Of a stretch of 48,667 nucleotides of DNA, positions 1-48,667 are shown in pieces. The stretch is from Candidatus Eisenbacteria bacterium (GTDB lineage Bacteria > Eisenbacteria > RBG-16-71-46 > JASEGR01). Made by a program: the position numbers and the translations under genes. Below the pieces are notes generated by a model. That model searched no databases and was not told the origin of the DNA. It saw only the letters and a list, made by a program, of their open reading frames with translations. Each line of letters opens with the position of its first letter. Within the stretch, counting starts at the first letter, position 1. The stretch is taken from assembly GCA_030017955.1 (NCBI GenBank), contig JASEGR010000011.1, positions 1 to 48,667 on the forward strand, written 5' to 3'.

Positions 1-34
1 CTCTCCCCGTTGGGGAGAGGGTAGGGTGAGGGGG
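1..34. repeat. Palindromic G/C-rich repeat, truncated at the window edge
   Basis: CTCTCCCC, three bases, then GGGGAGAG form a perfect 8-bp inverted repeat, followed by a GTAGGGTGAGGGGG tail. This is one copy of the family that recurs through the window. It lies directly upstream of glyS, and its purine-rich tail sits close to the glyS ribosome-binding region. The left end is cut by the window edge. Confidence 0.85.
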
Positions 35-48
35 ACTAGAGGAAGAAC

Positions 49-2238
49 ATGGCGAAGACTCTTGTAATTGAAGTAGGAACCGAAGAGATCCCATCTTCAT
101 ACATACTCCCAGCTCTTGTCCAGCTTGAGCATCTGGTGAAAGATACGCTCAACTCCAATAGGATTGGGTTTGCGAAGCTACGGACGTTCGGAACACCCAG
201 AAGGCTGGTCATCTACTCCGAGGGTGTGGAAGAGATGCAGAAGGACTCTTCTTTGACTGTCTCGGGCCCACCCAGGAGTGGTGCTTATGACCGCGAAGGG
301 AATCCGACCAAAGCTGCCATAGGTTTTGCAAAGAGCCAGGGAGTCCCGGTTGAGAGTCTGACAATCCGGAAAACTGAGAAAGGTGAATACATTTTCGCTG
401 AAGTGCTCGCAAAAGGGAAGCCGACAAAAGAGATTCTTGCTTCTATCGTGCCGGGACTCTTCACATCGCTTTCGTTTCCGAAGCTGATGCGATGGAAGGG
501 GAAATTTCTTTTCCCGAGACCGATAAGGTGGACCCTGGCGCTTCTTGGAAATGAGGTTGTTGAGTTCGAGCTTGCCGGCGTGAAATCAGGAAGGCTCACT
601 ACCGGGCACAGGTTCTTGAGTCCACAGTGGACCGAAGTCGGTGATGCAAGTGATTATTTTACCACTCTCAGGGAGAAGTACGTAGTCCTCGACCAAGAAG
701 AAAGAAAGCGCATCTTAGAAGAAGAGATTGCAGTCTGCGCGCAGAATGCAGGCGGAATTCCTATTTGGGATGATGAGCTTGAAGGAATCGTTTCTTTTCT
801 AGTCGAATATCCGAAAACCGTGCTCGGGTCTTTTGAACCTTCATTTCTCAAACTTCCGCGGGAAGTCGTTGTGACTGCGATGAGAGAACATCAGAGATAT
901 TTCGCAGTCGAGGATCGAGCCCGCAAACTCCTCCCATTCTTCGTGGCGGTTACGAATGGTGCCAACAACGAAGAGGTGAAAGAGGGAAACGAACGAGTCT
1001 TGAAAGCGCGACTGGATGATGCGCGTTTCTACTGGGAAAAAGACACTCGGGAAAAGATGGAAAAGAGAGTGTCACTTCTCAAGAACGTTGTCTGGCAGGA
1101 AGGACTTGGGAGTTTCTATGAAAAGGCTCAGAGACTTGTAAAACTCTGCGGCCGTCTTGCGGCCCTCTGGGAACCCAAGGCCGGTGAGAACGCGGAAAGG
1201 GCGGCTTTGCTCAGCAAGGTCGACCTCATCAGCGAGATGGTCCGCGACGGAAAGGAGTTTACTTCTCTCGAAGGCGTGATCGGGGGAAGGTATGCCGAAT
1301 TCTGGGGTGAGAAGCCCCCGGTCTGTCAGGCCATAGCAGAGCAATACCTGCCGCGCGGGCTTGGGGACAAAGTGCCGGAATCAATCGAAGGGACGATGCT
1401 GAGCGTGGCTGACAAGAGCGATACAATAACGGGTTCCTTCATACTAGGAAAGATCCCGACCGGCTCGGAAGATCCTTATGGCCTGAGAAGAAATGCAAGC
1501 TCGATCCTCAGGATTCTCCTGGAGAAGGGACTTTCTCTGTCTCTTGGAAATTTCTTTGGGTTTTCCATCGAAGCCTATGATGCAAGAATAGCCAAAGGGA
1601 AAAAAGATGACGTGTTTTCAAGTCTCCGGGATTTCTTCAGGCAGAGGATGGAAAGCCTTTTGAAGGAGGAGGCGTTCTCATACGACATTGTTGATGCCGT
1701 ACTTTCCGCTTCATTTGATGATCCGAGGGATGTGTGGGAAAGAAGCGCAGTTCTGCGGGAATTCAGGAAAGATGAACGGTTTGAAGGTCTGGTGGTCGTG
1801 AACAAGAGACTCAGCAATATTCTCAAGGGGACTGAATCTTCGAGAAAGCGACCCCCTCTTCCCGGCCGGGAGAAGAAGCATCTGCTGTCTCCTCTCCCCC
1901 CTGGGGAGAGGACTAAGGTGAGGGGGATTGCTCCACCCAAACGTTCGTTATTCTCCGAAGACGCCGAAATTAAACTCCTTGATGCAGCGGTCGCGACACA
2001 AAAGTCTGTGTCCGATGCTCTTGGTGCACGGGACTACAGAGTGCTTTTCCTCAGTCTTCTCATGCTTGAGAAACCGATTCACGAATTCTTTGAGAACGTA
2101 ATGGTGATGGTCGAAGACAAGAAAAAGAAGAATGCAAGAATCGAGCTCCTCACATTCGTCCGCTCTCTCTTCCTTTCCGCATGGGATTTGTCAAAGATTG
2201 TGCTTGAAGGGGAGGTTTCTAACCCCCGCTCCGTGTGA
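49..2238 (+). CDS. glyS: Glycine--tRNA ligase beta subunit
   Basis: This is the beta subunit of the bacterial alpha2beta2 glycyl-tRNA synthetase, needed in the cytoplasm to charge tRNA-Gly. At 729 residues it is slightly long for the family. Seen in the sequence are the N-terminal VGTEEIP motif (residues 9-15), the PKLMRWKGKFLFPRPIRW block near residue 144, REHQRYF near 280, and a C-terminal DALR-like anticodon-binding region. The ATG at 49 follows AGAGGAAG. The glyQ partner would be expected just upstream, outside the window. Oddity: residues about 602-626 are encoded by a copy of the dispersed palindromic repeat, adding roughly 26 residues between the conserved NKRLSNILK and LFSEDAE segments without breaking the frame. 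Function is certain; the effect of the insert is unknown. Confidence 0.97.
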   Translation: MAKTLVIEVGTEEIPSSYILPALVQLEHLVKDTLNSNRIGFAKLRTFGTPRRLVIYSEGVEEMQKDSSLTVSGPPRSGAYDREGNPTKAAIGFAKSQGVPVESLTIRKTEKGEYIFAEVLAKGKPTKEILASIVPGLFTSLSFPKLMRWKGKFLFPRPIRWTLALLGNEVVEFELAGVKSGRLTTGHRFLSPQWTEVGDASDYFTTLREKYVVLDQEERKRILEEEIAVCAQNAGGIPIWDDELEGIVSFLVEYPKTVLGSFEPSFLKLPREVVVTAMREHQRYFAVEDRARKLLPFFVAVTNGANNEEVKEGNERVLKARLDDARFYWEKDTREKMEKRVSLLKNVVWQEGLGSFYEKAQRLVKLCGRLAALWEPKAGENAERAALLSKVDLISEMVRDGKEFTSLEGVIGGRYAEFWGEKPPVCQAIAEQYLPRGLGDKVPESIEGTMLSVADKSDTITGSFILGKIPTGSEDPYGLRRNASSILRILLEKGLSLSLGNFFGFSIEAYDARIAKGKKDDVFSSLRDFFRQRMESLLKEEAFSYDIVDAVLSASFDDPRDVWERSAVLREFRKDERFEGLVVVNKRLSNILKGTESSRKRPPLPGREKKHLLSPLPPGERTKVRGIAPPKRSLFSEDAEIKLLDAAVATQKSVSDALGARDYRVLFLSLLMLEKPIHEFFENVMVMVEDKKKKNARIELLTFVRSLFLSAWDLSKIVLEGEVSNPRSV
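1852..1926. repeat. Palindromic repeat inserted in frame in glyS
   Basis: A typical family copy, CTCTCCCC (1892-1899) and GGGGAGAG (1903-1910) with an AAGGTGAGGGGG tail, is preceded by a degenerate palindrome around CCCGGCCGGG (1861-1870). The segment adds about 75-78 nt, a multiple of three, and encodes a proline/arginine/glycine-rich loop. Confidence 0.8.
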
Positions 2239-2256
2239 TCTGCTGAAAACCAAGAA

Positions 2257-2275
2257 GGGGCTCTATTCAAGCCCC
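2257..2275 (-). terminator. Intrinsic terminator between convergent genes
   Basis: GGGGCT and AGCCCC form a 6-bp stem with a 7-nt loop. Read on the - strand, the stem is followed by TTCTTGGTTTT, so it best serves the secreted-protein gene that ends at 2362. It may also slow transcription leaving glyS, but no T-run follows on the + strand. Confidence 0.5.
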
Positions 2276-2361
2276 CTCTGGCAACTGACTCTCCAGTCTC
2301 CCGAGCGTGATTCTGACGAATCTCTTGTCTCAGTCGCCCTGTTTTTCGGACAAGGACTGGT

Positions 2362-3165
2362 CTATCTGAACATGCTCTTCAGTTTCCCCCATGTGACAGG
2401 CACTGCAGGCGTCGGAAGTTCTGTTGCTATGAAGAAGTTGTCTGCTCTAGCGGGTCCACCCGCCGATTGACCATACAGGCAGAACTTCATCCCGTTATAG
2501 TCCGGGTCGATCGTGGCTGTTGTAGTTGCCCACAGACGGATACCATTGTTGTAGAACTCAACCTTCTGGTCCGGGCGTATGACTATTTTCGCAGTATTCC
2601 ATGCGTTATTCGTATAGGCGCCGGTTTTGGGGGGCAACCCCTGGTTGTGCTCAGTCTCATCAGAATAGATCGCACCCGAAATGTACCTCTGGTTGGCAGA
2701 GCCTTTTTGGTAGCACATCAGCACAGAAAACTCCAGTGGATGAACCATGCACCCCCACGGACTCGTTGGGCTCGTTGGGTCGTCCACCCTCAAGAGGCCA
2801 AAATAGATCTCCGTGTACTGATAGCCAGTGCTAACGAGATAGACATCAGCCTGGATCGTCAATCCGCCCGAAACGTAGTCGAAGCCGTAAGTGGCAAAGA
2901 TGACGCCCGCAGCTTTCCCACTTCCAGCTCCACCGGGGTCCAGACAGCAGCCCGGAGTATAGGTATGTGAGCAGTCAATCACCGGCCAGGCACCCGAGCC
3001 GCATTGAGAATAGACGTTCCAGCGCGCGTTCGGAAGCGTCCCACCCGCTTCCCAATTTTCCTCCATAAACACGGTCCCCTGCACACTGCTGGCTACAATA
3101 AGAGTTGCCGCGACGAGCAGAACGTAAAACACTGCTGCCGGTCCAAACACGTTGGCCTTTCTCAT
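2362..3165 (-). CDS. Secreted protein, possible concanavalin/LamG-like fold
   Basis: This gene encodes 267 residues. The ATG at 3165 was chosen over an upstream ATG at 3210 because AGGGAGGAAAG lies just before it and translation then begins with a typical Sec signal peptide (MRKANVFG, a hydrophobic stretch, then SSVQG at residues 26-30). The mature part is rich in Trp, Tyr and Gly with alternating beta-strand patterns (EENWEAGGTLPNARWNVY, FDYVSGGLTIQADVYL, PDYNGMKFCLYG). This resembles jelly-roll lectin-like domains, but no family motif is definite. It contains several Cys, including a CC pair. It lies alone on the - strand between glyS and tgt, so it is its own transcription unit. The function is not known. 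Confidence 0.75.
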   Translation of the reverse strand: MRKANVFGPAAVFYVLLVAATLIVASSVQGTVFMEENWEAGGTLPNARWNVYSQCGSGAWPVIDCSHTYTPGCCLDPGGAGSGKAAGVIFATYGFDYVSGGLTIQADVYLVSTGYQYTEIYFGLLRVDDPTSPTSPWGCMVHPLEFSVLMCYQKGSANQRYISGAIYSDETEHNQGLPPKTGAYTNNAWNTAKIVIRPDQKVEFYNNGIRLWATTTATIDPDYNGMKFCLYGQSAGGPARADNFFIATELPTPAVPVTWGKLKSMFR

Positions 3166-4842
<1,677 letters not shown>

Positions 4843-4894
4843 GGACTCTGGCAGAGGGACCGACAGCCTTTAAACCTTCAAAGAAAGGGGCGTT

Positions 4895-5233
4895 ATGATC
4901 ACAGATGCATTTGCGATGGCCGGAGGAGGAGCAGGAGGAGGAGGGGGGCAAGGGGCTGCGAATCCAATTGTTTCATTTCTTCCGTTCTTGCTCATTATTC
5001 TCATATTCTACTTCCTTCTAATCAGACCCCAGATGAAGAAACAAAAGGAGCACCAGAAGATGGTCGGGTCAATAAAGAGGGGAGACAGAGTGATTACGTC
5101 GGGAGGAATTCACGGCACCGTGACAAACGTAAAAGACGATGTCTTCGTTGTAAAGATATCGAAAGAAACAGAGGTTGAGGTTTCGAAGAGCGCGGTTGCC
5201 GGCGTGAAAGAGAGAGGGGCAGGCGTGTCGTGA
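4895..5233 (+). CDS. yajC: Preprotein translocase subunit YajC
   Basis: A small inner-membrane partner of SecDF-YidC in protein export. It has 112 residues: a Gly-rich N-terminus (residues 10-20), one strongly hydrophobic membrane segment (about residues 25-43, FLPFLLIILIFYFLLIRP), and then the conserved cytoplasmic stretch with QMKKQKEHQKM and GDRVITSGGIHGTV. The ATG follows AAAGAAAGGGG. It probably shares a transcript with tgt. secD and secF do not follow, which is unusual but not rare outside Proteobacteria. Confidence 0.95.
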   Translation: MITDAFAMAGGGAGGGGGQGAANPIVSFLPFLLIILIFYFLLIRPQMKKQKEHQKMVGSIKRGDRVITSGGIHGTVTNVKDDVFVVKISKETEVEVSKSAVAGVKERGAGVS

Positions 5234-5235
5234 GG

Positions 5236-5375
5236 CCCTCACCTCAGTCCTCTCCCGTGAACGGGAGAGGAAGACTTAAGGAAGAGGTTCTTGCTAGCCT
5301 CGCCTCAGTCCTATCCCGCAGGCGGGAGAGGAATACTAAGGTGGAGATTGTCGCTAGCCTCACCTCAATCCCATC
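5236..5375. repeat. Cluster of palindromic repeats between yajC and def
   Basis: Two full copies, CCTCTCCCGT/ACGGGAGAGG at 5249-5270 and CTATCCCGC/GCGGGAGAG around 5311-5330, with a half copy near 5358-5375. The units share GCTAGCCTCRCCTCARTCC starts, so the spacing arose partly by tandem duplication. They fill almost the whole gap. Confidence 0.8.
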
Positions 5376-5387
5376 AGAGGTCAATGA

Positions 5388-5927
5388 ATGGCTAAGTTCG
5401 GGATAAGAACATTCGGAGACCCGGTTCTGAGGAAAAGAGCGAAGGAGATACCTCAGATCAACGATGCCATAAGGCAGCTTGCAGAGGATATGTTTGAAAC
5501 TCTTGAGGAAGCTGAAGGAGTAGGGTTGGCGGCGCCTCAGATAGGGATTTCGCTCAGGCTCATAGTCCTAAGTGTTCCTGAGGGTGAGCTGAGACGGAAG
5601 ATGGCTTTTGTCAACCCCGAGAAGGTACGCGAAGAGGGAGAAACCACCTGCGATGAAGGTTGTCTCAGTATTCCGGGGGTGACCGAGCAGATGAAGAGGG
5701 CCGAGGAAGTCGAGATCAGAGCGAAAGATCTGGAAGGCAAGGTGGTCACTGTAAAGGCGAACGGGATTCTCTCGAGGACACTTCAGCATGAGGTCGACCA
5801 TCTCGACGGCGTACTCTTCGTTGACAGGTTGAGCATCGTCAGAAGGCAGCTCCTCAGGAAGCAGCTTGAAGAGCTTGTGGCCAGGACGAAGGAGGCGATG
5901 TCGCCGGATGGTGAAGAGGAACTTTAG
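5388..5927 (+). CDS. def: Peptide deformylase
   Basis: Removes the formyl group from the N-terminal Met of new proteins; cytoplasmic iron or zinc enzyme. The 179-residue length is normal. All three family motifs are present: GVGLAAPQIG near residue 45, EGCLS with metal ligand Cys92, and QHEVDH with metal ligands His134 and His138 and catalytic Glu135. The start is ATG at 5388, preceded by GAGG. It pairs with fmt, which adds the formyl group, and the two are separated only by one repeat copy. Confidence 0.97.
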   Translation: MAKFGIRTFGDPVLRKRAKEIPQINDAIRQLAEDMFETLEEAEGVGLAAPQIGISLRLIVLSVPEGELRRKMAFVNPEKVREEGETTCDEGCLSIPGVTEQMKRAEEVEIRAKDLEGKVVTVKANGILSRTLQHEVDHLDGVLFVDRLSIVRRQLLRKQLEELVARTKEAMSPDGEEEL

Positions 5928-5937
5928 CGAGGCGGAT

Positions 5938-5972
5938 CCCCCTCACCCGGCCTCTCCCCCAAGGGGAGAGGT
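5938..5972. repeat. Palindromic repeat between def and fmt
   Basis: CCTCTCCCC (5951-5959) and GGGGAGAGG (5963-5971) form a 9-bp stem, preceded by CCCCTCACCC. Confidence 0.85.
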
Positions 5973-6038
5973 GATCCATTTTGACATCAATTCACGGCTG
6001 GAAGGGGAAGATGACTCTCCCGGCAAGGCGATGGGAAC

Positions 6039-6974
6039 ATGCGATTAGTATTCCTTGGCACGCCTGAATTCTCTATTCCAAGTCTTCGCGAACTTATCCA
6101 CAAGGGCCATGAGATAGCCGCCGTCATCACCCAACCAGACAGGCCCAAGGGAAGAGGGCAGAAAGTGACCAGCTCGCCTGTTGCGATGATGTCACAGGAG
6201 CTGGGGCTTCGAGTCCTCAAACCCATCGATGTAAACAGCGCTGAATCTATTGATACTCTTTCTGCGCTCAGCCCAGATCTAATAGTTGTTGTTGCCTATG
6301 GCCTCATACTTGGGACAACCCTTCTCGGGCTTCCCCGTCTCGGATGCATAAATCTCCATGCGTCTTACCTCCCGAAGTACAGAGGTGTTGCCCCTGCAAA
6401 TCGGGCAATAATGAACGGAGAGACCTGGACGGGGACTACCACGATATTTATGGATGAGGGAATAGATACAGGCGACATCATCCTCCAACGAAAGACCGAG
6501 ATTAGTCCGGAGGAGACTGCCGGTGAGCTTCTTCAGAGACTTGCCAAGGAAGGGGCTTCCCTTCTTGCAGAAACCGTTTTGCTTGTAGGTGATGGCAAGG
6601 CGCCGCGAGTAAAACAGGATTCCTCGCTGGCAAGCTACGCCAGGAAGCTCAAGAAATCAGATGGCGAGATAAAGTGGGACAAGGATGCAATTCAGGTCTT
6701 TAACCTGATCAGGGGAGTTACGCCATGGCCGGGTGCTTTCACTTTTCTCAGGGAATCTCTGTTGAAGATTCTGAAGGCACAGATGGTTGACTTTCCCTCG
6801 ACCGGGAGAGTGCCCGGTGAGATTCTCCAAATAGGACAGGAGGGGATTCTTGTAAGGGCAGGCACGGGGGCTCTGAGTCTCCTCACACTTCAACCTGAAG
6901 GGAAGAGGCCGATGCGGTTTGATGAATTTGCGAGGGGGAGGAAACTTCAGCCGGGAGAAGTATTCAAGTCGTGA
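6039..6974 (+). CDS. fmt: Methionyl-tRNA formyltransferase
   Basis: Formylates initiator Met-tRNA using 10-formyltetrahydrofolate. The protein has 311 residues: an N-terminal formyltransferase Rossmann domain beginning MRLVFLGTPEFS, the INLHASYLPKYRG loop with catalytic Asn105 and His107, and GIDTGD with catalytic Asp143. A C-terminal OB-like domain begins at about residue 205. The ATG at 6039 begins the conserved sequence directly. It lies downstream of def in the usual order and its 3' end abuts the DUF116 gene. Confidence 0.97.
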   Translation: MRLVFLGTPEFSIPSLRELIHKGHEIAAVITQPDRPKGRGQKVTSSPVAMMSQELGLRVLKPIDVNSAESIDTLSALSPDLIVVVAYGLILGTTLLGLPRLGCINLHASYLPKYRGVAPANRAIMNGETWTGTTTIFMDEGIDTGDIILQRKTEISPEETAGELLQRLAKEGASLLAETVLLVGDGKAPRVKQDSSLASYARKLKKSDGEIKWDKDAIQVFNLIRGVTPWPGAFTFLRESLLKILKAQMVDFPSTGRVPGEILQIGQEGILVRAGTGALSLLTLQPEGKRPMRFDEFARGRKLQPGEVFKS

Positions 6975-6984
6975 GGGTCCTCGG

Positions 6985-7626
6985 GTGATTGGACAAGCGA
7001 TCCAGAAAAACGATCCCGGCACGAGAAAGGAAAACGGCTCTGGTGCTGGAGGGAGAAGTCAAGTTCTCGCCGGACTTGCGATAATTTCCCTCCCAACGAT
7101 AGCTTTCTTTTTCCCATTGATTAAGTTGGTGGGGCGGGTTTTCCAGATTCCGAACGAGAAGCTTGAGAAGTCCTTCATTGAGCTCCATAACAGGATTGAA
7201 AGGCAGCGGATAAGAACTCACCGGCCATCTGAGCTTCTTCTGCTTCTGCCGAGATGCCTTCAAGATCTTGAATGCCCGGAAAGGGTCGTGCTCGACTACA
7301 AAAACTGCAAGGCCTGCGGTAATTGTGAAATAGGCGGCATAGTGAAGATGTGCGAGTCAAAAGGAGTGAGGCTCTCGATTGCAACCGGGGGCGAATTTGC
7401 AAGAAAGCTCGTGATGGAAACTCACCCTCACGCCATTGTCGCAGTTGGATGCGAAAGAGAGCTTGTAAATGGAATCTTGGAGACTGCTTCAACCCCCTCG
7501 TATGCGGTCATAAACGAAAGACCAGAGGGGCCCTGCAGGAACACGAAGGTTGACATGAAGCTGCTCGAAGAAGCCGTATCCCTTTTCTTGGATGAGCAGT
7601 GCGCCGGTTCTCGCCCGGCATCCTAG
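6985..7626 (+). CDS. DUF116 family membrane-anchored cysteine protein
   Basis: This encodes 213 residues from the GTG at 6985, chosen because GAGGG lies at the right distance; an ATG at 6919 inside fmt would add 22 unlikely residues. A membrane segment (about residues 26-48, with SLPTIAFFFPLI) is followed by the DUF116 pattern: LLLLPRCLQDLECPERV, a Cys-rich CKACGNCEIGG stretch, then VAVGCERELVNGI and NERPEGPCRNT. Conserved cysteines suggest metal or Fe-S binding, but the biochemical role of DUF116 is not established. It sits between fmt and rsmB, so it is likely co-transcribed with translation genes. The family call is good; the function is unknown. Confidence 0.85.
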   Translation: MIGQAIQKNDPGTRKENGSGAGGRSQVLAGLAIISLPTIAFFFPLIKLVGRVFQIPNEKLEKSFIELHNRIERQRIRTHRPSELLLLLPRCLQDLECPERVVLDYKNCKACGNCEIGGIVKMCESKGVRLSIATGGEFARKLVMETHPHAIVAVGCERELVNGILETASTPSYAVINERPEGPCRNTKVDMKLLEEAVSLFLDEQCAGSRPAS

Positions 7627-7641
7627 AGTGCTCCTCGACCA

Positions 7642-8964
7642 ATGACTGCACGGGAAACTGCCCTCAAGATACTCTTCTCAGTTGAAACCAGGAAGTCCTT
7701 TAGTGACATTCTTCTTTCGAAAACGCTGGAAAGAAGCGGGTTTGAAAAAAGAGAGAAAGATTTCGTCACTAATATTGTCCGTGGGACCCTAATCTGGAAG
7801 GGAAAGATAGACTACTTCTTGAACGAGATCAGGAAGGAAGGCATTGACGGACTTCCCGGGTGGATAAGGACGATTCTGCGAATGGGAACCTATGAAATTC
7901 TCTTTCTGGATGGGGTGCCCGCAAGGGCCACAGTTGACGAGGCAGTGAAACTTGCAAAGAAATTCGGGCATCCCGGCACCGCTGGGCTCGTAAACGCGGT
8001 CTTAAGGAAGGTTGCCGCCGGAAAAGATGACATCCGTCTTCCGGAAAAGGAGAAATCACCAACGAAATACCTTGCTATATGCTATTCTCACCCCGAATGG
8101 ATTGTCGAAAGATGGCTCAAGAGATTCGGATTCGATGAGACCGAGGGACTTCTCAAAGCGAATAACGAGAGAACTGGTTTATCAATACGGGTGAATCGTG
8201 TAAAATCCGGAGTTGATGAAATCAGGAGCACGCTTCTGGGCCGCGGGGTGATTGTCGAAGAGGCGAAGTACTCGAGATCGAATCTCACTGTGTCCGGATC
8301 ATTTTCACCGGTTGAGTGTCCTGAGTTCCAGGGGGGTCTTTTCACTATTCAGGATGAGAGCGAATCTCTGGTTGCTTTCCTCCTGGATCCGCATGAGAAT
8401 GAGGTGATCGTTGACCTGTGTGCTGCGCCGGGCGGCAAGTGCACACATATCGCCGAGAATGCTAACGACAAGTGTATCATTGCGGCAGTAGAGCTTTATC
8501 CGCACAGGGTCAAGAAACTTGTTTCAAATGTCAGACGGCTTGGCCTTAGTTCTGTGAGGCCAGTTGTAGCGGATGGGAGGGCCCCTGGCATAAGGAGCGC
8601 CGATAGGGTGCTGGTGGATGCGCCGTGCTCAGGGCTGGGGGTGCTTGGCAAGAGACCGGATGCGCGATGGAGAAAGAAGGAATCTTCGATCGCAAAGATG
8701 TCCGAGCTTCAACTTGAACTTCTTTTCTCCGCCTCATCGATCGTAAGGAAAGGCGGGGTGCTCGTCTATAGCGTCTGCAGCTTTGAGCCTGAAGAGACTT
8801 CGTCTATTATTGAGAGATTCATCCGCGAGAAAAAAGAGTTTTCCCTCGAGAGCGGCGAGGGTTTTCTCCCTGGCGAGGTGCTTGATGAGAGAGGGATCAT
8901 GAAGACATTTCCGCACCTGCATGGAACGGACGGCGCTTTCGCCGCGAGGTTCGTGAGGAACTAG
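7642..8964 (+). CDS. rsmB: 16S rRNA m5C967 methyltransferase RsmB
   Basis: A SAM-dependent methyltransferase of the NOL1/NOP2/Sun (RsmB) family, 440 residues. The N-terminal NusB-like helical RNA-binding domain covers about residues 1-140 (TARETALKILFSVE). The C-terminal Rossmann domain contains the SAM loop LCAAPGGKCTHIAE, the VDAPCSGLG motif with catalytic Cys329, and YSVCSFEPEE with Cys379. These two cysteines sit where E. coli RsmB has Cys325 and Cys375. The start is ATG at 7642, 15 nt after DUF116. It belongs to the def-fmt-DUF116-rsmB run. Confidence 0.96.
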   Translation: MTARETALKILFSVETRKSFSDILLSKTLERSGFEKREKDFVTNIVRGTLIWKGKIDYFLNEIRKEGIDGLPGWIRTILRMGTYEILFLDGVPARATVDEAVKLAKKFGHPGTAGLVNAVLRKVAAGKDDIRLPEKEKSPTKYLAICYSHPEWIVERWLKRFGFDETEGLLKANNERTGLSIRVNRVKSGVDEIRSTLLGRGVIVEEAKYSRSNLTVSGSFSPVECPEFQGGLFTIQDESESLVAFLLDPHENEVIVDLCAAPGGKCTHIAENANDKCIIAAVELYPHRVKKLVSNVRRLGLSSVRPVVADGRAPGIRSADRVLVDAPCSGLGVLGKRPDARWRKKESSIAKMSELQLELLFSASSIVRKGGVLVYSVCSFEPEETSSIIERFIREKKEFSLESGEGFLPGEVLDERGIMKTFPHLHGTDGAFAARFVRN

Positions 8965-9000
8965 TTGAGAAATGTGGAACGCATGGACGTTAGAAAGAGC

Positions 9001-9097
9001 TCCCCTCACCTTGATCCTCTCCCCATTGGGGAGAGGAAGACTAAGGTCTGCGTTTCATCACAGCCTCTCCCCTCGGGGGAGAGGTTGGTGAGGGGGT
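9001..9097. repeat. Head-to-head pair of palindromic repeats
   Basis: Two stems, CCTCTCCCC/GGGGAGAGG at 9016-9036 and again at 9064-9084. The left unit begins CCCCTCACC and the right unit ends GGTGAGGGGG, so the pair is in inverted orientation and the block as a whole is an imperfect palindrome of about 97 nt. The right end supplies purine-rich sequence just before the PASTA gene start. Confidence 0.85.
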
Positions 9098-9107
9098 CGG
9101 GGGCAGT

Positions 9108-9851
9108 ATGACCAGGAAGAAGAAGAGGACGAGCGTGAGATCTTTTCTTCCCTGGCTTATTGGCACTGCCAGCGCTGCATTCCTTGTCGGAGTCATACTT
9201 TTCAACTTCATAGTCATGCCTGCTTTTGTGCACAAGGGTAAAGAAGTTACCGTTCCTGACCTCGTGGGACACAGCCTTCAGGAAGCAGAGAACGCTCTCT
9301 TTGAACGAGGCCTGGCTCTCGGCAAACAGACGACGGCTCACAGTCCCAGCGTGCCGAAAGGATTCGTGATTTCCCAGAATCCGCAGTCCAAAACACTGGT
9401 GAAGCGGGGCAGGAAAGTCAACGTAGTTGCGAGTCTTGGCGAGCAATGGGCGAGCGTGCCGGAGCTTTCCAACGAGAATCTGAGGCGGGCAGAGATTCTG
9501 ATCCGCAAAGCGGGCTTGAAGATGGGAAGCATATCCTACACGCACTCGGACAGCATCGCGAAGGACCTGATTGTCGCTTCCGAACCCGCTGCAGGACGGA
9601 CTGTTCCCCTCGACAGCGAGGTGAATCTTCTTCTGAGCATGGGGCCGTACCAGGCAGCAACATCAGTGCCTGATCTCAGGGGCCTTCCTGTCTCTGAGGC
9701 CGAAAGCAAGGCGAATGGTCTTGGGTTTGTTGTCGTTGTGAAATCACCGGCAGGCAAATCAAGCGGAAAAAGCAAGGTTTACGATCAGAGGCCCAGGCCT
9801 GGATTCGAGGCCTCGGCCGGGGACACTGTGGAATTGATTGTCGGAAAGTAG
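9108..9851 (+). CDS. PASTA-domain membrane protein
   Basis: Encodes 247 residues: a basic N-terminus (RKKKRTS), one membrane anchor (about residues 14-37), and three PASTA domains in the periplasm (about residues 44-110, 111-178 and 179-247). These show typical VPDLVGHSLQEAENAL, VPELSNENLRRAEILI and VPDLRGLPVSEAESKA starts. PASTA domains bind peptidoglycan fragments or beta-lactams and normally hang from Ser/Thr kinases or penicillin-binding proteins; here neither catalytic domain is present. It lies between rsmB and rpe. The role is probably in cell-wall sensing or binding, by inference only. Confidence 0.88.
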   Translation: MTRKKKRTSVRSFLPWLIGTASAAFLVGVILFNFIVMPAFVHKGKEVTVPDLVGHSLQEAENALFERGLALGKQTTAHSPSVPKGFVISQNPQSKTLVKRGRKVNVVASLGEQWASVPELSNENLRRAEILIRKAGLKMGSISYTHSDSIAKDLIVASEPAAGRTVPLDSEVNLLLSMGPYQAATSVPDLRGLPVSEAESKANGLGFVVVVKSPAGKSSGKSKVYDQRPRPGFEASAGDTVELIVGK

Positions 9852-9855
9852 GCAT

Positions 9856-10545
9856 ATGATAAGGATCGCGCCCTCTTTGCTGTCTTGTGACTTCAGCAGG
9901 CTCAAGGAAGAGATAGAGAAGGTTGAGAGTGGAGGAGCCGACCTTCTTCACATTGATGTCATGGACGGGCATTTTGTGGAGAACATGACATTTGGGCCGA
10001 TCATTGTTGAGGCAATAAGGAAACTTACGGAGCTGGAGCTTGATGTTCACCTGATGATAGAGAATCCGGAAAAGTACATCGAGCGGTTCATGCGCGCCGG
10101 ATCCGATTACCTTACGATTCACGAGGAGACTGCTGACAATGCGCTGGAGCTTCTTTCGAGCATAAAGAAACTTGGTGGAAAACCGGGGCTTGCTCTAAAT
10201 CCCGACACGAAACTCGATGCAATCAGGCAACTCTATCCCTCCTGTGATCTTGTTCTCCTCATGACAGTATATCCCGGATTTGGCGGGCAGGGTTTCATAT
10301 CCGACGTTCTGCCAAAGATAGAGGCCGTGCGCAAGGCGAAGAGAGAGGGCGGCTTCAAATTCGAGATAGAGGTTGATGGTGGGATCAACGAGCACACAGC
10401 CGCTCTCGCTTCCAGGGCGGGCGCTGAGATTCTGGTTGCAGGAAACGCGATATTCAAATCCCCTGATCCCGCAGCGTCTGTGAGAAAGATAATGGCCGCA
10501 GGGGAAAAAGGGCTTGTCGCTCCCCGAGGTGATTCGCAGGCATGA
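9856..10545 (+). CDS. rpe: Ribulose-phosphate 3-epimerase
   Basis: Interconverts ribulose-5-phosphate and xylulose-5-phosphate in the pentose phosphate pathway; a TIM barrel of 229 residues. Motifs are IAPSLLSCDFSRL at the start, HIDVMDGHFV with a metal-binding His and Asp, HLMIENPEKYI, VYPGFGGQGF and EVDGGIN. The ATG at 9856 was preferred over one 18 nt upstream inside the PASTA gene because the family starts with MIRIAPS. It ends in an ATGA overlap with the BtpA-like gene, which implies coupled translation. Confidence 0.97.
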   Translation: MIRIAPSLLSCDFSRLKEEIEKVESGGADLLHIDVMDGHFVENMTFGPIIVEAIRKLTELELDVHLMIENPEKYIERFMRAGSDYLTIHEETADNALELLSSIKKLGGKPGLALNPDTKLDAIRQLYPSCDLVLLMTVYPGFGGQGFISDVLPKIEAVRKAKREGGFKFEIEVDGGINEHTAALASRAGAEILVAGNAIFKSPDPAASVRKIMAAGEKGLVAPRGDSQA

Positions 10546-11330
10546 AAGTATTCGGAAAAGAGAAGCCCCTCATCGGGATGGTTCATCTTCTTCCACTTCC
10601 CGGAAGCCCTCGCTCGAAGACTTCCGTGGATGAGGTGGCCCGAAGAGCGATGCTTGATTCAAAGGCTCTCATCAAGGCTGATTTTGATGGACTCCTCATT
10701 GAAAATTTCGGAGATGCTCCGTTTTTTCCCGATCAGGTTGAGCCAATGACCATCTCTTCCATGACGCTTGTAGGCGAGCGGCTCAGGGAGACTTTCCCCA
10801 GGGTGCCGATAGGGATAAATGTTCTGCGGAATGACTGTCTTTCCTCGCTTTCAATCGCGCACGCAATCGGTGCACAATTCATAAGAGTAAACCTCCTGTG
10901 CGGTGTTGCCGTGACAGACCAGGGAATGATCGAGGGAAAGACACATCTTCTCATGCGACTCAAGAAAGCCCTTGGTGCTCAAGTCATGGTTTTTGCAGAC
11001 GTGTTCGTGAAGCACGCCAGATTTCTAGGAGTCGATGAAATCGGCCAGGTTGGCCGCGAGACAGTTGAAAGAGGCCTTGCTGACGGCCTCATAGTGACCG
11101 GACCTGAAACGGGACAGGAAGCAGATCTTTCGGATGTGAGACTACTCAGGACTCTTCTTCCGGGAATCCCGCTCATAGTGGGCAGCGGTCTCAATCCCCG
11201 AAATGCAAGGAAAGCTGCGCTTGCCTCAGACGGCGCAATAGTAGGGACCTACATTAAGAAAAACGCGCTCGTCGGGAACCCAGTTGACCCCGTGAGAGCA
11301 AGGAAGATTGTCCTCGCCTGGAGAAAGTGA
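10542..11330 (+). CDS. BtpA/SgcQ family TIM-barrel protein
   Basis: A 262-residue TIM-barrel-like protein with the family pattern: KPLIGMVHLLPLPGSP near the start, DFDGLLIENFGDAPF, PIGINVLRND, IGAQFIRVNLL, ADVFVKHA and a phosphate-binding-like GSGLNPRNA. In cyanobacteria BtpA affects photosystem I stability, but most members are in non-photosynthetic organisms and their substrate is not established; sugar-phosphate or nucleoside metabolism is often suggested. Its 4-nt overlap with rpe fits a sugar-phosphate role. No photosynthesis genes are in view. The family call is strong; the function is open. Confidence 0.88.
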   Translation: MKVFGKEKPLIGMVHLLPLPGSPRSKTSVDEVARRAMLDSKALIKADFDGLLIENFGDAPFFPDQVEPMTISSMTLVGERLRETFPRVPIGINVLRNDCLSSLSIAHAIGAQFIRVNLLCGVAVTDQGMIEGKTHLLMRLKKALGAQVMVFADVFVKHARFLGVDEIGQVGRETVERGLADGLIVTGPETGQEADLSDVRLLRTLLPGIPLIVGSGLNPRNARKAALASDGAIVGTYIKKNALVGNPVDPVRARKIVLAWRK

Positions 11331-11388
11331 ATTCGAGACACAACACTTAATTCTTTCCGGTGAATTATGTGATATGTCCGCTGATTCT

Positions 11389-11424
11389 CACCGTTCTTCT
11401 CAGAAAAACGGTGCCTCTCTTATT
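11389..11424 (+). terminator. Probable intrinsic terminator after the BtpA-like gene
   Basis: CACCGTT (11389-11395) pairs perfectly with AACGGTG (11407-11413), with a further TTCT/AGAA match inside the loop, and CCTCTCTTATTAT follows. The T-run is interrupted, so efficiency is uncertain. It would separate the upstream run from ffh. Confidence 0.45.
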
Positions 11425-11479
11425 ATCGCCCAACTGCCAGGCACACGGCGCATCTGGCCTCAAACCTCTCCCTTTTTGG

Positions 11480-11508
11480 TTGCATTGGATTCTGCCCTTT
11501 GGTAACAT
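11480..11508 (+). promoter_or_regulatory. Candidate promoter for the ffh operon
   Basis: TTGCAT (11480-11485), a 17-nt spacer, then TAACAT (11503-11508). Each hexamer matches the sigma-70 consensus only partly. The spacing is ideal and exactly the same hexamers and spacing recur at 18554-18582. It would leave a leader of about 115 nt before ffh. The rest of the 297-nt gap shows nothing more; no SRP RNA was recognised. Confidence 0.3.
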
Positions 11509-11627
11509 AGTCAGGCCGTTTTCTTGGGGATTCTGTTCTAACCTCCCGCCTAGTATGGTAACGGTTCCCGGTCTTTCAGCTTCCCAGGTTCTCGTCCGGA
11601 GGAAGAAGCCTTAAGGAGGCTAATTTT

Positions 11628-12947
11628 ATGTTTGAGGAACTGACAGGAAAGCTCGAGAAGATATTCTCAAAGCTGAGAAACAGGGGGAAGCTCACCCCCG
11701 AGAACATAAGGGAGAGCATCCGCGAAATAAGACGTGCGCTCCTTGAAGCAGACGTGAACTATAAGGTTGCCAAGGAGTTATGCACAAGGGTTGAGGAAAA
11801 GGCAATCGGTCAGGAAGTCCTCAAGAGCCTCACGCCAGGGCAGGTTGTAGTCAAGATTGTTCACGATGAGCTTACATCGATTCTTGGGGGGAGCCATGCA
11901 TCCCTTGGTCTTTCGCAGCGCCTTCCGACAACCGTAATGGCAGTTGGTCTTCAGGGTTCCGGAAAAACGACTTTTGTTGCAAAGCTCGGGCTTAAGCTAA
12001 AGAAGAAAGGAAAGAGAGTCTTGCTTCTTCCGACCGATACAAGAAGGCCGGCGGCGATTGAGCAGCTCAAGGTGCTTGGTGAGAGTGCATCTCTGGATGT
12101 CTTCTTGCCGCGGGAATCAGAGACTCCACTTGAGATATGGCAGAGAGGGATTGCGGATGCCAGGCAGAGGGGCTTCGACTTCTTATTGGTGGATACGGGC
12201 GGAAGACTTCACATAGATGATGAGCTCATGGAAGAGCTCAGCGCAATGAGACGACTTCTTTTCCCCCATGAGATACTGCTTGTTCTCGATGGAATGACGG
12301 GTCAGGATGCCCTCACCGTGAGCGAGACATTTCTTTCAAAACTGGGCTTCGACGGGATCGTCCTCACGAAAATGGACGGTGATTCACGCGGTGGAGCGGC
12401 TCTCTCTGCACGATATGTAACGGGAAAGCCAATTAAGTTCCTGAGTGTTGGCGAAAAGCTGGATTCACTTGATGAATTCTATCCCGAAAGGATGGCCTCG
12501 CGAATCCTGGGAATGGGGGATGTTGTTTCGCTCGTGGAGAAGGTGACAAAGGATGTCGAAGAGGAAAAAGCAAGAGAGCTCGAGGAGAAACTCAGGAAGC
12601 ATAAGTTTGATCTTGAGGATTTCCTTTTTCAACTCAAAGAAGTGAAGAAGATGGGTCCCCTGGATGAATTGTTGAAGCTCATCCCGGGGGTCGCCGGAAA
12701 AATGCAGGGGATCAAGTTTGACGAGAAGGCACTCTCACGGGTTGAGGCGATCGTGAGCTCTATGACACCGCGGGAGAGAAAGCACCCGGAGATTATAGAC
12801 GGCTCAAGGAGAAAAAGAATATCCGGTGGGAGTGGGACAACTGTTCAGGATGTGAACAGGCTCCTCAAGCAATTCGAAGACATGAAGAAGATGATCTTGA
12901 GAATGGGGAAAGTCGGGAAGTTTGGAAAAATCCCATTTCCCCTGTGA
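11628..12947 (+). CDS. ffh: Signal recognition particle protein Ffh
   Basis: The GTPase that binds signal sequences and 4.5S RNA and delivers ribosomes to FtsY. It has 439 residues: N domain (1-90), G domain with P-loop GLQGSGKTT (107-115), PTDTRRPAAIEQL, DTGGRLHIDDEL and TKMDGDSRGGAAL, then a C-terminal M domain with KKMGPLDELLKLIPG and the RNA-binding RRKRISGGSGTTVQDVNRLL block. AAGGAGG precedes the ATG at a good distance. It heads the classic ffh-rpsP-khpA-rimM-trmD-rplS order. Confidence 0.98.
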   Translation: MFEELTGKLEKIFSKLRNRGKLTPENIRESIREIRRALLEADVNYKVAKELCTRVEEKAIGQEVLKSLTPGQVVVKIVHDELTSILGGSHASLGLSQRLPTTVMAVGLQGSGKTTFVAKLGLKLKKKGKRVLLLPTDTRRPAAIEQLKVLGESASLDVFLPRESETPLEIWQRGIADARQRGFDFLLVDTGGRLHIDDELMEELSAMRRLLFPHEILLVLDGMTGQDALTVSETFLSKLGFDGIVLTKMDGDSRGGAALSARYVTGKPIKFLSVGEKLDSLDEFYPERMASRILGMGDVVSLVEKVTKDVEEEKARELEEKLRKHKFDLEDFLFQLKEVKKMGPLDELLKLIPGVAGKMQGIKFDEKALSRVEAIVSSMTPRERKHPEIIDGSRRKRISGGSGTTVQDVNRLLKQFEDMKKMILRMGKVGKFGKIPFPL

Positions 12948-13071
12948 CAAGAGGACGGACGCGGGTCCGCCTGACCTGGATTCTTTTCGCGAAACACGGC
13001 ACCTGTTCCAAGTGAATTAGGTTATGGGTGTCCCCGAAATGGGAATCTGACCTGAGAGGAGGGAAGATCTT

Positions 13072-13332
13072 TTGAGCGTCGTACTGAGATTAAAGAGAGC
13101 AGGAGCAAAGAGGAAACCATGCTACAGACTCGTTGCGGCAGATTCGAGGATGCCGAGGGACGGAAGGTTTTTGGAATCGCTCGGATATTACAACCCACTG
13201 ACGGACCCGGCCACAATCAAACTGGATCTCGACAAGGTCAAGAAGTGGCTCGACAAGGGAGCGCTTCCTTCGCCGACTGCAAAGTCTCTGCTTAAGAAGG
13301 CAGGATTCGGACGGCCTAGCGCGCAGGCATAG
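13072..13332 (+). CDS. rpsP: 30S ribosomal protein bS16
   Basis: A small-subunit ribosomal protein of 86 residues, normal length. The family sequence [23 protein letters not shown] and [12 protein letters not shown] are clear. The start is TTG at 13072, decided by the strong GAGGAGGGA ribosome site 8-10 nt upstream and by the family N-terminus; no in-frame ATG exists before the conserved region. A TTG start for an abundant ribosomal protein is unusual. Confidence 0.97.
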
Positions 13333-13407
13333 ACGCTGCGACAAGTTCTGAGTCTTCTGAACGATCTGAAACTCGGGTTTCTCTTTGAGACCGGGTTGGA
13401 GAAATTG

Positions 13408-13641
13408 ATGAAGGGACTCATTGAGTTCATTGCCAAGTCTCTTGTTGATAGGCCGGATGAGGTAGCCGTAACCGAAGTCCCGGGCGAGAGGGCCACGGTC
13501 TATGAACTGCGGGTCGCTCCTGACGACCTCGGCAAGATAATTGGCAAGAATGGACGTACGGCAAGATCAATGAGAATAGCCCTGAGTGCGGCCTCGACAA
13601 AGGCCGGTGGAAAGAGGGCTGTCCTCGAAATCAAGTCGTGA
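13408..13641 (+). CDS. khpA: KH-domain RNA-binding protein KhpA
   Basis: A single KH-domain RNA-binding protein of 77 residues, the usual length of KhpA/YlqC. It begins [18 protein letters not shown] and carries the [15 protein letters not shown] loop with the GxxG motif that contacts RNA. The ATG at 13408 was chosen because GGAG lies 6 nt upstream; a TTG 12 nt earlier is less likely. It lies between rpsP and rimM as in many bacteria. Homologues act with KhpB in sRNA binding and cell-size control. Confidence 0.93.
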
Positions 13642-13668
13642 TAGAAAGAAATTCACCAAGATTGCCGG

Positions 13669-14178
13669 ATGGAAGCACAATACATATCGATAGGACGAAT
13701 TGCGAAATCATTTGGGGTGAATGGCGAGGTAGTTGTTGATTCCCTGAGCGATTCCGAGACAAGGTTCGAATCTCTGAAAGACGTATATCTTCTCGCGCAT
13801 GGCACGAGAACGAAGCTCTCCGTTGAGAATGTAAGACCGTTTGGCAAAAGGTTCATAGTGAGATTCAGGGATATCGCGGACAGGGACAGGGCTGAGAAAC
13901 TTCCGGGGAGCTACATTCAGATCGAAAAGAAGGACGTTGCCCCTCTTCCCGACGGCAGGCACTACATCTTTGAGCTCATCGGGCTTGACGTGCTGACTGA
14001 AGACGGTGTGAACCTCGGAAAGGTGCAAGGGATCATTCCAACCGGCGAGAACGACGTTTACGAAGTTCACGGTCCTGGAGGCGAGATTCTCATCCCTGCG
14101 ACAAAGGAAGTAGTGAAACACATAGATATTCCCGGTGCGAAAATTGTTGTGAAGCTTATCCCGGGGCTTCTGGATTGA
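13669..14178 (+). CDS. rimM: Ribosome maturation factor RimM
   Basis: Helps 30S maturation and binds protein S19. The 169 residues show the N-terminal RimM barrel (SIGRIAKSFGVNGEVVVD) and a C-terminal PRC-barrel (HYIFELIGLDVLTEDGVNLGKV, ILIPATKEVVKHID). The stop overlaps the TTG start of trmD by 4 nt (TTGA). Confidence 0.96.
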   Translation: MEAQYISIGRIAKSFGVNGEVVVDSLSDSETRFESLKDVYLLAHGTRTKLSVENVRPFGKRFIVRFRDIADRDRAEKLPGSYIQIEKKDVAPLPDGRHYIFELIGLDVLTEDGVNLGKVQGIIPTGENDVYEVHGPGGEILIPATKEVVKHIDIPGAKIVVKLIPGLLD

Positions 14179-14918
14179 AGTTCTTTGTTCTGACTGTATT
14201 TCCGAAGATTCTTGCGCCTTTTTTCGATGAAGGCGTCATGAGAATAGCGCGCGAAAACGGCGCTGCAGAGTTTGATGTGATAGATATAAGGAATTTCACT
14301 GAGGACAACTACAGGAGCGTTGACGACTATCCGTACGGCGGCGGCCCGGGGATGGTCATGAAGGCAGAGCCCATCCTGAAAGCTTTCTCCTCAATTGCAG
14401 GGAAAGACAGGAAGGTTGCCAGAACAATCGTTCTCTCTCCGCAAGGTAGAAGGTTTGACCAGACTCTTGCGGGCGAGCTTTCGAAGGAGACCGCTCTCAT
14501 TTTAATATGTGGAAGATACAAGGGAATTGATGAAAGAGTGATGAGCCTTATCCCGTGCGAAGAGATTTCGATTGGTGATTTCGTGCTTTCCGGCGGAGAG
14601 ATTCCGGCTCTTGCGCTCATTGAGTCAATTGTCAGGCTTCTTCACGGTGTGGCCGGAAACTTCGAGTCCGTTTCCTCCGACTCCTTCATATCCGGATTTC
14701 TCGATGCCCCACAGTACACAAGGCCGGATGAAGTCAAAGGGTTGAGGGTCCCCGATGTTCTTCTTTCCGGAGACCATGAGAAGATAAGAAGATGGTTGAA
14801 GAAGGAATCTCTGAGAAAGACCAAGGATAGAAGGCCTGACTTGCTGAAAGAGGAATTCTTGAGCAAGGAGGAAAAGGCGCTCCTCAGAGAACTCGAAATC
14901 GAAAAGGCAGACGGATAA
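14175..14918 (+). CDS. trmD: tRNA (guanine-N1-)-methyltransferase TrmD
   Basis: Makes m1G37 in tRNAs, preventing frameshifting; a SPOUT-family dimer with a trefoil knot. The 247 residues include FFVLTVFPKIL, DDYPYGGGPGMVMKAEP, LSPQGRRFDQ, LICGRYKGIDERV and the knot motif SIGDFVLSGGEIPALALIES. The start is TTG at 14175, overlapping the rimM stop, so translation is probably coupled; no separate strong ribosome site is visible. Confidence 0.97.
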   Translation: MKFFVLTVFPKILAPFFDEGVMRIARENGAAEFDVIDIRNFTEDNYRSVDDYPYGGGPGMVMKAEPILKAFSSIAGKDRKVARTIVLSPQGRRFDQTLAGELSKETALILICGRYKGIDERVMSLIPCEEISIGDFVLSGGEIPALALIESIVRLLHGVAGNFESVSSDSFISGFLDAPQYTRPDEVKGLRVPDVLLSGDHEKIRRWLKKESLRKTKDRRPDLLKEEFLSKEEKALLRELEIEKADG

Positions 14919-14946
14919 TATTGAAACAAGGCGCTGATGAAAGTTC

Positions 14947-15096
14947 CCTCTCCCCTCAGGGGAGGTTATGGCGAACAGAAGTTGCCTCTCCCCTTGCGGA
15001 AGAGCGCACGGTGAATGAAAATTACCTCTCCTCTCAGGGGAGGTTATGGTGAACAGAAGTGACCTCTCCCCTCAGGGGAGAGGGTAGGGTGAGGGG
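14947..15096. repeat. Tandem block of palindromic repeats before rplS
   Basis: Three clear palindromes (14947-14965, about 15025-15043 and 15062-15083) and one degenerate one (14985-15003). The segment GGTTATGG-GAACAGAAGT repeats with a 78-nt period, so part of the block is an imperfect tandem duplication. The last unit ends in GGGTAGGGTGAGGGG. The block lies within the trmD-rplS transcript. Confidence 0.85.
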
Positions 15097-15128
15097 TCAA
15101 TGTCTTGGGAAGAAAGGAGGGATGACTT

Positions 15129-15515
15129 GTGACAGGATTCATTGATGCGGTGGAGTCGACTCAGATGAAGCAAACCACGACTGATGCCAAACCCGGTGAC
15201 ACAGTCCGGGTTCAGGTCAAGGTGGTCGAAGCGGAGAAGGAAAGGCTTCAGATATTCGAGGGGACTGTGATCTCACGAAGGGGGACGGGGATTAGAGAGA
15301 CCATGACCGTCCGCAAGGTAAGCGGAGGTGTGGGCGTTGAGAGGACTTTTCCTATTCACTCGCCTGGAGTATCAGGCATAGAAGTCGTGAAGAGAGGAAA
15401 AGTAAGACGGGCAAAACTCTTCTACCTCAGAGGTAAGAAAGGCAAGCATGCGCGAATAACCGAGAAAACCCTTGAGAGAGGCGAGGGTCCATCCGTTGAA
15501 GAGAAAAAGGATTGA
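15129..15515 (+). CDS. rplS: 50S ribosomal protein bL19
   Basis: A large-subunit protein at the 30S-50S interface, 128 residues. Typical motifs are [34 protein letters not shown] and [35 protein letters not shown]. The start is GTG at 15129, set by AGGAGG at 15115-15120; the nearby ATG at 15122 is out of frame. The C-terminal tail, after [13 protein letters not shown], is a little longer than usual and overlaps the start of rnhB. Confidence 0.97.
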
Positions 15516-16167
15516 ACGGGCGAGATTCGCGGAACTCCTGCGATTTGAGAAAAGACTCAGTGGGAAGTTTTGGAGAGAAGCTGCCGGAGTAGATGAGGCT
15601 GGAAGAGGACCTCTTGCTGGGCCTGTTGTCGCAGCTTCGGTTGTGCTGGGAAAAGACTTCTACCTGCCCGGGCTTGACGATTCGAAAAGGTTGAGTGAGA
15701 AAACGCGCGAGAGATGTTTTGATGAGATAATAAGACAGGCCGTTTCGGTGTCATGGGCCGTGATTGATAATGGTGTCATTGACAGAGTAAACATTCTGAG
15801 AGCGACCTGGATGGCAATGGAGGAAGCGCTTCTTGGTCTCAGCATCGTTCCTTCGCTTGCTCTCATTGACGGAAGGGAAGTCCCCGGACTCCGGTTCAAA
15901 CAGAAGGCAGTGATCCAGGGCGACCGGAAAAGTGTATCGATCGCCGCAGCTTCGGTTGTTGCGAAGGTTGTCCGGGATAGACTAATGACCCGGTATCACG
16001 AGAAGTTCCCTCTGTATGGATTCGACAGAAACAAAGGTTATGGCACAAAGGAACACGTGTCTGCACTCGGGATTCATGGACCGTGCGAGATACACAGGAT
16101 GAGCTTTGCTCCCGTCAGACACGCTGAGGTTGTTCTCCCTCTCCCCCTGGGGAGAGGGTCGGGGTGA
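15496..16167 (+). CDS. rnhB: Ribonuclease HII
   Basis: Cleaves RNA in RNA-DNA hybrids and single misincorporated ribonucleotides. From the TTG at 15496 there are 223 residues; a TTG at 15472 would add eight. Catalytic motifs are [12 protein letters not shown] (first Asp and Glu), [27 protein letters not shown] and [28 protein letters not shown]. The coding region overlaps the end of rplS by 20 nt. Oddity: the last dozen residues ([12 protein letters not shown]) are encoded by a copy of the dispersed repeat, which appears to have replaced or extended the original C-terminus. Confidence 0.94.
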
Positions 16168-16173
16168 GGGGGA
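16135..16173. repeat. Palindromic repeat forming the 3' end of rnhB
   Basis: CCCTCTCCCC (16137-16146) and GGGGAGAGGG (16149-16158) form a 10-bp stem, followed by TCGGGGTGAGGGGGAG. The TGA of rnhB lies inside the tail of the repeat. Confidence 0.85.
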
Positions 16174-16212
16174 GTCCAGTGAGTTTTCTGTAGCTGTTGG
16201 GAGGTGGTGGGG

Positions 16213-16584
16213 ATGATGGAAAAGATGGAGAAGGGGAGATGCGCTGAAGAAATTGCAGCGCTTTTTCTTTTGTTGAAGGGTTATTCGATTCTGGCAAGGA
16301 ACGTGAGGCCAGGGGGTGTAGAAATTGATATTGTGGCGCTGGATGCCACGACGCTTGCGTTTGTTGAAGTCAAATTCAGGGAGACCTCCTACTTTGGAAG
16401 CCCTGCCAACGCGGTTGACTGGAAAAAGAGAAAGAGGCTTCTAAAGGCAGGGCTCGCCTTTCTGAAAGAGAGAAAGGTCGAGGCGGAGAACCTGAGGTTT
16501 GATGTCGTATCGGTAGTTCTCGAAGATGAAGGGCTTGCCCTCGAGCACATAAGTAACGCCTTCGGAGGAGGAAACTGGGCTTGA
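16213..16584 (+). CDS. yraN: YraN family (UPF0102) putative endonuclease
   Basis: A 123-residue protein with the Holliday-junction-resolvase-like nuclease core of the UPF0102 family: KGRCAEEIAALFLLLKGYSILARNVR, then GGVEIDIVALD and FVEVKFRE, which supply the E, D and E-x-K metal-site pattern. ATG at 16213 was chosen after GAGGTGGTGGGG; GTG codons 6-9 nt earlier are possible. It follows rnhB, the usual neighbour. Its precise cellular role is not established. Confidence 0.9.
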   Translation: MMEKMEKGRCAEEIAALFLLLKGYSILARNVRPGGVEIDIVALDATTLAFVEVKFRETSYFGSPANAVDWKKRKRLLKAGLAFLKERKVEAENLRFDVVSVVLEDEGLALEHISNAFGGGNWA

Positions 16585-16725
16585 TATCCGGGCGTTCACT
16601 CCGGCAGGACTCCCGTGGGTAGCTGGACACAGAGAGTCTGGGATGATATTGTTCCTGGCATGTTATTGCCTGGCAAGGGTGTGTCAATCGTTCGGATCAG
16701 GTTTTCCTCGTGAAAGGAGAGAGAA

Positions 16726-17553
16726 ATGCCGCTTTTCAAGCCAGTGAGTGAAAAAGATGTCACAAGAGCGATTATTGATGGATTCTTGAAACAGTTTAGA
16801 GAATATGCTGAGTCCGATGTCATAATAGTGGGCGCAGGTCCGAGCGGGCTGATTGCCGGAAGGGACCTCGCTTCGAAGGGATACAAGGTCTTGATTTCAG
16901 AGAGGAACAACTACCTTGGAGGTGGATTCTGGATCGGCGGCTATCTGATGAACAAACTTACCGTACGTGCGCCGGGCGAGAAGGTCCTGGATGAGCTTGG
17001 AGTTCCGTACGAAGAGGCAAAGCCGGGACTCTTTATGGCCGACGGCCCGCACGCGTGCTCAAAGCTCATTGCTGCGGCCTGTGACGCAGGCGTCAAGTTT
17101 GCAAGCCTGACAATGTGCGATGATGTACTTCTTCGTGAGGGCAACAGGGTTGCCGGTGTCGTCGTGAACTGGACCCCGGTATCAGCAATGCCCAGAGAAA
17201 TCACCTGCGTTGATCCGGTAGGTCTTGAGGCCAAAGTCGTGATAGATGCAACCGGTCATGATGCGTGTGTCCTCAAGAGGCTCGAGGACAGAGGTCTTCT
17301 CAAGACGATCGGCTTCGGCGCGATGTGGGTTGAGGCATCTGAAGACCTTATCGTCGAGCATACGGGCGAAATCCATCCGGGTCTCGTGGTCTGTGGAATG
17401 GCAGTTTCGACAGCGTACGGTCTTCCCAGGATGGGACCTACTTTCGGCGGAATGCTTCTTTCCGGCAAGCGCGCGGCTGAAGTCGTAACAAAGATTCTTG
17501 AGAAGGAGCCCGGCGAGAAAAAGAAGACGCCGCTCAAGGCCGAGCTTGTGTAA
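16726..17553 (+). CDS. thi4: Thiazole synthase, Thi4 family
   Basis: A 275-residue Thi4-type enzyme that makes the thiazole half of thiamine from NAD and glycine. Family features are the FAD/NAD Rossmann loop VGAGPSGLIAG starting near residue 35, ERNNYLGGGFWIGGYLMN, RAPGEKVLDELGVPYEE, VVNWTPVSAM, DATGHDA and the C-terminal MGPTFGGMLLSGKRAAE. The residue before VDP, at position 161, is Cys. This is where yeast Thi4 has the sulfur-donating Cys205, while the methanogen enzyme has His. The ATG follows AAAGGAGAGAG. A 140-nt gap upstream shows no TPP-riboswitch match. No other thiamine gene is in the window. Confidence 0.93.
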   Translation: MPLFKPVSEKDVTRAIIDGFLKQFREYAESDVIIVGAGPSGLIAGRDLASKGYKVLISERNNYLGGGFWIGGYLMNKLTVRAPGEKVLDELGVPYEEAKPGLFMADGPHACSKLIAAACDAGVKFASLTMCDDVLLREGNRVAGVVVNWTPVSAMPREITCVDPVGLEAKVVIDATGHDACVLKRLEDRGLLKTIGFGAMWVEASEDLIVEHTGEIHPGLVVCGMAVSTAYGLPRMGPTFGGMLLSGKRAAEVVTKILEKEPGEKKKTPLKAELV

Positions 17554-17596
17554 TAGAAATCGCAGTTGCGATTTTCGATAGGGCGGCAGCTCCGAG

Positions 17597-18427
17597 GTGA
17601 GCAATTCGCGCAGGCGGCAGATGACTGTCTTCATCTATCCAGACACTGACGTCACCCCTCTTTGCCCTGAAGCACTTGAGACATATCTTAGGACCCTGTT
17701 TCCAAACGCCAGAATTGAGCTGCGTGAGTATTTTGTCCGCTTTCATTCGGTTTCTCTCCCTCCCAAAGAAGGGGAGGAAGTCCTTCTCCAAACCGCAAAG
17801 GAGCTGGCTCTCGCGAGGGTAAGGGACCCGGTCGGACCGCTTGTCCGGAGGGAGCCGCTTTTTGGCGAGATTGAAGTTGAAAAGCGCGCTCTGATTGAGG
17901 GGAGGAGCTACCGCGGAATTCTTTACGATGGATACAAGCTCTCCGCCACATTCAGAAAACTGATCCCGGCTCAAGAAAGACGCCTCTCATCCGCACACAT
18001 CGTTCTTACTTCGCGGCTAATCGGAACACGGGATAAATCGGACAGGAGATATCACGCCAGAGTCTCAGTTTACAGCGTACCCTCCATAATCTCGACGACC
18101 GGAGTTGTGGAAGCCCCGGCGAAGGCAAGAGAATACTATCTCATAAAGAGCAGGGCGGCCGCCCTTGGAGAGAGTGCCGAGCTTGACGAGATTCTAGAGG
18201 AACTCAAGGGCGAACACATAAGCTACGGAGATGAGAGACTCACTGATACGGCGAAGGGATACGTTCTTCAGGCGATTTTCTATCAGTTCAGCGGGAATCC
18301 ATTTTGCGAGCATAGATTCTGCAGGCTCTTCAATGCTCATTGGCAGAAGGAAATGCTCGAGGCACAGTTTGGCGGTCCCTACGAATTGTGTCCTAGGCAT
18401 GCTGAGATGCTCAAGAGTTTCGGCTAG
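17597..18427 (+). CDS. DUF6775-like putative metallopeptidase
   Basis: A 276-residue soluble protein starting MTVFIYPD if the ATG at 17621 is used, or eight residues earlier at the GTG at 17597 given here; neither ribosome site is decisive. The C-terminal part has LTDTAKGYVLQAIFYQFSG, then NPFCEHRFCRLFNAHWQKEML and a final LCPRHAEML. This cluster of Cys and His residues looks like a metal site and resembles the family named DUF6775 (putative metallopeptidase), which I recall without being able to search. No classic HExxH is present. It follows thi4 by 43 nt and may be co-transcribed. The function is not known. Confidence 0.65.
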   Translation: MSNSRRRQMTVFIYPDTDVTPLCPEALETYLRTLFPNARIELREYFVRFHSVSLPPKEGEEVLLQTAKELALARVRDPVGPLVRREPLFGEIEVEKRALIEGRSYRGILYDGYKLSATFRKLIPAQERRLSSAHIVLTSRLIGTRDKSDRRYHARVSVYSVPSIISTTGVVEAPAKAREYYLIKSRAAALGESAELDEILEELKGEHISYGDERLTDTAKGYVLQAIFYQFSGNPFCEHRFCRLFNAHWQKEMLEAQFGGPYELCPRHAEMLKSFG

Positions 18428-18438
18428 AACGTGTTTTT

Positions 18439-18473
18439 CCTCTCCCCTTCGGGGGAGAGAGTAGAGTGAGGGG
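18439..18473. repeat. Palindromic repeat after the DUF6775-like gene
   Basis: CCTCTCCCC and GGGGAGAG form a stem, followed by AGTAGAGTGAGGGG. A single family copy in forward orientation. Confidence 0.85.
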
Positions 18474-18891
18474 CGTGCATCTTCTCCTCTTATCAAGAGC
18501 GCGTGGGTTGAGGCTCACACGCAATTCGGCCAAATTGAGATGTTACTTTTCCCTTGCATTATGGCATCCTGAGTGATAACATTCGGATGTTGTGTCATTG
18601 CAAGCTTATTGTTCCATGGCCTGAACGAGAGTACCGCGCAGGGACGGCCTCATGGTCGGAGGGGAATTCCGATTGACGAAGGCGTAATGGCGTTAGCAAC
18701 CGCCGAGCGCCTTTTTGCGTTCTCTGGGGGGGCGCCTCATCGTGAAGAGAACGATTAAGGCAAACTGATGATTCTTGACGACCAACACGTGCAGAGATAG
18801 ATCGCCCTCGTAACGGCATTGTTGCCCAACATGACGCTTGGGTTTTTTTTCGCCTGGCGGCGATTGACCGCCAAAACACTTGAGGTGACTC
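18474..18891. other. Leader and intergenic region upstream of the DGR target gene
   Basis: About 420 nt with no convincing gene. A promoter candidate lies at 18554-18582 (separate entry). A T8 run at 18843-18850 is followed by the hairpin TGGCGG/CCGCCA (18855-18873), just upstream of the GAGGTGA ribosome site of the target gene. The hairpin could modulate translation start. Nothing resembling a known riboswitch was recognised. Confidence 0.35.
18554..18582 (+). promoter_or_regulatory. Candidate promoter upstream of the DGR
   Basis: TTGCAT (18554-18559), a 17-nt spacer, then TAACAT (18577-18582), identical in hexamers and spacing to the candidate upstream of ffh. If used, it would give a leader of about 300 nt before the target gene. 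Confidence 0.3.
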
Positions 18892-20094
18892 ATGAAGAAG
18901 CAGACGCTCGTTTTCAGCAAAGGTACCTGGCTGCCATTGTTGATTTTGTTCCTTGGGACCCTGTGTGCGGCACCTGGTGAAGCGGCAGCGCCTGTTGTCA
19001 CAAACGTCGTCGCTCAACAGATATCGGGCACGGGATTTGTGCGGATCACCTATGATGTGAGTGATGCGGATGGAGACTCGGTCACGGCAAACATTGTCTG
19101 CTCGTCAAATGGCGGTACGACTTTTGACCTGATACCCGTGTCCGTCTCCGGCGATGTCCACCATACAATGCAAGCCGGGGCGGGAAAGCAGATTCTCTGG
19201 AATGCGGCCCTGGACTACCCGGGCAGATACTGGTCCCAGGTCGTTGCCATGGTTTTTGTCAGCGACGGTCCGGCCATCGGCGGCGAGATGGTTTTTGTTC
19301 CGGCGGGCAATTTCACAATGGGGAGCACGAGCGGAAGTTTTGACGAGCAGCCCCAGCACACCGTCTATCTGAACGCCTTTTACATTGACAAGTACGAGGT
19401 GACGAATGCCGATTTCGAAGCCTTCATTAATGCCGGCGGCTATACAGTGGTGGGTTTCTGGAGTCCCGAGGGGTGGAGCGCCAAGGTGTCCGGCGGCTGG
19501 ACGCAGCCGGTATATTGGGGGCAGAGCGCGTATCGCTCGGGTTCCGGGTACCCGGGCTTTCCTGTAATCGGGGTTTCGTGGTACGAGGCTGAGGCATACG
19601 CCAATTTCGTGGGCAAGCGCCTTCCCACTGAAGCTGAATGGGAAAAGGCCGCAAGAGGGACCGACGCGAGGACATATCCCTGGGGAGAAGGGATAGACGG
19701 CACGCGGGCGAATTACTCCGCGAGCGGCGATCCCTACGAAAGCGGTTCAGCCAAGATCACACCGGTTGGTTTCTATGATGGGAGGCTCAATCCCAGTCCT
19801 CCGTTCCAGACAACGAATTCTCCTGGTCCTTATGGCGCCTATGACCAGGCCGGAAATGTGTGGGAGTGGGTGAGGGACTGGTATAGCTCAACATACTACA
19901 GTGTGAGTCCTTCCTCCAATCCATTAGGACCGACGACCGGCTCCTACCGGGTGTTCCGTGGCGGCGGCTGGCTCAATAATACGCCGGACCTTCGCTGCGC
20001 GCGGCGCAACAACTACTACCCTTCGGCCCGGAACCAGCACGTCGGCGGCGGCTACTACGACACCTTCGGGTTTCGTTGCGCAAGGACTCAATGA
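18892..20094 (+). CDS. DGR target: secreted formylglycine-generating-enzyme-like protein
   Basis: This 400-residue protein has a signal peptide (about residues 1-32, ending GEAAA) and a beta-sandwich, fibronectin-like domain (about 34-126). A sulfatase-modifying-factor/FGE-type domain follows from GEMVFVPAGNFTMGS (residue 132) through DKYEVTNADFEAF, GVSWYEAEAYANFVGKRLPTEAEWEKAARG and QAGNVWEWVRDWY to the end. FGE-like domains have a C-type-lectin-related fold and are known DGR targets, where they display variable ligand-binding surfaces rather than act as enzymes. The last 50 residues are the variable repeat, matched to the template at 21125. Export implies a cell-surface or extracellular binding role. 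The ATG at 18892 follows GAGGTGA. avd and reverse-transcriptase genes lie downstream on the same strand. Confidence 0.92.
   Translation: MKKQTLVFSKGTWLPLLILFLGTLCAAPGEAAAPVVTNVVAQQISGTGFVRITYDVSDADGDSVTANIVCSSNGGTTFDLIPVSVSGDVHHTMQAGAGKQILWNAALDYPGRYWSQVVAMVFVSDGPAIGGEMVFVPAGNFTMGSTSGSFDEQPQHTVYLNAFYIDKYEVTNADFEAFINAGGYTVVGFWSPEGWSAKVSGGWTQPVYWGQSAYRSGSGYPGFPVIGVSWYEAEAYANFVGKRLPTEAEWEKAARGTDARTYPWGEGIDGTRANYSASGDPYESGSAKITPVGFYDGRLNPSPPFQTTNSPGPYGAYDQAGNVWEWVRDWYSSTYYSVSPSSNPLGPTTGSYRVFRGGGWLNNTPDLRCARRNNYYPSARNQHVGGGYYDTFGFRCARTQ
19942..20088 (+). repeat. DGR variable repeat (VR)
   Basis: 147 nt encoding residues 351-399 of the target. It aligns codon by codon to the template repeat at 21125-21247 with one 24-nt length difference. 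In my hand alignment 19 of 39 template adenines are substituted, against 9 of 84 other bases. Both repeats keep the blocks CGGGTGTT, CGTGGCGG, CGCTGCGC and CGTTGCGCAA. Variable codons are TAC, CTC, GAC, GCC, CAG, CAC and GTC where the template mostly reads AAC. The repeat ends 3 nt before the stop codon, the usual position. Confidence 0.88.
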
Positions 20095-20190
20095 TACTTG
20101 TTTCTTTAACTCTTTTTCCCTTTTCCGGGGTGGGGTGCGGGGTAGCCTTTTGAGCATTTCGCGCGATTTTGCGAGAGAGGGTTTGACGGT

Positions 20191-20550
20191 ATGTCTGCGC
20201 TGGTGACAGTGGTGCCCAAGGCCTACGACTTGGCCCTGTGGCTTATCCTTCGGGTGAATGAATTTCCTCCCTCGCAGCGTTTCGCGTTGGGTCAACGCAT
20301 GGACAACACAGCGCTGGACCTCCTTGACCTTCTGGTCGAGGCACAATTCGAGCGGGACAAGCAAGACCTATTGAGACGGGCGAATCTCACACTCGTGCGT
20401 CTCCGGCACCTGGTCCGGTTGGCGAACGACCTTCATGTCTTGGGGGCGCGGCGCTATGAGTTTGCGTCAGAACACCTGGAAGAGCTTGGCCGAATGGTAG
20501 GCGGGTGGGCAAAGCACGAAAAGACACGGCCGAGGGATGGCGAGCGGTAG
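20191..20550 (+). CDS. avd: DGR accessory variability determinant Avd
   Basis: A 119-residue, almost entirely helical protein with an amphipathic heptad-like pattern and many Arg residues (AYDLALWLILRVNEFPPSQRF, LLDLLVEAQFERDKQDLL, LTLVRLRHLVRLANDLHVL). This matches the four-helix-bundle Avd/S23-like family, which forms a pentameric barrel, binds the template RNA and associates with the reverse transcriptase. The ATG at 20191 follows GAGAGAGG. It lies 96 nt after the target gene and 12 nt before the reverse transcriptase gene, so the three are likely one transcript. It is full length, unlike its partner. Confidence 0.88.
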   Translation: MSALVTVVPKAYDLALWLILRVNEFPPSQRFALGQRMDNTALDLLDLLVEAQFERDKQDLLRRANLTLVRLRHLVRLANDLHVLGARRYEFASEHLEELGRMVGGWAKHEKTRPRDGER

Positions 20551-20562
20551 GGAAACACTCTG

Positions 20563-21162
20563 GTGAGAACTTACGGCAATCTTTTTGAGCGCATGGTGTC
20601 GTTCGACAATCTTTACGCGGCCTATCGCGCAGCCCGGCGGGGAAAGCGAGGCAGGCCGGATGTAGCCGCTTTCGAGATGGATTGCGAGGGGAACCTGCTG
20701 GCCATGAGGCAGGAACTTCTCACAGGCACTTACCGCTTTGGCCCTTACCGGGACTTCATCGTAAAGGAGCCCAGGGAACGGCTGGTTTCAGCGGCGCCTT
20801 TCCGGGATCGAATCATGCACCACGCGTTGGTCCGTGTGCTTGAGCCAATTTGGGAGCCGCGCTTCATTCACGACTCTTACGCTTGCCGAAAGGGCCGGGG
20901 GACGCATCGCGCGATTCTCAAATGCCAGCAGTTCGTTCGCGACTATCCCTTGGCGCTTAAGATTGACATCTGGAAGTTCTATCCCACCGTGGACCATGCG
21001 ATCCTCCTTGAGATCCTCGGTCGTCGTGTGCGGGACTCGCGTATCTTGTCCATAGCAAAAAATTTGCTCGCTGTGCGGTCTTGTCGCGGCTGGTCTGCCG
21101 CGCAGGGGGGACGGGTTGATTATGTCCAACCGGGTGTTACGTGGCGGTTCCTGGAACAATAA
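20563..21162 (+). pseudogene. DGR reverse transcriptase, truncated before its catalytic half
   Basis: GTG start at 20563. The first about 170 residues match the DGR reverse-transcriptase pattern: TYGNLFERMVSFDNLYAAYR, RLVSAAPFRDRIMHHALVRVLEPIWEPRF, IHDSYACRKGRGTHRAI and motif A, LKIDIWKFYPTVDHAIL, with Asp135. Recognisable similarity stops near KNLLA (about nt 21072). The frame then runs through about 50 nt of unrelated GC-rich sequence into the template repeat and stops at 21162. Motif 4 (the TSQ region), YxDD and the thumb are absent in all frames before the next gene. The 199-residue frame is far short of the usual 300-450, so it cannot be active alone. A deletion joining rt to the region upstream of the template is the simplest reading; an assembly error is the main alternative. 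Confidence 0.85.
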
Positions 21163-21247
21163 TACAACGAACCTCCGCTGCGCTCAGCGCAACAACAACA
21201 ATCCGACGAACCGGAACAACAACAACGGGTTCCGTTGCGCAAAGACA
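21125..21247 (+). repeat. DGR template repeat (TR)
   Basis: 123 nt, rich in AAC/AAT codons: read in the VR frame it would give runs of Asn (GGSWNNNTTN, RNNNNPTNRNNNNG). This is the hallmark of a DGR template whose adenines are copied with error. It pairs with the VR at 19942-20088. It begins about 50 nt after the point where the reverse transcriptase breaks off and 22 nt after a CGCGGC/GCCGCG hairpin (21085-21102). The open frame across it is probably not translated. Confidence 0.88.
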
Positions 21248-21410
21248 TTTATTGCCGGAGCTCGGTCTCTTGAGGGAGACCGGGGCGGGCGTCAAATGTC
21301 CACGACCCGTTCCCGGCCCTTCGTGGCCGAAGAGAGAAGCACGGGTCGCCTTGTGGTAGGCGGTATGCCGAAGCCCGGCGACCCGATATGCCTGCTTGCA
21401 AGAAGGAGGA
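21125..21410 (+). ncRNA. Predicted DGR template RNA with structured 3' spacer
   Basis: Downstream of the TR lie two strong stems: CGGTCTC (21263-21269) with GAGACCG (21276-21282), and CGACCCGT (21303-21310) with ACGGGTCG (21341-21348), which encloses CGGCC (21314-21318) with GGCCG (21325-21329). In the Bordetella phage DGR the RNA just 3' of the TR is needed for Avd/RT binding and self-priming. This block is in the same place and, unlike the RT gene, is not obviously degraded. The ends are approximate and expression is inferred. Confidence 0.5.
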
Positions 21411-21416
21411 ACGACT

Positions 21417-24400
21417 ATGTGCCGTGAGACCTCTCGAATAAGCCACTTGTTCGTCCTTGCTGTTCTCTTGCCGGTGCTGGCTTCGGGAGGCCTCATCACG
21501 AGCGCAGAAACTTCTACGAATGGTCTGATTGGTGAGGGAACAAGCCCCCCGTTCAGCCTTTACCTCGGGCCCGGCTTCGCGGGTCCACCGGCAGTTTTGA
21601 TTGGAGAAGGGACAAGCGCCGCCTTTTCGCTCTGGCTTGGACCGATGAATCAGAGCTGGGGTTTGAGCCCGGCATTTGCTATTGATACACGTTCGACAAT
21701 TCCTGCCAGCTTTAGCGGCGTCGTCCGGGCGGTCGGCTCAGGGAGCGTCGTCCCCGGCGCACTTGTTCAGTTGTTTCTGGGATCCCAGGTGTTGTACACG
21801 ACAACATCCGACGTGGAAGGAAAGTACGAATTCCTGGCCATCCCGTTCGGTGACTATGTGGTACAGGCCTCAAAGTCCGGATACGGCGCGGCAGCTAGCG
21901 ATCTTGTGCATTGGACGGGGCAGTCCTCGGTTCATGCAGACCTGAGTCTTCCGGGGCTGCCCGGCCCTGGGTTACCCGACCTCGCTTTGGGGGCGACCGA
22001 TCTCACCTATACGGTTCTGGAAACAGGGACGCTCACGTTGACGGCAATGGTTCATAACAACGGCGGGACGAGCGCGTCCGGTGTCCGCGTTCGTTTTTAC
22101 GATGCAAGCACAGGGAGTGGAATAAACGAGTACGTGAAAATTGATCCGGATGTAGTGCTGCAATCCGTCGGGCCTGGCGAAGTGAAAGCTGCAAGCGTGA
22201 GCTGGACTCCCTCAAGCGCCTACCAGAAGTTCTACGTCTTTGTAGATCCGTTGAATTCGATCAAGGAATCCTCGGAAATCAACAACTCTGCCTCGCGGGA
22301 ACTTGGCGTTCTCGGGAGAGTAGCGCCCCGAGTGAATGGAGTTACGGCCCAGTACGATGGACTGTCGGACCCCAAATTAATTGGACGGTTCCTCAGTGGA
22401 ATCGAAGGGGCAGAAAATCGGTTCACTGCCACAGTTTCAGACGCCGACAATGATTTGGTCCGCGTCAGATTCGATTTCAACGGGACTGTGTTGGAGGACA
22501 CGAACCCGGCAGATGGTTGGTCGGTGTCCTTTGATGTCGGCACATTGCCGGCAGGGAACCTGGCTTTGACCGTCACGGCTTTCGATGCCTCCGGCCTGCA
22601 ATCCGAACCCTATGTTGTAACACTGGTCGTCGGAGACTGGCCGTGGTGGATGACAGGCCGTCTTCAGCTCGAGAAAGTGCTGCCGGTCGGGTTTGGCCGT
22701 GAGCCCGGGTATCTGACCTTCACGCTCAGACTCAAGAATGAAGAGACCACCGACATAGCGCTCCTGGTCTTTCAGGACCTCATAGATCCTGACGTGCTTA
22801 TTGTCGGCTTGACCAGTATAGAATTTAAAGAGAATATCTACCTGACATTCTACTATCCCGTTGACTCGCGGCTAGCGTGGAAAGTCGAAGGCAAGGTGAA
22901 GATTAAGACAGAGGTCTTTGGCCAAGGGGAACGCGAGTGGGAATTGATATTGACGTGTTCAGTCTCGCCCGATGGCAGCCAACTTGAGAGCATTGCTGTC
23001 GAAGGATCGCTGGAACTGGCAATCCCTGCCTTGCCGGAAGTGTACTCGCCATCGCTTTGCGTTGCTTACGGCGTGGTGTGCTTTGATGTTGGTCTGAGCA
23101 TGGACGTGCTCGTGAAGGCGATGGCCTCGGGTACTCTCCAGGTCAACCTCGGGCAAATTGATGTGAGTCTGGGAGGTCAGGTTGGCGCACGAGTAAACGG
23201 CATCCTCAGGGTGTCCGACCCGATCAAGTTTGGCAGGCTTGAACTTGTCCTCTCGCCACAAGCCCTGTGGGGTCCGGAACTTCGCTATGTGTATCCTCCT
23301 CCCAATTTCAGCGTGAGTGGCCAATATTCATTCCTTATCGGAGGCAGAGTGACCGGTTCAATTATCTGGGGCCGCGCAAGCAAAGACCTTCTCACATGGA
23401 CGTGGGGGCCATGGGAAGGAACATACCCGAAGTTGACCGGGCCGCCCTCCATGCCCCTCGCATTTGCAACGCTCCCCGATTCGGTGTATCTGCCCGCGGT
23501 TTTTCCGTATCCGGCTTCAGCATCCGGGAAACAAGGGCAAGTTGGCGTTGTCTGGATAGCGGATGTGGATGCCGACCCGCTACGAGTTGACCCCGAAGTG
23601 TTCTTCGCTATCAGGGACTCAATTGGCACCTGGCATGATCCCGAGCGGGTGACAACAAACGACCGCTTTGAAAGCGTTCCTGCGGTTTCTTTCTTGTCCG
23701 ACGGTAGAGCAGTCGCAGCGTGGGTGCAGAGCTCTCTTCTTGAACCCGAAGCGAACCAGCCGCTTAGTCTGTCCAACATTCTGGATCGTCAGGACATCTG
23801 GTATGCAGTGCGTGGAGAGTCGGGATGGAGTCAGCCTTCGCCGGTGATTGAGGATACTCAGCCGCCGTACCGTGCGGACGGACTTCCCAGCCTCGCAGGT
23901 CTTGAGTCGGAAGGCGCCATGCTTACATGGGCGCGTTCCGTCGGCGACAGCGCCCTTGCCCCGGGCTCGGGCGAAATTTACTTTTCGAAATTCTCGGGGG
24001 TTGATTGGTCCGCGCCCGCGTCAATCACGAATGACTCGGCAGATGACTTGTCTCCATTCGTCTGCGCTCTGAGAGGAGACTCTGCGCTTGTGGTTTGGGT
24101 GAGAGAAGATCCTCCGGGCTCGGGGAATCAGGAAGTAATGTGGTCCACATGGAACGGGAGCGCATGGAGCGCACATGAGATACTTCGAGATGTGGGCAAC
24201 AAGAGAACTTCGCCTTCTGTGGTGATGGCGCCAGGCGGAGATGTGCTTGCCACATGGGTTGAGGTCGAGACTTTGCCAGATTCCACCCTGCGCTATCACG
24301 TTATGGCCAAAAGGAAACCGAACGGACAGGCTACCTGGGGTGGGGCTGAAGAGGTTGCGCTGGACTCTTTGTTCATTGAAACGCCAGTTCCTCTGGTGGA

Positions 24401-26354
24401 TCAACGCAATATCGCCGCAGTTTTGTGGCGCGGCTACGACGGCTATGACGGCGACCTGAAGGTGGCGCTGAAGGACCTCGATGAACCGGCTTCGGCCTGG
24501 ACGTTACCTCGGTCGGTGACTGCCGACACCCTTACCGACTGGATGGTTACTGCCGCACTGGATCGCCAGAACAACCTGCATGTCATTGACTTGAAGAGCG
24601 ACTTGAAGAATCCGCCGGGCGCGAGTATGCGGAATAACTTCTTCGATGGTTTGAGCATCGCCTCCCGCGGAATATCGAACGATTTGAGTTTAACTGACCA
24701 GCTCAATTTTGGCTATCGGCCGCTTTCGGCGGACCTGCGTCTTGCGGCAGGGTCAGTGTGGCTTGGTGGATTTTACCCTGCAGTAGGTGACACCGCGCAT
24801 GTCAATGCCCGGGTCGAGAACATAGGCGATGTCCGCTCTATGCCAAGCACTGTGCGCTTCTACGACGGACATCCCGATTCGGGAGGCGTTGTGATTGCAG
24901 ATGTGTCGCTCCCGGCAGTCAGCCCCGATTCAACATTCACTGCGACAGCCGCGTGGATTGTGAGTTCAGGGATGCACAAGCTCCACGGAGTGGCAGACCC
25001 GATGGGTAACGTCCCCGAGCAGAATGAGGCCAACAACATCGCTTACGTTAAGGTCAGCGTCTTGCCGGACCTGACTGTCTGCTCCGTAACGGTCTCCAAG
25101 CCCAATCCTTCGCCCGGAGACTCTGTTGATGTTGCGGCAATGGTCGCTAACACCGGCGGCGTAGGGGCCAATGACTTCTCTGTTCGATTTGCCAGGCGAA
25201 CTGGAACTCTGGCTACAGTGTCGAGTCTTTCAGCAGCACCGGCGGAGACCATCACAGTCACGAGTCACCTTATTGCCGAGGCCGGGGTCGATACTCTGAC
25301 GGCAACCGCAGATCCCGACAGTGTTCTGCCCGATCCTGATCGAAGTCGAAATCGGGCGTCCTTTGAATTCCTTGTTCTTCCAGACCTGGTTGTGCCGTCT
25401 GACTCGATCAGCTATGCGGGGTCCGACTCTGTTGGCGTGCTCTCGGCTGTGGTTGAAAACCAGGGAGGTGTCGCAAGTCCGTCCTTCCTCGTGTCCTTCT
25501 ACCGGGGGAATCCAATTGCGGGGGGAACATCCATTGACAGCGTCAGAGTGAGCAGCGTGGCAGCGCGTTCAAGTGTTCGGGTTTCGGTGCCGTGGTTTGC
25601 GCCGCTAGGCCGAAGTACCATTTACCTAATTGCAGACTCCCTCGAAGAGGTGGCGGAACGAAGTGAGGGGAACAACGAATCCTTTGGCGATGTTATCCGT
25701 GGCGCTCTCGCCGACTTGGTCGTGGTGCCCGGCTCCTTCACGGCCTGTTGGGGAGTTGGCGATACTCTGATAATCGAAGCGGCTTTCGCAAACACGGGCA
25801 TGGCCAATGCACTCGGAGTCGGGGTTGAATTTTTCCTAAGTCACCCGGACTCGGGCGGGATGCTTATCGGCGACCGCTTGCTGATTGCGCTGGAATTAGG
25901 CGACACCACCATCGTGTCAATTCCATGGGCGGAGCCTGACTATGTTGGCAATGCGGTCTACGCAATTGTTGACCGGGCGAACGCTATCCCTGAGCTTGAC
26001 GAGGGAAACAATTATTCGCGGGTCGAATGTGCGACTACCGTGGCCGTGCCCGACAAGAAACTCCCGGTTCTGCCGACCGTGCTCGCGCTTCACCAGTCGC
26101 ATCCGAATCCATTCAGCTCTCAAACGACAATACGGTTCGACTTGCCGACCAGCGTCCAGACAAGTCTTATCGTCTACGACGTGATGGGACGCGTCGTGAG
26201 AAAGCTCATCTCGGGTGTCACGCCGGCAGGGTTCCACGCAATCCAGTGGGATGGGGTTGATGAGAGAGGCCACAAGGTTTCTTCCGGCGTCTATGTTTAT
26301 CGGCTTGAGGCACATGGGAAAGCTCTTTCAAGGAAACTTGTAGTCCTGAGGTAA
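21417..26354 (+). CDS. Giant secreted CARDB-domain protein with T9SS-like C-terminal domain
   Basis: 1645 residues from the ATG at 21417, chosen for AGGAGGA 6 nt upstream and the signal peptide that follows (about residues 1-32). Two copies of LIGEGTS-FSL-LGP lie near residues 37-75. A carboxypeptidase-regulatory-like domain (FSGVVRAVG to VVQASKSGYG) is followed by a CARDB domain (nt 21976-22310) and a long beta-rich middle. A region with beta-propeller-like repeats (SDGRAVAAWVQSS, GDSALVVWVRED, GGDVLATWVEVE) comes next, then four more CARDB domains (nt 24730-26035). The end is the PNPF-type sorting domain: HPNPF from residue 1562, VYDVMGRVVRKL, SSGVYVYRLEA. Probably exported to the cell surface as an adhesin or structural protein. 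It starts only about 170 nt after the DGR template. Confidence 0.88.
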   Translation: MCRETSRISHLFVLAVLLPVLASGGLITSAETSTNGLIGEGTSPPFSLYLGPGFAGPPAVLIGEGTSAAFSLWLGPMNQSWGLSPAFAIDTRSTIPASFSGVVRAVGSGSVVPGALVQLFLGSQVLYTTTSDVEGKYEFLAIPFGDYVVQASKSGYGAAASDLVHWTGQSSVHADLSLPGLPGPGLPDLALGATDLTYTVLETGTLTLTAMVHNNGGTSASGVRVRFYDASTGSGINEYVKIDPDVVLQSVGPGEVKAASVSWTPSSAYQKFYVFVDPLNSIKESSEINNSASRELGVLGRVAPRVNGVTAQYDGLSDPKLIGRFLSGIEGAENRFTATVSDADNDLVRVRFDFNGTVLEDTNPADGWSVSFDVGTLPAGNLALTVTAFDASGLQSEPYVVTLVVGDWPWWMTGRLQLEKVLPVGFGREPGYLTFTLRLKNEETTDIALLVFQDLIDPDVLIVGLTSIEFKENIYLTFYYPVDSRLAWKVEGKVKIKTEVFGQGEREWELILTCSVSPDGSQLESIAVEGSLELAIPALPEVYSPSLCVAYGVVCFDVGLSMDVLVKAMASGTLQVNLGQIDVSLGGQVGARVNGILRVSDPIKFGRLELVLSPQALWGPELRYVYPPPNFSVSGQYSFLIGGRVTGSIIWGRASKDLLTWTWGPWEGTYPKLTGPPSMPLAFATLPDSVYLPAVFPYPASASGKQGQVGVVWIADVDADPLRVDPEVFFAIRDSIGTWHDPERVTTNDRFESVPAVSFLSDGRAVAAWVQSSLLEPEANQPLSLSNILDRQDIWYAVRGESGWSQPSPVIEDTQPPYRADGLPSLAGLESEGAMLTWARSVGDSALAPGSGEIYFSKFSGVDWSAPASITNDSADDLSPFVCALRGDSALVVWVREDPPGSGNQEVMWSTWNGSAWSAHEILRDVGNKRTSPSVVMAPGGDVLATWVEVETLPDSTLRYHVMAKRKPNGQATWGGAEEVALDSLFIETPVPLVDQRNIAAVLWRGYDGYDGDLKVALKDLDEPASAWTLPRSVTADTLTDWMVTAALDRQNNLHVIDLKSDLKNPPGASMRNNFFDGLSIASRGISNDLSLTDQLNFGYRPLSADLRLAAGSVWLGGFYPAVGDTAHVNARVENIGDVRSMPSTVRFYDGHPDSGGVVIADVSLPAVSPDSTFTATAAWIVSSGMHKLHGVADPMGNVPEQNEANNIAYVKVSVLPDLTVCSVTVSKPNPSPGDSVDVAAMVANTGGVGANDFSVRFARRTGTLATVSSLSAAPAETITVTSHLIAEAGVDTLTATADPDSVLPDPDRSRNRASFEFLVLPDLVVPSDSISYAGSDSVGVLSAVVENQGGVASPSFLVSFYRGNPIAGGTSIDSVRVSSVAARSSVRVSVPWFAPLGRSTIYLIADSLEEVAERSEGNNESFGDVIRGALADLVVVPGSFTACWGVGDTLIIEAAFANTGMANALGVGVEFFLSHPDSGGMLIGDRLLIALELGDTTIVSIPWAEPDYVGNAVYAIVDRANAIPELDEGNNYSRVECATTVAVPDKKLPVLPTVLALHQSHPNPFSSQTTIRFDLPTSVQTSLIVYDVMGRVVRKLISGVTPAGFHAIQWDGVDERGHKVSSGVYVYRLEAHGKALSRKLVVLR

Positions 26355-26380
26355 GCAGTTCCCGGGACGCTTTCCGTATC

Positions 26381-26824
26381 TTAGCTTGATTGGCGAGGTT
26401 TTACCCCGATATGTTCTTCGATTCTTTTGATCAGCTCTGCGGCTTCATCTATGCTTTTCAGAACCTCAGTTTCTGACTCAACGAAGCTGGCTTCGTACTG
26501 AAGCGGGTGGCGCTTTCTTCTCATCCTCTTGAATCTGCCTACAAGTGCACCATATTCCTTGCCCAAAATCCGGTCGGTGCATTCAGTTATCGTGGCGTGG
26601 GTGAATCTGTCAGTTGGACGATATCCATAGTGTCTGATAAGTGCATTTCCTGCGTGGATTAAGGCATCGTAGGCAGACTTGTAGGCGACAGCCCTGTATT
26701 TCGGGAAGAGATATCGGGCCGCTTCCACTTCAGTCTTGGCGAATTGAAGGAATTCGGCAATTTTGTCTTTGCCGGTTTCGTCTTTTCTAAGTCGTCCGGA
26801 ATCCGCCAGATCATCGAAGGTCAT
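26381..26824 (-). CDS. HEPN domain protein, probable toxin of an MNT-HEPN pair
   Basis: 147 residues, all helical: DKIAEFLQFAKTEVEAARYLF, YKSAYDALIHAGNALIRHYGYRP, then the R-x5-H element R100-MRRKR-H106 with Tyr110 close behind. R-x4-6-H is the ribonuclease signature of HEPN toxins. Its start overlaps the end of the upstream nucleotidyltransferase gene by 14 nt, so the two are translated together. In type VII HepT/MntA systems the nucleotidyltransferase inactivates the HEPN toxin by adding AMP to a nearby Tyr. The same role is inferred here, not shown. It is convergent with the giant protein gene, with only 26 nt between them. Confidence 0.85.
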   Translation of the reverse strand: MTFDDLADSGRLRKDETGKDKIAEFLQFAKTEVEAARYLFPKYRAVAYKSAYDALIHAGNALIRHYGYRPTDRFTHATITECTDRILGKEYGALVGRFKRMRRKRHPLQYEASFVESETEVLKSIDEAAELIKRIEEHIGVKPRQSS

Positions 26825-27389
26825 CTTCTGAACCTTCGAGCATGATCTTGGGCTTGGTCAACACTTTCCGGATAAAGGAATCATTTTTCCGCTTGCGCTT
26901 CTTGTATTCCATTTTCGAGTAGATAGTGTAGTTAATCTCACGCCTGAGATCTCTTTCCAGCTTGTCTATCCCGGCCATGAGATATTCCTCATTTGGTTCG
27001 CCAATGATTAGAAGATCAATGTCACTTTTTCCGGTTTCCTCACCGGCAGCGAATGACCCGTAAATCATAGCCACTTCGACTCCCTCAGTGGCATTGACTA
27101 TCTTCTTCAGACTACCTTCTACTCCAATGGTCTTGAAGACTATGCTTTTCAGTTCATTGCAAAGGGGATAATCCTTGTTCAGGCTGTAGAAAACCAAGTT
27201 GCCGACCGCTCTTGTCTTGAAGAGTCCAGTTTCTTTGAGCTTCAGAAGATCACGGCGGATATTGGCGGCCGAGAAACCAAGAAGTCGTTCAAGCTGTCGC
27301 AAATAGTACTCCTCGTCGACATTGGTAAAGTAAAGCCGCAAGAGGTCGCGCCGTACCTTTGACCTGGTTATTTCGAGCAGTGTTTGCAT
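26811..27389 (-). CDS. Winged-helix/minimal nucleotidyltransferase fusion, probable antitoxin
   Basis: 192 residues. The N-terminal part (about 1-75) looks like a winged helix-turn-helix: YYLRQLERLLGFSAANIRRDLLKLKETGLFKTRAVGNLVFYSLN. The C-terminal part is a minimal nucleotidyltransferase with YGSFAAGEETGKSDIDLLIIG, giving Gly111-Ser112 and the metal ligands Asp123 and Asp125. A basic tail (KKRKRKND) follows. It overlaps the HEPN gene. The fused DNA-binding domain and the operator-like inverted repeats 5-45 nt upstream suggest autorepression. The enzymatic role, probably AMPylation of the HEPN partner, is inferred from type VII systems. Confidence 0.87.
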   Translation of the reverse strand: MQTLLEITRSKVRRDLLRLYFTNVDEEYYLRQLERLLGFSAANIRRDLLKLKETGLFKTRAVGNLVFYSLNKDYPLCNELKSIVFKTIGVEGSLKKIVNATEGVEVAMIYGSFAAGEETGKSDIDLLIIGEPNEEYLMAGIDKLERDLRREINYTIYSKMEYKKRKRKNDSFIRKVLTKPKIMLEGSEDDLR

Positions 27390-27393
27390 CGTC

Positions 27394-27442
27394 GTAGTCC
27401 CGAATGACTACAAATGTAGTCTCTTCAGACTACAACTGTCAA
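27394..27442 (-). promoter_or_regulatory. Promoter with two operator-like inverted repeats
   Basis: On the - strand TTGACA (27442-27437) is a perfect -35, followed after 18 nt by TACATT (27418-27413) as -10. The inverted repeat TGTAGTCT-N4-AGACTACA (27415-27434) lies across the spacer and touches the -10. A second one, GTAGTC-N6-GACTAC (27394-27411), lies between the -10 and the start codon at 27389. Bound repressor would block polymerase. The natural candidate is the winged-helix domain of the gene itself. Confidence 0.7.
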
Positions 27443-27763
27443 GGTCTTAGTTTGCTGCACAAGCCAGGGATCATGCAACAGAAAGCGTGACGTCAGCGGG
27501 CGGACTCGTCCATTGGTATTACCCGCCGCGATGGATTGATTTCGCCGCAATACTCCCGGACGTTGAAGATGGTGGTTATCAAGTAGAGCGTATCTTGCAC
27601 ATGAGAAGCAGCAATGATTCACTGTGAGGCGTTTGCCATCCACCAAGCCTTGAAGGACCGGGGCAGTGTGCCGGCGAACGGCACTTCTGGCCACGATATG
27701 GCTCCTCTGGCCTAGCGACCGAGAGTTTCTCTCTTCCTTATCCTCACCTACAAACTTTGGCAT
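27425..27763 (-). pseudogene. Frame after the DUF433 gene, possibly a decayed PIN-like toxin
   Basis: A 112-codon frame whose ATG is 1 nt after the DUF433 stop, the spacing usual for antitoxin-toxin pairs. The first residues, MPKFVGEDKEE, resemble the start of DUF5615 PIN-like toxins (MPKF-DED type). The remainder, rich in His, Arg and Cys, shows none of the family's later TRDxDF or hydrophobic patterns, and no other frame restores them. The 3' end runs into the promoter of the nucleotidyltransferase gene. It may be a decayed toxin or chance open frame; the low confidence reflects this. Confidence 0.35.
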
Positions 27764-27764
27764 G

Positions 27765-27989
27765 TCAACCGGTCATCCTGAGCCTTTCATCGGCTAGCGT
27801 CTTTCCTGCATAGTCGAGAGCCGCAAGAATGTCCTCATGAGTGATTCCATACTCCGTTGCGACCTCCTCGTAAGTCATTCCTCCAGCCAGTTTGCCAATG
27901 ACAAGCTCGACAGGTACGCGGGTCTTCGCAATCACCGGTTTCCCAAAACGGATCTTCGGATCGACGCTAATTCTAGGAGCTATCTCCAT
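27765..27989 (-). CDS. DUF433 family antitoxin-like protein
   Basis: 74 residues with the full DUF433 pattern: RISVDPKIRFGKPVIAKTRVPVELVIGKLAGGMTYEEVATEYG-IT-EDILAALDYA. This small homeodomain-like helical protein is usually the antitoxin of a PIN-like DUF5615 toxin. The ATG at 27989 follows GGAGG at ideal distance. Upstream lies the inverted repeat at 28020-28043. The partner gene appears damaged, so this antitoxin may be an orphan. Confidence 0.9.
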   Translation of the reverse strand: MEIAPRISVDPKIRFGKPVIAKTRVPVELVIGKLAGGMTYEEVATEYGITHEDILAALDYAGKTLADERLRMTG

Positions 27990-28019
27990 ACTTGACCTCC
28001 AGCTAAGGTTTACAGCATA

Positions 28020-28043
28020 TAGTCTCGTTCATGCGGGAGACTA
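28020..28043. promoter_or_regulatory. Inverted repeat upstream of the DUF433 gene
   Basis: TAGTCTC, 10 nt, then GAGACTA: a perfect 7-bp inverted repeat starting 31 nt before the DUF433 start codon. Its TAGTC core is shared with both inverted repeats upstream of the nucleotidyltransferase gene. No convincing -35/-10 pair was found next to it. Confidence 0.45.
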
Positions 28044-28128
28044 AGTAAAGTATCATTTTAGTCATATTGCTGCTGTGCACACGAGGTCTGGCCGCCTCCT
28101 CTCCGCTTTCCCAGGACTTTTCCCGTTG

Positions 28129-28156
28129 TGGACACGTGTGTCAACACAGGTATAGA
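28129..28156 (+). promoter_or_regulatory. Candidate promoter of the alpha/beta hydrolase gene
   Basis: TGGACA (28129-28134), a 16-nt spacer, then TATAGA (28151-28156) on the + strand, about 55 nt upstream of the start codon. The palindrome ACACGTGT overlaps the -35 region and could be a regulator site. Confidence 0.4.
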
Positions 28157-28211
28157 ATAGGTCCTGAGAGAATTCTACCTCTCACTTCATGTGCAGTCAA
28201 AGGGGGATAGA

Positions 28212-29672
28212 ATGAAAAGACTGCTGGTTTCTCTGTCTCGAATCGTGATTTCGGCCCTGACGCTATTCGCTATTTCTGGGACTGCCGGGGTTTCTGCACA
28301 GTCGCCGGGGAACACCGGGTCAAACATTGAAGGTACCTGGCAGGGAGTTGTGAAATTCGGTGGAGTCGAGCTCAGAGTCGTCTTCAACATTTCCAGGGAA
28401 CCAAGCGGTGCGCTCAAGGCCACGCTTGACAGCCCTGACCAGGGCGCCACAGGAATAGTGGTTGATGACGTGATTTTCGATGGCAGCAATGTCCGCCTGG
28501 GAATCCAGTCTGTCGCGGGGTCCTTCGAAGGCAAGTTCAGGGGGGACGGCTCGGCGATCGAAGGAAATTGGAGTCAAGGCGGAGTGACGATTCCTCTTAC
28601 TCTTGAACGAAGCGAGAAAAAACCTGAGGTCAAGCGGCCGCAGGAACCCAAGAAACCATATCCGTATCGTGAGGAAGAAGTCTCTTACAAGAATGAGAAC
28701 GCAGGGATAACACTAGCCGGCACATTGACGCTGCCCGAAGGCAAAGGCCCGTTTCCTGCGGTGATTCTCATCACGGGCTCAGGTCCTCAAGACCGGGATG
28801 AAACAGTCTTTGGACACCGCCCATTCCTTGTGCTCGCGGATTATCTGACACGCCACGGGATCGCAGTGCTCAGGGTAGATGACCGGGGTGTGGGCAGCTC
28901 GACCGGCAGCTTCAGCCAGGCCACGAGTGAATCGTCTGCAAGCGATGTTCTTGCCGGCATCAAGTACCTGAAGAGCAGGAATGAAGTAAACCAGAAGAAG
29001 ATTGGTCTAATCGGACACAGTGAAGGCGGCATCATAGCTCCGATGGTGGCAGTCCAGTCAAAGGATATCGCCTTCATAGTATTGATGGCAGGAACCGGCT
29101 TGACCGGGGAGCAGATTCTCTATCTGCAGGGCGCGCTCATTGCCAAGGCAAACGGGGCGAGCGATGAGGAAATTGCCGAGAACCGAGCTCTTCAGGAGCG
29201 GATGTTCACTGTGCTGAAACAGGAAAAGGATGATGCAGTCGCATCAAAGAAACTCCGCGAAATCATGCTGGAGGCGCTGAAGACGATGACCGACGATGAG
29301 AAAAAGGCCTTTGGGCATTCCGAGGCAGCCATCGACCCTCAGCTGCGGCAGCTCATGTCTCCCTGGTTTCGTACCTTTCTTACTTACGATCCAAAACCGG
29401 CTTTGATGAAAGTGAAATGCCCGGTTCTTGCGATAAATGGTGAAAAAGATCTGCAGGTGCCTCCGGATGAAAACCTTGCTGCAATAAAGGACGCCCTTGT
29501 GGCGGGGCGCAACAAGCACTATTCGATCAGAGAACTGGAAGGTCTGAATCACCTCTTCCAGCCCTCCCAAACCGGAACGCCGTTGGAGTACGGAAAAATC
29601 GAAGAAACCATGTCACCGACTGCCTTGAAGATGATTGCAGACTGGATTCAGGAAAAAACCCAGAGGAAGTGA
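28212..29672 (+). CDS. Secreted alpha/beta hydrolase
   Basis: 486 residues from the ATG at 28212, preceded by AGGGGGAT and followed by a signal peptide (about residues 1-30, ending GVSAQ). Residues about 35-140 form a beta-rich N-terminal domain (EGTWQGVVKFGGVELRVVFNI), then an alpha/beta-hydrolase core: LITGSGPQDRDE, LRVDDRGVGSS, the nucleophile elbow GHSEGG with Ser270, INGEKDLQVP with the probable catalytic Asp, and GLNHLFQ with the catalytic His. It is close to the S9/dienelactone-hydrolase-like esterases seen in many environmental bacteria; the substrate is unknown. It stands alone, with its own promoter candidate. Confidence 0.9.
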   Translation: MKRLLVSLSRIVISALTLFAISGTAGVSAQSPGNTGSNIEGTWQGVVKFGGVELRVVFNISREPSGALKATLDSPDQGATGIVVDDVIFDGSNVRLGIQSVAGSFEGKFRGDGSAIEGNWSQGGVTIPLTLERSEKKPEVKRPQEPKKPYPYREEEVSYKNENAGITLAGTLTLPEGKGPFPAVILITGSGPQDRDETVFGHRPFLVLADYLTRHGIAVLRVDDRGVGSSTGSFSQATSESSASDVLAGIKYLKSRNEVNQKKIGLIGHSEGGIIAPMVAVQSKDIAFIVLMAGTGLTGEQILYLQGALIAKANGASDEEIAENRALQERMFTVLKQEKDDAVASKKLREIMLEALKTMTDDEKKAFGHSEAAIDPQLRQLMSPWFRTFLTYDPKPALMKVKCPVLAINGEKDLQVPPDENLAAIKDALVAGRNKHYSIRELEGLNHLFQPSQTGTPLEYGKIEETMSPTALKMIADWIQEKTQRK

Positions 29673-29693
29673 GCTGGGCACTCGACCCAACCG

Positions 29694-30221
29694 ATGATGC
29701 CAGAACAAAAAGGCTTGGTTCAGGTCTACACAGGTGATGGGAAAGGGAAGACCACCGCCGCTATCGGCTGCGGCCTCAGGGCAAGCGGCCACGGACTTGG
29801 GGTGCTCATTATTCAGTTCATGAAAGGAAGAGAGTACGGAGAGCTCAACGCGCTGAGACAGATTCCTTCCTTCACGATCATACAGTCGGGTCGGGACAGC
29901 TTCGTTTCGCGAGAGAATCCGTCTCCCGAGGACAGGAAGCTCGCACGTGACGGCTTCGAGAAGGCAAGAAATGCTGTGCTTTCCGGCGACTACGACCTGG
30001 TTATTCTCGACGAGATAAATGTTGCAGTGGATTTCGGCCTGATCGGCGTCGATGAGGTGATATCCCTCATCGAGAAAAAACCGGAACGGCTTGAGCTCAT
30101 CTTAACGGGGAGAAACGCTCACGCCAGGATTGTTGAGCTTGCGGACCTCGTGAGCGAAATGAAAGAGGTGAAGCATCACTACAGAAAAGGAATCCCTGCC
30201 AGAAAAGGGATTGAGTTCTAG
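29694..30221 (+). CDS. cobO: Cob(I)alamin adenosyltransferase
   Basis: Transfers adenosine from ATP to cob(I)alamin, making the coenzyme needed by methylmalonyl-CoA mutase. It has 175 residues of the CobA/BtuR type, with the reversed-style P-loop GDGKGKTTA (residues 14-22), FMKGREYGEL, LVILDEINVAVDFGL and LTGRNA. Two ATGs are adjacent (29694 and 29697); either may be used. It lies upstream of meaB and the B12-binding subunit, which fits a coenzyme-supply role for that mutase. Confidence 0.93.
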   Translation: MMPEQKGLVQVYTGDGKGKTTAAIGCGLRASGHGLGVLIIQFMKGREYGELNALRQIPSFTIIQSGRDSFVSRENPSPEDRKLARDGFEKARNAVLSGDYDLVILDEINVAVDFGLIGVDEVISLIEKKPERLELILTGRNAHARIVELADLVSEMKEVKHHYRKGIPARKGIEF

Positions 30222-30344
30222 CGGTTCCAGGCGAGTGGGAATCACGTGCATTCCGCGTGCGCAGAGTGATTGTTGTGCTTATGAGCATTTCTTGAATGTC
30301 AGCCAATCCGGGCACAGACCAAGAAAGGCAGCATTCTTTACCTG

Positions 30345-31310
30345 ATGTTCAACCCATCGGATTTTGCAAGAAGGATTGTTGAGGGCGACAGACTTGCGCT
30401 CGGCAGGGCGATCTCGGTAATCGAAGACGGGGAAGCTGCCGCCCTGGAGCTTATTGATCTGCTTTCCTCGCATGCAGGGAAGGCGCTCAGGATTGGCATC
30501 ACCGGCCCACCAGGCGCCGGCAAGAGCACGCTTTTGTCAAAGCTTGCCCTTGAGATGAGAAAAAATGGGAAGAGAGTCGGGATAATTGCTGCGGATCCGA
30601 CCAGTCCCTTCACCGGAGGCGCGCTTCTTGGAGACAGAGTGCGGATGGGCGAGCTTGCGGGAGATGAGGGAATTTTCATCCGGAGCATGGCAACAAGGGG
30701 AAGTCTGGGTGGGCTCCCGAGTGCTGCTCTGGATGTGTGTCAGGCGCTTGATGCTTCCGGCGTTGAAAGGATCTTTCTTGAGACTGTCGGAGTGGGACAA
30801 TCAGAGCTCGATATCGTGGATACGGCAGACACTGTTATAGTCGTTCTTGTGCCCGAATCAGGCGATGGAATTCAGGCGATGAAGGCCGGGCTCATGGAAA
30901 TAGGGGATATTTTTGTCGTAAACAAGGCGGACAGGGAAGGGGCGGAGGGGACTTCCGCCGAGGTAAAGAGCATTCTGGAACTCAGGAATGCCGATTCAGT
31001 CTGGTCTCCACCCGTCTTACTCACTGCGGCAACGAAAGGAGATGGAGTTCAGGAGCTTTCTGAAAAGATTGAAGAGCACCTCGGCTTTCTCTCGGGAAGC
31101 AACGGACTGAAAAGGAAAAGGGAGGATGCCATAAGATTCAAGATACATGAGTTGGTGAAGGAGCGGCTTTTGGCAGATGCCTGGGAGAAGTCCGGGATTG
31201 ATGGAAGAATAGAGAGTGCTGTCGCGAGAGTCCTTGATGGAAAGGGCACTCCGCTGAGAGAGGCGGGAGCAATAATTTCTGTGATTGAGAATGAGAGGGG
31301 GAAGAACTGA
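30345..31310 (+). CDS. meaB: Methylmalonyl-CoA mutase-associated GTPase MeaB
   Basis: A G3E-family GTPase chaperone that guards and loads adenosylcobalamin in methylmalonyl-CoA mutase. It has 321 residues: P-loop GITGPPGAGKSTLL (about 50-63), IIAADPTSPFTGGALLGDRVRM, the switch III-like MATRGSLGGLP, ETVGVGQSELDI and VVNKADREGAE. The C-terminal dimerisation arm is of normal length. It lies between cobO and the B12-binding subunit. The ATG is at 30345, without a strong ribosome site. Confidence 0.95.
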   Translation: MFNPSDFARRIVEGDRLALGRAISVIEDGEAAALELIDLLSSHAGKALRIGITGPPGAGKSTLLSKLALEMRKNGKRVGIIAADPTSPFTGGALLGDRVRMGELAGDEGIFIRSMATRGSLGGLPSAALDVCQALDASGVERIFLETVGVGQSELDIVDTADTVIVVLVPESGDGIQAMKAGLMEIGDIFVVNKADREGAEGTSAEVKSILELRNADSVWSPPVLLTAATKGDGVQELSEKIEEHLGFLSGSNGLKRKREDAIRFKIHELVKERLLADAWEKSGIDGRIESAVARVLDGKGTPLREAGAIISVIENERGKN

Positions 31311-31432
31311 TTTGGGAAAGAGACCTTCCGCTGAGGCAGTTCTCTTTTCAACCGTGGTTCCGGAACAAAGAGATGTCTGTATCGCTGCCCATGATATGTG
31401 ATATGAGTGACGTGTACCCGAATACCTGAACT

Positions 31433-31837
31433 ATGAAAAAGAAGATACGAGTTCTCGTTGCTAAGCCCGGACTTGATGGGCACGACAGAGGCGCGAAGGT
31501 TGTCGCGAGCGCTCTTCGGGATGCGGGCATGGAGGTCGTCTACACAGGACTCCACCAGACCCCGGAGATGATCGTTGAGGCGGCCATTCAGGAAGACGCT
31601 GATGTTGTCGCATTGAGCATTCTTTCGGGTGCACACATGACCATCTTCCCGAAAGTGCTCTCGATTCTCAGAGAGAAAGGTGCCGGGCACATGCTTCTGA
31701 CCGGCGGAGGGATAATCCCGAAGGAAGATGCAGACAAACTTGCAAAAATGGGAGTAGGGGAGCTTTTTGGACCTGGAACACCAACGGCCGAGATAATTGA
31801 TTACATAAGGAAAGAAGTAGGAAACAGAAAGGACTGA
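31433..31837 (+). CDS. Methylmalonyl-CoA mutase small subunit (B12-binding domain)
   Basis: 134 residues forming only a B12-binding Rossmann domain. The base-off motif is complete: D15-x-H17-x-x-G20 in [10 protein letters not shown], then LSILSGAH and [31 protein letters not shown] is typical of the C-terminal domain of methylmalonyl-CoA mutase, which in many archaea and bacteria is a separate subunit. The catalytic large subunit is not in the window and must be encoded elsewhere. It follows meaB by 122 nt. Confidence 0.92.
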
Positions 31838-31864
31838 CGGGTCAGCCTTGCGAAGGGACGAAAC

Positions 31865-32524
31865 TTGAAGAAGGTTCAGATTGAAGTATTTCTCATTCTT
31901 GCGTTTTTCTGGTTGGTTTTCACGTTGAACTGCGATAAGAAAACGACCGGTCCTGATGAGGACAATCTTCCCGGGGACTATTTTCCATTGGAAGTTGGGA
32001 GGAGCTGGACATTCTCCTGTGTCATACCTCCGGCCGGAATCGCCCAGTCGCCGCCTGACACTCTCTACGCCGTTGAGACATGGACAGTGGTGGATACGGC
32101 GATACTTCCGCCCGGCGGGACCAACGCGTTCGCTGTGAGAAGAGATTATAGCTGGGGATATCAAAAGACCTTCTATGTCGCCAAGAAGAGCAATGCTGTT
32201 GTTACCTACGATGTCAAGCGCGACGAAAGTCCCCTTCCAATCCTGCCCCTTCCTGTCCGTGTCGGAGCAAGATTCATATCGGCAGCTCACGACACGGCTG
32301 AAATCAAGGCCGTGGAAAACGTGTCGACTATTGCCGGGACTTTCGTTGACTGCGCAGTGGTTAGAATAGGCCTGTCAAGCGGCGCACGTGCGCCCGGGAA
32401 AGGAGTCAGGGGCTCGTCTCAAGAGACTGAGTGGACCCTCTGGTTTGCTGCAAACGTCGGGGAAGTGAAGTGGAGGGTTGCCAGTGCAGCCTGGTACGAG
32501 CTGCAGTCGTATCAACCACATTGA
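31865..32524 (+). CDS. Putative lipoprotein
   Basis: 219 residues from the TTG at 31865, after GAAGGGACG. A hydrophobic N-terminus ends in FTLNC with Cys23 as likely lipidation site and Asp24 behind it. Then come a short Lys/Thr/Asp linker and YFPLEVGRSWTFSC, a phrase common in FCB-group envelope lipoproteins. The rest is beta-rich with no catalytic motif seen. The TTG start is supported by the signal sequence beginning at once (MKKVQIEVF). The function is unknown; it sits at the start of the envelope block. Confidence 0.75.
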   Translation: MKKVQIEVFLILAFFWLVFTLNCDKKTTGPDEDNLPGDYFPLEVGRSWTFSCVIPPAGIAQSPPDTLYAVETWTVVDTAILPPGGTNAFAVRRDYSWGYQKTFYVAKKSNAVVTYDVKRDESPLPILPLPVRVGARFISAAHDTAEIKAVENVSTIAGTFVDCAVVRIGLSSGARAPGKGVRGSSQETEWTLWFAANVGEVKWRVASAAWYELQSYQPH

Positions 32525-32852
32525 GCCGAAAGCAGTACGGGTTGCCCGGGTGACGTATGAGGCAATTCAAACCCGCCGGGCGAGTGATCCCCAGGCTCCC
32601 TATGAACATCCACAGCTAGAACCCACAAGCCTTCTGAGCTGTCAAGCATCGCAAGCATTCCCGCGTGATTCCATCCGATCGCCGGTCCGTGCATCAGCCC
32701 TGCGATGTGCTTGGGCCACTTCGTTTTAGTAAGTCAGAAGGCAGCTCCTGGAACAAAACGGCGTAATTGCTGTTAAGGAAAGGTTGGAGCCCTCCGAAAA
32801 ATTATTAGATGACATGCTGTTACCGCCAGGTCCCCACTCGAAGGAGACAAAT
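32525..32852. other. Intergenic region, nothing recognised
   Basis: 328 nt between the lipoprotein and the outer-membrane protein. No repeat copy and no convincing promoter pair. A TTG-initiated extension of the next gene from 32784 is open, but its 23 residues are poor in signal-peptide character and it has no ribosome site. Confidence 0.4.
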
Positions 32853-34346
32853 ATGTTTTCGTTCTGGAAGACTCGGGAATGGAATAGGCCGATTTTCTTG
32901 AAACTCATTCTGATTCTCACTCTTCTTTGGGTTTCATCGGCGATACCGGCCTTTGGCCAGAATCAGGACAGCAAGGACAAGATCACGGTCTTCTCCGGCG
33001 GAAAGATGGACATGGATTTCTCGTTCAGTTCGTCCGTGCTCTATGGCATTGGCTCAACCGGCAATACCTTTGGTGGAGGAATAGGAACTCTTTCTCCGGG
33101 CAGCGCCCACGCCTCGTTGAATCCCGCCGGGCTCGCGTTCCTGAGACAAGCTGAGGGTTCAGTCGATTGCGCTCCCAGACTTAAACCTAGTCTGAGTATG
33201 GTCAGCAGGTTTTTTGACGTTCAAAAGAGGATAAACGAAGGTGTTGACAGTGCTCTGACCGACCTGAGAACGCCGGAAACTGAAGTCTCATACCCCGAAG
33301 TCGGGGCAGCTTTCGGGCAGGAAGGCGGAGTCTATTCCGGAAGCGTTGCATTCCCACTCTATGGTTTTGGATTTGGCGCGGCGCTATCAGAGCCGTTCAG
33401 CCTCAAGATGAAGTTTATCGAAACCGGCATGGAAGTTCAGTTTGAGACAGAGAAAACAATCGGGGACGAAACGAAGCCGATTGGATTCAAGGCGATGATC
33501 GACCTGAACGTACTGGCTGATGTCAGTGTGAATGTCACATCTGTCAGCATCGGGAGGAGTCTCCTGGACAATATCGGGCTCGGAGCCGGTCTTTCAAGAT
33601 ATGACGGCTACGCGTTTTTCGACGGAAAGGCGAGGGTGGACGGACTCATGTCATACAGCGGTCAGGAGTTCATTTTCAATAATCCGAATGACGACTGGCA
33701 TAATGACTTGAACCAGTCGGCATGGGCGAGTTTCAAGGGAAAGGCATGGGGCAAAAAGCTTGGCGCCTCTTACCGGATGGGGAATCGCCTGAGTTTGGAC
33801 GCACTCTATGAGGACCTTCCCGATATCCTGCTCACGGGCAGCATGAACGTAGTCGAAAACAAAGTGCCCGCGCTCAACACCGAAGGCGGCGACGATATCC
33901 TTGATCCAACCAAACTTGATATTGCAAAGCTTACGCTGACCGAGTTCATTGAAAACCGGACCAGCGACAGCTTGAGCATCCATCTTCCTTCCTCGTTCAA
34001 AATCGGAAGCTCAATCAGGTTGGGATTCATCACAACAACAGTCACGTATGCAACATACACAGGGCAGTTCGGATACAGTTTCCTTGGCCAGACCAGGGGA
34101 GTGGAACCGAAGAGAAGCGTCGGGCTGGGTCTGGATTTCTCCCTGCTCAAGCTTGGAGCCGTCGTGACCTGGGCGGATGAGGTCAGGCAAGGCACCGATG
34201 ATGATGCCGGAAGGAAAACCAATCTGCTTCTTCCGTCCGCTTCCATCGGGTTCGGGATGCCGCTTAGAAAAGGCTTGAGGGTTGACTCGACTGTCCTTGC
34301 GGTACCTGCGCCACTTGGAAGAGTCTCGTTCTCGATGAGTTTCTAG
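32853..34346 (+). CDS. FadL/PorV-like outer-membrane beta-barrel protein
   Basis: 497 residues from the ATG at 32853, set by AAGGAG 6 nt upstream. A signal peptide with an extended N-region ends about residue 36 (IPAFGQ). The mature protein has the NPAGLAFL motif seen in the OmpP1/FadL and PorV families, then alternating hydrophobic beta strands, and ends with the C-terminal Phe typical of outer-membrane barrels (VSFSMSF). It is probably a transporter or secretion-associated barrel for hydrophobic compounds. It lies 84 nt before the giant repeat protein, consistent with an envelope operon. Confidence 0.82.
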   Translation: MFSFWKTREWNRPIFLKLILILTLLWVSSAIPAFGQNQDSKDKITVFSGGKMDMDFSFSSSVLYGIGSTGNTFGGGIGTLSPGSAHASLNPAGLAFLRQAEGSVDCAPRLKPSLSMVSRFFDVQKRINEGVDSALTDLRTPETEVSYPEVGAAFGQEGGVYSGSVAFPLYGFGFGAALSEPFSLKMKFIETGMEVQFETEKTIGDETKPIGFKAMIDLNVLADVSVNVTSVSIGRSLLDNIGLGAGLSRYDGYAFFDGKARVDGLMSYSGQEFIFNNPNDDWHNDLNQSAWASFKGKAWGKKLGASYRMGNRLSLDALYEDLPDILLTGSMNVVENKVPALNTEGGDDILDPTKLDIAKLTLTEFIENRTSDSLSIHLPSSFKIGSSIRLGFITTTVTYATYTGQFGYSFLGQTRGVEPKRSVGLGLDFSLLKLGAVVTWADEVRQGTDDDAGRKTNLLLPSASIGFGMPLRKGLRVDSTVLAVPAPLGRVSFSMSF

Positions 34347-34430
34347 GAGCGCGCGTTTCAATAACAATTGCGATACGACAAATCAGGAATCCGGGTGCCT
34401 CGGGCGAATGCTTCTCTCTGGAGGAGGGAA

Positions 34431-37400
34431 ATGAAACATAGATTTCTTTCGCTGTCCCTTTTTGCTCTGTGTCTTGTCGCATATCTCTTTTCTCCGGCAG
34501 ATTCGCAGGCTCTGATACAACTGACCCAGGTCCCATTCGAGTTTTTCTCGCCGACTGATACGACTGATATCGTGACCGTCAAATGGCTTGAGCTCCCTGC
34601 TGCATTGCCTTGCTCCCTCAAGTACGGGCTCTCGCCCGGCGTTTACAGCATGGGAAGCGTCCCCGAGACAGGGCCTTCTGCCGGCGAACAATCTGTCCAG
34701 TTCACGCCGGCGAAGAGAAGCATGAAGGCGGGCCTCTACTACTGTGTCATCAAGAGCGGCGGCGAGAAGTCTCTTGAGTTCCAGCTTGTGATCGAAGCGC
34801 AATCCCCGCCTGCTGCCAAGTCGCCTCTTGGGAAAATAGGAACCACAACTCCGCTCTTTGACTGGAATCCCGTTACCGGCGTGCCGTACTATGCGGTGCT
34901 TGTTTCTGACACCAAGATAACGCTCACGGAAACAACGGATCCGGTGACTGGCGAGAAGAAAACGAAAATTGAAGGTGCAAACATAATCTGGGAGGTCATC
35001 TCGCCGACCCCGGGAGTCGTCTATGGAAGCCCGGATCCTTCCGGATTCTATTCGATGACACCACCGCCTCTCACAAAGAGTGCGACTTATTATTGGGCTG
35101 TTCTCAATTGTTACGGACCCAACCCCGCCCTCATTTCCACTGTTCAGGCCGGAGTGAACGAGTTCACCGTCAATCTCCCTCAGCCTGTTCTTCCACCGGT
35201 TCCGCTCTCGCCTTCGACCGATGAGACTCTTTCGGTGGGAACGATTACGTTTAGATGGAACAAGTCAGCCGGGGCGATGGGGTACAGACTCTACCTTTAC
35301 GAGCTCAAGGAAGAGAGCGGAAGCACTGCGAGTCTTCCCGTGTGGGATGGACTTCTTGCAACATCGGATACTCTGTTTGACTTCCAGGCCTCAAATTCAC
35401 TGAGAAATGCGACCTTCTTGTGGAAAATTGCCGCTGTGGATTCAACGGGAGGTGAATCAGTGAGCTTGGCCACAAGGTTCTTCTACAAGATACGCACCGG
35501 GAGCATTGACATAAATTCGAGAAACGACAAAGGTGAGGTCCTTCCCAGAGTCAACGTGAAACTGGAGACACTGGAGGGTTTCTCACAGATTGAACCAATA
35601 GTGACCGGAAGCGAAGGTCATTACAATGCAGAAAGAATGCCTCTTGGGACATATATTCTCACGGGCACACGAGAAGGGTATGAGAGCGGCAAAGATACGG
35701 TTGTCGTTTCTCTTAACCCGGTGACGGGAGTAGGAACAAACGAGTCCGCCACTCTGAGCATGGCTCCAAGCCCGGGGGCTGTTTCAGGAAGAACAACGGA
35801 CAAGATTGGCGCACCTGTTTCCGGCGCGACTATCCGGGCACTGCTGTCAGGTGCGGAACGATCTGCCGGCACTGACGGAAGTGGAACGTTCTCCCTCGGC
35901 GTCACCGCAGGCACATGGAGTGTCTATGCCTCAAAGAGCGGCTACAGGGACTCAAAGGTCCGGACGATAGCCGTTGGCCCGGGTGAGACAATCGTTCTTC
36001 CGGATTCGATGCTGGTGCTTGAGAAAAGCACGGCCACGATTGCCGGAAAGACAGTGAATGAAAAAGGCCTTGCCGTGTCGTCCGCATCGGTCACCCTGAC
36101 TTTGTCAGGCGGAGCAAAGATACTTACGACACAGACAGACTACTCCGGCCAGTTCAGCTTCACAGTGGATGATGGAAGCTGGGTCGTCGTCGCAAGCAAG
36201 ACAGGTTTTGTTTCCTCACAGGCGAGGCTCACAACTGTCGGCCCCGGGGAGAGGAAGACTGTCGATCCGGATCTCGTGCTGACGGCACAGGGCGGAACCG
36301 TTTTGGGAAGCATAACTGATGGCAAGAAGAACATTGGGAACGCCCTGGTTGAGGCGATTTCGAGAACCTCCGGGGTTTTTTCAGCCAGTTCAGATGTTTT
36401 CGGGCAATACAGGATCAACCTTCCTCCAGGGGCGGCGTTTGAAATCATGGTGACAAAAACCGGATATACGTCGCCGGGGTCAAGGCAGGTGATTCTTACG
36501 CCCGGTCAGACTCTCTCTGGTACCAATTTTGTTCTCACTCAGAACGCGAGTTCAATCTCCGGAACTGTCAAATCTTCTTCCGGATCAGGAATGAGCGGCA
36601 TCGCTGTTTCAACCGGAGGCGCATCTACGGTGAGTGCGATGGACGGAACCTACACGCTCAGCGTTGCCGAAGGAACTCAAGTTGTGTCTGCCTCGAAGGA
36701 GGGCTACTTGAGCTCAGGTTCCTCAACAATAACAGTTTCTCCTGGTCAAAACATAACGGGTGTCGATTTCACCATGACACCGAACGCGAGCGTCATCAAG
36801 GGAACAGTAACGTCCGGCGGGTCAGCAAGCTATCTGGCAAATGTCAAAGCCATTAATGCTTCAACTTTTGACTCTGTGAAGACTACTACGGACCTGTTTG
36901 GCAACTATTCGATAAGCGTTGAGCCGGGAAATTGGAAGCTGGTGTCCAGTAAACCCCTTTATCTATCCTCTCCCGATACGATTTCACTTGTTGTGGCACC
37001 TGCTCAGACAGTCCTCGGGAAAAATTTCGTGCTCACCCTCAATGTGGCGAGATTCACCGGCACTGTCATCGATAGCTCATCCAGGGCGGCGCTGAGGTCA
37101 GTGGACGTAGCTGTGACTCTTGGGCCGGTCTCAACCACCACAGACATAACCGGCAAGTACACATTTGAAATACCGCCTGGGAGCGGCTCGTTCACGCTTT
37201 CAAAGAGCGGATACATTGCGAGAACCGTCAACATCAATGCAGGTCCGGGAGACATGGCAACGTTTCCAACACTTGCGCTTCATCCTGCCCAGTATTTGGT
37301 TTCGGGAACGGTAAGAGACGAGAACGGAAAGGTCCTCTCTGGAGCGCGGATCGAATCCGGGACACTCTTTGCGACGGCTGATGCAAAAGGGAAGTACCAG

Positions 37401-39548
37401 CTGAACTTCACCGCCCAGAGCCTCAGCCAGGGAATCCTTTCTCTCACAGCATCAAAAACAGGATATCTTCAGAAGAATGAGCAGGTAGCCTACGCATCGC
37501 AAGTCTATTCAGCCACAAAAGATATTGTTTTGACATCGGATTTCGTGCTTCTCACGGGAACCGTGACTGACGGGGCAGCTACAATCGCAGGAGCACTTGT
37601 GGTTGCAAACTCGTCCAACGGCGGCGGCGCGGTAACGACTGATGCTTCTGGAAACTACCAGTTCAAGGACAGTTCAGGAAGGCCCTACCTGGTGCGAGGA
37701 ACGTATTCAGTCGCGGCATCAAAGAGCGGCCATACTTCGCAATCAGTGGCGGGACTGGATTTCTCTGTCGGGGCAAATTTTACCCAGGACCTTGTTCTCG
37801 CAGCCAACACGGGCTCGATTTCGGGAACAGTGAAAGATGCTGTTGGAACTGCCGTTTCCGGTGCAACTGTACGGGCACAACTAGGGGGGGCGACAAAAGG
37901 TTCAGCGGTCAGTGATGCCTCTGGAAATTACCTGATAGGCGGACTTCCTATTTCCCTTGGCAGCTTCACGGTTCTCGTGAGTATGGGCGGGTATGCCAGT
38001 CCCCCGGACGTCCAGAATGTTTTGGCAGGCAGCACGGGCGTGGATTTTCAGCTGACATTGAACAACGGTTACATAAGAGGAACAGTCCAGAGTGCAGACA
38101 ACGCGCCAATCTTCAGAGTGAGTATAGCGGCCGAAGATTCACTGGGACATGCAGGTGTGGCGGAGAGCGATTCCCTCGGACATTATTCAATAGAATCCCT
38201 GGCTGTGGTTTCTGCGAACTATAACGTGAAGGCCAGACTCCTGGGATACGCTCAGGAAGAGATTCTTGGCATTCCGGTGAACTCTCAGAGTATCAACTTC
38301 ACGCTTTCGCGCTTGAGAGGTCCGATATCAGGACGAGTGACCCTTGCCGAAACCGGCGCACGCCTTACCAATGTCTTGATCAAGGCGACGAGTTATTCAA
38401 GGGGAGATTTCTTTGGCACTGTGACAGACACGGGGGGAAGATTCATTCTCAGGGTTCCGGTTCCAGACAGCTACGGACTCGCCGCCTCTAAGTCGGGGCA
38501 TGTCAGCGGCAGGTCAAGCTATGTTGTGACTCTTACCGAAGGTGACAGCTTGAGCGGAAGGGACAAGGACTTCACGATGGAAGCAGTGACACTGGCCTCC
38601 GTTGCCGTATCAGGGCCGCAGAGGATAAGCAACAAGAGTTCGTCCGTTTACTCGTTCACCGCGACGAGCACAACAGGGAAGTCACTGGCGCTTGAGCTAA
38701 AGTGGTCGCTCATCCCCGAAGAGGCCGGGACAATTGCCGGAGGGGTCCTGGATCCTGTCGACGACTATATCGGAGAAGTTTTGGTGGTGGCTGGTGATTC
38801 GGCAAGTGGAATAGAAGGACAACTTACGGTAGGAATCATCCAGCTCCTCACGCCCGCCGACACAGCAGTAGTTTCGGACAAGGAAGGCTTCAGGCTGGAG
38901 ATTGCGAGGGGCGCAGTTGATGTTTCAACCGAGATATCCATGAGAAAAGTGGACGCCCCGAGCGCAAAACGCACCGGAAGGATGTTCAGCATACCCGGCC
39001 AAATCTATGAGCTCGGGCCTTCGGGTCTCACGTTCACGTCCGATGGTCTGGCCGTTATCACGCTTCCCGTGCTCTCCGGGGCAGATCCCAATCACGCATC
39101 CATAGGAAAATGGAATGCCACGAGGCTCAGGTGGGAATCACTCGGAGGAACACCGGATGCGCAAGGCGGAATCTCCGTGGCTATTTCTTCGTTCTCTCAG
39201 TACGCGGTTCTTATCCAAGCCGAGCCGCTTGCATTGAAAGATGTGCGTCTCTATCCAAATCCGTTTTCCCCGCACGTCGGAAACGGCCTGAACATTGAAT
39301 ATCGAATCTCTTCAACGGAGACACCGACACCATTTGTGACAATAAAGATCTACAACATGCTTGGCGAGCTTGTCAGGGTCATTGCCGAGAACAATCCCCG
39401 TGATAAGAGCGTGGTTCAGACTGACAATTGGGATGGTAGGGGAGACAGCGCTGGGATTGAGCTCAATGGAAGGTACGTTCTTGAGCTCAAAGTCAAAGAT
39501 GCGAGCGGGGAGAAGAGAGCCGTAAAGACAGTCGTACTGATAAAGTAG
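34431..39548 (+). CDS. Giant surface protein with twelve carboxypeptidase-regulatory-like repeats
   Basis: 1705 residues from the ATG at 34431, chosen for GGAGGAGGGAA directly upstream and the signal peptide MKHRFLSLSLFALCLVAYLF...SQA. Residues about 30-350 contain fibronectin-like domains (FDWNPVTGVPYYAVLV, FRWNKSAGAMGYRLYLYEL). Twelve tandem domains of about 86 residues follow (separate entry). After an Ig-like region (VAVSGPQRISNKSSSVYSF) and a ZU5-like segment (ADTAVVSDKEGFRLEIARGA) the protein ends with a FlgD/T9SS-like sorting domain: YPNPFSP from residue 1608, IKIYNMLGELVRVI, NGRYVLELKVKD. Likely an extended, exported stalk or adhesin. It is flanked by two outer-membrane proteins of the PorV/FadL kind, which may help its export. 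Confidence 0.9.
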   Translation: MKHRFLSLSLFALCLVAYLFSPADSQALIQLTQVPFEFFSPTDTTDIVTVKWLELPAALPCSLKYGLSPGVYSMGSVPETGPSAGEQSVQFTPAKRSMKAGLYYCVIKSGGEKSLEFQLVIEAQSPPAAKSPLGKIGTTTPLFDWNPVTGVPYYAVLVSDTKITLTETTDPVTGEKKTKIEGANIIWEVISPTPGVVYGSPDPSGFYSMTPPPLTKSATYYWAVLNCYGPNPALISTVQAGVNEFTVNLPQPVLPPVPLSPSTDETLSVGTITFRWNKSAGAMGYRLYLYELKEESGSTASLPVWDGLLATSDTLFDFQASNSLRNATFLWKIAAVDSTGGESVSLATRFFYKIRTGSIDINSRNDKGEVLPRVNVKLETLEGFSQIEPIVTGSEGHYNAERMPLGTYILTGTREGYESGKDTVVVSLNPVTGVGTNESATLSMAPSPGAVSGRTTDKIGAPVSGATIRALLSGAERSAGTDGSGTFSLGVTAGTWSVYASKSGYRDSKVRTIAVGPGETIVLPDSMLVLEKSTATIAGKTVNEKGLAVSSASVTLTLSGGAKILTTQTDYSGQFSFTVDDGSWVVVASKTGFVSSQARLTTVGPGERKTVDPDLVLTAQGGTVLGSITDGKKNIGNALVEAISRTSGVFSASSDVFGQYRINLPPGAAFEIMVTKTGYTSPGSRQVILTPGQTLSGTNFVLTQNASSISGTVKSSSGSGMSGIAVSTGGASTVSAMDGTYTLSVAEGTQVVSASKEGYLSSGSSTITVSPGQNITGVDFTMTPNASVIKGTVTSGGSASYLANVKAINASTFDSVKTTTDLFGNYSISVEPGNWKLVSSKPLYLSSPDTISLVVAPAQTVLGKNFVLTLNVARFTGTVIDSSSRAALRSVDVAVTLGPVSTTTDITGKYTFEIPPGSGSFTLSKSGYIARTVNINAGPGDMATFPTLALHPAQYLVSGTVRDENGKVLSGARIESGTLFATADAKGKYQLNFTAQSLSQGILSLTASKTGYLQKNEQVAYASQVYSATKDIVLTSDFVLLTGTVTDGAATIAGALVVANSSNGGGAVTTDASGNYQFKDSSGRPYLVRGTYSVAASKSGHTSQSVAGLDFSVGANFTQDLVLAANTGSISGTVKDAVGTAVSGATVRAQLGGATKGSAVSDASGNYLIGGLPISLGSFTVLVSMGGYASPPDVQNVLAGSTGVDFQLTLNNGYIRGTVQSADNAPIFRVSIAAEDSLGHAGVAESDSLGHYSIESLAVVSANYNVKARLLGYAQEEILGIPVNSQSINFTLSRLRGPISGRVTLAETGARLTNVLIKATSYSRGDFFGTVTDTGGRFILRVPVPDSYGLAASKSGHVSGRSSYVVTLTEGDSLSGRDKDFTMEAVTLASVAVSGPQRISNKSSSVYSFTATSTTGKSLALELKWSLIPEEAGTIAGGVLDPVDDYIGEVLVVAGDSASGIEGQLTVGIIQLLTPADTAVVSDKEGFRLEIARGAVDVSTEISMRKVDAPSAKRTGRMFSIPGQIYELGPSGLTFTSDGLAVITLPVLSGADPNHASIGKWNATRLRWESLGGTPDAQGGISVAISSFSQYAVLIQAEPLALKDVRLYPNPFSPHVGNGLNIEYRISSTETPTPFVTIKIYNMLGELVRVIAENNPRDKSVVQTDNWDGRGDSAGIELNGRYVLELKVKDASGEKRAVKTVVLIK
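35500..38585 (+). repeat. Twelve tandem carboxypeptidase-regulatory-like units
   Basis: Units begin near 35500, 35779, 36037, 36298, 36550, 36790, 37049, 37293, 37549, 37814, 38070 and 38321, each with a phrase like SGTVKD or TGTVTD. Each continues with a V-GA-V-A strand, a T-A-G-Y turn and an ASK-GY phrase. The period is 240-280 nt. Sequence identity between units is low, so these are old duplications rather than recent DNA repeats. Confidence 0.85.
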
Positions 39549-39576
39549 AGGGAACGCCTGTCGGACCTATCAGAAT

Positions 39577-39737
39577 CCCTCTCCCAACGGGAGAGGATAG
39601 TGTGGGGGCAGGAGGGAACGGTATCCATCTCTTTGCTCCTCTCCCCTCGGGGGAGAGAATTGGGGCGGGACTTCTGGACCATGTGATCTAACTATTTCGT
39701 TCCTCTCCCCTCGGGGGAGAGGACTAAGGTGAGGGGG
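39577..39737. repeat. Three palindromic repeats between envelope genes
   Basis: Stems CCTCTCCC/GGGAGAGG at 39577-39596, CCTCTCCCC/GGGGAGAG around 39638-39658, and CCTCTCCCC/GGGGAGAGG at 39702-39722, spaced about 62-64 nt apart. The tail of the last (AAGGTGAGGGGGAA) provides the ribosome-binding purines of the PorV-like gene. Confidence 0.85.
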
Positions 39738-39742
39738 AATTG

Positions 39743-40669
39743 ATGAAAGTGTCACTCATACCTGGAATAATAGCTGTGATGGTTTTACTGTCACCATCTT
39801 ACTCTGTAACCAACGCATTTGCCGCTCAGACTCCTGCAGCTTTCCTTGAGGTTGGGATGGGCGGAAGGGCCATGGCAATGGGCGGGGCATATGTTGCCCT
39901 GGTTGATGATGCCAGCGCCGTGATCTGGAACCCTGCCGGATTGGCAAATTCGACGGCGCACCAGGCGGTGTTTGCCTACACTAATCAATTAGGGCTCATA
40001 CCCTACAGGTTCGCCGCTTACTCTCAACCCTTATTGTCCGGTCTCGCCGTCGCCGGCGGAATAACCAGCTCGGGAGACGATGCGCTCAAGGAAAACACGC
40101 TATATGCTTCTGCTGCCCGAACGCTCAGTTCCGAGTTGACTTCATTTCTTAACGACGTGCGTGTTGGAGGGACTCTCAAGATACGAAGTGCAAGCTTTGG
40201 CAAGAATGCCGACGGCGGAGTTGATCGAGTCACGGGTGACGCATTTGGATACGGTCTTGACCTTGGAGGTCTCCTCCGGGTCGCTCCGGGCGTGCGAATT
40301 GGCGTCATGTTGAGAGACCTTATGGCGCCTGTGGAGTGGAACTCTTCAACCAGCGGAAAATACAGCGAAGACGTTCCTTCAACCTTTGTGGTTGGCGCAG
40401 GACTTGAAAAAAGGGGACTCTTCAGCTGCTCCGTAGATGTTGAAAACAGCGAAAGAGTGAGGGCGGGCATGGAGGTCATGGTCCTTGGATTCGTCGGCCT
40501 GCGCGGAGGGTATTTTCAGAAGATGGAAGCAGGTGCAACGAAGAACTACTCGGCCGGTATAGGCATAAACCAAAGACTCAAGAATGGAATGGGATTCAGT
40601 CTCGACCTTGCCTATTCATTTCATGAACTGGGGAACAGCCCGAGAGGGTCCTTCACTTTTGGGTTCTAG
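39743..40669 (+). CDS. PorV/PorQ family outer-membrane protein
   Basis: 308 residues from the ATG at 39743; the GAGGGGGAA ribosome site is the end of the preceding repeat copy. Signal peptide about residues 1-27 (ending NAFAA), then the family signature FLEVGMGGRAMAMGGAYVALVDDASAVIWNPAGLA. The rest is a beta barrel ending in FTFGF. PorV is the type IX secretion shuttle that helps remove the C-terminal signal of cargo. Its position after a cargo-like protein suggests functional pairing. No core T9SS gene (porU, sprA, gldKLMN) is in the window. Confidence 0.87.
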   Translation: MKVSLIPGIIAVMVLLSPSYSVTNAFAAQTPAAFLEVGMGGRAMAMGGAYVALVDDASAVIWNPAGLANSTAHQAVFAYTNQLGLIPYRFAAYSQPLLSGLAVAGGITSSGDDALKENTLYASAARTLSSELTSFLNDVRVGGTLKIRSASFGKNADGGVDRVTGDAFGYGLDLGGLLRVAPGVRIGVMLRDLMAPVEWNSSTSGKYSEDVPSTFVVGAGLEKRGLFSCSVDVENSERVRAGMEVMVLGFVGLRGGYFQKMEAGATKNYSAGIGINQRLKNGMGFSLDLAYSFHELGNSPRGSFTFGF

Positions 40670-40688
40670 TTTGATATGCTCTCCGTAG

Positions 40689-41807
40689 ATGCCAAAAGTC
40701 GCCGTCCTCAAAACCAACCCTGACTCAGTAATTCAAGACTACGGAAGACTTCTTGAGCTTGCAGAGTTCAAGAAGGCAATCTCTCCGGATAAAACGACCC
40801 ACCTCAAGATAAATATCTCCTGGCACAAGTTTTATCCTGCCTGTTCGACCACACCCTGGCAGCTTGACGCCGTTATCGGGAAACTTCTTTCCTCCGGATT
40901 CGAGAAACAGAAGCTGCTTGCGACGCAAAACGACACAGTTGTTGTCAGCGCAAGAGAGGGGGCTATTGGAAACAGACTTGACCCGGTCGTTAAGAAATAC
41001 GGGATCGACTATCTCTACCTCAATGACCCGGATTCAGAATGGGTTAAGTTTGAGCCCAAAGAGAAGATGTTGGTGCTTGACAAGATATATCCGGAGGGGA
41101 TCGAAATTCCCAGAGCTTTCTTTGACACGAATATCATTCATTTTCCCACCATGAAAACCCACGTCTTCACAACAATGACTGGCGCAGTGAAGAACGCATT
41201 CGGAGGTCTTCTTCACAAGAAAAGGCACTGGACGCACAGCGTGATTCATGAAGCTCTGGTTGACCTCCTTGCCATACAGAAAGAGATTCATTCCGGAGTT
41301 TTCTGTGTGATGGATGCGGCGTTTTCCGGAGACGGCCCCGGCCCGAGGGCAATGAAGCCTCACGTGACAAACCTCATTCTTGCATCATCCGACCCTGTCG
41401 CCCTTGATACGGTCGCGGCCAAGATAATGGGATTTGAGCCATCCTCGATTGACTTCATAAGAATTGCCAACGAAAAAGGATTCGGATGCGGGGACTTGAA
41501 AAAAATCGAGGTAGTCGGGACTGATATTTCTCAGATGAACCTTCACTTCAAAGGTTCTGAAGAGACGTTTGCTTCAAGGGGACAGAAGCTTATCTACCAC
41601 GGCGCGCTCAAGCCGCTTGAAAAACTTCTTCTCAGAACACCCATAGTACCCTGGTCCTATCTTGCTTCACGGCTTTACCACGACGTTTATTGGTACAACG
41701 TCTTCGGCAGATCCCGCGTTAAGAAGATGCTCAAGACCGACTGGGGCAAGCTGTTCCTGTCGTATCCGGGAACAAGTTCATCGGGAAGAAGCGGCCAAAC
41801 AAGGTGA
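40689..41807 (+). CDS. DUF362 domain-containing protein
   Basis: 372 residues with the DUF362 pattern: VAVLKTNPDSVIQDYGRLLELAEF, HLKINISWHKFYPACSTTPWQLDAVI, IHFPTMKTHVFTTMTGAVKNAFGGLL, MDAAFSGDGPGPRAMKPHVTNLILASSDPVALDTVAAKIMGF. Some members carry an extra 4Fe-4S ferredoxin domain; none is seen here. The function of the family is not established, though it is often linked to redox enzymes. The reading frame stays open for 79 codons after the TGA, up to murJ, which I take as chance. Confidence 0.88.
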   Translation: MPKVAVLKTNPDSVIQDYGRLLELAEFKKAISPDKTTHLKINISWHKFYPACSTTPWQLDAVIGKLLSSGFEKQKLLATQNDTVVVSAREGAIGNRLDPVVKKYGIDYLYLNDPDSEWVKFEPKEKMLVLDKIYPEGIEIPRAFFDTNIIHFPTMKTHVFTTMTGAVKNAFGGLLHKKRHWTHSVIHEALVDLLAIQKEIHSGVFCVMDAAFSGDGPGPRAMKPHVTNLILASSDPVALDTVAAKIMGFEPSSIDFIRIANEKGFGCGDLKKIEVVGTDISQMNLHFKGSEETFASRGQKLIYHGALKPLEKLLLRTPIVPWSYLASRLYHDVYWYNVFGRSRVKKMLKTDWGKLFLSYPGTSSSGRSGQTR

Positions 41808-42040
41808 ACGCCCTCTGCCCACGAGCAATACCCTGCGAGCAGGGTCTCAAGTTTCCGGAGCAGCTGCAGACCTAGCCTCATGCGCTCCGTCACGAAACAA
41901 CTGTCGGGCTTGCGCGAGTACCGCTCCTTCTTGCCGCTCGACCCGGTATCTTTCCGCTCAGTGACTCTTAACATCACGAATGCCGAAGAATCAAGATGTG
42001 AAGACGATTCTTTTGAAAGTGACGGGAGACTTGAACAGGT

Positions 42041-43636
42041 ATGAGCGACGCATCAACTTCTGACGCCGTCGGCACCAAAGTGGCAGGAGCAGTCGGGGTC
42101 ATTACTCTTGGTTTGGTCTTTGGCTACCTGCTCTCCCTGGTGAAGGCGGCGCTTGTGGCAGCCTACTTAGGTACCGGCTGGCAGATGGACGTTTTTCTGT
42201 GGTCGTCTGCCCTGGTCTCCTTGTTTGCCGCACTGGCCTCTGGTCCCTTGCTCGCCGTCCTGGTGCCGCTCTATCTCTCGCAGAGTGTCAAGGATATTGA
42301 AAAGGCGCGAAATCTGCTTAATGCGGTGCTGGGGCTGCTCTTTGTTTCCTTTGCGATTCTGAGCATCGTGCTGGTCGTGGGGGCGCCAATGGCGGCGCGA
42401 CTGCTGGGTACGGGTATGGGACCTGCCGGAGCCGAGGGACGCGGGTTAGCCATCCAACTGGTGTGGATGATGCTTCCCGTCGTGCTCTTCAGCGGTGTGT
42501 GGACTGCCTGTCAGGCCATCTTGAATGCGGAGAAATCTTTTTTCGCGGCTGCACTGTCTGTCTCTTTTTCGGCCCTCGGGGTGATCTTGGCTTTGTTAGT
42601 TCTTGGACGGGCACGGGCTGTGTACGCTCAGGCCATTGGTCTATCTCTGGGCTCTGTCGCCCAATGGGCCCTCTTGATGGCATTGCTTCGGCGGAGAGGC
42701 CTGGGCAGGCGGTGGACGCTGAACCTGCGCGCGGAAGGCATGGGGCAATTCTTCAGATTGCTGTGGCCTTTGGTGACCAGCCAGGCATTCATTCTGTGTC
42801 TGCCCGTAGTGGACCGCACCATAGCGGCGCACTTCTCGCCGGGCAGTATCAGTGCTCTGGGGTATGCGCAAACCTTGATGGCTATGTCGGCCACAATGTT
42901 TCTGACGGCATCGCATACCGCCATCCTGCCCTTTCTTTCACAACAGGTTGCCGAGAGTGGACTTGTTTCATTCAAGAGGACTTTTGTTCCAACTATCCGC
43001 GTGATGGTTACGCTGCTGACCCCTTTGTGTGTTGTGATGATCACGCTTCAGAGGCCGGTGATTCAATTCATATTCGAGCGGGGGCTTTTCGATTCTCGCG
43101 CCACGGCGCTCACCGCCCCTGCATTTGCAGCTTATGTGGCAGGCGTCGTCCCGATGGCCATCACCTTCATTTGCGCACGGGGTTTCAATGCCCTCCAGGA
43201 CAGCAAGACCAATGCATTAGTGGGTGTCTTGCTTCTCGTGACAGTGAAGCTCGGTATGAATGTGCTTCTGACGCGTTGGTGCGGCTATCTTGGTCTGGCC
43301 TGGGCAACCTCGGCATCTTATGTGGTCACGGCTACAGTGATGCTCTGGGTGATGCGCCGCAGGTTGGGAGACATCGGAGAAAAACAATTGCTTAAGAATG
43401 GCGGCAAGACCTTGATTGCTTCATGTCTGGGAGGCCTGCTGGCGTGGTGGGGGATCAGGATCGGCGGGAGCAGCTCTTTCCTGCAGTTGGCCCTGGGCGG
43501 GACATTGGCAGTGCTGGGATACGGGACGGCGGCCTATCTCCTGCGGCTTGAAGATGTCAAGCGTTTGAGTCTCCTGGCCGTTCAATTCATGTGGAACCGG
43601 ATGCGTACGATTACGCGGGGGCTGCCGGGGCAATGA
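42041..43636 (+). CDS. MurJ/MviN family flippase
   Basis: 531 residues with about 14 hydrophobic membrane segments of the MOP superfamily. The MviN/MurJ pattern is visible: SLVKAALVAAYLGTGWQMDVFLWSSAL, GPLLAVLVPLYL, LGYAQTLMAMSATMFLTASHTAILPFLSQ and FERGLFDSRAT. MurJ flips lipid II. Here the gene heads a glycan cluster instead of lying among cell-division genes, so an exporter of a lipid-linked oligosaccharide is also possible. It ends in ATGA overlap with the first glycosyltransferase. The 233-nt gap upstream holds a 54-codon frame (41880-42044) overlapping the start by 4 nt but without a ribosome site. Confidence 0.9.
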   Translation: MSDASTSDAVGTKVAGAVGVITLGLVFGYLLSLVKAALVAAYLGTGWQMDVFLWSSALVSLFAALASGPLLAVLVPLYLSQSVKDIEKARNLLNAVLGLLFVSFAILSIVLVVGAPMAARLLGTGMGPAGAEGRGLAIQLVWMMLPVVLFSGVWTACQAILNAEKSFFAAALSVSFSALGVILALLVLGRARAVYAQAIGLSLGSVAQWALLMALLRRRGLGRRWTLNLRAEGMGQFFRLLWPLVTSQAFILCLPVVDRTIAAHFSPGSISALGYAQTLMAMSATMFLTASHTAILPFLSQQVAESGLVSFKRTFVPTIRVMVTLLTPLCVVMITLQRPVIQFIFERGLFDSRATALTAPAFAAYVAGVVPMAITFICARGFNALQDSKTNALVGVLLLVTVKLGMNVLLTRWCGYLGLAWATSASYVVTATVMLWVMRRRLGDIGEKQLLKNGGKTLIASCLGGLLAWWGIRIGGSSSFLQLALGGTLAVLGYGTAAYLLRLEDVKRLSLLAVQFMWNRMRTITRGLPGQ

Positions 43637-44781
43637 GTGGACTGAGGGTCCTTATCGTGAGTCCTTACCCTTTTCAGATGGACAGGGTGAAAGGGGGAGT
43701 TGAGGCAGTTGCACAGGTTCTGGTTCCTGCCCTGGTTTCCCGGGAAGAGATTGAGGCGGTCAGGGTCGTTACTTTTGGCAGCGGCGCCGCTGGATGTGAA
43801 GAGGCAAAAATAGATTCCAAGCTGACCGTGCACCTACTGCCCGCACAGAGGCGCTACGCACTGCTGACCGGCGGCAGGTCAAGCGTTCTCCTTGCAAGGC
43901 AGATTGTGAATGAGTTCCGTCCCGATATTGTTCATGCTCAGGGAGTGGGAGTGTATGGGGAGGTCGGCACATGCCTGGGAGTGCCGGCCGTGGTAACAGT
44001 CCATGGTATGGTGCACGTTGAAGTTCGCCTGGGCGAGAAAAGCATTCTCAAACGAACGGCGCGCACGTGGCTCTTGGACCGGATGGTGCGCCGCGTGCTC
44101 GGGCGCGCAAGAGTAGTCATTTCGACATCGGAACATGGGGGACAGATGTTGGGAAAGTGGATGCGGAACCATCATGTGGTGATATCGAATCCGGTTCGTC
44201 CGGCATTCTTTGATTACCGGAGAGAACCGGATCCGGGTAGAATTCTTTTTGCCGGAAGCATGATTCCACTCAAGAATGTGCTGGGAATCGTGCGTGCATT
44301 TGCTCTGGTGAAGGCGAAGGTGCGTGATGCCCGGCTCGATTTGGCGGGTCCGGCAAGTGATGCGGACTACTCGGCCCAGGTGAGGCAGCTGGTCAGCCGG
44401 CTCGGCCTGGGATCTGCTGTTGCGTTTCATGGCTTTGTGGAGGATAATATATTGCTCGAATTAATGGGGCGCTGTTCGGTATTGACTCTCTTCTCGATCC
44501 AGGAAGCAGCGCCGACGGTGGTCTCGCAGGCGATGGCCATGGGAAGGCCGGTTGTTGCTTCGCGGGTAGGCGGCGTCCCCGAGATCGTCATAGATGGTGA
44601 TAATGGTTTTATAGTAGAGGCGGGTGATGAAGCGGCCCTGGCCGACCGCCTGGTCGCGCTGCTGAAGTCACAAGAGCTTTGTCAATCAATGGGGGCACGC
44701 GGTCGTGAGATTGCCCGACAGCGATTCGAGCCCTCGATAGTGGCACATCAAACACTGGGGGCATACAAACTAGCCATATAA
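43633..44781 (+). CDS. Glycosyltransferase family 4
   Basis: 382 residues from the ATG at 43633, which overlaps the murJ stop. GT-B fold: the N-terminal domain begins LRVLIVSPYPFQMDRVKGGVEAVAQVL, contains PDIVHAQGVGVYGE and VTVHGMVH. The C-terminal nucleotide-sugar domain has ILFAGSMIPLKNVLGIVRAFALV and QEAAPTVVSQAMAMGRPVVASRVGGVPEIV. In the usual E-x7-E motif the second Glu is Gln here, as in the next gene. Cytoplasmic enzyme, probably building the surface glycan that the flippase exports. Donor and acceptor are unknown. Confidence 0.92.
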   Translation: MSGLRVLIVSPYPFQMDRVKGGVEAVAQVLVPALVSREEIEAVRVVTFGSGAAGCEEAKIDSKLTVHLLPAQRRYALLTGGRSSVLLARQIVNEFRPDIVHAQGVGVYGEVGTCLGVPAVVTVHGMVHVEVRLGEKSILKRTARTWLLDRMVRRVLGRARVVISTSEHGGQMLGKWMRNHHVVISNPVRPAFFDYRREPDPGRILFAGSMIPLKNVLGIVRAFALVKAKVRDARLDLAGPASDADYSAQVRQLVSRLGLGSAVAFHGFVEDNILLELMGRCSVLTLFSIQEAAPTVVSQAMAMGRPVVASRVGGVPEIVIDGDNGFIVEAGDEAALADRLVALLKSQELCQSMGARGREIARQRFEPSIVAHQTLGAYKLAI

Positions 44782-44791
44782 GGTAAGTGAC

Positions 44792-45847
44792 ATGACCGAA
44801 AAACTGCGCGTGGTCATGGGTACTGTTTACCCTTACGACGAGTCCAGGATTCGGGGTGGCGTTGAGGCCGTGGCTTTTTACCTCACCCAGGCTTTAGCCA
44901 AGCGGGATGACCTTGAACTCCACGTGGTTTCATGCAACCGGACTCTCCATCCTCATGTTGTGCATGCTCAAGGTTTCAGTGAGTATGCATTGGCTGCCTC
45001 TTCGCGAGATTGTTTGTTGCTTGCGGTCCACGGTGTAGAAGCGATGGTGCCTCACATGCGCAATATCGCCCATTATCAGGGTGCAACCGGCGCCTACCGC
45101 AGATGGATCGCCCCCTGGATTGCGGCGCAGAGCATACGGAATGCCCGCGGAATTATTTCCAATGCGGGTGGGTACATTACTGATCTACTGGCAGGCCAAC
45201 TGGCCGGCAAGGCTGTTTATTCAGTCTTCAATCCAGTTGCCGATGACTTCTTTGAGCTCGGGAATGGTCAAGCCGACCCGAGCCCGATTATTCTCTGGGT
45301 CGGCAACATCTCTGAGCGGAAAGATGTCGTTGGATTGATTCAGGCGTTCGCCTCGGTTTCCCGGCATGTTCCCCAGGCCCGCTTACGAATCGTGGGCGGG
45401 AATTCAGAGCCGATGTATTTTGAACGCGTGAAGAGAGAGATTGTCAACTGCGGCTTGGAGGCGGTTGTTGACCTTGTTGGTCGAATTGAACAGACGTCAC
45501 TGCTGAAGGAATACTCTGCCGCAATGGTGGTAGCGCTGTCCTCCATCGAGGAAACCGCCCCCATGGCAGTTGCTCAGGCGATGGCTGCAGGTAAAGCAGT
45601 AGTGTCCACCCGGGTGGGCGGTACTCCATGGATGGTAGAGGATGGAGTGACCGGCTGCCTTGTAGATGTGGGGGATATCAGCGGGATGACTGACCGTATG
45701 TTGGAGTTGCTGCAGAACAAGGACAAACGCGAGCGCATGGGACGGGCGGCGAGACAAACAGCCCTGGAGCGATTCTCCGCCGATGGCGTGGCCGAAAAAA
45801 CTGCGCAGGCCTATCGCGATCTCTTCGAAAGAAGGAGGCAGGGTTGA
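44792..45847 (+). CDS. Glycosyltransferase family 4, shortened N-terminal domain
   Basis: 351 residues, related to the gene before it. VVMGTVYPYDESRIRGGVEAVAFYL starts the N-terminal domain. HVVSCNRTL is joined almost directly to HPHVVHAQGFSEYAL, so about 40 residues usually found between these strands are missing. The C-terminal domain is complete (ILWVGNISERKDVVGLIQAF, EETAPMAVAQAMAAGKAVVSTRVGG). The missing part would form part of the acceptor site, so it may have changed specificity or be impaired. It ends in TTGA overlap with the epimerase gene. Confidence 0.9.
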   Translation: MTEKLRVVMGTVYPYDESRIRGGVEAVAFYLTQALAKRDDLELHVVSCNRTLHPHVVHAQGFSEYALAASSRDCLLLAVHGVEAMVPHMRNIAHYQGATGAYRRWIAPWIAAQSIRNARGIISNAGGYITDLLAGQLAGKAVYSVFNPVADDFFELGNGQADPSPIILWVGNISERKDVVGLIQAFASVSRHVPQARLRIVGGNSEPMYFERVKREIVNCGLEAVVDLVGRIEQTSLLKEYSAAMVVALSSIEETAPMAVAQAMAAGKAVVSTRVGGTPWMVEDGVTGCLVDVGDISGMTDRMLELLQNKDKRERMGRAARQTALERFSADGVAEKTAQAYRDLFERRRQG

Positions 45848-46803
45848 TAGAGAAACAACAATGGGCTTTGCGACACGTGCTGGTCACAGGCGGAGCCGGC
45901 TTCATTGGTTCACATCTGGTGGAACAACTGACAAAGAGAGGCACTGTGGTTACCGTCGTCGATGACCTCAGCGCGGGCAGACGGGAGAACCTGGTGGGTG
46001 CGGGCGGCAGGGCGCACCTGAAGCAAGCGGATATTCGGCAACTGCGATGGGAAGAATTGCTCGGCGAGCAATCTTATGATGTAATTTTCCATCTTGCGGC
46101 CAACGCCTATGTCCCGCCCTCTGTGGAACGGCCGGCGTGGGACTACGGGATTAATCTGGCGGGTACGTTTCAATTGCTTGAAGCCCTGCGGCAAATGCGG
46201 TGGCCCGGAGCGCTTATCTACGCTTCATCGGCAGCCGTGTACGGCGAGCCGGTCCGGATGCCCATACAGGAGGAGGATGCCACAGTTCCGATATCTCCGT
46301 ACGGCGTTGCCAAGCTGGCAGCAGAGCGGTACATTGCCGTGTACAGTCAACTCTATGGCCTGAGGGCCGCGTCCATGCGTTTCTTTTCGGTCTATGGACC
46401 GCGTCAGCGCAAACAGGTAGTGTATGATCTTATCCAAAAGGTCGTTCGGAATCCGACGGAATTGCCGATCTACGGTGATGGAACTCAGACGCGCGATTTC
46501 AACTATGTGGATGACACAGCGCGTGCCATGATACTGGCTGCCGAATGTGCCTCACTGCAAGGTGAAACCTATAACGTAGCTTCTGGCCGTGAATGCTCCA
46601 TCCGGGAACTGGCAGAGATTATCTGCGGGATTCTGCGTGCACAGCCTCGATTCATTTACAGTGGTTCGATCCGGCCCGGAGATCCAGAAAAATGGAAAGT
46701 GAACCTCGACCGTTTGACAACGTTGGGCTACCGGCCGCAGGTCACAATGGAAGAAGGCGTCAGGCGAACTGCGGATTGGATCCTCGGGAGCTCGGCTCAC
46801 TGA
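45844..46803 (+). CDS. NAD-dependent epimerase/dehydratase (GalE-like SDR)
   Basis: 319 residues from the TTG at 45844, supported by GAAGGAGG upstream. Extended SDR fold: HVLVTGGAGFIGSHLVEQL, VDDLSAGRRENL, FHLAANAYVPPSVERP, YASSAAVYGEP, then the catalytic YGVAK and FFSVYGPRQRKQ. It is probably a UDP-sugar 4-epimerase or related enzyme supplying sugars for the glycan. It overlaps the preceding glycosyltransferase by 4 nt, so translation is likely coupled. Confidence 0.9.
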   Translation: MIEKQQWALRHVLVTGGAGFIGSHLVEQLTKRGTVVTVVDDLSAGRRENLVGAGGRAHLKQADIRQLRWEELLGEQSYDVIFHLAANAYVPPSVERPAWDYGINLAGTFQLLEALRQMRWPGALIYASSAAVYGEPVRMPIQEEDATVPISPYGVAKLAAERYIAVYSQLYGLRAASMRFFSVYGPRQRKQVVYDLIQKVVRNPTELPIYGDGTQTRDFNYVDDTARAMILAAECASLQGETYNVASGRECSIRELAEIICGILRAQPRFIYSGSIRPGDPEKWKVNLDRLTTLGYRPQVTMEEGVRRTADWILGSSAH

Positions 46804-46837
46804 AACATCACCCAGCAGAATGGCAGGAGAGAGGATT

Positions 46838-46897
46838 ATGTCCGTGCGATTGAAGAGTTCGGACGGAACCGGGCGCTATTCTTGCCGGACGAGGTAA
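46838..46897 (+). CDS. Possible 19-residue leader ORF
   Basis: ATG at 46838 has a strong GGAGAGAGG ribosome site and runs 19 codons to TAA, ending 4 nt before the GTG start of the next SDR gene. The peptide (MSVRLKSSDGTGRYSCRTR) matches nothing known to me. It may be a leader that passes ribosomes on to the next gene, or a remnant. Confidence 0.25.
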   Translation: MSVRLKSSDGTGRYSCRTR

Positions 46898-46901
46898 GCT
46901 A

Positions 46902-47864
46902 GTGACGAAAAGCGTGCTAATCACGGGGGCGGCTGGGTTCGTTGGCCAACACCTGGCAGAACAGCTTTGTGAAGATGGGGCCGCACGTGCCGAGGGAGTT
47001 GCAGTTCATGGGGTGGATTTACCGGGCATCCCTGCGCCTGCCGACCTTTATGCAGAATGGTTCCAGTGCGACGTCACCGATGCCGCGCATGTGGCTGCAG
47101 TTATCGGCCAGGTTCGGCCGGATTACGTCTTTCACCTGGCTGCACTGCTCAAGAGCGAATCGTTGGTAGATCTATTGAGGATCAATGTGGTCGGCACTCA
47201 GAATGTGTTGGATGCACTTGTGGAAGTCAAGCCGGAAGCACGCGTGCTGGTCACCGGCTCGTCGGCGGAATATGGGTTGGTGCACCCCGGCGAATTGCCC
47301 GTCAGAGAAGAAAACGAACTCCGTCCGCTTAGCCCATATGGAGTCAGCAAGGCGGCACAGAGCCTTCTTGCAGTCCGGTACGCCTATCGCTACAGCATGA
47401 CCGTGATACGGACCCGGACATTCAATTTAACCGGACCGGGCGAACCTGACTCATTGGTATGCTCTGCCTTTGCAAAGCAGATAGCCGAGATTGAGATGGG
47501 AAAGTCTTCGCCGACGCTGAAGGTTGGAAATCTTGGCACAGAGCGGGATTTCACAGACGTGCGTGATGCCGTTCGGGCATATTGGCTTGCGATCCGGCAC
47601 GGAAAAGCCGGCCAGGTCTATAACGTGAGCTCAGGCGTGGCGACGCCCATCAGGGACATGCTCGACACGCTGCTCGCGATGGCATCAACTTCTACGAGGA
47701 TTCAGATCCAGGAACTTGCCGAGCGGCGCACTGCCTGGGACGTTCCTTCGCAATTGGGAAATGCAGCCCGGCTCAGCGAGATGACCGGTTGGAAACCGGA
47801 GATTCCGCTGAAGCAGAGCCTGAAGGATAATCTGGACAGTTGGCGCAGCTCTCTGGCCAAGTAG
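46902..47864 (+). CDS. NAD-dependent epimerase, GDP-6-deoxy-D-mannose reductase-like
   Basis: 320 residues from the GTG at 46902, with GAGG 7 nt upstream. Extended SDR: SVLITGAAGFVGQHLAEQL, QCDVTDAAHVAAVI, FHLAALLKSESLVDLLRINVVGTQNVL, VTGSSAEYGLVHPGELPVREE, catalytic YGVSK, RTRTFNLTGPGEP and GNLGTERDFTDVRDAVRAYW. The SSAEYG and LSPYGVSK wording is typical of RMD and GDP-mannose dehydratase relatives, so a deoxyhexose such as rhamnose is a reasonable product. No dehydratase partner is in view. Confidence 0.88.
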   Translation: MTKSVLITGAAGFVGQHLAEQLCEDGAARAEGVAVHGVDLPGIPAPADLYAEWFQCDVTDAAHVAAVIGQVRPDYVFHLAALLKSESLVDLLRINVVGTQNVLDALVEVKPEARVLVTGSSAEYGLVHPGELPVREENELRPLSPYGVSKAAQSLLAVRYAYRYSMTVIRTRTFNLTGPGEPDSLVCSAFAKQIAEIEMGKSSPTLKVGNLGTERDFTDVRDAVRAYWLAIRHGKAGQVYNVSSGVATPIRDMLDTLLAMASTSTRIQIQELAERRTAWDVPSQLGNAARLSEMTGWKPEIPLKQSLKDNLDSWRSSLAK

Positions 47865-47878
47865 GAAGTTTGACCATT

Positions 47879-47914
47879 CAACAAGGGCATCCCGCGCGGG
47901 GAACCCGCTTGTTG
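47879..47914 (+). terminator. Strong hairpin at the end of the glycan cluster
   Basis: CAACAAG (47879-47885) pairs with CTTGTTG (47908-47914). Inside, CCCGCGCGGG (47891-47900) is itself a perfect palindrome. No T-run follows, so it may be a Rho-dependent or U-tract-free terminator, or a stability element, separating the glycan cluster from rubrerythrin. Confidence 0.4.
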
Positions 47915-47957
47915 TGGAAGACCGGGTGAGAAGATAGGAAATGGAGGGAGAGCTAGG

Positions 47958-48536
47958 ATGAGCGGATCGATCAGGGGAACAAGGACGGAAAAGAATCTTC
48001 TGGCATCGTTTGCAGGCGAGTCTCAGGCAAGAAACAGATACACGTATTTCGCGAGCGCAGCCAGAAAGCAAGGTTATGAGCAGATTGCCAACATCTTCCT
48101 CGAGACAGCAGAAAATGAGAAAGAACACGCGAAGGTGTTTTTCAAGTACCTGGAGGGCGGAGACGTGGAGATAACCGCATCTTATCCCGCCGGAACGATT
48201 AAGGATACGAAGACTAATCTTGAAGCAGCAGCCGCCGGAGAAAACCTGGAATGGACAACCCTCTACTCGGATTTTGCCAAGATTGCCAAGGATGAAGGTT
48301 TTCCGGAAGTAGCGCAGTCTTATGAACAGATAGCGAAGGTCGAGAAATTCCATGAGTCGAGATACAGAAAACTGATCAACAACATATCGAATTCCGAGGT
48401 CTTCAAGAAAAGATCGATGGTGAAATGGCACTGCATCAATTGCGGCTACATCTTCGAGGGAACCGAAGCGCCAAAAGAATGCCCTGCCTGTAAGCATCCT
48501 CAAGCGTTCTACGAAGTCCTCTGCGAGAATTATTAG
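47958..48536 (+). CDS. Rubrerythrin
   Basis: Non-haem diiron peroxidase that removes hydrogen peroxide in anaerobes and microaerophiles. It has 192 residues: a ferritin-like domain (1-145) with diiron ligands including Glu21 and the E54-x-x-H57 motif, then a rubredoxin-like FeS4 site made by Cys159, Cys162, Cys175 and Cys178. The ATG follows GGAGGGAG. It stands alone after the glycan cluster and points to an anaerobic or oxygen-sensitive life style. Confidence 0.95.
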
Positions 48537-48658
48537 GGACAAATGCTTTGGAAGACCGGAGAGGAGTGCGAGAGTGTATTTGACAAGGTTTGACTTGTTA
48601 GACGTCAGCACCCACTGGTGTCCGATTAGAAGTCCAAGAATAGCTGGAGGTTACGGGG

Positions 48659-48667
48659 ATGTCTTTC
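48659..48667 (+). CDS. Possible start of a further gene, cut by the window end
   Basis: ATG at 48659 with GGAGG about 10 nt upstream, followed by only two more codons. Three codons cannot show what it encodes; the ribosome site is the only support. Confidence 0.3.

Follow-up and report, generated by a model that had tools for sequence, protein, structure and literature searches.

Does the block of genes and repeats beginning at position 18892 of the window (the whole 48,667-nt stretch analysed here) form a diversity-generating retroelement (DGR), and can that element still vary its target? A sequence-only reading of this DNA had proposed a DGR aimed at a secreted protein resembling formylglycine-generating enzymes (FGE), which the cell once varied. 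Anatomy, an adenine bias between repeats, family matches of the accessory protein (Avd) and the reverse transcriptase (RT), and synteny with an intact relative agree with that proposal and support its assignment to the DGRs. The locus is very probably a chromosomal DGR that lost its RT and has now decayed. Its parts, including the template repeat (TR) and two variable repeats (VR1 and VR2), are as follows.

18892-20094, + strand: target (variable protein), 400 aa, with an FGE-sulfatase (C-type-lectin-type) domain (PF03781, E 4.6e-59) and VR1 at its C-terminus
19942-20088, + strand: VR1, variable repeat
20032-20067, + strand: 12-codon stretch of VR1 holding a 24-nt gain
20191-20550, + strand: avd, accessory variability determinant, 119 aa, intact (NF033474 DivGenRetAVD, 98.9 bits, cutoff 80)
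20563-21068, + strand: RT 5' remnant, which retains fingers and motif A but not motif B, YMDD or thumb (phrog_1423, 3e-67; PDB 8ub7, 2.9e-30)
21041-21069, + strand: deletion junction, frameshifting, from DNA alignments
21069-21120, + strand: RT 3' remnant, out of frame, closed by TGA 21118-21120 immediately ahead of the TR
21125-21247, + strand: TR, template repeat, AAC-rich, identified by repeat search, A bias and a position as in the intact relative
21247-21390, + strand: structured TR 3' flank with helices 21254-21290, 21261-21284 and 21342-21385 (72% DNA identity to the relative over 21069-21385)
21396-26354, + strand: large secreted CARDB-repeat protein with a C-terminal sorting/FlgD-Ig-like domain, from profile matches (41% identity over 1570 aa to its counterpart beside the relative's DGR)
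C61:8648-8764 (L037:2649-2765), - strand: VR2, at the end of a CsgG-FGE gene on another contig of the genome

The match between TR and VR1 was recovered where it had been reported by an unprompted repeat search, which paired 19942-20045 with 21125-21228 (76% identity) and 20057-20087 with 21216-21246 (81%). With the 24-nt gap placed, mismatches fall on 19 of the 39 template adenines and on 8 of the 84 other bases (Fisher one-sided p = 3e-6); the earlier adenine count thus stands, and its 9/84 for the other bases becomes 8/84. The concentration of substitutions at template adenines runs in one direction only, since the bias is absent when VR1 bases serve as the reference (0/20 A and 27/103 other bases changed, p = 1). 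A purpose-written finder of A-biased repeats reported TR/VR1 as the sole pair in the whole 48.7-kb window, recovered clear TR/VR pairs from contigs of seven relatives that carry DGRs, and gave zero pairs on nine loci with non-DGR RTs. VR1 reaches the end of the target gene, and within it 16 of the 19 A changes lie at the first two codon positions and six of the eight non-A changes at the third; this third-position bias, on so few as eight changes, suggests that purifying selection still acts on the target protein. That the two repeats are merely the ends of two ordinary FGE paralogues has a negligible probability. The TR does match, in one frame, the final 43 positions of the FGE profile, but the reading is already contradicted by the one-directional bias and by the surroundings of the TR, where the FGE body is missing and the RT remnant directly precedes the repeat, with Avd adjacent, in the same layout as in the intact relative.

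The genes beside the repeats are likewise those of a DGR. The N-terminus of the target, MKKQTLVFSKGTWLPLLILFLGTLCAA, reads by eye as a signal-like peptide. Formylglycine-generating enzymes are among the sequence relatives of the protein, as is the Treponema DGR variable protein 2y3c. What had been called an Avd-like protein lies above the NCBIfam equivalog cutoff of NF033474 and also matches PF22296 bAvd (65.4 bits, cutoff 40) and phrog_3206; zero matches were obtained for it among PDB sequences. The DGR-type RT between the repeats is a fragment only: its ORF as read spans 20563-21162, of which ~168 residues are genuine, a possibility for which the earlier phrases "reverse transcriptase start" and "once varied" left room.

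The extent of the damage is given by the closest relative found, Candidatus Eisenbacteria bacterium AlinenSediments_bin-1799 (CAIXRL010000084.1; G046:C84), whose DGR has the same order of target, avd, RT, TR, structured flank and secreted CARDB protein. Identities to the window are 68% for the target, 64% for Avd, 64% for the RT (remnant against residues 1-168) and 72% at the DNA level for the TR with its 3' flank, and DNA similarity is confined to the module. Unlike the window, bin-1799 has an intact RT with YMDD and a TR and VR of equal length, and its TR/VR mismatches fall on 19/31 A and 1/91 other bases (p = 3e-13). The 535 nt between L027:7391 and 6855 of the relative align to only 27 nt at 21041-21069, a net loss of ~508 nt that includes motif B, YMDD and the thumb, and the full YxDD-bearing RT expected of a functional DGR is therefore missing. 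When the lost part was sought in the genome's own assembly, the only match was a CRISPR RT (E 0.09) and no replacement copy was found. With the catalytic half of its RT gone, the device appears dead, its last product frozen; the past tense of the sequence-only reading was right, as the element is almost certainly inactive.

Searching the genome with the TR for further VRs, as had been suggested, gave a mixed outcome, in that BLASTN returned the TR itself only, whereas a protein search together with a 3'-end motif brought up VR2. In VR2, 22/36 template A and 12/81 other bases are changed (p = 9e-7), the bias is absent in the reverse-direction test, and the length equals that of the TR. Its host gene is frameshifted just before the repeat; the break adjoins a run of five G, so that it is either genuine or a sequencing error. 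An MNT-type nucleotidyltransferase gene follows it. The motif occurs at four sites in the genome, namely TR, VR1, VR2 and C24:12261, the last of which was rejected as a fourth repeat, being a chance occurrence in an open frame unrelated to FGE. Four non-A differences are common to VR1 and VR2 (at 21148, 21202, 21205 and 21232); they may be mutations of the TR, but the relative's TR equals that of the window at three of the four, and position 21232 is close to the 3' end, a region in which TR and VR can legitimately diverge.

Non-A mismatch between TR and VR in the window is three to five times that of intact relatives, and the near-identity expected of a functional DGR is missing. In the seven cis pairs from intact DGRs, TR and VR differ at 14/677 non-A positions, or 22/774 when a second VR of one relative (G011) is included, and compared with the latter figure both VR1 (8/84, p = 6e-3) and VR2 (12/81, p = 2e-5) are in excess, although the score used to delimit the relatives' segments penalises non-A mismatch and so favours them somewhat, the same finder giving 8/70 for the window. 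Because the second VR of the live G011 element itself carries 8/97 non-A differences, drift alone does not prove inactivity. The intact G011 DGR serves two targets from one TR (L029:2585-2715 and 7440-7568). One is a large FGE protein with zinc-ribbon/TPR-like parts, the other a serine/threonine kinase-FGE protein, and the arrangement recalls DGR-linked conflict or signalling systems.

Could the DGR nevertheless be active in the population, with the RT deletion an assembly artefact or a minority variant? Avd, TR, TR 3' flank and target are intact, and the deletion comes from a single draft assembly (248 contigs, 97% complete) in which, judged from contigs rather than reads, it may represent a collapsed or minority haplotype. 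However, the several-fold excess of non-A mismatch in both VRs, the frameshift in the VR2 host gene and the 24-nt difference between VR1 and TR indicate disuse independently of the RT, and we consider an active element improbable. Nor do we give much credence to a minimal Avd-TR-target cassette driven in trans by another RT. The Avd and TR RNA parts have been kept, the assembly's missing few percent could harbour such an enzyme, and the genome does encode one other RT, on contig C99; yet the latter is only 30% identical over part of the domain and appears, from its ORF and neighbours, to be a CRISPR-type RT-Cas1 protein, a DGR-type RT was not found elsewhere in the assembly, and the non-A drift argues against ongoing homing. 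The C99 protein (L030:1778-4483) is large, with Cas6/RT/Cas1-like features, and lies beside a CRISPR-array-like repetitive ORF and type III CRISPR-like genes. Among viral contigs, a relative of the window RT was not found by the patterns used.

A decayed chromosomal DGR would, by its membership in this class, have worked as follows. During the active phase, RT-Avd would have copied a transcript over the TR and its structured 3' flank, making errors at template adenines, and the resulting cDNA would have replaced the C-terminal repeat of the secreted FGE-fold protein and that of the second, CsgG-FGE protein elsewhere. The ~508-bp deletion would then have removed the RT catalytic core, after which the TR and both VRs would have drifted apart and the remote target become frameshifted, the local target protein being kept as a frozen variant. 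The avd and target frames are open, so that either the decay is recent or these genes serve otherwise. The frozen target may still be in use, and would have bound a ligand, perhaps in attachment or partner recognition as had been proposed.

The TR 3' flank is conserved at the DNA level to a degree similar to the coding parts. In a common fold with the relative, 36/36 pairs form in both sequences and 8 pairs are changed on both sides, compared with 33-47% of cells paired in slid-partner controls, the fold being derived from the same two sequences. In the phage DGR BPP-1, a structured spacer 3' of the TR recruits RT-Avd and primes cDNA synthesis (PMC12875486), and from the matching position we infer a role in the RNA: the flank, whose structure is suggestive on two sequences, may be the part of the DGR RNA that recruits the RT and primes cDNA. 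At a similar place, G011 has a 10-bp hairpin with a GAAA loop. Rfam at the gathering threshold gave zero matches for the window and three relative loci.

VR1 is longer than the TR by 24 nt, gained within its AAC-rich part; VR2 and the relative share the length of the TR, which marks VR1 as the exception. Flanked by CGG and GGG, its 12 codons AAC CAG CAC GTC GGC GGC GGC TAC TAC GAC ACC TTC end in C in 11 cases (p = 1e-4, with the frequency of C at third positions of the same gene as reference; 7/8, p = 0.004, for the extra codons alone), and the gain reads as an array of mutagenised AAC codons. Slippage on AAC runs by multiples of three has been proposed earlier (Wu et al. 2018, as cited in PMC12875486), which makes VR1 a further instance of a mechanism that is not new. 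We tentatively suggest that the insertion arose from RT slippage on an AAC run, or from copying of an expanded one, so that the family diversified in length too, and that RT loss froze a useful, still-selected long variant, an account we find possible, though short of probable. If true, the locus would be a natural example of a DGR switched off after use.

Upstream of the DGR lie rplS, rnhB, a UPF0102 gene, thi4 and a DUF6775 gene, neighbours that place the element among chromosomal genes; no signs of a prophage were seen in this upstream neighbourhood. The CARDB-repeat protein is found behind the DGR in both Eisenbacteria relatives and in only 3/47 genomes of the class, and is a possible DGR partner. 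Close behind the module, the window also contains a HEPN/MNT-like gene pair (26381-27389, - strand), and a similar pair, with an MNT of 36% identity, directly follows the DGR of the relative G021 (L028:3441-4452). A link between DGRs and HEPN/MNT pairs was considered, and the cases are too few.

Like BPP-1 (Mtd, Avd, bRT), the window combines Avd, an RT of the same family, adenine TR/VR mutagenesis and a putative structured RNA 3' of the TR; in BPP-1 the TR lies between avd and the RT, whereas here it follows a broken RT. The VR of BPP-1 is followed by a GC-rich hairpin/cruciform (PMC3240598), unlike VR1 and VR2, behind which no hairpin or cruciform of at least 5 bp was found within ~70 nt. 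No hairpin of at least 5 bp was found behind the VR of intact bin-1799 either, and one is present in G011 (CGGACC-GTAA-GGTCCG) and in G021. Such a structure is a feature of phage DGRs that is not required of all DGRs. The Treponema denticola protein 2y3c, whose fold we take to be as described in the literature, resembles the window target in its FGE/C-type-lectin-type domain and C-terminal VR, but the sequence similarity is distant and the N-terminal part differs. Finally, degraded DGRs have been reported in cyanobacteria, with the RT only in Anabaena sp. 90 and a remnant TR-VR homology at all3226 of PCC 7120 (PMC7517822), where incomplete parts and remote targets are likewise left in the chromosome; unlike these remnants, the window retains target, Avd, TR, RT remnant and remote VR, and an intact relative sizes the damage.

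The element is a well-documented fossil of an ordinary, known class. The remote VR2, the 24-nt VR1 insertion and its likely cause, and a TR 3' flank with compensatory changes are new here and, like the size of the RT deletion, were beyond the reach of the sequence-only reading. What is unusual is its completeness: the lost RT, the remote target and the length-variant VR can be studied side by side with an intact sister element, so that the damage can be measured and the drift since the last homing counted. DGR searches mostly start from the RT, and we infer that RT-less elements are easily missed and that little is known of how fast DGRs die and leave fixed products behind. The finding places DGRs in this Eisenbacteria class, in 4 of the 47 genomes searched, one of them broken, and its covarying TR 3' flank offers a testable candidate for the DGR RNA of the TR-after-RT layout.

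Follow-up and report, generated by a model that had tools for sequence, protein, structure and literature searches.

The locus examined here raises the question of whether a diversity-generating retroelement (DGR) whose reverse transcriptase (RT) gene ends ahead of its catalytic motif is a working element, the remnant of one, or a product of assembly. The window, that is, the whole stretch of DNA analysed, is an entire contig of 48,667 bp (C11) from a 97%-complete genome of 3.1 Mb in 248 contigs. The DGR locus consists, in this order, of an FGE/C-type-lectin target gene carrying a variable repeat (VR), the accessory gene avd, a partial RT gene, the template repeat (TR), and a gene of 1652 aa in which no DGR domain was recognised by inspection. 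Its surroundings are chromosomal, with genes for ribosomal protein L19, RNase HII, and a thiazole-synthase-like protein directly upstream (names by inspection). The locus is very probably an inactivated chromosomal DGR, in which a deletion of about 500 bp within the RT gene would have removed catalysis and left two targets frozen. The main point of comparison is L010, the syntenic locus of a genome from the same class and another family (G046), where target, Avd, RT, TR, and a homologue of the window's downstream gene follow one another as they do in the window and the RT carries both SQ and YMDD.

Apart from the RT, the parts expected of a DGR are in place (Table 1). The target has a C-type-lectin/FGE fold with the VR at its C-terminus, the Avd protein scores above the family cut-off and its reading frame contains no stops or frameshifts, and the differences between TR and the local VR (VR1) are strongly biased towards adenines (Fisher p 3e-6). 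The length by which VR1 exceeds TR corresponds to eight codons. The hairpin that follows TR in both the window and L010 may belong to the DGR spacer RNA; an Rfam search near TR and the downstream hairpin gave no match.

Table 1. Features of the DGR locus, in window coordinates
Feature	Position	Strand	Basis
Target gene: secreted FGE-sulfatase / C-type-lectin protein, 400 aa	18892..20094	+	PF03781, E 4.6e-59; homologous target in L010
VR1, at the target's 3' end, exceeding TR by 24 nt	19942..20088	+	Differs from TR at 19/39 A and 8/84 non-A sites
Avd accessory protein, intact, 119 aa	20191..20550	+	NF033474, 98.9 bits (cut-off 80); PF22296
5' part of the DGR RT gene, N-terminus through motif A, open frame	20563..21072	+	RVT_1 positions 9-106 of 205; about 63% aa identity to the intact L010 RT
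Deletion junction, placed to within several nt; the RT lacks about 500 bp present in L010	21066..21073	+	Left and right L010 homology arms meet
Surviving RT 3' end, ARCAVLSRLVCRAGGTG and stop, out of frame with the 5' part	21066..21119	+	DNA alignment to the L010 RT C-terminus
TR, adenine-rich AAC codons retained	21125..21247	+	Alignment with VR1; 22/118 positions differ from the L010 TR
Hairpin 3' of TR, GGGTCGCC...GGCGACCC	21310..21390	+	Conserved with L010; fold z -2.5 and -2.4 in the two loci

The open reading frame that holds the RT (20563-21162) is open throughout, and its 5' part retains motif A (LKIDIWKFYPTVDH) and contains neither stops nor frameshifts, as the earlier note had described for the N-terminal half of the protein. 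The note was equally right that the RT stops after motif A and before YxDD. The RVT_1 profile match ends at position 21069, about halfway through the profile, and the best NCBIfam match of this frame, group_II_RT_mat, covers its profile only up to position 165 of 353. The combination of GxxxSQ and YxDD that marks the RT of a functional DGR is thus missing. When the remaining 183 aa of the L010 RT, which comprise SQ, YMDD, and the thumb, were used as a query, no match was obtained on the window contig, and a search of the whole genome returned just one weak match (E 0.1), to a Cas6-RT-Cas1 gene on another contig.

The alignment with L010 indicates what happened to the missing portion. Matches extend to about 21041-21072, jump about 500 bp in L010, resume from about 21066, and then continue to the end of the RT gene, across TR, and past it, with 65-72% nucleotide identity on either side of the gap. 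The resumed similarity is well above chance, as the 64 nt upstream of TR align to the L010 RT 3' end with a score of 14, compared with a best score of 4 in 2000 shuffles. It had been proposed that RT similarity ends for good near 21072 and that the truncated RT is fused to the template region; this does not hold, since the RT's own tail, about 17 codons with a stop codon at 21117-21119, survives immediately before TR. Because L010 homology resumes with the RT 3' end ahead of TR, the lesion is best read as an internal deletion and not as a fusion to TR. In L010 the RT 3' end likewise lies directly before TR and the RT frame reads into it, and TR is also located downstream of RT in the two other complete loci of the class (L011 and L012). 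The apparent fusion is therefore no more than ancestral spacing, the ancestral layout being one in which the RT 3' end adjoins TR. Nor is the join clean with an intact reading frame, as had been supposed: the surviving C-terminus is in a different frame from the 5' part, so that the net loss is not a multiple of three. What remains of the original proposal, namely a deletion of the catalytic half of the RT relative to an intact relative, is well supported by this alignment together with the loss of motif B (SQ), YxDD, and the thumb.

The lesion was further compared with related genomes. Among 47 genomes of the class that were searched for Avd, five (including the window genome) gave a strong match, the fifth match being located at a contig end. 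In the complete loci L010 (G046), L011 (G021), and L012 (G011), full-length RTs end before TR. The truncation is thus private to the window genome among the class genomes compared. The same junction was not found in viral contigs either, where RT relatives are only about 40% identical.

With an intact homologous locus in L010 and the RT lost here, the locus is probably a genuine decayed DGR remnant. The deletion took away motif B, YxDD, and the thumb and left the remaining 3' tail, directly before TR, in a different frame. Since an RT without its catalytic aspartates would be unable to make mutagenised cDNA, TR and Avd would be left idle, and both the local target and a remote target on contig C61 would be frozen at their last variant, drifting like ordinary genes. 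Both the loss of DGR activity and the presence of the deletion in the organism itself are inferred.

The remote target was found through a search for FGE genes; an adenine-masked TR search of the genome had returned no other VR at up to three mismatches. It is another FGE gene, the 3' end of which resembles a VR (VR2; G000:C61 about 8650-9346, minus strand; L041). VR2 is 71% identical to TR, with changes at 22 of 37 A sites and 12 of 81 non-A sites, and the gene is likely a remote target of the window DGR or of one closely ancestral to it. In the assembly, the gene's frame shifts just before VR2, so this target appears to be broken too. At four non-A sites VR1 and VR2 agree with each other against TR, which suggests either that TR changed after both were last written or that both VRs changed alike.

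How long the element has been silent can be approached through the non-A sites. In L010, all 19 VR-TR differences fall at adenines (non-A 0/92), significantly fewer non-A differences than in VR1 of the window (p 0.002), and in other DGRs about 1.5 non-A differences per TR-VR pair are observed on average (PMC6642488). In the DiGReF study, truncated RTs with adenine-only VRs were considered very recent, since dead DGRs gather random changes (PMC3521204). By the same criterion, the non-A changes in VR1, along with its 24-nt difference in length from TR, indicate that copying probably ceased some time ago; a similar scatter is seen in VR2. Prolonged decay of the RT 5' part was considered and set aside, as relative-rate and codon-position tests gave no clear excess; the codon-position ratio of this part (0.46) follows nearly the same pattern as those of Avd and the target (0.40 and 0.41). 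Under an assumed indel rate, the probability that this RT part stays intact is about 0.02-0.13 at 4-8% neutral divergence, and its undecayed state would be unusual had it been dead long enough for all of the VR-TR divergence. As neither the RT 5' half nor Avd contains stops or frameshifts, the last copying event may predate the deletion. On the simplest scenario, copying would have dwindled or ceased before the deletion occurred. A precise date for the deletion is out of reach because four-fold sites relative to L010 are near saturation (57-72% different). The description of the deletion as recent in the earlier note is thus borne out in part: the uninterrupted RT 5' half and Avd speak for it, and the ordinary non-A changes gathered by the VR-TR pair speak against it.

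An assembly artefact or a strain mixture is an unlikely explanation. In that case the organism, or the majority of its strains, would have an intact RT, and the contig would reflect either flanks joined by the assembler or a deletion strain present as a minority. The window is one contig of a fragmented assembly, the RT 5' part shows no decay, and intact and degraded DGR variants are known to coexist in the Thiohalocapsa PB-PSB1 population (PMC10907252). Against this, no stretch of the junction recurs elsewhere in the window over more than 10 bp, and only 8 bp are common to the corresponding edges in L010. Misjoins normally require a repeat of at least k bases. No exact repeat above 10 bp, and so nothing long enough for a collapse, was found near the junction within the window, and a k-mer misjoin is therefore not obvious. 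Moreover, the middle of the RT is present on no other contig of the genome, and the non-A differences between VR and TR fit a silent element.

There is very little likelihood that the truncated element still works, with the Cas6-RT-Cas1 protein or an unseen RT making up in trans for what the half RT lacks and TR still being copied. The genome does encode a second RT-containing protein, Avd is intact and TR keeps its adenines, and action of DGRs in trans is known from other genomes (PMC10907252). However, a second DGR RT elsewhere, one of the options in the earlier note, is not supported, the only other RT found in the genome being part of a CRISPR-Cas1 fusion and not a DGR RT; searches of the 97%-complete genome for RT, Avd, and TR yielded no second DGR, with neither a second Avd nor a second TR; and VR1 and VR2 mismatch TR at non-A sites, unlike the in-trans targets of PMC10907252. 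It is just as improbable that the element is useful without catalysis, the RT half and Avd binding TR RNA or another RT copying TR, and that selection keeps the truncation.

Truncated and degenerate DGRs have already been documented (PMC3521204, PMC10907252), and the window holds an ordinary decayed DGR that opens no new mechanism. Inactivated RTs in DiGReF include a stop codon in R. gnavus, an IS insertion in A. marina, and a frameshift in Bacteroides (PMC3521204). Like the window DGR, these cases combine a truncated RT with a retained TR, VR, and target; they differ in that the RT was interrupted by a stop, frameshift, or insertion instead of an internal deletion, and in that their VRs show adenine-only changes, read as very recent loss. 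In Thiohalocapsa PB-PSB1, RT or TR is missing or pseudogenised in degenerate DGR loci, and RT is deleted in some strains (PMC10907252). The loss of RT is shared with the window, but there it proceeded via transposons and MITE-like arrays, and in-trans action by other, complete DGRs was possible, whereas no second DGR was detected in the window genome. The locus can thus serve as a worked example of DGR death, with the catalytic half deleted, the template and accessory gene left behind, and the targets frozen, in which non-A VR-TR differences give an approximate measure of how long ago copying last took place. It also calls for caution, as a DGR called in a draft genome may be inert.

As a side observation, the Cas6-RT-Cas1-like fusion of the window genome is 901 aa long and lies beside a Cas2-like gene (G000:C99 2804-3430, minus strand; L001 475-3180, minus strand). 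By inspection of their domains, the two genes form an RT-associated CRISPR adaptation module.
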